Shown piece by piece: positions 1-31,905 of a stretch of 31,905 nt of DNA. The DNA is from a virus. The notes under the pieces were generated by a model that was not told where the DNA came from, did no database searches, and worked only from the letters and a program-made list of their open reading frames with translations. A program made the translations under genes and the position numbers. The stretch covers positions 1 through 31,905 of the IMG/VR virus record IMGVR_UViG_3300049841_000025. The stretch is one strand, 5' to 3'. Positions within the stretch are counted from its first letter, which is position 1. The number at the start of each line of letters is the position of its first letter.

Positions 1-404
1 CGCCAGTACTCAACCGAGGTGAAGTCGCCGATGGCTCCGCTGGAAAGTTGGCGCTTGACAGTGACCTTGCACCACTCGGGATAGGTGATCCGTTGTCCGC
101 CGATTTCTTCGGTCACATCCGGCCCGAACTCGGGTTCGCTCATGCCCGCAAACTGACCGGAGCGCGATGCTTGAATCCGGTACAGGTTCACGCCAGGCAT
201 GATGACATCGCGCATCCGCCCGGCTTTGCTGTCCCACATGGGCACGATATGCACGGGCTTCTGCATCGGATCAAGGCCAGTCGCTTTGCAGTAGCCGATC
301 ACCATGCGGATGGAGTCTAGCGCCGCGCCCGGATAGAGCGAGGACTGCAGGACTTGCATCAGGTCGCCTTCAGCGGGCGAACCGCGCTCAACAATCTCAT
401 TCAT
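1..404 (-). CDS. bet: Phage recombination protein Bet (RecT/Red-beta family), C-terminally truncated by window edge
   Basis: This is a single-strand annealing protein of the Red-beta/RecT type, which coats ssDNA and anneals complementary strands in phage recombination, usually with an exonuclease partner. The reading frame starts at an ATG whose first base is 404 and runs off the left edge without a stop. About 134 residues are visible. The family core is recognisable from family knowledge: LYPGAALDSIRMVIGYCKAT, then GLDPMQKPVHIVPMWD, then VIMPGVNLYRIQA and ITYPEWCKVTVKR. The start codon overlaps the stop of the upstream gene (ATGA), so it is the last visible gene of the leftward early operon. 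Its exonuclease partner would be expected beyond the left edge. Confidence 0.9.
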   Translation of the reverse strand, partial: MNEIVERGSPAEGDLMQVLQSSLYPGAALDSIRMVIGYCKATGLDPMQKPVHIVPMWDSKAGRMRDVIMPGVNLYRIQASRSGQFAGMSEPEFGPDVTEEIGGQRITYPEWCKVTVKRQLSSGAIGDFTSVEYW

Positions 405-604
405 CGCAGATTCACCCCGACCAGAAACCCCACCACGAAGCAAATCCCGATGGCGCAGAACCACCCGACAACAGCGTGACCAATTTCCAGCCAGTCTCTG
501 GCAGTGATCGGTTCGGCGTTGAACTTGGCGAAGTCGCTGTCACTCAGAGGCTCGCCTGTGTGGATTCGAGGCCAGTTGAGGTTCTTCATGTCGGGGGTGC
601 TCAT
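401..604 (-). CDS. Small membrane protein of the early operon (67 aa)
   Basis: This protein is not recognised as a named family. Its N-terminal 40 residues are soluble and charged. Residues about 42-65 (HAVVGWFCAIGICFVVGFLV) form one clear hydrophobic membrane segment near the C terminus, which suggests a single-pass, tail-anchored inner-membrane protein. It sits directly before bet and overlaps both neighbours by four bases (ATGA junctions), so translation is likely coupled. The position in a recombination/early operon suggests an early accessory role, but the sequence supports nothing more specific. Confidence 0.7.
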   Translation of the reverse strand: MSTPDMKNLNWPRIHTGEPLSDSDFAKFNAEPITARDWLEIGHAVVGWFCAIGICFVVGFLVGVNLR

Positions 605-882
605 GCTTGGTCTCCGGTTGCCTTCTGGATGGCCGCATCAAGCATGGCCAGTTGGCGCTCTGCTCCATATCGACCGAGCATCCAGACGCGAACTTCGATG
701 CAGGCCTCCAGCAGATCAGGAGCGGCGGCGATCAGGCAGGCATCTTCGATTCGGCGGATGCCTTCGTCTCTCGCCTCGCCAAACCAGACAACAGCAAATC
801 CTTCTTCGGCATCAATGCCAAAGGTTTTTTCGCCACAATCAGGCTCATAGACCTTCCACGGCCCTGGCGTGTGCTTGCTCAT
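601..882 (-). CDS. Conserved phage hypothetical protein with HTPGPW start (93 aa)
   Basis: The product begins MSKHTPGPWKV and carries the block DACLIAAAPDLLEACIE at about residues 46-62. This N-terminal HTPGPW plus LIAAAPxLLEA combination is a very common small early protein of phages of Gram-negative bacteria and has no assigned function. The length is typical of that group. It overlaps both neighbours by four bases in the leftward operon. I can assign it only as a member of that conserved uncharacterised group. Confidence 0.8.
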   Translation of the reverse strand: MSKHTPGPWKVYEPDCGEKTFGIDAEEGFAVVWFGEARDEGIRRIEDACLIAAAPDLLEACIEVRVWMLGRYGAERQLAMLDAAIQKATGDQA

Positions 883-1082
883 TTCATCTCCTGCGCAGCG
901 TAGGTGTCCTCAAGCTGAATGATCGCGTCGAGGATTTCCTCATGCACTTTGTGCATGCGGTCCCACTGGCCAGTGTCGTCCATGCCGCCTGCCATGCGCT
1001 CAGCCTTCGCCAGCAGCAGGCCCAGGGCCTCGTGAGTGCACGGAATGTCTCGCAGCGCATCGCGGATCTGGTTGGCTGTCAT
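879..1082 (-). CDS. Small helical hypothetical protein (67 aa)
   Basis: This is an unrecognised 67-residue protein, mostly alpha-helical by composition, with charged and amphipathic stretches such as AKAERMAGGMDDTGQWDRMH and EEILDAIIQLEDTY. There is no membrane segment, cysteine motif or catalytic signature. It overlaps the genes on both sides by four bases, which is the main support for it being a real gene of the leftward early operon. Confidence 0.65.
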   Translation of the reverse strand: MTANQIRDALRDIPCTHEALGLLLAKAERMAGGMDDTGQWDRMHKVHEEILDAIIQLEDTYAAQEMK

Positions 1083-1273
1083 TGCGCCACCCCGCGAACG
1101 TGGATCACAGCCAGCTCGGAAGCCTGCTCAGCACTGAACCCGAGGCGCTCGAACTGCATGAACGCTTCCTTGATTTCTTTGGCTTCTACCTTCTCTTGGC
1201 GCTTGGCCTCGGTATAGGCGCGGGACTTGGCCAGCAGTTCGCGGGCGGTGTCTGGATGTAGGTAGGCGTTCAT
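1079..1273 (-). CDS. Small charged helical hypothetical protein (64 aa)
   Basis: The product starts MNAYLHPDTARELLAKSRAY and continues with a highly charged helix (AKRQEKVEAKEIKEAFMQFE). I chose the ATG at 1273 because it overlaps the stop of the upstream membrane-protein gene by one base (TGATG). A longer open frame extends to 1606 but would overlap that entire gene. The C terminus overlaps the next gene by four bases. The family is unrecognised; the helical, charged composition would suit a nucleic-acid- or protein-binding role, which is inference. Confidence 0.65.
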   Translation of the reverse strand: MNAYLHPDTARELLAKSRAYTEAKRQEKVEAKEIKEAFMQFERLGFSAEQASELAVIHVRGVAQ

Positions 1274-1467
1274 CAGAAGAACCCAATAATGGCGCCGAAC
1301 GGGGCGGCAAAGATACCGATGCCGCGAGCGATCATCATGGGGCTGACGAAACCGTCGCCGAGCATCCAGATGAACTTGACGATGTTGGCGATCCATCCAC
1401 CGATGCCAAGCAGCATGATGACCAGAACGAAAAGCTCGATTGAGGTAACGCCGCGTTGTGTCTTCAT
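1273..1467 (-). CDS. Small two-helix membrane protein (64 aa)
   Basis: The product starts MKTQRGVTSIELFVLVIMLL. Two hydrophobic segments at about residues 10-27 and 46-64 are separated by an amphipathic stretch (IVKFIWMLGDGF), so it is probably a two-pass inner-membrane protein. The ATG at 1467 is preceded by a GGAGAA ribosome-binding site; an in-frame ATG seven codons upstream lacks one and lies inside a palindrome. The N-terminal MKTQRGVTSIE followed by a hydrophobic stretch loosely resembles type IV prepilin starts, but no G/A-FTLIE processing site is present. Its function is unknown. Confidence 0.65.
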   Translation of the reverse strand: MKTQRGVTSIELFVLVIMLLGIGGWIANIVKFIWMLGDGFVSPMMIARGIGIFAAPFGAIIGFF

Positions 1468-1481
1468 CTCTGTTCTCCATC

Positions 1482-1498
1482 GCCGCACCGTGCGGCAT
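1482..1498 (-). repeat. 17-bp dyad, copy 1 (GCCGCAC-C-GTGCGGC)
   Basis: A 7-bp inverted repeat with a single central base, followed by AT, lies just upstream of the ribosome-binding site of the 1273-1467 gene. An identical copy lies at 1749-1765 in the same relation to the first gene of the operon. The copies could be repressor operators or RNA stem-loops. The second copy coincides with the predicted transcription start, which favours an operator. Confidence 0.5.
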
Positions 1499-1541
1499 TA
1501 AACACACCCGCAAGCCCTCCGCGAAGGGCAAGCGGCTGCGC

Positions 1542-1727
1542 TTAGGCAGCGGTCCCGGCCTCGACCGGCTTGCCGAGCGCCACCGACAGCAGCGGCGCCA
1601 GCTCATCGCGGTCGGCCTGCGTCAGAGCCTTGATCTCGTCCTTGAAGTCGAGCAGCGTCTGGTTCGGCGCGAAGCCGAAGAACTCCTTGCACGCCACGAT
1701 GAAGCCGGTTGCCTTGGTTTCGCTCAT
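1542..1727 (-). CDS. First gene of the leftward early operon, hypothetical (61 aa)
   Basis: The product starts MSETKATGFIVACKEFFGFA and continues DFKDEIKALTQADRDELAPL. The ATG at 1727 has an AAGGAG ribosome-binding site seven bases upstream. The sequence resembles small phage early proteins of the type FFGxxPGQTLxxFxxEIKxLTxxDRxEL, which are common and functionally unassigned. It is the promoter-proximal gene of the operon. The helical composition and the FGFAPNQTLLDF turn suggest a small folded domain, but no activity can be named. Confidence 0.75.
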   Translation of the reverse strand: MSETKATGFIVACKEFFGFAPNQTLLDFKDEIKALTQADRDELAPLLSVALGKPVEAGTAA

Positions 1728-1748
1728 ATTCCTATCTCCTTGGTTGCT

Positions 1749-1765
1749 GCCGCACCGTGCGGCAT
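1749..1765 (-). repeat. 17-bp dyad, copy 2, at predicted transcription start
   Basis: This is identical to 1482-1498. It begins about seven bases after the -10 box of the leftward promoter, so it covers the predicted start point and first transcribed bases. That placement is typical of an operator. On the minus strand it also reads ATG CCG CAC GGT GCG and opens a 13-codon frame ending at the ATGA of the next gene, a possible leader peptide. Confidence 0.5.
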
Positions 1766-1771
1766 GACTCC

Positions 1772-1800
1772 AATGTAGGACACGTCGCGCAGTCTGTCAA
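1772..1800 (-). promoter_or_regulatory. Leftward sigma70-type early promoter
   Basis: On the minus strand, TTGACA (1800-1795) is followed by 17 bases and TACATT (1777-1772). The -35 is a perfect consensus and the -10 matches four of six positions. It faces the leftward early operon and lies 45 bases upstream of its first start codon. Confidence 0.8.
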
Positions 1801-1802
1801 CT

Positions 1803-1830
1803 ACAGCGAACGAGAAATAATGCGCGCTGT
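1803..1830. promoter_or_regulatory. Candidate operator between divergent promoters
   Basis: ACAGCG (1803-1808) and CGCTGT (1825-1830) form a 6-bp inverted repeat separated by 16 bases. It sits exactly between the -35 boxes of the leftward and rightward promoters, the usual place for a shared repressor or activator site. No matching regulator gene is identified. Confidence 0.35.
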
Positions 1831-1835
1831 GGTGG

Positions 1836-1864
1836 TTGACTTGTTCGCGGCGATGCACTAGCAT
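1836..1864 (+). promoter_or_regulatory. Rightward promoter reading into attC array 1
   Basis: TTGACT (1836-1841), a 17-base spacer and TAGCAT (1859-1864). Transcription would start close to the first attC site (1869), so this promoter stands where the Pc promoter stands in an integron and would express the cassette genes. Confidence 0.55.
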
Positions 1865-1868
1865 GGAT

Positions 1869-1923
1869 GTATAACGTTGGAGTTGAGCCGCCGTACTCGG
1901 TCGGCTCGAACGACTAGTTAGCC
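1869..1923 (+). other. attC site a (55 bp)
   Basis: The left end reads GTATAAC (degenerate R'') and the right end GTTAGCC (R'-like). The arms pair as GAGCCG-CCG with CGGTCGGCTC, leaving one unpaired T in the right arm. This is the first site of array 1 and shares the leader ATAACGTTG with site e, the first site of array 2. Confidence 0.7.
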
Positions 1924-1948
1924 GGCTGGTGGAGTACCGAAGGAACCC

Positions 1949-2731
1949 ATGCGAACACAGATTTGGAACAACGGCGGGGGCACACAGTCTGCGGCGATTG
2001 CCGCGCTGATCGTGACCGGCAAGCTGCCGAAGCCCGACCTTGCCGTAATTGCTGACACCGGCCGCGAGAAGAGCGCAACGTGGGACTACCACGACCGCTA
2101 CATCGCGCCGGCCTTGGCGAGCGTTGGCGTGACCATGCATCGTGTGCTCAAAGAGGACTGGGCGACGAAAGACCTGTACGGCGGCGCTGATGGCGACACG
2201 CTGCTGATTCCTGCGTTCACGACTCAGGGCGGCGGTGAGGTCGGCAAGTTGTCGACGTACTGCTCTGCCGAGTGGAAGCGCGACGTAATTCGCCGATGGG
2301 CCAACGCCCAAGGCGTGAAGGCTGCAACCAACTGGATCGGGTATTCCACCGACGAGATGGGCCGCGCCCACAAGGCGAAGCACTCGACCAAAGCGCAGGG
2401 CAAGTGGCAGGTTGACTTCCCGCTGATCAACTTGGGGATGGACCGTGGTGCCTGCTCACACTTGGCCTTGCAGGTGCTGGGCGCGCTGCCTGGTCGTTCA
2501 TCGTGCTGGATGTGCCCGAACATGCACATGGACGAATGGCGCGACGTGATGGCCGACGAGCGCGACCGTCCGAAGGTGATCCAGTTCGACCGCGAGCTTC
2601 GCAAGCGCGACCCGCATGCATGGCTGACCGACCAGGCCGTGCCGATTGATCAAGCGAACTTCGATGACTCAAACGAGGTTCTATTTGGCCGCGAGCACGG
2701 CGCATGCGACAGCGGCATGTGCTTCGTGTGA
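1949..2731 (+). CDS. PP-loop ATPase / PAPS-reductase-like protein (260 aa), cassette 1
   Basis: This is a member of the adenine-nucleotide alpha-hydrolase superfamily that includes PAPS reductases, ATP sulfurylase subunits and DndC. The P-loop variant is GGGTQS at residues 9-14. The family-like block TYCSAEWKRDVIRRW lies at about 103-117, and CWMC at 186-189. Cys105 with Cys186 and Cys189 could bind a metal or Fe-S cluster, and two more cysteines lie at 253 and 258. Such proteins activate substrates by adenylation or reduce sulfur compounds. In phages the substrate is generally unknown, and nucleic-acid modification is a possibility. The ATG has an AAGGA site eight bases upstream. It lies between attC sites a and b as a complete cassette. 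The fold is reasonably sure; the activity is not. Confidence 0.85.
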   Translation: MRTQIWNNGGGTQSAAIAALIVTGKLPKPDLAVIADTGREKSATWDYHDRYIAPALASVGVTMHRVLKEDWATKDLYGGADGDTLLIPAFTTQGGGEVGKLSTYCSAEWKRDVIRRWANAQGVKAATNWIGYSTDEMGRAHKAKHSTKAQGKWQVDFPLINLGMDRGACSHLALQVLGALPGRSSCWMCPNMHMDEWRDVMADERDRPKVIQFDRELRKRDPHAWLTDQAVPIDQANFDDSNEVLFGREHGACDSGMCFV

Positions 2732-2732
2732 C

Positions 2733-2790
2733 GGCTAACGTTCGAGTTGAGGGGCGCCGATAGGCGTCCCGCTCGAACGAGGGGTTAGAG
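2733..2790 (+). other. attC site b (58 bp)
   Basis: It runs from GGCTAAC to GTTAGAG and starts one base after the stop codon of the PP-loop gene. The arms pair through TTCGAG with CTCGAA and GGG-CGCC with GGCGTCCC, with an unpaired T in the right arm as in the other sites and one further mismatch. Confidence 0.8.
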
Positions 2791-2819
2791 CGCATGGTTC
2801 AGAAAACAAGGAGAACGTG

Positions 2820-3326
2820 ATGGGCAGAGAAGTAAGGCGCGTGCCGGCCGACTGGCAACACCCGAAGCACTGGACTGGCGGAATGCGCGGCCCGGAGGAA
2901 CGGTACAAGCCGCTCTACCCTGGCGAACGCTACCAGCCTGCCGTGGACGAGTGGGACGAAGAGTGCGCCAAGTGGAAAGCCGGTTGGCGCCCCGACCACT
3001 GCGACGACCCCGAGCACCGCGCCATGTGCTACGAGCAGTGGAGCGGCCAGCGCCCGCACTGCGACGACTACATGCCGAACTGGCCTACCGAACAGCGCAC
3101 GCACTTGATGATGTACGAGGACACCAGCGAGGGCACGCCGATCAGCCCGGCATTCGCTACACCCGAGGAACTGGCGCGCTGGCTGGCCGACACCAACGCA
3201 AGCGCGTTCGGCAGCGACGGCGCGAGCTACGAAGCCTGGCTGCGCATTGCGCGCGGTGGCTGGGCACCGAGCATGGTGTTCACGCCCGAGACCGGATTGC
3301 AAAGTGGCGTAGCTGCTGCGCTCTAA
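2820..3326 (+). CDS. Conserved phage hypothetical protein (168 aa), cassette 2
   Basis: The product starts MGREVRRVPADWQHPKHWTG and is rich in Trp, Pro, His and Cys (CDDPEHRAMCYEQW at about residues 60-73, RPHCDDYMPNW at about 78-88). Proteins opening MxREVRRVPxxWxHP occur in many phage and prophage genomes and have no assigned function that I know. The later block SEGTPISPAFATPEELARWL looks like a folded helical segment. The ATG at 2820 is preceded by AAGGAGAA; the GTG one codon earlier is less likely. The stop codon lies inside attC site c, so gene and site form a cassette. Confidence 0.8.
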   Translation: MGREVRRVPADWQHPKHWTGGMRGPEERYKPLYPGERYQPAVDEWDEECAKWKAGWRPDHCDDPEHRAMCYEQWSGQRPHCDDYMPNWPTEQRTHLMMYEDTSEGTPISPAFATPEELARWLADTNASAFGSDGASYEAWLRIARGGWAPSMVFTPETGLQSGVAAAL

Positions 3327-3377
3327 CGCCAGGTTAAGCGGCGCCGGCACGGCGTCCGCTTGAACCGACAGTTAGGC
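3321..3377 (+). other. attC site c (57 bp)
   Basis: It runs from CTCTAAC to GTTAGGC (R' fits the consensus GTTRRRY). The arms AAGCGGCGCCG and CGGCGTCCGCTT pair fully except for one unpaired T in the right arm. The stop codon of the preceding gene lies within the R'' box. Confidence 0.85.
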
Positions 3378-3409
3378 CCCAACGCGAACCGACAAGGAAT
3401 ACTTGACAG

Positions 3410-3481
3410 ATGGAAACGGATCTTCTTGCGCTGCTTGGCTTCGTGCTGATGCCGGCGCTGATTTGGTGGATTGAGGGGTGA
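3410..3481 (+). CDS. 23-residue membrane microprotein in cassette 3
   Basis: An ATG at 3410 opens METDLLALLGFVLMPALIWW followed by IEG and a stop. Nearly the whole peptide is one hydrophobic helix with an acidic residue at each end, as in small single-pass membrane proteins. A GACAAGGAAT motif lies upstream at some distance, and the next gene starts four bases after the stop. It has no recognised family. It is plausible because of its composition and tight spacing, but it is short enough to be chance. Confidence 0.45.
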   Translation: METDLLALLGFVLMPALIWWIEG

Positions 3482-3484
3482 GCT

Positions 3485-3820
3485 ATGAATGAGCCAATTG
3501 CGTGGATGGTTACGAACGACGACGGCCAAGACGCCTACGTGACAGCCGACCCATCGCTGGCCTCGAAGGGGCAAAGAGCCTTGGCGCTGTACGCCACAGT
3601 GCCGGCCGCCCAACTGGAGCTAGAGCGAACTGCGGCAGCGCTGGCTTTGGAGTTGGCAGAGGCGCGACATGCGCTCGAAAAGCTACGCAACCCGCACCCG
3701 AGGCTGCGCGTCGAATACTGGACAGGACAGTGGTGGGAGCCGCTGCAAGGAGAAGCGCTGGACGCGACTCTTGCCGCGCTGGAGCCGGCCCCGAAATGGT
3801 CGGTGGCTCTTGGGGCCTAA
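3485..3820 (+). CDS. Small phage protein with coiled-coil (111 aa), cassette 3
   Basis: The N terminus is MNEPIAWMVTNDDGQDAYVT, with a following LALYATVPAAQLE segment. This arrangement is frequent in small phage proteins of unknown function. Residues about 38-66 are a Leu/Ala/Glu-rich heptad-like helix, and the C terminus is aromatic (RVEYWTGQWWEPL). A GAGGGG ribosome-binding site lies within the end of the preceding microprotein gene, suggesting translational coupling. The stop codon TAA is part of the R'' box of mini-attC site d. Confidence 0.7.
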   Translation: MNEPIAWMVTNDDGQDAYVTADPSLASKGQRALALYATVPAAQLELERTAAALALELAEARHALEKLRNPHPRLRVEYWTGQWWEPLQGEALDATLAALEPAPKWSVALGA

Positions 3821-3844
3821 CGTGTTTTCGACATCTCGTTAACG
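3809..3844 (+). other. Terminal mini-attC element d (30-bp site from 3815 to 3844)
   Basis: A perfect R'' box GCCTAAC (3815-3821) and GTTAACG (3838-3844) enclose only 16 bases, with GTGT/ACAT as a minimal stem. The 36 nt 3809-3844 recur at 8066-8101 with one mismatch inside the site (T or A before CGTTAACG) and close array 1 just as the second copy closes array 2. Confidence 0.6.
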
Positions 3845-3866
3845 GAATCTGCAACAGAAATAAGCA

Positions 3867-4061
3867 ATGAACTGGCAAACCATCCTAGCGGCCATCCGCT
3901 CCCGTCCGATGACATTCGAGGAAATCCGCTCTCAGTGCGGGTTTGCCTCACGTAGTCACGTCTTCAACCTGGCAACCGGGAAGCAAAAGACCGTCGAGTG
4001 GTCGATTGGCGACAAGTTGCTTAAGCTGCACAAGAAAGTACTTAGGAGCGCTCGCAAGTGA
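3867..4061 (+). CDS. Small helix-turn-helix DNA-binding protein (64 aa)
   Basis: The sequence MNWQTILAAIRSRPMTFEEI then RSQCGFASRSHVFNLATGKQ fits a short HTH domain of the Cro/XRE type, with the turn near residues 20-35 (MTFEEIRSQCGFASRSHVFN) and a basic C terminus. Such 60-70 residue proteins in phages are transcriptional regulators. It is the first gene after array 1, and its stop overlaps the next gene's start by four bases. Its operator is not known; the dyads at 1749 and 1803 are candidates. The ribosome-binding site is weak. Confidence 0.65.
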   Translation: MNWQTILAAIRSRPMTFEEIRSQCGFASRSHVFNLATGKQKTVEWSIGDKLLKLHKKVLRSARK

Positions 4062-4582
4062 CCTACACAGCAGCCCCAAAGTGGACTCCCGCAGAGCTGG
4101 AAATCATGCGGGCGAACTACGCCACCAAGACCCGCAAGGAAATGATGGTTCTACTTCCAAACAGGTCTGATTTCTCCATCGGCTCGAAGGCTCAGGATAT
4201 GGGCCTAAAGTGCCTCGTCAAGAGCACGAACATCAACGTCAATCGTCCTGAGTGGTCGGACTGGGAGAAATTCCACCTCCAGACGGTCTACGCAGATCAC
4301 ACGATCTATGAGCTGTTGGAGATGTTCCCGGCCCGCTCGAGGCAATCCATAGAGCAGCGTGCTCATAGTCTTGGGCTCAAGAAGAATGCGGATGTTGTGA
4401 CTCGAACCCGGATCGCATCGGCAAAGAAAACCAAGATCGCCCAGGCCAAGGCGAAATGGGACGAATCCGAGGAAGCCGGCACGAAGCTGGTGATCGTGAA
4501 TCCGGCCCCGAATTCTGACTCGCTCGTTCGCAAGGCGATTGCAGTTCGGACTCCACTTGAGCAAGCGTGGAGCGTGCTGTGA
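4058..4582 (+). CDS. Tandem SANT/Myb-like DNA-binding protein (174 aa)
   Basis: There are two related segments. Residues about 9-50 begin WTPAELEIMRANYATKTRKE and end GSKAQDMGL; residues about 66-108 begin WSDWEKFHLQTVYADHTIYE and end EQRAHSLGLKK. Each has the W...E...L..Y......E....P.RS..SI..+A..LGL pattern of phage SANT/Myb-like DNA-binding repeats, often seen fused to HNH nucleases. No nuclease motif follows here; the last 65 residues are Lys/Ala-rich. The likely role is sequence-specific DNA binding. It overlaps both neighbours by four bases. Confidence 0.75.
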   Translation: MTYTAAPKWTPAELEIMRANYATKTRKEMMVLLPNRSDFSIGSKAQDMGLKCLVKSTNINVNRPEWSDWEKFHLQTVYADHTIYELLEMFPARSRQSIEQRAHSLGLKKNADVVTRTRIASAKKTKIAQAKAKWDESEEAGTKLVIVNPAPNSDSLVRKAIAVRTPLEQAWSVL

Positions 4583-4701
4583 TCTTCGGCCGCACTGTCG
4601 TGTTTCTTATGTTTCCGTTCATCGCCTTCTATTCGCTGTTCGTTTTTGCAGTGACGCTGGTGGTGATGTGGTTATCCATTCCGTTCATCAAGATCAAATG
4701 A
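4579..4701 (+). CDS. Membrane microprotein with GTG start (40 aa)
   Basis: The GTG at 4579 overlaps the upstream stop (GTGA) and opens IFGRTVVFLMFPFIAFYSLF followed by VFAVTLVVMWLSIPFIKIK. Almost the entire peptide is hydrophobic with basic residues at both ends, consistent with one or two membrane passes. The overlap start and the immediately following ribosome-binding site of the next gene support it. It has no known family. Confidence 0.55.
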   Translation: MIFGRTVVFLMFPFIAFYSLFVFAVTLVVMWLSIPFIKIK

Positions 4702-4711
4702 AGGAGAAAGC

Positions 4712-4954
4712 ATGAGCAAGCCTGAACTAAAGACTCAGGGGCGCAAGTTGATCGAGCACCTGAAGCGCCGGCCTATGACCTATGGCGAGATGCAGATGCT
4801 CGGCATCAGCACCAGCCCGCAGAAGCGCGTGGCTGAGTCGCTGTACCCCAACGAACAGCTTGTGAAGACATACGGACATGACAACCTCATCAGGTGGAGG
4901 GTGAAGACTTTTGCTCGGTGGACTAGCCCGCGCTTGACGGCAGGCGAACGGTAG
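4712..4954 (+). CDS. Hypothetical protein, possible winged-helix (80 aa)
   Basis: The ATG at 4712 follows an AAGGAG site by six bases. The sequence TQGRKLIEHLKRRPMTYGEM followed by QMLGISTSPQKRVAESL reads like the N-terminal half of a small winged-helix fold (helix, helix, turn, recognition helix), and it ends WRVKTFAR. This resembles phage proteins with a conserved H-L-K-x-R-x-M-T-x-x-E-M pattern. A DNA-binding role is plausible but unproven. The promoter of the downstream structured RNA overlaps the end of this gene. Confidence 0.65.
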   Translation: MSKPELKTQGRKLIEHLKRRPMTYGEMQMLGISTSPQKRVAESLYPNEQLVKTYGHDNLIRWRVKTFARWTSPRLTAGER

Positions 4955-4962
4955 GCTATGCT
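4934..4962 (+). promoter_or_regulatory. Sigma70-type promoter of the structured RNA
   Basis: TTGACG (4934-4939), 17 bases, TATGCT (4957-4962). The -35 matches five of six consensus bases and the -10 four. Transcription would start near 4969, about ten bases before the first long stem (4979) of the RNA-like region. Confidence 0.7.
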
Positions 4963-4968
4963 TTCTTC

Positions 4969-5545
4969 CGTCAGATGTGGCAGTCTGGCAGCCGTGGAGC
5001 GGCGACACGACCCCCGTGTGTGTTTAGGAGGGGCTGCGTGGTCTCAGGTTGCTCCACAGCCTCCAGACTGCCCAGCCAAGGGCCAGCCCCTCCTAAGTAC
5101 ATCCTGGGGTTTTTCTTTGCCTGTTTTTGACCGGACGACTCCCGTTAGTAGCGGTCCTGCATGGGATGCCAGTCAGAAACACCGGCCCTCGTACACCCCG
5201 AGGCGAGCCGTGCGGCCTGTCAGCGAGGGACCGCAGATGTTCTACCGGCAAGCGGTGAAGACAAACGGTAGAGCGGATGGAATCGCTGCCTCTTGGTGCG
5301 CTGGGAGGGTGTTTGATGTTCCTGCCCGCTTTGGGGGTCATGACCCAGAGTTGGACTGAGCGGATCGGCTAACAGGATTGCACCCTTCGGCCCCGCGACC
5401 CCTCATGGTGACATGGAGGCAGGAACATCAAGCATCTTCTGGGCGAGGGCCGATAGCCCAGGCTATCACCCTTGGGGAGGTTGTGTCAGATCAACGCCGA
5501 GGGAAGTCTCTTAGGGGGCTGGGTCTGTGGAAAGCCCCCTCGGCA
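4969..5545 (+). ncRNA. Large structured noncoding RNA candidate with pseudoknot
   Basis: About 580 bases have no credible gene but contain many perfect inverted repeats. 4979-4988 pairs with 5063-5072 (10 bp), enclosing 4994-5000 with 5051-5057 (7 bp) and 5005-5009 with 5015-5019. 5025-5036 pairs with 5084-5095 (12 bp) across the first stem, so it forms a pseudoknot or a switch. Further pairs are 5151-5157 with 5228-5234, 5187-5191 with 5199-5203, 5241-5247 with 5266-5272, 5313-5326 with 5418-5431 (14 bp), 5452-5458 with 5461-5467, and 5513-5520 with 5533-5540. A promoter stands exactly upstream. Size and complexity recall the large phage RNAs GOLLD and ROOL, but I could not match a conserved motif. 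I saw no tmRNA, RNase P or intron consensus. Confidence 0.7.
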
Positions 5546-5565
5546 CCTACAAAGAAGGAGAGAGA

Positions 5566-5904
5566 GTGATCGCCCTACCAGGCTACATAGACGCAGAAGC
5601 ATGGAAAGGCTTCGAGGACATGCGCAAGACCATCAAGAAGCCACTAACAGACCGCTCCCGCAAGCTGATCGTCTATGAGCTAGACAGGATCAAGAAAGCC
5701 GGGCACTGCCCGAACGGAGCGCTAGACCAGTCAACGTGCCATTGCTGGGCAGATGTGTACCCTCAGAAGGACAAGCCCATCGAAGCCGCAGCAAGCAACG
5801 CGCACGAGAAAACCCAGCAGTACCTAGCAGAGCACTCCCGAGCACCAGACCCACAGGCCCGGGAGAAGATCGCAGAGATTCGAGGAAGACTGAGGCGCGT
5901 ATAA
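5566..5904 (+). CDS. Small phage protein resembling C-terminal domain of replication proteins (112 aa)
   Basis: I place the start at GTG 5566 because AAGGAGAG lies just upstream; an ATG at 5527 lies inside the last hairpin of the structured RNA. The pattern EAWKGFEDMRKTIKKPLTDR followed by SRKLIVYELDRIKKAG...ALDQSTCHCWADVYP matches a domain often found at the C terminus of phage replication or replisome-organiser proteins: W-x-x-F-x-x-M-R-K, then K-P-x-T-x-R, then a terminal W. Here it stands alone. The role is probably linked to replication or DNA binding, by family resemblance only. The tail is charged and helical. Confidence 0.65.
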   Translation: MIALPGYIDAEAWKGFEDMRKTIKKPLTDRSRKLIVYELDRIKKAGHCPNGALDQSTCHCWADVYPQKDKPIEAAASNAHEKTQQYLAEHSRAPDPQAREKIAEIRGRLRRV

Positions 5905-5909
5905 AACGC

Positions 5910-5937
5910 TTGCACTCTGCCGCCGATGCGCTATGAT
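5910..5937 (+). promoter_or_regulatory. Sigma70-type promoter before array 2
   Basis: TTGCAC (5910-5915), 16 bases, TATGAT (5932-5937). The -10 matches five of six positions. It precedes the 84-residue gene at 5967 and would transcribe attC array 2, so both arrays have their own promoter. Confidence 0.65.
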
Positions 5938-5966
5938 GTTCACATAGCAGAACAGATGGAGCGAAC

Positions 5967-6221
5967 ATGAACGAACGCCAAGCATACGAACAGATGGCCG
6001 ACCGCCGCAGCTACAGCCAGCGCATTCACTTTGACTACAAAGCATGTGGATGCGCACTTGGTCTTACTCAATGCAATTGTTGCGGCGTAGACCCCAAAGA
6101 CAGCAACCAAGACCCCACACGCCCTGCACCTGTAAGCGCAGCAAGGAAACTCACTGCGGCTGGATGGATGGTGGTTTGCTGCCTGTGTTTTTGGGCGGCT
6201 GTCGCACTGGCTGTGTTTTGA
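5967..6221 (+). CDS. Cys-rich tail-anchored membrane protein (84 aa)
   Basis: The N-terminal half is polar with a cysteine cluster (ACGCALGLTQCNCCGVD at about residues 26-42) that could bind zinc. Residues 62-84 (LTAAGWMVVCCLCFWAAVAL and on) form one membrane helix at the extreme C terminus. The ATG follows a TGGAGCG site. The stop codon forms part of attC site e, so the gene is cassette-like at its 3' end, although no attC lies upstream. It would be the gene nearest the promoter of array 2. No known family. Confidence 0.65.
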   Translation: MNERQAYEQMADRRSYSQRIHFDYKACGCALGLTQCNCCGVDPKDSNQDPTRPAPVSAARKLTAAGWMVVCCLCFWAAVALAVF

Positions 6222-6276
6222 TAACGTTGAAATTAAGCGGCTGCCGTAGGCAGTCCGCTTGAATTGCGGGTTAGGC
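6219..6276 (+). other. attC site e (58 bp)
   Basis: It runs from TGATAAC to GTTAGGC. The arms AAGCGGCTGCC and GGCAGTCCGCTT pair completely except for one unpaired T. The TGA stop of the preceding gene is part of the R'' box. Confidence 0.85.
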
Positions 6277-6301
6277 CCGACGCGACCAACTAGGAAAACC
6301 A

Positions 6302-6550
6302 ATGGACGACGCTACGCGAGAAACGATGAACGCCAAGCTCGACGTGCTCTTTGACCAGATTTCTGCGCTGGAAGGAGCGCGACTGAACAAAGCCGCCTAT
6401 GCAGTTGAACTGTGGCGATCCGCCAAGGTTCAGGAGCATTTCGGACTTGGGCCGATGGAGACGCGATCAATCTACCGAAGCGCTTATGAAGCGCTGCGAG
6501 AGCTTGGGCTTGAGACTGGCGGCATGCTTAAACCGTATGAACGGGCCTAA
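6302..6550 (+). CDS. Unrecognised cassette protein (82 aa)
   Basis: This all-helical, charged protein starts MDDATRETMNAKLDVLFDQI and has the block VQEHFGLGPMETRSIYRSAY. No known motif, membrane segment or signal is seen. It lies alone between attC sites e and f, with a GGAAAACCA leader just before the ATG as a weak ribosome-binding site. The stop codon lies in the R'' box of site f. The isolated cassette position is the main contextual clue. Confidence 0.7.
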   Translation: MDDATRETMNAKLDVLFDQISALEGARLNKAAYAVELWRSAKVQEHFGLGPMETRSIYRSAYEALRELGLETGGMLKPYERA

Positions 6551-6646
6551 CGTTGCCAATAACCGGATACCAACGGCGCCGCAGGACTGACCGGAGCGCA
6601 CAACGGCCGACCGCCGTTGGTATTCCGGTTGATTGGCTGGTTAGGC
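6545..6646 (+). other. attC site f (102 bp)
   Basis: It runs from a perfect GCCTAAC to GTTAGGC. The long arms CCGGATACCAACGGC and GCCGTTGGTATTCCGG pair over 15 bp with one unpaired T. The 30-base loop contains GCAGGACTGACCGGAG. Confidence 0.9.
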
Positions 6647-6671
6647 GTCACCGCACACCACATGGGCAACG

Positions 6672-6869
6672 ATGAACATTTACCACATAGGCTGGACGCA
6701 AAGCGAGAGCTTCGGATTGAACGCGGTGGTGATCGCCGCCAGCGAAGACGAGGCGTTGAAGGAGTTGGACTTGAATGCCTCCTACAACAGCGAGATTCGC
6801 GTCAATCTGATGGGCGTTTGCACTGACGGCACGAAAGCCGCGCAGATCGTGTGCCAAGAGTCTTTGTGA
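6672..6869 (+). CDS. Unrecognised cassette protein (65 aa)
   Basis: The sequence MNIYHIGWTQSESFGLNAVV followed by IAASEDEALKELDL suggests a compact beta-beta-alpha start, similar in style to small phage and cassette proteins opening K/N-I-Y-x-I-x-x-x...V-V-A-A-x-x-E-x-E-A. No catalytic motif is visible. It sits between attC sites f and g as a single-gene cassette, with its stop two bases before the R'' box of site g. The ribosome-binding site is poor, so translation may depend on coupling. Confidence 0.7.
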   Translation: MNIYHIGWTQSESFGLNAVVIAASEDEALKELDLNASYNSEIRVNLMGVCTDGTKAAQIVCQESL

Positions 6870-6870
6870 C

Positions 6871-6972
6871 GCCTAACGTTCGAGCTAAGCGGGCAGCCAC
6901 GGCGCCCGCGATGCCCGAGTAACACACAATTGCCGGCCGCCGTGGCTGCTCCGCTTGAGCGAGTGGTTAGGG
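6871..6972 (+). other. attC site g (102 bp)
   Basis: It runs from a perfect GCCTAAC to GTTAGGG. The arms AAGCGGGCAGCCACGGC and GCCGTGGCTGCTCCGCTT pair over 17 bp with a single unpaired T. GTTCGAGC opposite GCTTGAGCGAGTG forms the outer L''/L' region. Confidence 0.9.
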
Positions 6973-6997
6973 CGCCGGTTCCGAAGCGAGGAAGACT

Positions 6998-7276
6998 ATG
7001 CAAGCTACCGATTACCTGACTTTGAAGTGGGGAACGCTGAAGGCCTGGAACCTGACAAGCGAGAAAGGGCGAGAACTGCTGAAGCGCTACTTTGAACTCG
7101 GTTCGTCGCCTGGCGCGATGACACAGCACGACACGCCGGAACAGAAGGAGTTGATCTGCCAGATGATCGACGAGTGCAATGCGGAGACGATCTATCTGGA
7201 TTGGGACGGCGTGGACGTTACCAAGGACGAAGCGAAGCGCTACGTCATGGAGTACGGCCAGAAGGCGGCTGTCTGA
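6998..7276 (+). CDS. Unrecognised acidic cassette protein (92 aa)
   Basis: The product starts MQATDYLTLKWGTLKAWNLT and continues with KGRELLKRYFELGSSPGAMT and IYLDWDGVDVTKDEAKRYVM. It is mostly helical and slightly acidic, with no cysteines of note or membrane segment. Small proteins with the pattern LKWGTLKxW and ELLxRYxELGxSxxAMxQ occur in phages and mobile elements without a function I can name. It is a single-gene cassette between sites g and h. A GAGGAAGA ribosome-binding site precedes the ATG. Confidence 0.75.
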   Translation: MQATDYLTLKWGTLKAWNLTSEKGRELLKRYFELGSSPGAMTQHDTPEQKELICQMIDECNAETIYLDWDGVDVTKDEAKRYVMEYGQKAAV

Positions 7277-7280
7277 AGCG

Positions 7281-7376
7281 CCCTAACGTGGGAATTGAGC
7301 CGCATTTGCCGGCACAGGAGTAACGATGAACAGCAACGCTACGCCGGCAAATGTCGGATCGAATGACGGGTTAGGC
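7281..7376 (+). other. attC site h (96 bp), carries a ribosome-binding site and start codon
   Basis: It runs from CCCTAAC to GTTAGGC. The arms GAGCCGCATTTGCCGGC and GCCGGCAAATGTCGGATC pair with one unpaired T plus one end mismatch. The loop holds AGGAG (7316-7320) and, five bases on, ATG (7326). Confidence 0.85.
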
Positions 7377-7430
7377 GTCTGCCCGATAGACGCCACAACT
7401 GGAAGCGAACAATGGACACAAGGACTGTGA
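7326..7430 (+). CDS. attC-borne leader ORF (34 aa)
   Basis: The frame starts in the loop of attC site h with AGGAG and five-base spacing, which is better than the signal of any nearby gene. It runs through the right arm and R' box and ends at 7430, overlapping the start of the next cassette gene (7412). The peptide begins MNSNATPANVGSNDGLGVCP and is unlike any protein I know. A translation-coupling leader is more likely than a functional protein, comparable to the attI-borne ORF-11 known from class 1 integrons. Confidence 0.4.
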   Translation: MNSNATPANVGSNDGLGVCPIDATTGSEQWTQGL

Positions 7431-7633
7431 ACCACCTGGGCATGATTGAAGCGGCGGCAAGCATGGCGCCGATTCACGAGCGGCCCATGAGCCACACCGA
7501 CGAGAACTGGAAAGCGTTGCCGCAGCGGCTGCGTGGGCGCGGCGATTTCCTGCTGAAGCGCGAACATATCAAGGACGCCGAACTGATGTTCGACGCGGCG
7601 ACCGAGATCGAAGCACTGCGGGCGCGCGGATGA
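7412..7633 (+). CDS. Unrecognised cassette protein (73 aa)
   Basis: The product starts MDTRTVNHLGMIEAAASMAP and ends in a charged helix (EHIKDAELMFDAATEIEALR). The C-terminal part, in which helices carry RGRGDFLLKREHIKDAELMF, resembles small phage proteins of unknown role. There is no direct ribosome-binding site; instead the start lies within the attC-borne leader ORF, 18 bases before its stop. The gene fills the cassette between sites h and i. Confidence 0.65.
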   Translation: MDTRTVNHLGMIEAAASMAPIHERPMSHTDENWKALPQRLRGRGDFLLKREHIKDAELMFDAATEIEALRARG

Positions 7634-7634
7634 C

Positions 7635-7737
7635 GCCTAACGATGGACATGAGCGGCCAGAACCGGCCGCAGGAGAACGCTGATGGACTCTCATAGCAAC
7701 CCGGCCGGGGCTGGTCCGCTCGATGGACCGGTTAGGC
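7635..7737 (+). other. attC site i (103 bp), carries a ribosome-binding site and start codon
   Basis: It runs from a perfect GCCTAAC to GTTAGGC, starting two bases after the previous stop. The arms GAGCGGCCAG and CTGGTCCGCTC pair with one unpaired T. The loop holds AGGAG (7671-7675), seven bases before the ATG at 7683. Confidence 0.85.
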
Positions 7738-8099
7738 CTGGCTCCGAAGCGCTCGCCGGGAAGTACGGCAACGTGCTTGCGCCTTTCGTTGAACTGATGG
7801 CGGCAGAACTCCACTCAAATGCGAGGAAGGGAGACCGTCCAGGCTGGCTTTCAATGTCGCGCGAAGTCGCGTTGCTGGAAATCTACTGGCATACCGCGAA
7901 GCTTTCGGCTGCGGTCAAGAACAACGAAGCTGCAGCGATCCGCGAGCACTCGGCCGACGTGGCGAACATGGCGATGATGCTGCTAGACGTGTGCGGCGGA
8001 CTGCAAACCGCCGCGTGCGAATGGCCGACTTGCGAGTGTGCGTTGGAGCCGAAGAACTGCAGGGCCTTGGGGCCTAACGTGTTTTCGACATCACGTTAA
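7683..8099 (+). CDS. Phage protein with ADVANMAMML helix, N terminus encoded by attC (138 aa)
   Basis: The block ELHSNARKGDRPGWLSMSRE then VALLEIYWHTAKLSAAVKNN and REHSADVANMAMMLLDVCGG is typical of a widespread small phage protein group. The all-helical arrangement loosely recalls MazG-type folds, but I see no convincing EExxE metal site. Translation can start at ATG 7683, inside the loop of attC site i behind AGGAG, which gives a 38-residue extension encoded by the recombination site before an internal Met at 7797. The alternative start is that internal ATG, without a good ribosome-binding site. The cysteine-rich end (CEWPTCECALEPKNC) could bind metal. The stop codon lies within mini-site j. 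Confidence 0.75.
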   Translation: MDSHSNPAGAGPLDGPVRPGSEALAGKYGNVLAPFVELMAAELHSNARKGDRPGWLSMSREVALLEIYWHTAKLSAAVKNNEAAAIREHSADVANMAMMLLDVCGGLQTAACEWPTCECALEPKNCRALGPNVFSTSR

Positions 8100-8101
8100 C
8101 G
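8066..8101 (+). other. Terminal mini-attC element j (30-bp site from 8072 to 8101)
   Basis: GCCTAAC and GTTAACG enclose 16 bases. TAACGTG and CACGTTA form a 7-bp stem. The 36 nt repeat 3809-3844 with one mismatch. It is the last site of array 2 and is followed directly by ordinary phage genes. Confidence 0.6.
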
Positions 8102-8102
8102 C

Positions 8103-8390
8103 ATGTCGCCACATTTCGCAGCAGCACGCCGCTACGACCTAGCCAAGCGAGACGCTGCCATCGAGCGCGGGGAGCCTGAGCGCGAGCCGGTTCCTGCGAG
8201 GGAGCCAGCGAGCGTTCGCGTGTGGGTTGATGGGCAACCGTTCGATGCCATCGGCAAGCCCGCCAGGCGCTGCAATCAGTTCGTGTGGGTGCTAAACGGT
8301 GAGCAGGTCGGGCGCGGTGGTCTTGAGCATGTGTGGCGCGAGATCCAGTGCAGGCGCGTGCGGCTTCTTGGTGAGCGGAATCTGCTGTGA
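8103..8390 (+). CDS. Hypothetical protein (95 aa)
   Basis: The product starts MSPHFAAARRYDLAKRDAAI with an Arg/Glu/Pro-rich linker (GEPEREPVPAREP). A possible beta-rich part follows: VRVWVDGQPFDAIGKPARRC and NQFVWVLNGEQVGRGGLEHV. The ATG lies one base after mini-site j and has no ribosome-binding site, so the true start is uncertain. It is the first non-cassette gene after array 2 and overlaps the next gene by four bases. The family is unrecognised. Confidence 0.55.
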   Translation: MSPHFAAARRYDLAKRDAAIERGEPEREPVPAREPASVRVWVDGQPFDAIGKPARRCNQFVWVLNGEQVGRGGLEHVWREIQCRRVRLLGERNLL

Positions 8391-8593
8391 ACTGCATCAC
8401 CTGTGCAAACTGGACTCCGAAGCAAGGCGACTCCAAACTAGCCAAGCTCGGTTTCGCTCCGTGCAAGGTGAAAAGTGCTGGAAAGTGGCAGCCCTTTGGC
8501 GCTACGCATGAGAGAGAATGCGAGCATCACAGGAAAGCGCCTGAGCAAGTGACAGAACGGAGGAAAACATGGCTTCAAAGCTTGACGAGTTGA
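8387..8593 (+). CDS. Cys-rich small phage protein (68 aa)
   Basis: It begins MNCITCANWTPKQGDSKLAK with Cys3 and Cys6, then GFAPCK (Cys26) and a CEHH block near residue 45. Four cysteines plus histidines fit a small zinc-binding knuckle. Phage proteins opening M-x-C-x-x-C-x-x-W are common and uncharacterised. The start overlaps the upstream stop (ATGA), and the end overlaps the next gene by 25 bases. Confidence 0.7.
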   Translation: MNCITCANWTPKQGDSKLAKLGFAPCKVKSAGKWQPFGATHERECEHHRKAPEQVTERRKTWLQSLTS

Positions 8594-8787
8594 TGGCGCT
8601 TGTGCGGAGCGATCGCGTTGCCATGACGCGGCAGTGCATTGCGCCGAGCAAGGAAAACGTGCGCCTCTGCAACGAAACAGATGCCGCCCTCCAATCCGCC
8701 CTAAAGGCTGTGGTGGAGGACGCCAAGCGTTGGAATGACTTGAAACAAGAGATCGAGCGCATCCTTAGCGCATCAAGGAAGCCATAG
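8569..8787 (+). CDS. Small helical hypothetical protein (72 aa)
   Basis: The ATG at 8569 follows GGAGGAAAAC, a strong ribosome-binding site. The product (MASKLDELMALVRSDRVAMT, CNETDAALQSALKAVVEDAK) is one long charged helical stretch, probably coiled-coil. No known family. The stop is directly followed by the start of the nuclease gene, so the two are likely co-translated. Confidence 0.65.
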   Translation: MASKLDELMALVRSDRVAMTRQCIAPSKENVRLCNETDAALQSALKAVVEDAKRWNDLKQEIERILSASRKP

Positions 8788-9078
8788 ATGCGCAGAGCCG
8801 CTAGGACAGACGCAAATCACGGACGTATCGTCGAGGCGCTTAGGTCTGCCGGCGCCAGCGTAACAAGCCTAGCCGCTGTCGGCTCAGGGGTTCCCGACCT
8901 CCTCGTAGGATATGCCGGTATGTGGCTACTCTTTGAGGTAAAGGACGGAACAAAAAGCCCCTCTAGGCGTAGACTCACACCAGATCAAGAAGAGTGGATC
9001 AAGGCATCGCGCGGTGGACCTGTATGGTTCATCACCAGCATCCCAGAGGCGCTTGATGCGCTGGAGCAGAGCAAGTGA
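8788..9078 (+). CDS. VRR-NUC / PD-(D/E)XK nuclease-like protein (96 aa)
   Basis: This compact nuclease fold resembles phage VRR-NUC and Holliday-junction-resolvase-like enzymes. Residues 34-40 GVPDLLV supply the catalytic Asp37, residues 49-52 FEVK supply Glu50 and Lys52, and LTPDQEEW follows at 63-70. An N-terminal helix (RIVEALRSAGASVT) precedes the core. Length and motif order fit the stand-alone phage family, which cleaves branched or nicked DNA during recombination or before packaging. It starts immediately after the preceding stop and overlaps the next gene by four bases. Confidence 0.85.
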   Translation: MRRAARTDANHGRIVEALRSAGASVTSLAAVGSGVPDLLVGYAGMWLLFEVKDGTKSPSRRRLTPDQEEWIKASRGGPVWFITSIPEALDALEQSK

Positions 9079-9281
9079 ACGAACTAGTTGCGCATGATGA
9101 CTCAGTAGCATCAGCGATTGAGAAGTGCGCAAAGATATGCCTCAGTGCCAAAGAACGCTGCCGAGACGGGTCAGACACTGATTGGCAGGAAGGATACAAC
9201 GCGGCATGCGATGAACTGGCATTTGCAATACGCATGGCGGCACAAGAGTTTCGCCAAGGCAAGCCCGGCCACTCAGGGTGA
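9075..9281 (+). CDS. Small hypothetical protein (68 aa)
   Basis: The product starts MNELVAHDDSVASAIEKCAK and has Cys at 18, 22, 29 and 45 (KCAKICLSAKERC, YNAACDEL). It is helical. Phage proteins of this type (IEKCAxICxxxxxxC...W..GYN.AC..LAxAI) are common and of unknown function. The start overlaps the nuclease stop (ATGA). It is the last gene before the late operon. Confidence 0.65.
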   Translation: MNELVAHDDSVASAIEKCAKICLSAKERCRDGSDTDWQEGYNAACDELAFAIRMAAQEFRQGKPGHSG

Positions 9282-9341
9282 TCCATCAGTAACCGAGCAG
9301 TTCCCTCCTCACTGCGGCACGGGCTGATGGTCGGCGATCTT

Positions 9342-9369
9342 TTCTTAGGTGAACCATTTAGCGCATAAT
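9342..9369 (+). promoter_or_regulatory. Weak candidate late promoter before small terminase
   Basis: TTCTTA (9342-9347), 16 bases, CATAAT (9364-9369) in the 140-base gap before the terminase genes. The -10 region lies in TTTAGCGCATAAT, related to the TTAGCGCGTACTATT element at 21962. The -35 is poor. Confidence 0.35.
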
Positions 9370-9421
9370 CACCACATCGACTTGCGGCGCTTCCCGCATG
9401 AGTTGGTGAGTACACACTAAC

Positions 9422-9751
9422 ATGGTAGAGCATGACGAATCCGGCACAGTGCCGAAAAGTGACAACCTCAAAGGAGGTAGTCGCAAGGGAATCCCCAACA
9501 AGGCCACTAGCGAGGCGCGCAAGGCGATTGCGGACTTTGTTGAGGGGAACGCACACAAGCTGACTGCGTGGCTCACAGCGGTCGCAGAAGGCGATGCAGA
9601 GCACGACCTGAAGCCAAACCCTGCGAAGGCGTTTGAGCTGTTCCAGAGCGTCATTGAGTATCACATCCCCAAACTGGCGCGCACTGAGTTGACCGGCAAG
9701 GATGGCGAGGCGCTGCGAATCGTCGCCACGACTCAAGACGAAGCCCTGTGA
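9422..9751 (+). CDS. Putative small terminase subunit (109 aa)
   Basis: The block KGGSRKGIPNKATSEARKAI at about residues 19-38 is a phage signature (GxxKGxPNKxT) of proteins encoded just upstream of large terminases. The remainder is helical (ELFQSVIEYHIPKLART) and ends ELTGKDGE. Small terminases bind the packaging initiation site and recruit the large subunit. The position directly before the large subunit matches P22 gene 3, but the protein is shorter than P22 gp3, so the assignment rests on context and motif. The ATG has no clear ribosome-binding site. Confidence 0.7.
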   Translation: MVEHDESGTVPKSDNLKGGSRKGIPNKATSEARKAIADFVEGNAHKLTAWLTAVAEGDAEHDLKPNPAKAFELFQSVIEYHIPKLARTELTGKDGEALRIVATTQDEAL

Positions 9752-9769
9752 ACACTACAGGTAGCGTGT
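9752..9769 (+). promoter_or_regulatory. Dyad ACACTAC..GTAGcGTGT, copy 1 of possible pac/operator repeat
   Basis: ACACTAC, two bases, GTAGCGTGT: an inverted repeat broken by one extra C. It starts one base after the small terminase stop codon. A near-identical perfect copy lies at 9804-9819. Confidence 0.45.
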
Positions 9770-9803
9770 CGGTGCCAGAAAACGCGGGTTTAGACCAGTG
9801 CTG

Positions 9804-9819
9804 ACACTACGGGTAGTGT
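9804..9819 (+). promoter_or_regulatory. Dyad ACACTACGGGTAGTGT, copy 2
   Basis: A perfect 7-2-7 inverted repeat ending one base before the TTG start of the large terminase. Spaced 52 bases from copy 1, it could be a terminase-binding (pac-like) site, an operator, or an RNA hairpin limiting translation of the large terminase. Confidence 0.45.
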
Positions 9820-9820
9820 T

Positions 9821-11170
9821 TTGAAGCTCACCGCAAAGCAGCAGGAAGCCCAAGCAGTCATCGCTGGGCCTGCGACTCACATCCTCCTGATTGGTGGAAG
9901 CCGCAGCGGTAAGACCTTCCTGCTCATCCGAAACATCGTGTTTCGGGCGCTCAAAGCCCCGAAGAGCAGACACGCTGTGTTCCGGTTCAGGTTCAACGCC
10001 TGTAAGTCGTCAGTGGTTCAGGACACATTCCCCAAGGTGATGCAGGTAGCCTTTCCTGGCGTCAAGTTCAACCTGAGCAAAACCGACTGGTATGCCGAGT
10101 TCGAGAACGGTAGCCAAATCTGGTTCGGTGGTCTGGATGACAAGGAACGGGCCGAGAAGATCCTCGGCATGGAGTTCGTCACCATCTATCTAAACGAGGC
10201 CAGCCAGATCCCCCAAGCTAGCCGGGACATGGCGGTAACGCGCCTTGCACAGCACGTCATGCAGGAGATTGAGGGCAGGGAGCCTGTCCCGCTCAAGCCT
10301 CGCATGTACTATGACTGCAACCCGCCGAGCAAAGCACACTGGACGTACAAACTGTTCGTGCTCAAGCAAGACCCAGACACCCGGCAATCACTGAGCAAGC
10401 CGGATGATTACGCATATTTCAGGATCAACCCCCAAGACAATGCCGCAAACGTCAGCGCCGGATACCTCGAAACCCTGCAGCAGCTTGGCGCAAGACTCCG
10501 TAAGCGATTCCTTGATGGTGAGTTCGCAGACGCCACGCCAAACGCCTTGTTCTCCGATGAGTCAATCGAAACTTGGCGAGTCATGGACGGCCGGTTGCCA
10601 GACTTCGTGCGGGTTGTCGTCGCAGTCGATCCAAGTGGATCAGGAGACGTGGAGAACGCGGACAACGATGCTATCGGAATCGCTGTTGCCGCACTCGGTA
10701 CTGATGGAAACGCTTATCTGCTGGAGGACGCAACAGTCAAGGCTGGCCCAGCAACATGGGGAAAGATCGCAGCCGACGCCTATGACAGACATCAGGCAGA
10801 CTGCATCGTCGGTGAAGTCAACTACGGCGGCGCTATGGTCGAGCACACCATACAGACCGCCAGGCGAGACGCAGGACAGCGCAGAATCCCTTACAAGTCA
10901 GTGATAGCCACCCGAGGCAAGGCAGTGCGGGCTGAGCCGATCAGCGCACTGTATGAGCAGGGGAAGGTGCGCCATGTCGGGTATTTCAGAGACTTAGAGG
11001 ACGAACTTGTAGCCTTCTCGACTGTTGGCTATCTCGGAGACAGATCGCCAAACCGAGCCGATGCACTGATTTGGGCATTGACCGAGCTATTCCCCGGAAT
11101 CGTCACGCCTCGCAAAGAGAAGAAAGAGGCCAAACCCTATCAACCCCCACAGTCGTGGATGGCGGCATGA
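9821..11170 (+). CDS. Terminase large subunit (449 aa)
   Basis: This is the ATPase-nuclease motor that packages phage DNA into the procapsid through the portal. Walker A GGSRSGKT lies at residues 25-32. The Walker B-like strand TIYLNEA at 121-127 carries catalytic Glu126 (Asn instead of the usual Asp before it). The RNase H-like nuclease domain has VVVAVDPSGSG (Asp270), GEVNYGG (Glu332) and NRADALIW (Asp414) as the likely metal-binding triad. Length fits the family. The start is TTG 9821: the frame is closed by a stop 30 bases upstream and has no ATG. It overlaps the next gene by four bases. Confidence 0.95.
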   Translation: MKLTAKQQEAQAVIAGPATHILLIGGSRSGKTFLLIRNIVFRALKAPKSRHAVFRFRFNACKSSVVQDTFPKVMQVAFPGVKFNLSKTDWYAEFENGSQIWFGGLDDKERAEKILGMEFVTIYLNEASQIPQASRDMAVTRLAQHVMQEIEGREPVPLKPRMYYDCNPPSKAHWTYKLFVLKQDPDTRQSLSKPDDYAYFRINPQDNAANVSAGYLETLQQLGARLRKRFLDGEFADATPNALFSDESIETWRVMDGRLPDFVRVVVAVDPSGSGDVENADNDAIGIAVAALGTDGNAYLLEDATVKAGPATWGKIAADAYDRHQADCIVGEVNYGGAMVEHTIQTARRDAGQRRIPYKSVIATRGKAVRAEPISALYEQGKVRHVGYFRDLEDELVAFSTVGYLGDRSPNRADALIWALTELFPGIVTPRKEKKEAKPYQPPQSWMAA

Positions 11171-11472
11171 CAAAATACATGATTACGCTTGAGTTGATTG
11201 TTAAAGAGGCGCTTCGGATCATTGGGCACGGCAGAATCGGTGCGGTTTCTATGTATGACATATATACAGACAGCCTAATGGTGCGCCTAAACTATGGCGA
11301 GCGCACGGACAGCCTGCAGATACCGTGTAACGATCTACTCCTGTCACTGAATGCGTTCAAGGACAAGTGGCTAACCAATTTGCCCGATAAAGCAGCGTTT
11401 GAAACGCCTACGGAGAAGTTCCTACGACTCACGGCAGGCGCCGATTCCGCATATGTTGGAGAGCGGCACTAG
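11167..11472 (+). CDS. Hypothetical protein between terminase and portal (101 aa)
   Basis: The product starts MTKYMITLELIVKEALRIIG at an ATG overlapping the terminase stop. The central part (VSMYDIYTDSLMVRLNYGER, TDSLQIPCNDLLLSLNAF) suggests a beta-alpha fold. There is no catalytic or membrane signature. It is coupled to the terminase gene and ends 35 bases before the portal gene. The family is not recognised. Confidence 0.65.
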   Translation: MTKYMITLELIVKEALRIIGHGRIGAVSMYDIYTDSLMVRLNYGERTDSLQIPCNDLLLSLNAFKDKWLTNLPDKAAFETPTEKFLRLTAGADSAYVGERH

Positions 11473-11482
11473 TTGTGATAAA

Positions 11483-11498
11483 GTGAGCGCGCACTATT
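11483..11498 (+). promoter_or_regulatory. Late-promoter-like element before portal
   Basis: GTGAGCGCGCACTATT shares 14 of 16 bases with GTTAGCGCGTACTATT at 21961-21976. CACTAT could be a -10 box, but no proper -35 lies at the right distance. The portal ATG follows only 9 bases later and has no ribosome-binding site, so a nearly leaderless transcript is possible. Confidence 0.35.
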
Positions 11499-11507
11499 GG
11501 CGCGCAC

Positions 11508-13832
11508 ATGGCAAAGCAAGACACGCTGCAACAGGCACGAGAAGAATACGCCGACGCACAAGAAGCAGTCCGGGAGCAGCACGAGCGATTCCGTGCGGAT
11601 CTTCGCTTCTCCAATCCTGCCGAGCCTGAGCAATGGGACGACTACGCTAAGGTGGCCCGCAAGGGGCGCCCTATGCTCACCCTGGACCGTACCAATCAGT
11701 ACATCGCCCAGGTTGTCAACGACTCCCGACAGAACAAACCCAGCATCCAGACCCTCCCGGCCGACTCCCGGGCTGATATAGAGGTAGCGAAACGACTCAA
11801 CGGCATCATTCGCCACATTGAGTACACCTCCCGCGCTGCGATTGCCTATGACACGGCCATTGAGCTATCCGCACGGGTAGGACAGGGCTGGCTCCGCGTT
11901 CTGCCCAAGGTCGTCCGTTCCGAGACGAACGAGCAGGAAATCACCATTGCACGGGTCCACGACCCGATGAGCATCTGTCTCGACCCGAACTCGGTAGAGC
12001 CTGACGGGTGCGATTCGATGTTTGGGTTTGCCGAGTCAACCCTGACTGATAAAGCCTTCTCCCGCATGTATCCCAAGGCCAAGAAGGCCAGTTGGGACAG
12101 CGAAGGGTGGTTCGGGGACGACTCAATCCGCATTGCTGAGCAGTTCAGGATCTACGAAGAGAAGCAGAACCGCATCACCATCCGAGGCCCAGAGGGCAAT
12201 CAGATGTCGGTTAGCGAGGATGATTACTGGAAGATCGCGGCGCAAACTGGTATGAAGCCCGAAGTATTGGGCACGTTCATTGCCAAGACGCGCAAGGTGA
12301 AGTGGCGCAAGCTGTCAGGCGTGGAAGTCTTGGAAGAGACGGAGTTTCCCAGCCAGTGGGTGCCGCTGATCCCCGTCCTTGGCTATGAACTGTGGGTAGA
12401 GGGTAAACGCTACCTCTGCGGCATGGTGCGCCGCATGATGGACGGCCAGAGGCTTCACAACTACGAAGCCAGCGCGCAGACAGAAGCCTTGATGGTGCAG
12501 CCTAAGGCGCCTTTCTTGGTGTCTACCCGTGCGCTTGAGGGAAACGAGAAAGAATGGCAGTCCCTAAACAGCGGGAATCCTCCGTACCTGCCGTGGAATG
12601 ACCTGGACACGGACAACCCCAACGCCCCGCCAGTTCAGCCGCCTCAGCGCCTCTCCCCGCCCTCGTTCCCTGCTGCGTTCAACAACGGCAACACCCGTGG
12701 ATCGATGGAGATGGAAGCCTCCGTGGGCATGTCCAAGTCAAATCTTGGGCAACCGTCAAACGCAGTAAGCGGGCGGGCCAAGCTGGCAGATCAGCGCGAG
12801 GGAGATACGGCCAACTTCCATTACATCGACAACCTGCGCCGATCAATGGAGCACATGGGCCGAATCATCGTGGACATGATCCCGAAGATTTACGACACCG
12901 AGCGCCAAGCAAAGATCATGGGGGAGGATGGTGAGCAATCAGCCGTTCAGATCAATCCGAACATGCCTAACCCCGTGGCGAAGCAGGGCGGGAAGATTGT
13001 CGCCATCAATCCGGGTGTCGGCGCCTATGACGTGCGCGTCAAGGTCGGGCCGTCCTTCGCGTCGCTTAGAGAAGAGACAGCAGCCAACCTGACAGAACTC
13101 AGCCGGGGGAATCCTCAGTTGGGGGCTGCTCTTGCCCCTCTTCTGGTGAAGATGAGCGATCTGCCAGAGGCGGACAAGATCAGCCGGGTTGCCATTGCGA
13201 TGCTCCCGCCTAACGTCCAGCAGGTTTACAACGAGGACGACAGCGACTCGGAAATCCCGGCCGGGGTGAAGGCCAAGATGATGGCCGATGCTCAGCAGAT
13301 CGAGCAAATGTCCGCCGCTATGGATCAGGCGGGACAGGTCATCCAAGACCTACAGGGCCAGGTCAACGAGAAGAACACGCAGGTTCAGGACGAAGCGGCT
13401 AAGGCTACGGCTGAAATCAAGGCCGCACAGACTGAACTGAAGGCCCAGGCAGATGCTCTGGCCTCTCAGAAGCGCGAGCTTGACCTACAGAAGCGCAATG
13501 CCCAGCTTGAGCTTGACCTGAGTGTCATGCGCGCTCAGGAGAAGTTGCGGGTGGCGGCTGAGCCCCCCGAGATGCCTGAGACGGATAGCGAGGCAGAGGC
13601 TCCAGAACCTGAGGACGACAAGGAAGACAAGATGCTTGCAGCGCTCTCCGAGGCTGTGATGAGCATCGCAACTCAGGTTCAACAGGTTTCTGCCCAAGTC
13701 GAGCAGATCGGCCAGCAGGTAGAGGGTGCAAAGACTGTCGGGGCTGAGAAGATCAAAGGGCAGGACGGCAAGATGATTGGCGCAAGGATCACACAGGCAG
13801 ACGGCACAACCCGTGACGTGCTGATTCAATAA
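11508..13832 (+). CDS. P22-like portal protein (774 aa)
   Basis: The dodecameric portal ring forms the DNA channel and docks terminase and tail. P22-type features appear in order: the N-terminal GRPMLTLDRTNQYIAQVVND (about residues 53-72); the region TAIELSARVGQGWLRVLPKV; HDPMSICLDPNSVEPDGCDS; and the core around YLCGMVRRMMDGQRLHNYEA. Length is close to P22 gp1. From about residue 600 the protein becomes a long Gln/Ala/Glu-rich coiled coil plus an acidic segment (SEAEAPEPEDDKEDK), comparable to the barrel extension of P22 but richer in heptads. The stop overlaps the next ATG (TAATG). Confidence 0.93.
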   Translation: MAKQDTLQQAREEYADAQEAVREQHERFRADLRFSNPAEPEQWDDYAKVARKGRPMLTLDRTNQYIAQVVNDSRQNKPSIQTLPADSRADIEVAKRLNGIIRHIEYTSRAAIAYDTAIELSARVGQGWLRVLPKVVRSETNEQEITIARVHDPMSICLDPNSVEPDGCDSMFGFAESTLTDKAFSRMYPKAKKASWDSEGWFGDDSIRIAEQFRIYEEKQNRITIRGPEGNQMSVSEDDYWKIAAQTGMKPEVLGTFIAKTRKVKWRKLSGVEVLEETEFPSQWVPLIPVLGYELWVEGKRYLCGMVRRMMDGQRLHNYEASAQTEALMVQPKAPFLVSTRALEGNEKEWQSLNSGNPPYLPWNDLDTDNPNAPPVQPPQRLSPPSFPAAFNNGNTRGSMEMEASVGMSKSNLGQPSNAVSGRAKLADQREGDTANFHYIDNLRRSMEHMGRIIVDMIPKIYDTERQAKIMGEDGEQSAVQINPNMPNPVAKQGGKIVAINPGVGAYDVRVKVGPSFASLREETAANLTELSRGNPQLGAALAPLLVKMSDLPEADKISRVAIAMLPPNVQQVYNEDDSDSEIPAGVKAKMMADAQQIEQMSAAMDQAGQVIQDLQGQVNEKNTQVQDEAAKATAEIKAAQTELKAQADALASQKRELDLQKRNAQLELDLSVMRAQEKLRVAAEPPEMPETDSEAEAPEPEDDKEDKMLAALSEAVMSIATQVQQVSAQVEQIGQQVEGAKTVGAEKIKGQDGKMIGARITQADGTTRDVLIQ

Positions 13833-16800
13833 TGGCTGTCTCGCACGTAAAGTCCAACCCCGTCGCAAACATGACGGGGACCGTTACGGTCTTCAACTCA
13901 GCAGGCATCACGACGACCGTCGCGGCTACTGATCTTGTCCGGCCGACTGATTGGAACTCCGCACACAACCAGTATGTGACCATCGGCGGAAACACTGCTG
14001 GCGCCTCGACTCTATCGGGAACGAACGTAGAGTTTCACGGCGGGAATAACGTCACCCTCAGCGGCGACGGGCAAACCATCATCTTCTCTGCTCCGAACCA
14101 GACGGTTCAGACGCAGAACATGGTCAGTGTCCAAGGCTCGACAGGCGCAATCGTTTTTAACAACGCCAATGGCGTGACGTTCGGGGCTAACGCTTCGACC
14201 ATCACCGCGAGTCACAACGGCCTCACAACCGCCGCGCAGTCGAACCACTCGCACGGCAACCCGACATTGGCACTCACGAACCTGTCGGGCACGACTGCTA
14301 GCAATTCTGCTGGCCTGACCCTGAGCCTGTCTGCCGCAGCCCCTGGTGGAGGTGGTGTTGGCCTGTCTGCCGGTACTCAATCCGTCTCTACCGGCACGGT
14401 GGTGTTCGCAAACTCCAATGGCGTGAGCTTTGGAATGAGCGGATCTAACCAAGTCACGGCGAGCTACACGGTTCCATCAGCCACGGTAACGGTTAATGCA
14501 GCATCAAACACCACTCAAAACAGCAGCGGAACTGTCAACCTATCTGCTCTCACCTTCCAGGGCGCAGGCGTTGCATCGGTGGGTCTATCAAACGGATCAG
14601 TCGTCATCAGCGTACCCTCTGGTGGGGGTGCCGGTGATGGTGGCAACGTCATCGCCGCAGGTAGCCAGACCGGAACCAGCCTCGGCACGGTCAAGTTCGA
14701 AAACAGCAACGGCATCACGTTCGGGATGTCCGGGTCTACTCAGGTTACAGCCTCTCATAACGGGCTCACGACCGCAGCTCAATCTAATCACTCTCACGGC
14801 AACCCAACTCTAGCGCTGACGAACCTGTCAGGGACGACCGCTAGCAACTCGGCAGGCTTGACCCTAAGCTTGTCTGCTGCTGCTCCTGGAGGGGCCGCTA
14901 GTGCCACGGCATACGCCACTGGCAACACGACCCAGAGTAGCAGCGGCACATTTGCCGTTAGCTCGATGGTTGTTCAGGGAACGGGCGGCGTGTCTGCTGG
15001 TGTCTCGAACGGCTCTATCGTCATCAGTGGCCCGACGCTCACGTCTCTGTCGGTCACTGGCGCTCTGTCTGCATCGTCAAACGGCTCAACGATCAGCCTT
15101 GGTGTGGGGACGGTTACTGCCTCGATCATCGGGAACACGACCCAGACAAGTACCGGAACGGTCAACCTCAACGGCCTTGTTGTGTCGGGCGCTGGCGGGC
15201 TGTCTGCGGGTATCTCAGCAGGCACGCTAATCCTGTCGGGTGCTACGGGTGGTGGCGGCGGTGGCGGTGTCGCGGCGGCGAACAGCCAAACGACTTACAC
15301 GAGTGGCACATTCAGCCTGATCGAAGCCGGTGGAGCAATCACCATCGCCTCAACCACGGGGCAGCGGTTCAACTTTTCCGTTCCTGCCACGTCTAGTCTG
15401 TCCGGTGTTGGGAACATCACCATCACTCCTAATGGCAGCACCATCAGCATCTCGGTCGGGACGGCTGCGCCTAGCCCTATCGTCATGTCCGCAGGGACGA
15501 CCTCCGGCAGTCTGTCAAATGTTGTGTTTGGCGACTCTAACGGTGTTTCGTTCGGACTTAATGGGTCAACGATCACCGCTAGCCACAATGGCCTGACTAC
15601 CGCAGCGCAGTCCAATCATTCGCACGGCAATCCGACCCTTGCGCTGACGAACCTAAACGGAACGACTGCAAGCGCATCTAACGGACTCACGCTGAGTCTG
15701 TCTGCTGCCGCACAGACGGTGCAGCCGGTTGCTGTTAGTGGGCAGAACGGCTCCTATGCCTTCTCGACCCTGAGTTTCAGCAACGCCAACGGGATCAGCT
15801 TCGGCACCTCGGCAGGCTCTGCCATCACTGCGAGCCACAACGCGCTGACTACCGCGCGCGCGTCGAATGATGCCATTGGGCTGAACACGGCTCTGACGGC
15901 TAACGGGGTTGCTTGGACGGTCAATAGCTCCGGGCTGAGCCTGAATGTCCCGGCCTTCTTGACGACTGCAGCCCAAAGCGATCACAGCCACGGAAATCCG
16001 ACGCTGGCGCTCACGAACCTGAGCGGAACCACGGCCTCGAACTCTGCCGGTCTGACCCTGAGCCTGTCTGCAGCCGCTCCTGGCGGCGGTGGCGGCGCTG
16101 GTCTGTCTGCTGGCACTCAGTCGGTGAGCACGGGGACCGTGGTCTTTGCGAACAGCAACGGCATTACGTTCGGGATGTCTGGTTCAAGCCAGATCACCGC
16201 ATCGCACAATGGCCTGACCCAGCAATCAACTCAACCTGTCGCAGTCAGTGGTCAAAACGGGTCTTATGCCTTCTCCACGCTGAGTTTCAGCAATGCGAAC
16301 GGCATCAGCTTCGGAACGTCTGCCGGCTCGGCTGTCACTGCCTCTCACAACGGGTTGACCACTGCTAGGGCCTCTAACGACGCTATCGGCCTTAACTCAG
16401 CCTTTACGGCTGGTCCTCTGCTGATGACGATCAACAGCTCGGGCCTGAGCCTGAACGCAGCAAGCGCAGCAGGCACGACCTCTGGATTCACGGGTGGCGC
16501 GAGCATCTCGGGATCGATGACTCACAACACGGCTGGCCTTGCCATCAGCCTGAGCCATCCTGCGTGGATCACTACCGCTGCGCTGTCTGACCATAGCCAC
16601 GGCAATCCGACGCTCGCCCTGACCAATCTGTCTGGGACTACGGCATCCAACAGCGCAGGCTTGACGCTGAGCCTGTCTGCGGCTGCTGGTGGTGGCGTGA
16701 ACCCCGCTGCTAGCGCCTCGAATGGATCGTTTGCCTTCACAACGCTGAACTTCAGCAACGCCAACAACGTCACGTTCGGCACGTCTGTTGGCGGGATCAT

Positions 16801-17680
16801 CACGGCATCTGTCGCGGCGCCTGGTGTGGCTGCTGAGGCAAACGCCATCAACCTGCTCGGGGCGAACACCGCAGGCAACACCACTGCGACGGGATCGACC
16901 ATTGGCTGGTCGGGTGTAAACCTGACGCTCAGCGGGACCAATGCTTCTCAGATCGTCATCAGCGCACCGGCTACCTCATCCATTGTCGGAGTTTCTGGAA
17001 TCGGAATCAGCACGGCAGGCAGCACGATTTCGATCTATCAGAACGTGGCTCAGCAGAGCTTCTTTATGGCGATGCCTGCCAACGCATCGACGTTCGCTTC
17101 TCAAGTCGGCAATGGAACAGTTGCGGTTTACCCTGTCGTGCGAGAAGGCGCGTTTAGCGCATCCCGCGCCGATATCTGGGCAAGCGTGTCTGTCTCGTCA
17201 AGCTCAAACAGCAGCCATGCGGGGGTCTTGTCGGTCTACGCGGGTATCTACACCCGCAACGGGTCAACCCTCTCCCTCGCTTCCAGTGGGTCGCAGAGCT
17301 ATCAATGGTCCAACACCAGCAATAACAGCCTTGGCTCGATTGCTTCCCTGCGTCAGTTCTCCATTCCGATCAATGTAAACTACACGGGTGGCGATGACCT
17401 ATGGGTGGCTGTGATGAGCCGATCCAGCACGACCAATGCAAACTGGTTCACCGCCTCCAACATCCTCCAATCTTCTGGCGGGCATAGCGGACAGCTTGTT
17501 GGCCTGATCGGTCAGGCAAGTGATGCAACTCGTGGCCCGCTTGGATTCGGCAGATTCTCGGCATCAAGCACCGTTCTCCCATCGTCTATGGGGTTCTCGC
17601 AAATCACTGGCGGTCAGGGCGGCACCGCATCTGCTAGCCGGTTGATGCCTAACGTGTTATTCCAGAACTTCACTGCGTAA
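13832..17680 (+). CDS. Giant Ser/Thr/Gly/Asn-rich repeat protein, adhesin or fibre-like (1282 aa)
   Basis: Short beta-strand motifs repeat throughout: GxxFxxSNGVSFGxSGS, TASHNGLTTAAQSNHSHG, NPTLALTNLSGTTASNSAG, LTLSLSAAA. Five copies of a 41-44 residue block occur (DNA 14219-16693), separated by polyglycine linkers. Two copies of QPVAVSGQNGSYAFSTLSFS lie at 15722 and 16232. The last 230 residues are not repetitive and look like a globular tip (YPVVREGAFSASRADIWASV, GDDLWVAVMSRS). Comparable repeat blocks are known to me from phage tail-fibre and virion surface proteins. The insertion between portal and scaffold genes is not in the P22 plan. Host adhesion or virion decoration is inference. It overlaps both neighbours by one base. 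Confidence 0.75.
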   Translation: MAVSHVKSNPVANMTGTVTVFNSAGITTTVAATDLVRPTDWNSAHNQYVTIGGNTAGASTLSGTNVEFHGGNNVTLSGDGQTIIFSAPNQTVQTQNMVSVQGSTGAIVFNNANGVTFGANASTITASHNGLTTAAQSNHSHGNPTLALTNLSGTTASNSAGLTLSLSAAAPGGGGVGLSAGTQSVSTGTVVFANSNGVSFGMSGSNQVTASYTVPSATVTVNAASNTTQNSSGTVNLSALTFQGAGVASVGLSNGSVVISVPSGGGAGDGGNVIAAGSQTGTSLGTVKFENSNGITFGMSGSTQVTASHNGLTTAAQSNHSHGNPTLALTNLSGTTASNSAGLTLSLSAAAPGGAASATAYATGNTTQSSSGTFAVSSMVVQGTGGVSAGVSNGSIVISGPTLTSLSVTGALSASSNGSTISLGVGTVTASIIGNTTQTSTGTVNLNGLVVSGAGGLSAGISAGTLILSGATGGGGGGGVAAANSQTTYTSGTFSLIEAGGAITIASTTGQRFNFSVPATSSLSGVGNITITPNGSTISISVGTAAPSPIVMSAGTTSGSLSNVVFGDSNGVSFGLNGSTITASHNGLTTAAQSNHSHGNPTLALTNLNGTTASASNGLTLSLSAAAQTVQPVAVSGQNGSYAFSTLSFSNANGISFGTSAGSAITASHNALTTARASNDAIGLNTALTANGVAWTVNSSGLSLNVPAFLTTAAQSDHSHGNPTLALTNLSGTTASNSAGLTLSLSAAAPGGGGGAGLSAGTQSVSTGTVVFANSNGITFGMSGSSQITASHNGLTQQSTQPVAVSGQNGSYAFSTLSFSNANGISFGTSAGSAVTASHNGLTTARASNDAIGLNSAFTAGPLLMTINSSGLSLNAASAAGTTSGFTGGASISGSMTHNTAGLAISLSHPAWITTAALSDHSHGNPTLALTNLSGTTASNSAGLTLSLSAAAGGGVNPAASASNGSFAFTTLNFSNANNVTFGTSVGGIITASVAAPGVAAEANAINLLGANTAGNTTATGSTIGWSGVNLTLSGTNASQIVISAPATSSIVGVSGIGISTAGSTISIYQNVAQQSFFMAMPANASTFASQVGNGTVAVYPVVREGAFSASRADIWASVSVSSSSNSSHAGVLSVYAGIYTRNGSTLSLASSGSQSYQWSNTSNNSLGSIASLRQFSIPINVNYTGGDDLWVAVMSRSSTTNANWFTASNILQSSGGHSGQLVGLIGQASDATRGPLGFGRFSASSTVLPSSMGFSQITGGQGGTASASRLMPNVLFQNFTA
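14219..16693 (+). repeat. Five-copy protein repeat with scrambled codons
   Basis: Units start at 14219, 14762, 15590, 15959 and 16568, all in frame, each coding for 41-44 nearly identical residues around HSHGNPTLALTNLSGTTAS. Copies 1 and 2 encode the same 44 residues but use different synonymous codons at about 27 of them. Confidence 0.85.
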
Positions 17681-17940
17681 TGGCTTACTACCTACCTTGG
17701 TTGAGCAATGGTGGAGGGGTTGGTACTCTGAACTTTGCATGGAATGCGAATGCAGGCGGAGATAATGTCACTAACTACAAGCTCTATTATGGAAGTGTGA
17801 GCGGTTTCTACACTGAAGTAGTATCAATGGGAAACGTCACTTCTTACAGTTTTTCCAATCCTGGCGGCACGAATTACTACGTCATCACCGCAGAGAATGC
17901 CAATGGTGAAAGCATCTTCTCAGATGAAATCGCCCGCTGA
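17680..17940 (+). CDS. Fibronectin type III domain protein (86 aa)
   Basis: A single Fn3-like beta sandwich: GTLNFAWNANAGGDNVTNYK, LYYGSVSGFYTEVVSMGN, then SYSFSNPGGTNYYVITAENA and NGESIFSDE. These match the A-to-G strand pattern with the typical W, YKLYYG and Y-x-V-x-A-x-N-x-x-G positions. Phage Fn3 domains are usually on virion surfaces and bind carbohydrate weakly. Here the domain is nearly the whole protein. The ATG overlaps the stop of the giant repeat protein, so the two are probably co-expressed structural partners. Confidence 0.8.
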   Translation: MAYYLPWLSNGGGVGTLNFAWNANAGGDNVTNYKLYYGSVSGFYTEVVSMGNVTSYSFSNPGGTNYYVITAENANGESIFSDEIAR

Positions 17941-18082
17941 CTCCGTGACAGTTTTCTACCCTCCGAATTCTGTGGTCAAGACGGCGCAGGGTGTTTGGTA
18001 CGTTCACAGAGATGGACGGTGGCAACCAATGACGCAAGAGGAAGTTGATGCGCTGGTAAAACTACAAGGAAACGAAAAATGA
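17924..18082 (+). CDS. Small hypothetical protein (52 aa)
   Basis: The product MKSPADSVTVFYPPNSVVKT then AQGVWYVHRDGRWQPMTQEE is short and ends in a helix. I chose ATG 17924, which overlaps the end of the Fn3 gene by 17 bases; an ATG at 17897 would overlap more. The VWYVHRDGRWQPM pattern looks like a small beta-hairpin. The family is unrecognised. The end overlaps the beta-helix gene by four bases. Confidence 0.5.
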   Translation: MKSPADSVTVFYPPNSVVKTAQGVWYVHRDGRWQPMTQEEVDALVKLQGNEK

Positions 18083-19089
18083 ACATCACCAGATCGCTAT
18101 TTGCGATGCTGATGTGTGCGGCTAGCCTGCCGGCGTTTGCAGTTAATTGCCCGGCATATCCTCAATTTCCAAGTACGGGTTGCACTGGATGGGCTCACAC
18201 TGGTGTTTCTTTGACCACGTATAGTGGATCGACAACGATCACGACGAATAACACCACCATCGACAGCAAGCAGATAAATTCAAGCATCACCATTGCTGCC
18301 AATAACGTCACCATCAAGCGCTCTCAGGTCAACGGACAGATTTTCATCAGTGGAAGCACGCGAACCGGAATCCTTATCGAAGATGTGAAGATCGTTGCCC
18401 CAAATACTGGCGGTGGCTCTGCTGGGCAATGCATCGGCGGGAATTCTGGTAGCGACGGCGGCGATACTGCGGCAGACTTCATCATTCGAAGAACTGATAT
18501 TTCAGGGTGTAGTCAAGGGGTCTATGGTCGCGGGTTCACGCTCGAAGACTCGTACATCCATGACCTATACGGACAAGGCGCCGATCACAACGAAGCGATA
18601 CTCGGACATACTGGACAGATTGTTGTGCGTCACAACTATCTATTCGCAGGTTTCAATGGGGACAGTACAGGAGGCGGTATGTCTGCTGTCATAGCGCTCT
18701 ATACACATAGCGCTTTTTGGGGAGACATGGATAGCGTCACCATCGAAAAGAACTTTCTAAAGACCGATAATTCAGGCGCTGGTCAGGCCGGGTACTGTCT
18801 GTATATGGGCGGTACATCAGACGATTCAGGCCAGGCGACGAACATGAAGTTCATCGATAACATCTTTGCGCTTGGATCAGGGAATGTGTGCGGCACATGG
18901 GGACCAACCGTCTATCCCCCTGACTCTCCAGGAAACGCCAGCGGATGCTTCACAAATAACAAATATGAGAACGGAACGGCTATCACAGAGGGAACGCTGG
19001 CAGCTTGTGCAGCAAGACCTAGCAAGCCAACCAACTTTCGCACCGTTCTGAATGAAGACTTGTTCATGTCATGGCTGATCCTTCACTAA
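18079..19089 (+). CDS. Secreted right-handed beta-helix (pectate-lyase-like) protein (336 aa)
   Basis: A Sec signal peptide (MNITRSLFAMLMCAASLPAF, cleavage after AFA at residue 21) is followed by a mature domain with regular strands typical of parallel beta-helix proteins: STTITTNNTTIDSKQINSSI, NVTIKRSQVNGQIFISG, FIIRRTDISGCSQGVYGRGF, DSYIHDLYGQGADHNEAI. Pectate-lyase-like folds bind or cleave polysaccharides. HNEAILGHTG with Asp and His side chains is a possible active-site region. A signal peptide on a gene within phage structural genes is unusual and suggests export from the infected cell or lysogen. An ATGA-type start overlaps the previous gene; the end overlaps the next by 19 bases. Confidence 0.75.
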   Translation: MNITRSLFAMLMCAASLPAFAVNCPAYPQFPSTGCTGWAHTGVSLTTYSGSTTITTNNTTIDSKQINSSITIAANNVTIKRSQVNGQIFISGSTRTGILIEDVKIVAPNTGGGSAGQCIGGNSGSDGGDTAADFIIRRTDISGCSQGVYGRGFTLEDSYIHDLYGQGADHNEAILGHTGQIVVRHNYLFAGFNGDSTGGGMSAVIALYTHSAFWGDMDSVTIEKNFLKTDNSGAGQAGYCLYMGGTSDDSGQATNMKFIDNIFALGSGNVCGTWGPTVYPPDSPGNASGCFTNNKYENGTAITEGTLAACAARPSKPTNFRTVLNEDLFMSWLILH

Positions 19090-19748
19090 CCAACTCTGCG
19101 ACCGGCAATAGTGCGACAGCAACGACTGTCGCCACGTTTGGCTTTACGGCCACTGCGGGTCGGTTAATCGTCGTATGTGTAGGCTCTGATGACTACAAGA
19201 CAGGCGATCCTAGCGGATATACGCTTTCTACAGGTTGTTCTCAGCAGACGTTTCTAGGCCACTATGTGTGGTGGAAAATAGCGGCCGGCGGCGAAACATC
19301 TGTCAGCTACACGATTGGGTCCGCTTCGAAATCAGCGTGGTTGGTCGCAGAGTTTGACAATATTGATGCGACGCCTTACGACACATCGAATGGGCAATTC
19401 GCCACAAGTAGCGTCAATTCATACAGCACTCCTACCGTAACGCCATCTACAGGCCGAAGACTGTCGCTTGCATCAATTGGCGGAAGCTCTGGCGCTGCGG
19501 ACTTTACGGCCATGACTGGATGGACCAATAGCTACACTAACATCGCATCCAGCTTTCACTCAGGTTCGGCCACGAGAGATATTGTCAGTCTAGCGTATCT
19601 CGTGCTTACGGGTGATGGATCTACAGGAACATCCAGCGCAGCTACCTACAACATATTTGCGGACTCTGAAACTGGAATCATTGCTGTATTCAAGTCTGCA
19701 ACTGGAGGCGGCGGTGGAAACAACACTTTGGCATGGATCACAGCATGA
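19071..19748 (+). CDS. Phage surface/jelly-roll-like protein (225 aa)
   Basis: The product starts MADPSLTNSATGNSATATTV and contains GRLIVVCVGSDDYKTGDPSG, YVWWKIAAGGETSVSYTIGS, SAWLVAEFDNIDATPYDTSN and TGIIAVFKSAT. The pattern is G-R-L-x-V-V...S..W..AGGE..V..T...A.....A.EF.G, with a conserved end. It resembles phage and environmental surface proteins of beta-sandwich type, frequently found in tail or capsid-fibre clusters. No enzyme motif is present. It overlaps the beta-helix gene by 19 bases and the glycosyltransferase gene by four. Confidence 0.65.
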   Translation: MADPSLTNSATGNSATATTVATFGFTATAGRLIVVCVGSDDYKTGDPSGYTLSTGCSQQTFLGHYVWWKIAAGGETSVSYTIGSASKSAWLVAEFDNIDATPYDTSNGQFATSSVNSYSTPTVTPSTGRRLSLASIGGSSGAADFTAMTGWTNSYTNIASSFHSGSATRDIVSLAYLVLTGDGSTGTSSAATYNIFADSETGIIAVFKSATGGGGGNNTLAWITA

Positions 19749-20479
19749 AGCCACAGATCATCGTCCCTGACTACGGCAAGCACAACCAAGACCTAGACGC
19801 GACTATCAAGCGCGTAACCGAGTCTTCGTCGTGGAAGAAACTCGACACGGTAATGCTGATCCCGAGCGGTGGGCAGGTGCCGGTCAAAGCCGCGCTGTCG
19901 TGGCTGAATCTCTACGCTCCGCCTAACAACTCATTCTTTCGGCTCCCCACCGTGGGCGCGGTGAATCTGGAGGTTGGGGAGGCGTTCAGCCAGTCAATCG
20001 AGTTCATTCTGAGTCATCCGCAACTCAGTACCTACAAATATGTCCTGACGTGCGAGCACGACAACATTCCACCGCCGGACGGCCTTATAAAGCTGCAGCA
20101 GCAGATGGAAGCGCACCCGGAGTTCGACTGCATCGGCGGGCTGTACTTCACCAAGGGCGAGGGTGGAGTTGCTCAGATTTGGGGCGATCCGCGCGACGCT
20201 GTGAACAACTTCAGGCCGCAGCCTCCGGTGCCTTGTCAACTGGTCGAATGCTGCGGGACGGGCATGGGATTTAATCTGTGGCGCCTGGATATGTTCCGCG
20301 ATCCTGACCTTAGAAAGCCGTGGTTCAAGACTCAGACCGATGGCGGCGTGGCGACTCAAGACCTGTATTTCTGGAGCGATGCGCGCAGGCACGGGTATCG
20401 TTGCGCGGTGGACTGCTCAATTCAAGTCGGGCACTACGATTTAACCGGCGCCTTCGGCCCGCCCGATATGGTCTGGTAA
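19745..20479 (+). CDS. GT-A fold glycosyltransferase (244 aa)
   Basis: This is a nucleotide-sugar-dependent glycosyltransferase of the GT2-like type. The N terminus MKPQIIVPDYGKHN, then a helix, then LTCEHDNIPPPDGL at residues 101-114 place an EHD motif (104-106) where the metal-binding DxD lies. DCIGGLYFTKGEGGVAQIWG and VECCGTGMGFNLWRLDMF follow, and VATQDLYFWSDARRHGYRCA carries the likely acceptor-side Asp. I chose ATG 19745 because it overlaps the preceding stop; another ATG lies four codons upstream. It neighbours a methyltransferase and a Ser/Thr-rich repeat protein, so sugar attachment to a virion protein or to host surface glycans is the natural hypothesis. Confidence 0.85.
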   Translation: MKPQIIVPDYGKHNQDLDATIKRVTESSSWKKLDTVMLIPSGGQVPVKAALSWLNLYAPPNNSFFRLPTVGAVNLEVGEAFSQSIEFILSHPQLSTYKYVLTCEHDNIPPPDGLIKLQQQMEAHPEFDCIGGLYFTKGEGGVAQIWGDPRDAVNNFRPQPPVPCQLVECCGTGMGFNLWRLDMFRDPDLRKPWFKTQTDGGVATQDLYFWSDARRHGYRCAVDCSIQVGHYDLTGAFGPPDMVW

Positions 20480-20504
20480 TGGCCCCTTACTACAGGAGAA
20501 TTGA

Positions 20505-21080
20505 TTGGCTAAAGGTGCAGTTTTACGCGTGGCTGAGCTACCAGTCACAGGTGTTGAGTCTGTGGTCGCAGAACCGTTGCGACTTGATATCGGCTGCGGC
20601 AAAACGAAGATGGATGGATGGGAAGGCATCGACTCCATCGACTTCGGGCAAAAGCACGTCCACGACATCCGCAAGGGTATTCCGTGGATTGCTGACAGCT
20701 CCGTGTCGGAGGTCCGGTCTTCTCACTTCGTTGAGCATCTCACCGGAACCGAGCGAATCGCGTTCTTCAACGAACTGCACCGAGTGATGAAGCCTGGCGC
20801 GACGGCTCAGATCGTCACTCCGAACTGGTCGCACTCCTGCGCCTACGGTGATCCGACGCACCAATGGCCGCCCATGTCGCAGTGGTATCCGCTCTACCTG
20901 AACAAGGCATGGCGCGACGCCAACGCCCCTCACGCTGCGTATACCTGCGACTTTGACCACGTTGTCGCCGGTTCGTGGGATCAAGCCATCGAAGGTCGGA
21001 ACGCAGAGCACAAGCAGTTTGCTATGAACTCCTATACAAATGCGTGGCGAGACCTCATCGTGACGCTGACCCGCAAATGA
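20505..21080 (+). CDS. SAM-dependent class I methyltransferase (191 aa)
   Basis: A Rossmann methyltransferase: motif I LDIGCGKTK at residues 27-35, acidic loop residues in GIDSIDFGQKHVHDI (41-55), motif IV-like SSHFVEHLTGTERIAFFNEL at 72-91, then HRVMKPGATAQIVTPNW. This is the methyltransferase-11/predicted SAM-methyltransferase type used on sugars or small acceptors; such genes often accompany glycosyltransferases. The start is TTG 20505, supported by AGGAG six bases upstream and by no ATG in a better place. The stop overlaps the next gene by four bases. Confidence 0.88.
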   Translation: MAKGAVLRVAELPVTGVESVVAEPLRLDIGCGKTKMDGWEGIDSIDFGQKHVHDIRKGIPWIADSSVSEVRSSHFVEHLTGTERIAFFNELHRVMKPGATAQIVTPNWSHSCAYGDPTHQWPPMSQWYPLYLNKAWRDANAPHAAYTCDFDHVVAGSWDQAIEGRNAEHKQFAMNSYTNAWRDLIVTLTRK

Positions 21081-21382
21081 ACTACGAACGCAAGATAGCC
21101 AGCAGATCCCACGACAATCACGGATTGTGGGTGGACGTGAATGACGTTGCTGTAGTCGATGGGCGTCAGTTCACTCGAAGTTCTTATGGCTATGGGCCTG
21201 ATCTTGAGAAGATCACGGCCGAAGCATGCAAGCAAGCGGACGAGTCATATTGGGCGTGCTATGAGGGTACGCCCGGAGTAATCTGTGTTTGTGGCGCGAC
21301 GGAGTTTTCGCTGTCATACGGCGGATACGAGTGCATTGCTCATTGCAAGTGCGGGCGCAGCCATTCTGTCTATAGCGGCTGA
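21077..21382 (+). CDS. Hypothetical protein with Cys-rich zinc-ribbon-like end (101 aa)
   Basis: The start MNYERKIASRSHDNHGLWVD overlaps the methyltransferase stop. The last third, VICVCGATEFSLSYGGYECI then AHCKCGRSHSVYSG, has paired cysteines CVCG and CKCG with His, a likely zinc ribbon. The family is unrecognised. The position suggests it belongs to the glycan-modification genes or to virion assembly; neither is proven. Confidence 0.65.
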   Translation: MNYERKIASRSHDNHGLWVDVNDVAVVDGRQFTRSSYGYGPDLEKITAEACKQADESYWACYEGTPGVICVCGATEFSLSYGGYECIAHCKCGRSHSVYSG

Positions 21383-21384
21383 GC

Positions 21385-21960
21385 ATGTCTACCGCATTCC
21401 AGACCGATGGCTTCCAATCAGATGCGTGGCAAATACTTGCTGGCACTGGCGAAGCGCCGGTCACTGTCCCAAACGTAGTAGGACAGACACAGGAAGACGG
21501 AACTTCCACAGTAGAGGCTGAGGGGCTGGTTATTGCCGTTGTGACGGCAGTTTCGAGCCAACCAGCCGGGACAATCATCGCTCAGAGCCCACCGGGCGGC
21601 ACGCTTGTCCTTCCGGGTTCTACCGTCACGCTTACCGTTTCATCCGGCCCGGCTGATGACGTGACGGGCGGGTGGGGAACGTGGCGCGACTATTCGCACC
21701 TCCGCAAGAAGCGCAAGCCGGTAGAGGAAGTTCAGGAAGCGCCGGAAACGGTTCCCGAAGCGCCTGCGCAAGAGGCTGCACCTGTCGTCGCGCAGGAAAG
21801 CCGCGCCACCATCCTAGCCAAGAAACGCTCAGAGCAGGTATTGGCAGAACTGAAGGCAATCTATGCCGAACAGGACGCTTTGGCCTTCCAAATCGCGTTT
21901 GCCAGGGCTCGAATGGAGCTTGAAGACGACGACATGCTCCTATTGCTTGCCATGATGTAA
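21385..21960 (+). CDS. PASTA-domain protein (191 aa)
   Basis: Residues about 26-90 form one PASTA domain: VTVPNVVGQTQEDGTSTVEA, GLVIAVVTAVSSQPAGTIIA, QSPPGGTLVLPGSTVTLTVS. PASTA modules in bacteria bind peptidoglycan and beta-lactams, and in phages they occur on virion proteins. The N terminus TAFQTDGFQSDAWQI is a common phage structural-protein start. A Pro/Glu-rich linker (VEEVQEAPETVPEAPAQEAA) leads to a helical end. It is the last gene of the insertion before the scaffold gene. The start codon lies three bases after the preceding stop. Confidence 0.82.
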   Translation: MSTAFQTDGFQSDAWQILAGTGEAPVTVPNVVGQTQEDGTSTVEAEGLVIAVVTAVSSQPAGTIIAQSPPGGTLVLPGSTVTLTVSSGPADDVTGGWGTWRDYSHLRKKRKPVEEVQEAPETVPEAPAQEAAPVVAQESRATILAKKRSEQVLAELKAIYAEQDALAFQIAFARARMELEDDDMLLLLAMM

Positions 21961-21975
21961 GTTAGCGCGTACTAT
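21947..21975 (+). promoter_or_regulatory. Promoter of scaffold-coat genes
   Basis: TTGCCA (21947-21952), 17 bases, TACTAT (21970-21975), partly inside the end of the PASTA gene. The -35 matches four of six and the -10 four of six. It would start a transcript near 21982, just before the scaffold gene, allowing the coat genes to be expressed independently of the upstream insertion. Confidence 0.55.
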
Positions 21976-22012
21976 TCTCAATGTAAGTGCCTACTTGCCG
22001 GGGTTTGTCGGC

Positions 22013-22771
22013 ATGTCTCATCACACGATGAACACTGAAACCCAAGTCTCGCCTGAAGCAGAGACTCAAAACCCTGCTCCTGAAGTCATCGAAACGCCGG
22101 AAGTGACTACCTCGGAAGTAACTGAAGCCGAAGCGGCTGCTAAGGATGAAGATCCTGAAGCGAAAGCCCTGAAGCGGATGGAGCGCAGGATTGATCGGCG
22201 GACAGCGGACTACCACCGAGAGCGAGCGCGCGCAGAGCAGCTTGCACAGCGGCTGGCAGAGCTGGAGGCCAAGGGATCAGGCGAACAGCCTGAGGCGAAG
22301 GTTCAGGACGTTGATAGCCTCGTTGAAGAACGAGTAAGCATCAAGACGTTTGCCGAGAAGGCGAACAGCATCGTTGAAACCGGAAGCAAAAAGCACACGG
22401 ATTTCGTGGACACGCTGAAAGACCTTGCCGCAGAAGTCGGCGAGTTTGTGCAGCGAAGCGGCAAACCCAGCCCGTTCATGGAAGTTGTGCTCGAAGTTTC
22501 CGACGATTCAGCCGCGCTGCTCTATCACCTCGGCAAAAACCCGGACATTGCCTCTGAGCTTGCAGACCTGAGCCCGCTAAAGCTGGCGAAGCGCCTGGAC
22601 CGCATTGAACGCGAGTTGGGCGAAGCGTCGAAACCGAAAACGAGCAATGCTCCTAAGCCTCTAGAGCCAGTGCGCCCCAAAGCAGCATCGACAAGCGGTC
22701 TTGACGACAACTTGACAGATTCTGAATGGATCAGGCGCCGCGATGCTGAGCTGAGGGAGCGGCGCCGCTGA
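22013..22771 (+). CDS. Putative scaffolding protein (252 aa)
   Basis: An acidic, disordered N terminus (TQVSPEAETQNPAPEVIETP and on) is followed by a charged coiled coil (RMERRIDRRTADYHRERARA, EQLAQRLAELEAKGSGEQ), a helical middle domain, and a basic, helical C terminus (SEWIRRRDAELRERRR) as in P22-type scaffolds, where a basic C-terminal helix-turn-helix contacts coat. It lies 13 bases before the coat gene, exactly where P22 gene 8 lies. The start is uncertain: ATG 22013, ATG 22028 and TTG 21995 are all possible, and none has a good ribosome-binding site. Confidence 0.75.
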   Translation: MSHHTMNTETQVSPEAETQNPAPEVIETPEVTTSEVTEAEAAAKDEDPEAKALKRMERRIDRRTADYHRERARAEQLAQRLAELEAKGSGEQPEAKVQDVDSLVEERVSIKTFAEKANSIVETGSKKHTDFVDTLKDLAAEVGEFVQRSGKPSPFMEVVLEVSDDSAALLYHLGKNPDIASELADLSPLKLAKRLDRIERELGEASKPKTSNAPKPLEPVRPKAASTSGLDDNLTDSEWIRRRDAELRERRR

Positions 22772-22784
22772 TTAAGAGAGCATC

Positions 22785-23984
22785 ATGGCTAATACCATCA
22801 AGACCCTAAGCGCTGGCGACATCACCCGCGAAGCGCTGCGCATTTTCAAGAACGAGAATTCTATTATCGGTGCCGTGAATCGGCAATACGATGATCGATT
22901 CGCAACTACGGGATCGAAAAACGGTGGAACTCTGCAGATTCGTCTGCCGAACCGTTATACCGTTGGAACTGGTCGAACCATCACGCCGCAGGACACCACC
23001 GAGCAAACGACCGCGCTTGTCGTCGCTACTCAGTATCACGTCCCGATGCAGTTCTACTCTGACGAGCTGACGCTTTCGCTTGACGATTTCTCCCAACGGA
23101 TCATCAAGCCGGCAACGTCTGTACTCGCGTCGAAAGTCGCTTCTGATGTTGCTGTTGCGTGCCAAAGCGCATTCACCAACTACGTCGGAACTCCTGGAAC
23201 CACGCCTTCGTCATTCCTGACCTATGCCCAAGCCGGCGAGCGCCTCGACTGGCAGACGGCTCCGCGCGATGGGAATCGCTCGGTTGTCATCAGCCCGACC
23301 GCGATGAGCGCGACGGTTGACGCACAGAAGGGCCTGTTCCACTCCGGGAAAAGCATCGCAAGCCAGTACGAAAGCGGTGTCACCGAGGCGATGACTGGTT
23401 TCAATTTCGTGATGGATCAGTCTATCCAGACGCTGACGGCAGGCGCTCGCAACACCGCCTACGTGACCGGCGCGGGTACCCCGCTGACCTCTGGCACGAA
23501 TCAGCTCCTGGTGGCGACTGGTGCGAACGCGATGGTGGCGGGTGACCAGTTCACCATTGCCGGCATCTTCGAGGTGAACCCTGATACCAAGCAATCGACG
23601 GGCATCCCGAAGGTGTTCACGGTGTCTGCGGCTTACGCTGGCGGTGCTGGAACCATCTCGCTGTCGCAGGTGATTTACACGTCTGGCGCATACCAGAACG
23701 TGTCTGCTGCCATCACCAACGGCTTGGCAATGACCTTCATCGGCACCGCTTCGACTGGCTACCCGCGCAACTTGGCGTTTCACCGTGACTCAACGGTTTT
23801 AGCGTCTGCAGACCTTGTCATGCCAAAGAACATGGACATGGCATTCCAAGCCCGCATGGACGGTGTATCGATGCGGTTTGTCCGTGGCTTCGATGTCACT
23901 AACGACAACTTTATCAGCCGTCTCGATGTGCTGATTGGCATCAAGGTCGTTCGTCCAGAGTGGGGCGTGGTGGTCTACGGCTGA
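22785..23984 (+). CDS. P22-like major coat protein (399 aa)
   Basis: HK97-fold major capsid protein of the P22 gp5 family, the shell-forming subunit. Family-like blocks are ITREALRIFKNENSIIGAVN at about residues 11-30, GTLQIRLPNRYTVGTGRT near 46-63, and YHVPMQFYSDELTLSLDDF near 84-102. The long middle (ANAMVAGDQFTIAGIFEVNP) matches the inserted I-domain of P22 coat. YPRNLAFHRDSTVLASADLV precedes a conserved end, GIKVVRPEWGVVVYG. Length is close to P22 gp5 (about 430). It follows the scaffold gene and is followed by a strong hairpin. Confidence 0.95.
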   Translation: MANTIKTLSAGDITREALRIFKNENSIIGAVNRQYDDRFATTGSKNGGTLQIRLPNRYTVGTGRTITPQDTTEQTTALVVATQYHVPMQFYSDELTLSLDDFSQRIIKPATSVLASKVASDVAVACQSAFTNYVGTPGTTPSSFLTYAQAGERLDWQTAPRDGNRSVVISPTAMSATVDAQKGLFHSGKSIASQYESGVTEAMTGFNFVMDQSIQTLTAGARNTAYVTGAGTPLTSGTNQLLVATGANAMVAGDQFTIAGIFEVNPDTKQSTGIPKVFTVSAAYAGGAGTISLSQVIYTSGAYQNVSAAITNGLAMTFIGTASTGYPRNLAFHRDSTVLASADLVMPKNMDMAFQARMDGVSMRFVRGFDVTNDNFISRLDVLIGIKVVRPEWGVVVYG

Positions 23985-23989
23985 TGACT

Positions 23990-24011
23990 CCGGGGGGCTT
24001 CGGCTCCCCGG
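23990..24011 (+). terminator. Intercistronic UUCG hairpin after coat gene
   Basis: CCGGGGGGC, loop TTCG, GCTCCCCGG: a 9-bp stem with one G-U pair and a UUCG tetraloop, starting 5 bases after the coat stop. No U-run follows, so it is more likely an mRNA-stabilising or processing element than a full terminator. Confidence 0.6.
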
Positions 24012-24035
24012 TTCACAACGAACCAAGGAAACACC

Positions 24036-24365
24036 ATGAGCACCCTACTCCCTCGCGGCAACATCGCCCGCATCTACGCAATTGCTGTCACTTTCAATCC
24101 CGCGTCGGTGGCAACCATCACCACGGCAGAACAGACCACGACCGTTGTCGGCCTCAAGCCTGGCGATTTCGTGTTCTGGCAGAAGCCCACCAACACGGCC
24201 GGGGTCGGCGTTGTCAATGCTCGCGTGTCCGCTGTTGACACGCTTGCAGTCACGTTCGTCAACCCGACCGCTGGTGGTGTGGATGCTGCCTCGGAAACGT
24301 GGCAGTTTCTCGTCTTCCGCCCGGAAGTCGCTGCTGCTGCGCTGCCGTCCAACGTCCCGGCCTAA
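24036..24365 (+). CDS. Probable capsid decoration or head protein (109 aa)
   Basis: The product starts MSTLLPRGNIARIYAIAVTF and continues with TTVVGLKPGDFVFWQKPTNT, GVVNARVSAVDTLAVTFVNP and ASETWQFLVFRPE. This is a small beta-rich protein, similar in style to those encoded after coat genes in podoviruses. It lies between two stable hairpins, which may adjust its dose relative to coat. A capsid-surface role is inferred from position and composition only. The ATG follows an AAGGAAAC site. Confidence 0.6.
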   Translation: MSTLLPRGNIARIYAIAVTFNPASVATITTAEQTTTVVGLKPGDFVFWQKPTNTAGVGVVNARVSAVDTLAVTFVNPTAGGVDAASETWQFLVFRPEVAAAALPSNVPA

Positions 24366-24370
24366 CGGAA

Positions 24371-24392
24371 AGGGGCGGGGAAACCTGCCCCT
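24371..24392 (+). terminator. Intercistronic GAAA-tetraloop hairpin
   Basis: AGGGGCGGG, loop GAAA, CCTGCCCCT: a 9-bp stem with one G-U pair and a GNRA loop, followed by CATCAC rather than a U-run. It is the counterpart of the 23990 hairpin and flanks the decoration-type gene on the other side. Confidence 0.55.
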
Positions 24393-24398
24393 CATCAC

Positions 24399-24671
24399 AT
24401 GAAAGTCAATCCGTCAGCATCCCTGACCGCCTCCGGGGCGGTTGGCCTCAAGCACTCCGTTTACTACGGCTACACGGTGACTGTCGTCACTGCGACCGGC
24501 CCGATCAACATCCGCAAGGACACCGTCTCAGGCCAGATCATTGACGTGATCCCTGCCGCAACCGCTGCCGGTGCCTCAAAAGATAGAAGTCTCGGTGTTG
24601 CGATGGACGGATCGATCTTCGTCGAGTTCAACGGCGGCGCTACGGGAACTGTCGTCATCTTCTACGAGTAA
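24399..24671 (+). CDS. Small beta-rich structural-type protein (90 aa)
   Basis: The product starts MKVNPSASLTASGAVGLKHS with VYYGYTVTVVTATGPINIRK and VAMDGSIFVEFNGGATGTVV, ending IFYE. Repeated short strands and glycine turns suggest an all-beta head protein. The family resembles phage proteins with G-xx-xx-G-V-Y-Y-G-xx-V-x-xx-A. It lies between the decoration-type gene and the gp4 homologue, within the head-completion cluster. It follows a strong hairpin and has no obvious ribosome-binding site. Confidence 0.6.
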   Translation: MKVNPSASLTASGAVGLKHSVYYGYTVTVVTATGPINIRKDTVSGQIIDVIPAATAAGASKDRSLGVAMDGSIFVEFNGGATGTVVIFYE

Positions 24672-24674
24672 ACC

Positions 24675-25385
24675 ATGACGACCGCGCTGGAAATCATCGA
24701 AAGCGCGATGGGCAAAATCAACATGCTCGCGGCAGGGGAAACCGTGTCCGCAGAGGATGCGGCGTTGTGCCTGTCTCGGCTGAATTCTCTCGTGGATGCG
24801 TGGGGCCTTGAAAACCTCATGGCGTACACCACGACCGAAACGGTTTTCACCCTCCCCGCTAACACTACGTCTCGAACCATCGGCGCAGCGCAGCAAATCG
24901 CAGTGGCTCGTCCGGTTCGTATCGAGCTTGGTTCATTCACTCGACTCAGCGGGATTGATCGTCCTCTAGAGCCTACGGGAGAGGTGGATTACAACTCCAT
25001 CGCTCTGAAGTCCTCGCAAAGCGGATGGCCGAGTAAGTGCCATTTCGACGGCGGTAGCCCTACGGGTAACGTCTTCTTCTGGCCTCCTGCATCTGAGGCG
25101 GTGGAAGTCCACCTCATCACGCTTGCTGCGCTTTCTCAGTTCGCCGACACGGCAACGGATTACACCCTTCCAACAGGCTACAAACGGGCCTTAGAGTTCA
25201 ATCTTTCTGTTGAGGTTGCTCCAGACTTCCGCGCTCAGGTGAGCCCATATGTCGCTGGGGCTGCATCCAATTCCAAGCGCCTGATTAAGCGCATGAACCA
25301 CACGGTTCCGCAGCTTGACATGCCTCGGAGTTTGGGAGGGGCTAGGGGAAGTCCGTCACCGGCTGACTTCTACGGCGGCTATTGA
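24675..25385 (+). CDS. P22 gp4-like tail accessory factor (236 aa)
   Basis: Head-completion adaptor that binds the portal and closes the head after packaging. The sequence ALEIIESAMGKINMLAAGET followed by LNSLVDAWGLENLMAYTTTE and VFTLPANTTSRTIGA matches the conserved N-terminal half of the P22 tail accessory factor family. Residues RPVRIELGSFTRLSGIDRPL and WPSKCHFDGGSPTGNVFFWP continue the pattern. Length and gene order (after coat, before gp10) fit. The stop and the next start overlap (TGATG), indicating coupling. Confidence 0.85.
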   Translation: MTTALEIIESAMGKINMLAAGETVSAEDAALCLSRLNSLVDAWGLENLMAYTTTETVFTLPANTTSRTIGAAQQIAVARPVRIELGSFTRLSGIDRPLEPTGEVDYNSIALKSSQSGWPSKCHFDGGSPTGNVFFWPPASEAVEVHLITLAALSQFADTATDYTLPTGYKRALEFNLSVEVAPDFRAQVSPYVAGAASNSKRLIKRMNHTVPQLDMPRSLGGARGSPSPADFYGGY

Positions 25386-26770
25386 TGATCCCGTTTCAGT
25401 TCATCGGGCCAGCCTACACCGGGCGCAGCGAGAACTACTCGTCTCAGCGAACGGTCAATATGTACCTGGAGCCTGGGAAGGGAAAGGCGCCGGGGCTTCT
25501 CATCGGCACGCCTGGCCTCACTGCTCCGTGGTCCACCCTCACGGGTGGTGGTGTCCGTGGAATGCTGCTTTTCAACGTCTCGACGGCCATCATGGTCTGC
25601 GGGACGAAGGTATTTGCGCTCACGACTGCGGGAGTTTCTACGCAGATCGGGACCATTGCGGATGACGGCAGGCCGGTTCAGATGGCTAGCAACGGGACAA
25701 CTGTTGCGATTGCCTCTGCAAATGTCCTCTACTCCGTGACCCCAACGGGGACGAGTGAAACCTACATCAGAAGCGACGTTTCGTCGGTGGACTTCATTGA
25801 CGGGTATTTCACCATCACTGAGACAAGCACTGGGCGTTTCTACGTCTCTGGTCAATACGCAACGACAATTGATCCGCTTGACTTCGCAACGGCCGAGGGA
25901 CTCCCCGACAACCTGCTGAATCACATTGTCAGTCGGCGTCAGGTCTATCTATACGGCACTCAGTCAGTGGAGCAGTGGTACAACTCCGGCAATGTGGATT
26001 TCCCGCTGTCTCGCATTGATGGGGCATTCGTTGAAATCGGCATCGTAGCGAAAGACTCTCTCTCCGAACTGGACAATCCTTTCTGGCTTGGTGGAGACGA
26101 CAAAGGAGCTGGCGCTGTCTGGACGATGAACGGCGGAACCCCGCAGCGAATCTCCACGCCTGCCATCGAATACGCGATTGCTCAGTGGAACGACATGAGC
26201 GACGCGGAGGCATTCTGCTACTCCCAAGAAGGACACTCTTTCTACGTCCTGTCTTCTGCGTCTGGGAATGAGACGTGGGTTTTTGACGTAACGACGAACG
26301 AATGGCACCAAAGAGCCTATCTCCATGCTAGTGGGGACTTACATCGCATTCGCCCAAGGTGCCACCTTTACTTCGGTGGAAAGAACCTCGTTGGGGATTG
26401 GGAAAACGGCAATGTCTATGAATACGACCTGAGCACGTATTCAGACAATGGAAACCCGCTCCCTGCGATTCGGGCATGTGGAACAGTTCAGAGCAACATG
26501 GACAACCAGCCTGTCGCCTCGCTTCGTCTGGACATTGACGCTGGCGTAGGTTTGACAACGGGACAAGGATCAGACCCTCAAGCCATGCTGAGATGGTCTA
26601 GGGACGGCGGGAAGACTTGGAGCAATGCTCTGTGGAGAACGATGGGCCGGATTGGTGAATACGCGCGGCGCTGCATTTGGCGTCGAGTGGGTGGCGGTGA
26701 GCGAATGGTCTTTGAAGTGACCATTACCGATCCCGTCAAGCGCAACATCACCGGGGCCTATCTAGAGTAA
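25385..26770 (+). CDS. P22 gp10-like packaged DNA stabilisation protein (461 aa)
   Basis: Tail-hub protein that plugs the packaged head. The N terminus MIPFQFIGPAYTGRSENYSS with QRTVNMYLEPGKGKAPGLLI and GTPGLTAPW is characteristic. Repeated beta-propeller-like blades follow (VRGMLLFNVSTAIMVCGTKV, VDFIDGYFTITETSTGRFYV, YLYGTQSVEQWYNSGNVDFP), and the end is NITGAYLE. The length is close to P22 gp10 (about 470). It overlaps the gp4-like gene and, by one base, the next gene (TAATG). Confidence 0.9.
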   Translation: MIPFQFIGPAYTGRSENYSSQRTVNMYLEPGKGKAPGLLIGTPGLTAPWSTLTGGGVRGMLLFNVSTAIMVCGTKVFALTTAGVSTQIGTIADDGRPVQMASNGTTVAIASANVLYSVTPTGTSETYIRSDVSSVDFIDGYFTITETSTGRFYVSGQYATTIDPLDFATAEGLPDNLLNHIVSRRQVYLYGTQSVEQWYNSGNVDFPLSRIDGAFVEIGIVAKDSLSELDNPFWLGGDDKGAGAVWTMNGGTPQRISTPAIEYAIAQWNDMSDAEAFCYSQEGHSFYVLSSASGNETWVFDVTTNEWHQRAYLHASGDLHRIRPRCHLYFGGKNLVGDWENGNVYEYDLSTYSDNGNPLPAIRACGTVQSNMDNQPVASLRLDIDAGVGLTTGQGSDPQAMLRWSRDGGKTWSNALWRTMGRIGEYARRCIWRRVGGGERMVFEVTITDPVKRNITGAYLE

Positions 26771-27384
26771 TGGCAACCGCACTCAGAAACTTTGAGCCAC
26801 CTGTGCGTTTCGTCAATCCTGACGGAACGCTGACGGATCGCGCGCAAGGATTTCTGCGCGGCTTGTTCAGGTTCACCGGAGCAGATACCGGGCAGGTGCC
26901 AATCGGAAGCATCGGTGGCGACGGCCTGACACCGACGAATTACCTTGATGAGACAGGAAACTTTACTGTTCCGGCTCCTCTTGCCAACCCATCTGCCTCT
27001 GTTGGGCTCACGACAGTCAACGGGACCGCAACCACCTACATGCGCTCTGATGGAGCGCCGCCGATTGATCTGAGCATCGCCCCGACTTGGACCGGAGCCC
27101 ATATCTTCGCGGCCGGCGTGACCATGCAGGTTGCATCTGGAACCACGCTGTCTTTCTCTGTCGGAACGTCTCTTACGGTCGGAACTACAGCCACCGTGAC
27201 TGGAGGGTTCGGTTGCAACTCCAAGACTGCACAAGCAGCTGCAGCTGTCGGAGCGGCCGTTGTCAATACAGCAGCTACGAATGCCGCTCCGTGGGGGTAC
27301 GCAACTCAGGCGCAAGCGGATGACATCGTGACTCGACTCAACACGATCAGGGCCGCGCTCGTGTCGAACGGAATTCTTGTGTGA
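26770..27384 (+). CDS. Tail needle-position protein, fibre-like (204 aa)
   Basis: It stands where P22 gene 26 (tail needle) stands. The N-terminal part (PPVRFVNPDGTLTDRAQGFL) and the glycine/threonine-rich middle (APTWTGAHIFAAGVTMQVAS, GTTLSFSVGTSLTVGTTATV) look like trimeric beta fibre. The C terminus (GCNSKTAQAAAAVGAAVVNT, ADDIVTRLNTIRAALVSNGI) is a helical end common to phage tail proteins. It lacks the long alpha-helical coiled coil of P22 gp26, so it may be an analogue rather than a homologue. A one-base overlap (TAATG) links it to the gp10-like gene. Confidence 0.6.
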   Translation: MATALRNFEPPVRFVNPDGTLTDRAQGFLRGLFRFTGADTGQVPIGSIGGDGLTPTNYLDETGNFTVPAPLANPSASVGLTTVNGTATTYMRSDGAPPIDLSIAPTWTGAHIFAAGVTMQVASGTTLSFSVGTSLTVGTTATVTGGFGCNSKTAQAAAAVGAAVVNTAATNAAPWGYATQAQADDIVTRLNTIRAALVSNGILV

Positions 27385-27758
27385 AGCTGATGGAATACCC
27401 TGAACACGCAAAACAGGCTTACGAGTCTGTCGCCAAGAGGTACTCGATTCGGTACACGGATTTCCTGCGGCACTTTGGTGGATGGGAATGCACGCCACTT
27501 GATGTAGATGGAAAGCCTGTAGGGGCGCTGCTGACCAAAGGCCCCGAGATTCACGCCTGTGTGAATGGCGGCTTCGGTCTCTGGGCGACCAAACCCGTTT
27601 ACAAGCGGTTTACCCAGACAATCAAAGAACATGGGCGAGCACTCACTAGCGTTGCGGAAGGCAATACAATTGGCGAGGCGTTTGTAAAGCGTCTCGGTTT
27701 CAAAGAGACGGGCCGCGCGGCTGGCGTCATTCAATACGAGGTGCGCGATGGGCATTGA
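27381..27758 (+). CDS. GNAT-like protein at P22 gp14 position (125 aa)
   Basis: The sequence HACVNGGFGLWATKPVYKRF followed by VAEGNTIGEAFVKRLGFKET has the pattern of a phage GNAT-like family (V...N..G..F..RLGF at residues about 91-110), which in P22-type phages lies between the needle and gp7 genes. True acetyl-CoA binding signatures (RxxGxG/A) are not seen, so activity is uncertain. The GTG at 27381 overlaps the preceding stop; an ATG three codons later (27390) is an alternative start. It overlaps the next gene by 11 bases. Confidence 0.65.
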   Translation: MKLMEYPEHAKQAYESVAKRYSIRYTDFLRHFGGWECTPLDVDGKPVGALLTKGPEIHACVNGGFGLWATKPVYKRFTQTIKEHGRALTSVAEGNTIGEAFVKRLGFKETGRAAGVIQYEVRDGH

Positions 27759-28449
27759 AACACTGATCGGCGGGGGCCTAGGATTGCTTAGCTCCGTTAT
27801 TGGAGCTGACGCAACCGGTGATGCAGCAGACCAGCAATCCGCAGCCGCAGCCAATTCCACGGCGCTGCAAAAGTACCAATACGACCAGACACGCCAAGAC
27901 AATGCCCCGTGGCGCGCTGCGGGTGAAGCCTCTCTAAACAAGCTGATGGGCCTCCTGAACGATGGTTCGCTCACGAGTCGATTCTCTGGTCAGAACGTGC
28001 AGAACGAACCTGGCTATCAGTTCGGCATGCAGCAGGGTCAGCAGGGCATAGAACGAAGCGCAGCGGCCCGAGGCATGGGGTTGTCTGGAGCGGCCCTGAA
28101 AGCAGCTTCACGGTTCAATCAAGACTACGCCGGCACGAAGTACGACCAAGCCTTCAACCGATGGAACACGGAGAACACGAACACGTTCAACCGCCTGTCC
28201 GGTATTGCGGGAACGGGTCAACAGGTCAACGCAGCCAACTCCGCAGCAGGGCAGAACTACGCCAACGCAGCGGGACAGAACATGATCGGCGCCGCGAATG
28301 CTCAAGGGGCTGCGGGGATTGCTCGCGGGAACATCTACGGCAACGCAATCAACCAGTTCGCCGCCCTCGGAAACCAGAACAACTGGTGGCAGCAGCCGAC
28401 CAATCCGCTGACTTCCAGCCCGTTCAATAACTCCGACAACTACGGGTGA
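27748..28449 (+). CDS. gp7-position DNA ejection protein (233 aa)
   Basis: The product starts MGIETLIGGGLGLLSSVIGA (hydrophobic, glycine-rich) followed by Ala/Asn/Gln-rich helices: QSAAAANSTALQKYQYDQTR, APWRAAGEASLNKLMGLL, GYQFGMQQGQQGIERSAAAR, GMGLSGAALKAASRFNQDYA. This organisation is typical of phage ejection proteins that leave the virion and form the trans-envelope channel, and the position equals P22 gene 7. The assignment is by order and composition; direct similarity to P22 gp7 is not visible to me. Confidence 0.7.
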   Translation: MGIETLIGGGLGLLSSVIGADATGDAADQQSAAAANSTALQKYQYDQTRQDNAPWRAAGEASLNKLMGLLNDGSLTSRFSGQNVQNEPGYQFGMQQGQQGIERSAAARGMGLSGAALKAASRFNQDYAGTKYDQAFNRWNTENTNTFNRLSGIAGTGQQVNAANSAAGQNYANAAGQNMIGAANAQGAAGIARGNIYGNAINQFAALGNQNNWWQQPTNPLTSSPFNNSDNYG

Positions 28450-28452
28450 TCT

Positions 28453-29718
28453 ATGCCGATTGACACAAGCATCTATCGCTCGAATCCTCTACGGTCAGTC
28501 GCTGACTATGAGAAAGAACTCACCGACGCTCAAACGTCCCGGCAACAGGTCGGGCTGAACAAGCTCGCTCTAGATGCCGGGAGGACGAAGCAAGACGAGT
28601 ATCAGCGCGGAATTCAGAAGGCCAACGCTCTCCAAGCCATCACCAGCAACTTCGGGCCTGACCCTGAGTTGAACGCGCAACTTCTGGTGCAGAAGGGCTA
28701 CGTTCCCGAGGCTCAGAAGTACCGTGAAAACGAATACGACATCGCCAAGAAGCGCGCCGACTCCGTGAAGGTGATGGCCGATGCTCTGGACAAGAAGATC
28801 CAGCAGCATCAGGGACTTCTGTCGCAGGTTCAAAACCCGCAGATGGCCGCCCAATGGATGCAAGCGGCTTACCAAGATCCTGACCTTGGAAAGATCGTGT
28901 CTCGTCTTGGGCCACCTGAAGAAGCAATCAAGTCCATTCCTCAAGACCCCCAAGGCTTCCAGAACTGGATTCTCCAAGCCTCCGCAGGGTCGGAAAAGCT
29001 CCGCGCTCAGCTTCAGGGTGAAGCGCGCGACGCAGAGACGAAGGCCAACAACCTGCGCACCGATGCACGGGTGAAGTCTGAGGGCGCGGCGAATCGTGGC
29101 GTTCAGATGCGCGGGCAAGACATCACCTCACGCGGCCAAGACATGACCGACGCCAGAGCGCGCGAAGTAAATGACACAACGAAGGCGGCGGCGGCTGATG
29201 CAAAGCAGGCGGCGGCTGATGCAAAGCAGGCTGAGAAGATTGACAAAGCAGTTACCAAGTTCTCCGACACCCTGCAAAAAGAGGGAATCCCAGAACTTGA
29301 AAACGCTGTCTCAGGTGCTGAGGCTGTTCTCGGAAAATACGAGAAGGGCAAGGTTCCTGGGATCGGCACTTTCAAAAACGCGCTTCCTGCGGCGGCAATG
29401 TCTGACGAAGGCAAAGACGTTCGGCAAGCTCTTGCTCAGGTTCGGAATATCGTCCTATCCGCTCGAAGCGGCGCGGCGGTGACTGACCAAGAGTTGCGCA
29501 GACTCGTAGAGGAAATAGGCACTGGCGTAGGCATGTCTGAAGACGACGCTCGCCGGGGACTTGCCAGAATCCGAACTCGCCTTGAAATCATCAAACAGAA
29601 CACCGCTGCTGGTGTGTCCGATGAAGTAAAGAGTGTTTACGAGGATCGCGGCGGCGTGAAGATCAATCGCGGCGGCGATTCAAAGCCAGAAAACAAACCG
29701 AGCGTGAGTAACTGGTAA
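28453..29718 (+). CDS. gp20-position DNA ejection protein (421 aa)
   Basis: A largely helical, coiled-coil-rich protein opening MPIDTSIYRSNPLRSVADYE, with a central Lys/Ala/Asp-rich region (KAAAADAKQAAADAKQAEKI) and a folded helical C-terminal domain (RQALAQVRNIVLSARSGAAV, TDQELRRLVEEIGTGVGMSE). Large helical ejection proteins stand here in P22 (gene 20). The central region contains a perfect 21-nt tandem duplication (29188-29229). It starts three bases after the preceding stop and overlaps the next gene (TAATG). Confidence 0.7.
   Translation: MPIDTSIYRSNPLRSVADYEKELTDAQTSRQQVGLNKLALDAGRTKQDEYQRGIQKANALQAITSNFGPDPELNAQLLVQKGYVPEAQKYRENEYDIAKKRADSVKVMADALDKKIQQHQGLLSQVQNPQMAAQWMQAAYQDPDLGKIVSRLGPPEEAIKSIPQDPQGFQNWILQASAGSEKLRAQLQGEARDAETKANNLRTDARVKSEGAANRGVQMRGQDITSRGQDMTDARAREVNDTTKAAAADAKQAAADAKQAEKIDKAVTKFSDTLQKEGIPELENAVSGAEAVLGKYEKGKVPGIGTFKNALPAAAMSDEGKDVRQALAQVRNIVLSARSGAAVTDQELRRLVEEIGTGVGMSEDDARRGLARIRTRLEIIKQNTAAGVSDEVKSVYEDRGGVKINRGGDSKPENKPSVSNW
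29188..29229 (+). repeat. 21-nt perfect tandem duplication
   Basis: Two identical 21-base units encode AAADAKQ twice within the helical region of the gp20-position protein, a recent in-frame slippage event that lengthens the coiled coil by seven residues (one heptad). Confidence 0.8.
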
Positions 29719-31499
29719 TGCCTCGCAATATCACGGTCACCTTTGAAGACGGATCTACGCACGTCTATCAAAACGCACCTGATGCTCTGACGCCTGAGCA
29801 GGTTCATGAGCGTGCCTCCAAAGACTTCGGCAAGTCCGTCAAAGCTCTGGATGGCGGAAGGAAGACCGAAGATCCGTCGATTGCATCCTCTATCGGTCAG
29901 CAAGTCGGAAACCTCGCTGCTGGTGCTGTTCGTGGAGCGGGAAGCATTGGTGCGACTCTTCTGTGGCCGATTGACAAGGCAACCGACATCATCAAAGGCG
30001 ATCGCGGACCTAACCTGACTGGTCTTGTCACTGGACAGCAACCGATCAGCCGGAATGAAGAGCGCAGACAGGCAATGACCAATGCGCTCGGCAGCATGGG
30101 CGCAGACACGAACTCGCTTGCCTTCGGGGCCGGTAAGTTGGGCGCTGAAATCGCAGGGACTGCCGCTGTCGGTGGAATTCTAGGTAGCGGCGCTAAAGCT
30201 CTTGGAGCGTCACCGACCGTTGTTAACGCGCTTGCCTCTGCAGGAATGAGAACCGGAGCCGCTCCCACGACTCTGGGAGCGAGGGCCGCTGATTTGGCTA
30301 TTCGCTCAGGCGCTGGGGCGGCGACTGGTGGCGTGAGTACCGGTCTGGTTGATCCAGAATCGGCAGGCGCCGGGGCCTTGATTGGTGGCGCAGCCCCCGG
30401 AGTGATTGGCCTTGCTGGGAAAGCCGGGCAGGCTGTCGGACGGGTTCTCCGTGGGCCAGAACAATCGGCTCAGATGGCTCAAGCAGTGAAGTCTGCCCAA
30501 GAGCTTGGCCTCGTGATCCCGCCGACTCAGGCAAAAGCGTCTTTGGGTAATCGACTGCTTGAAGGTGCGGCAGGGAAGCTCACCACGGCTCAGAACGCCA
30601 GCGCAAAGAACTCCGCACGGGTGAAGGAAATTGCCGCTGAGGCTATCGGGCTTCCAAAGGACACCCAACTGACGCCGGAAGTCATCAGCAACGTGAAGAA
30701 GGCCGCAGGCACCCTCTACGAGGCTGTCAGCTCTGCCGGAACAATCACGCCGGGCCAAGGATTCAACAAAGCCCTAGACAAGATCGTGGAGCCTCATCTG
30801 AAGGCTATGGCGGGGTTTCCTAACGCGAAGCCTAGCCCTGTCATCACGCTGGTTGATTCTCTGCGCTCTGATGCGTTCGATGCAGCTTCTGCGGTGGCGA
30901 AGGTCAAAGAGCTTCGGAGCATGGCGGACGATGCTTTCAAGCCTGGCGGTCAAGGCGCAGATATCGGTCGGGCGGCAAAGTCTGCCGCGAAGGCCATTGA
31001 AGACGCTCTAGACGATCATCTCGTGGCAATCGGCGAGCCTGACCTATTGCGTCAGTTCCGCGATGCACGAACCCTGTACGCCAAGACGGCGACAGTAGAA
31101 AAGGCACTGGACAAGACTTCTGGCACTGTGGACGCGCGAAAACTCGCGGCCGAGTTGCAGAAGGGGAAACCGTTGTCTGGTGATCTGAAAAAGGTCGCAG
31201 AGGCAGCAGGCCAGTTCAAGACCGCATTTAAGACCCCCGAGCAGATGGGCAGCCTTCCTCAGTTCAGCCCGCTTGATCTGTATGGGGGCGCTGGTATTGC
31301 TGGGGTAGGCGGTGCGCTTACCGGAAACCCGCTTGCAGCGCTTGGGCTTGGTCTTCCATTGGCTAGGGCTGGTGCTCGGAATCTCGCCCTGTCACCGGCC
31401 GTGCAAAACAGGCTCGTCCAAGCAGCTCCGCGCGCTGCTGGTGTGAATCCACTTGCGCTGGGAGTCAGGGCTTACCCGCTCCTAGCGGCTGACCAGTGA
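29718..31499 (+). CDS. gp16-position DNA ejection protein (593 aa)
   Basis: The N-terminal ITVTFEDGSTHVYQNAPDAL, TPEQVHERASKDFGKSVKAL module is frequent at the start of large phage ejection proteins. A glycine/alanine-rich membrane-interacting segment follows (residues about 140-240: GTAAVGGILGSGAKALGASP, GAGALIGGAAPGVIGLAGKA). Next is a charged helical domain, and near the C terminus a second hydrophobic stretch (LYGGAGIAGVGGALTGNPLA). No transglycosylase motif is seen. It occupies the position of P22 gene 16, the last ejection gene before the tailspike. Confidence 0.75.
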   Translation: MPRNITVTFEDGSTHVYQNAPDALTPEQVHERASKDFGKSVKALDGGRKTEDPSIASSIGQQVGNLAAGAVRGAGSIGATLLWPIDKATDIIKGDRGPNLTGLVTGQQPISRNEERRQAMTNALGSMGADTNSLAFGAGKLGAEIAGTAAVGGILGSGAKALGASPTVVNALASAGMRTGAAPTTLGARAADLAIRSGAGAATGGVSTGLVDPESAGAGALIGGAAPGVIGLAGKAGQAVGRVLRGPEQSAQMAQAVKSAQELGLVIPPTQAKASLGNRLLEGAAGKLTTAQNASAKNSARVKEIAAEAIGLPKDTQLTPEVISNVKKAAGTLYEAVSSAGTITPGQGFNKALDKIVEPHLKAMAGFPNAKPSPVITLVDSLRSDAFDAASAVAKVKELRSMADDAFKPGGQGADIGRAAKSAAKAIEDALDDHLVAIGEPDLLRQFRDARTLYAKTATVEKALDKTSGTVDARKLAAELQKGKPLSGDLKKVAEAAGQFKTAFKTPEQMGSLPQFSPLDLYGGAGIAGVGGALTGNPLAALGLGLPLARAGARNLALSPAVQNRLVQAAPRAAGVNPLALGVRAYPLLAADQ

Positions 31500-31581
31500 T
31501 CCCGCAGTACAGCCCATATACAAACGCAAGAGCCACCAAGACAGCCAGTTTCACGAGCATGTAAGTTAGCATTCACAAACT

Positions 31582-31905
31582 ATGCCACAACTCGCACCGT
31601 CACCCAAATTCCGCGCAGTCGGTGCCGATGGCTTGGCATTGGTTGGGGGGAAGCTGTGGTCCTATACCGAAGGGACCAGCACTCCGAAGGCGACCTATAC
31701 CAGCTTCACGCTCGGAGCATCGAATACAAATCCGGTGATCCTAGACGCTCGCGGTGAGGCTGACGTTTGGCTCGACGGTTCATATAAGTTAGTGCTCACT
31801 GATGCTGATGATGCTACCATTTGGACCGTCGATAGCATACGCGACCTGACGCAGAACCAGACGTTCACGGGCGCGACGCTGGCCGGAACGCTGACAGTTT
31901 CAAGT
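31582..31905 (+). CDS. Tailspike/tail fibre N-terminal head-binding domain (partial)
   Basis: The ATG at 31582 opens MPQLAPSPKFRAVGADGLAL, VGGKLWSYTEGTSTPKATYT, NPVILDARGEADVWLDGSYK and LVLTDADDATIWTVDSIRDL, then NQTFTGATLAGTLTVSS at the edge. The block G.PLAGGKLYTY..GT..P..TY.....NPVVLDARGEA..W is the virion-binding module of many podovirus tailspikes, the counterpart of P22 gene 9. The receptor-binding part lies beyond the window. The ATG has no good ribosome-binding site and follows a TTAGC-type element. Confidence 0.88.
   Translation, partial: MPQLAPSPKFRAVGADGLALVGGKLWSYTEGTSTPKATYTSFTLGASNTNPVILDARGEADVWLDGSYKLVLTDADDATIWTVDSIRDLTQNQTFTGATLAGTLTVSS

Follow-up and report, generated by a model that had tools for sequence, protein, structure and literature searches.

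Phage cassette arrays that probably belong to an orientation-inverted, phage-specific class of integron

Bacterial integrons are gene-capture platforms in which the cassettes face away from the integrase and one promoter can drive them. The IMG/VR record IMGVR_UViG_3300049841_000025 (31,905 nt, linear and possibly incomplete; the whole record is the window analysed here) holds two arrays of integron-type attC sites and small genes within a phage genome, which raises the question of whether these are bacterial cassettes that a phage has picked up or an integron system of phages themselves. Pfam profiles identify the portal, coat and terminase families of P22-like phages in the record (Table 1); named phages are only distantly alike (34% identity for the portal and 49% for the terminase), the best portal relative within the phage collection being MW202573. 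The array half of the record gave zero matches in a nucleotide search against phage records.

A covariance model built solely from seven plasmid class-1 attC sites, oriented with their genes, was run on the window and returned exactly the eight full sites of the preliminary description (E 2.3e-11 to 6.9e-6), the next match having an E-value of 0.3. All eight of these sites, as well as two mini-sites, are located where that description had placed them, and the unpaired right-arm base that it had noticed is confirmed as one or more extra bases in the plus-strand right arm of every full site. The sites thus combine the canonical attC fold with extra-helical bases, and with at least two attC sites and no intI gene the window qualifies as a cluster of attC sites lacking an integrase (CALIN). 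The earlier claim that a P22-like phage has true attC sites of the integron type, along with cassettes of one gene each, is upheld. An Rfam scan of the window gave zero matches, and among the cassette proteins nothing passed the curated cut-offs of Pfam, while PHROGs supplied a name for the PAPS-reductase-like protein only.

Table 1. Positions of attC sites, attI-like mini-sites, cassette genes and phage genes in the window (CM, covariance model)
Feature	Position	Strand	Evidence or remark
attC s1, left end of array 1	1869..1923	-	CM R1 49.1 bits, E 2.3e-11; left box GTATAAC is phage flank
Cassette gene, PAPS-reductase-like, 260 aa	1949..2731	+	phrog_424 E 1.3e-22; codon score 60.6 on +, 1.8 on -
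attC s2	2733..2790	-	CM 37.5 bits, E 4.1e-8
Cassette gene, 169 aa	2817..3326	+	homologue, 86% DNA, in viral contig L227
attC s3	3321..3377	-	CM 36.4 bits, E 8.4e-8
Cassette gene, 111 aa	3485..3820	+	codon score 15.1 on +, 1.8 on -
Mini-site 1, attI-like, closes array 1	3815..3844	-	core 3819-3840; attI profile 13.6, second-best in window
Phage genes between both arrays	3867..6221	+	no attC match by CM
Replication-initiation O-like protein, between arrays	5527-5904	+	phrog_678 E 1.1e-15
attC s4, left end of array 2	6219..6276	-	CM 34.1 bits, E 3.8e-7; left box GATAAC is phage flank
Cassette gene, 82 aa	6302..6550	+	codon score 10.7 on +, 1.8 on -
attC s5	6545..6646	-	CM 29.5 bits, E 6.9e-6
Cassette gene, 65 aa	6672..6869	+	homologue, 89% DNA, in terminase-bearing viral contig L184
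attC s6	6871..6972	-	CM 45.1 bits, E 3.1e-10
Cassette gene, 92 aa	6998..7276	+	codon score 24.5 on +, -0.9 on -
attC s7	7281..7376	-	CM 33.8 bits, E 4.3e-7
Cassette gene, 73 aa	7412..7633	+	codon score 16.1 on +, 2.1 on -
attC s8	7635..7737	-	CM 48.0 bits, E 4.9e-11; loop with ribosome-binding-like GGAG and ATG of next gene
Cassette gene, 138 aa, start inside attC s8	7683..8099	+	same cassette in phage contig G001
Mini-site 2, attI-like, closes array 2	8072..8101	-	core 8076-8097; attI profile 18.1, best in window
Terminase large subunit	9821..11170	+	PF04466 E 3.5e-16
P22-like portal protein	11508..13832	+	PF16510 E 4.5e-145
P22-like coat protein	22785..23984	+	PF11651 E 3.5e-38

The preliminary description was correct that the sites are real, but overlooked that every one of them is inverted relative to the genes. 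The usual rule is that an ORF runs along its attC, and all cassettes in the window violate it, the attC strand being minus for all eight sites and the cassette genes lying on the plus strand. The extra bases indicate the same inversion, as they sit in the right arm here and in the left arm in canonical cassettes.

This flipped layout recurs in dozens of further viruses and is very rare in the bacteria used for comparison. Genes run opposite to their attC in 200 of 200 scorable cassettes from IMG/VR contigs, where viral status mostly reflects the IMG/VR classification and hallmark genes were examined in some contigs. Recounting with a bacterial codon model gave 173 opposite and 2 same, and contigs bearing a terminase gave 56 and 0, respectively (PF03237 alone overlooks many terminases, hence PHROGs were applied to selected contigs). 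In contrast, bacterial contigs with the same attC type have 69 cassettes in the same and 4 in the opposite orientation (Fisher p about 2e-60 with cassettes treated as independent, those from related contigs not being fully so). A model-based recount in further bacterial contigs yielded 56 same and 3 opposite, two of the latter at an apparent prophage edge. The published phage MW202573 likewise has attC on the minus and CDS on the plus strand; phage TJE1 has a single weak attC match in canonical orientation. Of 100 portal or terminase relatives searched, just two (L039 and L017) had attC. The earlier view that attC arrays in phages are unusual does not hold, since they were published previously (Qi et al. 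2023, PMC9892861) and are common among IMG/VR viruses.

If the window simply held ordinary chromosomal-integron cassettes captured from bacteria, i.e. a standard CALIN, their orientation should be unremarkable. Such an origin would agree with the attC type, which resembles that of Rubrivivax, Paucibacter and Ideonella integrons, and with the CALINs already described in phages (PMC9892861), but we consider it very unlikely, as opposed genes are found in all window cassettes and all 200 viral ones compared to 4 of 73 in those bacteria. In addition, a protein-level comparison to 120 bacterial loci matched just eight phage cassettes, and the strongest of these loci (L347, Rubrivivax) likewise has its array inverted, adjoins an excisionase and is apparently a prophage edge; it is located on a different contig from the intI of that genome. 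Chimeric assembly or binning could be suspected given that the window and most of its relatives are metagenome contigs; yet there are two arrays in one phage with phage genes flanking them, and the arrangement is repeated in the independent contig L001/G001, in the GenBank genome MW202573 and in dozens of contigs, leaving an artefact extremely improbable.

The window cassettes carry single genes and have complementary ends. The R′ box of each site pairs with the R″ box of the next, with 57 contiguous matches over eight cassettes, whereas the control pairing of each site's own two boxes gives 22 matches over ten sites (permutation, 7 in 100,000). Complementary ends of at least 7 bases are present in 77% of 201 viral cassettes, whereas pairing both boxes of a single site gives 37% and random pairing 34%. 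This is as expected for captured circles. Moreover, the cassette consisting of attC s8 and the 138-aa gene is found in G001, there in the middle of an array, with 88% identity over the matched stretch, and the exact limits of the homology are the 5′ attC on one side and the next R″ box on the other. This supports an exchange of cassettes among phages, with junctions at the boundaries predicted.

These observations also bear on the idea that the sites are decayed, immobile relics retained as operon hairpins or leaders, for which the missing intI and the start codons or short leaders on two sites could be quoted. Relics would hardly be expected to retain complementary cassette ends (still 5–9 bases here) or to recur as the same cassette, differently placed, in another phage, and in intI-bearing contigs arm pairing is maintained by compensatory changes at 12 of 12 predicted pairs, such that we regard decay as a very poor explanation. 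Alternatively, the genes could be normal and the folding polarity of attC flipped, with a variant integrase using the other strand and each attC belonging to the preceding gene. Stop codons do lie near the R″-like box of the next site, as in standard cassettes. However, homologous cassettes have in common the attC preceding the gene rather than the one following it, the attC bodies upstream differ whereas the docking body on the downstream side is constant, attI immediately precedes intI, the arrangement of standard integrons, and the minus-strand arm sequences fit the standard model, all of which makes flipped polarity very unlikely.

The two mini-sites had been read as small attC sites. We dismiss the notion that they are degenerate attCs, as the stem is absent and they match attI instead. 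Their cores have the form AAC..GTT, mini-site 1 being a dyad whose two boxes flank a short spacer, and mini-site 2 has an identical counterpart in the relative L001. Against a phage attI profile built from 14 intI-linked attI sites (match length 21 bases) these two predicted sites are the top matches in the window. They look like putative docking sites because the window's best matches to the attI sites beside phage integron-integrase genes fall here, although, being near-copies of each other, the two are not independent.

A complete integron also has an intI gene, which the window lacks. No match to intI or a tyrosine recombinase was found across the 31.9 kb record, including the rest of the phage where the preliminary description had suggested looking, and intI was likewise not found in G001 and L087. 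However, about 20 viral contigs have a complete [attC-gene]n-attI-intI layout with all genes co-directional. In intI-bearing viral contigs 55 cassettes are opposite and 4 in the same orientation, phage genes for head, packaging or tail are present in three of these contigs, and in the four examined for attI-intI geometry intI begins just past attI and reads away from it. In an IntI tree a virus-only clade holds 16 of the 18 inverted-array integrases; its stem is weakly supported (80/45; main subclade 98/93), and the remaining two (L444 and L455) fall outside on long branches. Of the proposed phage-type inverted integron the window displays the opposed genes and the downstream, predicted attI, and the viral contigs add intI.

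The attC identity, the inversion, the end complementarity, the attI-like sites and the sharing of whole cassettes among phages were computed directly. Together these sequence features make it highly probable that the window holds two integron arrays of a phage-specific, orientation-inverted class, represented here by an intI-less array with attI-like sites. From them we infer that IntI would recombine the cassettes, that the phage operon would express them, and why they are inverted. Single-gene circles (attC body plus gene) would be inserted by an integron integrase at the attI-like dyad that closes the array downstream. Recombination would follow the standard geometry, with attI followed by attC on the strand opposite the genes, but every ORF is flipped, so that the genes would be transcribed with the phage operon towards attI and newcomers would consequently join at the promoter-distal end. 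Each attC thereby lies in the 5′ leader of the gene that it belongs to and is sometimes the source of its start codon, which about half of the long attCs do provide. Some other phages encode the matching integrase directly after attI and in the same direction; as the window is without intI, its phage would borrow an integrase in trans from the host or a co-infecting phage, or the gene would sit in the missing sequence.

More broadly, we lean towards the view that tailed phages have an integron lineage of their own, with cassettes back to front and attC as 5′ leader, and that orientation by itself would separate the phage and bacterial cassette pools, as a cassette moved from one to the other would land antisense to the promoter. 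If true, phages would have a dedicated means to swap small accessory genes and would join the sites of cassette evolution, and the reason for the fixed orientation of cassettes would become testable. The attC strand relative to the gene strand could also serve as a simple marker distinguishing phage from bacterial cassettes in metagenomes.

Compared to published systems, the window resembles the phage CALINs of Qi et al. 2023 (PMC9892861), e.g. MW202573, TJE1 and PH101, in having intI-less attC clusters inside a phage. In the portions of that paper drawn on here, IntI1 recombined 5 of 6 assayed phage attC sites with attI1, and the TJE1 and PH101 arrays are called typical of bacteria; those portions report neither systematic inversion nor start codons inside attC, both of which are seen here, and no attI-like site in virulent phages, whereas the window has two attI-like mini-sites. 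P22-like phages have the same portal, coat and terminase families, from which the window differs by its cassette arrays and low identity. With class 1 and sedentary chromosomal integrons, the phage type shares the IntI family, attI beside intI, attC with extra-helical bases and single-gene cassettes with complementary ends; it departs from them in that its genes run against attC and towards attI instead of along attC and away from intI, and the window itself differs further in being without intI. In the Treponema 'reverse' integrons (PMC3607928) intI transcription is directed at attI, and intI and cassette genes are co-directional, as in the phage type. The phage type nevertheless does not fit a Treponema-type reverse integron, as intI leads away from attI in the four contigs examined: the phage type keeps intI in its standard position and direction relative to attI, and it is the cassette ORFs that are flipped instead.

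Run unfiltered over the window, a covariance model based on the attC of seven plasmid class-1 cassettes (aadA1, catB3, aadA2, qacL, dfrB1, aacA4 and cmlA), oriented with their genes, returned eight full-size sites only, with E values from 2.3e-11 to 6.9e-6 and a next match at E 0.3. This bears out the preliminary description, which had placed eight full sites and two mini-sites in the window at positions that we confirm and had suggested such a model as a check. As captured circles predict, the R' box at each site is reverse-complementary to the R'' box at the following one, giving 57 contiguous matches across eight cassettes versus 22 across ten sites for R' and R'' within a single site (7 of 100,000 permutations were as good). 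Among 201 viral cassettes, the two ends match over at least 7 bases in 77%; the corresponding figures are 37% for the two boxes within a site and 34% for random pairs.

In a canonical attC the left arm holds the extra unpaired bases, beside the stop of the gene. In the window they lie in the right arm at all eight full sites, as the preliminary description had seen, and also at the site of the relative L001 (L001/G001). All eight model matches are on the minus strand. Long viral ORFs served to train a codon model, which puts every cassette gene of the window on the plus strand; the genes are thus opposed to their attC.

This inversion extends well beyond the window. A 19-base attC motif matched 66 stretches of viral contigs, where the covariance model gave about 300 sites; of 210 unique cassettes, 200 are opposite to their attC, none run with it and 10 are undecided (173 versus 2 when rescored with a bacterial codon model; 56 versus 0 in terminase-match contigs plus the window). 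Bacterial genomes with the same motif, mostly Burkholderiales (Rubrivivax, Paucibacter, Ideonella), gave 69 cassettes with attC, 4 against and 24 undecided; in the bacterial contigs, strand by model agrees with strand by motif. When additional bacterial contigs were counted with the covariance model, the tally was 56 versus 3. The viral and bacterial orientations differ with a Fisher p of about 2e-60, a value that assumes independent cassettes, although those of related contigs are not fully so. Of the three exceptions in this second count, two belong to L347, which covers one end of a Rubrivivax sp. contig and whose inverted array looks like a prophage edge because excisionase-like and PAPS-reductase-like genes adjoin it and it has cassettes in common with viral contigs; this points to Burkholderiales as a host group for phages of this type. 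Two contigs, L184 and L207, have attC on both strands in separate blocks, amounting to a pair of arrays that face in different directions and are both inverted with respect to their genes. Phage TJE1 (HQ225832) has a single weak attC match (E 3e-4) whose strand is also that of the genes around it, and inversion is therefore not universal among phage arrays.

Features discussed in the text, with positions in their own records
Feature	Record	Position	Remark
PAPS-reductase-like cassette gene	window	1949-2731	similar protein adjoins the L347 array
Mini-site 1	window	3815-3844	
Segment outside arrays	window	5131-5183	short; 91% identical to G001 32735-32787
Last full attC (s8)	window	7635-7737	
ORF of last cassette	window	7683-8099	starts inside attC
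Mini-site 2	window	8072-8101	
Single attC match	L245 (TJE1)	244-293	
attC of L001 (G001)	L176	near 4196-4296	
Inverted array	L347 (Rubrivivax sp. SCN 71-131)	first 8 kb of contig	
Viral contig	G084		terminase, portal, major head, tape measure
Viral contig	G108		terminase, tail fibre
Viral contig	G106		portal, tape measure, primase

The preliminary description had proposed comparing related phages at the cassette boundaries. The last window cassette recurs, at 88% identity, midway along the 12-site array of phage contig G001. The homology starts with the R'' of the attC before the gene and ends inside the R'' that follows the gene, the point at which the window has a mini-site and G001 another attC. 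Seven more homologous pairs were compared: in six, the attC body before the gene is more alike than that after it. The boundary is clear in L191/L229 and L229/L186 and partial in the others. These alignments fit [attC-gene] as the moving unit. Of 197 cassettes, 51 have an in-frame ATG within the attC that leads into the gene (50 of the 102 with long attCs), as in the last window cassette, compared with 14 and 12 in the other two frames; 39 have a purine-rich, ribosome-binding-like stretch. The gene following the L001 (G001) attC near L176 4196-4296 reads well in one frame only, and visual inspection showed no normal start codon in that frame, which may reflect a frameshift or a sequencing error.

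IntI scored above the curated cut-off in 5 of 50 array-bearing viral contigs, and a search with phage IntI revealed relatives in about 60 viral contigs and attC matches at 28 loci, whose cassettes are opposite to attC in 55 cases, with it in 4 and undecided in 4. Four intI contigs, examined for their layout, have [attC-gene]n - attI - intI in that order on one strand. G084, G108 and G106 carry the genes listed in the table and are therefore tailed phages. In an alignment fitted to the model, the attC stems of intI-bearing contigs have compensatory changes in 12 of 12 predicted pairs. In a tree of 18 inverted-array and 23 bacterial integrases, the latter picked via the attC motif rather than from the whole diversity, a virus-only clade holds 16 of the 18 (stem support 80/45, main subclade 98/93); the integrases of L444 and L455 fall outside it on long branches. 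Three viral contigs (L435, L450 and L470) differ from the above order, their attC lying downstream of intI and sharing its strand, and the single scorable cassette among them, in L435, runs with its attC. Virus Rctr41k (KX853513) encodes an IntI-like protein 47% identical to phage IntI, and this covariance model finds no clear attC there.

The core TAACGTGTTTTCGACATC ends both window arrays and also, at an equivalent place in the genome, the single-cassette array of L001, after different cassettes. Viral contigs bearing intI have a site of form CTAACNTNAATTCGACCGCAG between the last cassette and intI. A profile built from 14 of these sites gives the mini-sites its two highest scores in the window (18.1 for mini-site 2, 13.6 for mini-site 1), with 9.6 for the best position elsewhere; as near-copies, the two count as one piece of evidence. 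Given these scores and their dyad form (two boxes around a short spacer), we read the mini-sites as putative attI-like docking sites, and not as the attC sites for which they had been taken.

For recombination and expression alike, we infer a scheme in which [attC-gene] circles would enter at the attI-like site via a folded attC strand, in the usual integron manner; new cassettes would land promoter-distal in a phage operon read towards attI, and each attC would end up in the 5' leader of its gene. Because intI was found neither in the 31.9-kb window record nor in the relatives G001 and L087, the integrase would come from the host, another phage or a missing part of the record.

The window, which spans the whole of a linear IMG/VR virus record (31,905 bases), is P22-like by its portal, coat and terminase families, and named phages are distant (best portal match 34%, best terminase match 49%). 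Clusters of attC sites in phages have been known since 2023, when phage CALINs were published (PMC9892861), with five of six sites reported to recombine. Its phage MW202573 is the best portal relative of the window phage and, on rechecking, has attC on the minus and CDS on the plus strand. A word search of the paper finds no mention of inversion; the literature covered is open-licence without preprints, and an unseen report is possible. In Treponema integrons (PMC3607928) it is intI that is flipped and not the cassettes, whereas in the phage type the cassettes are flipped.
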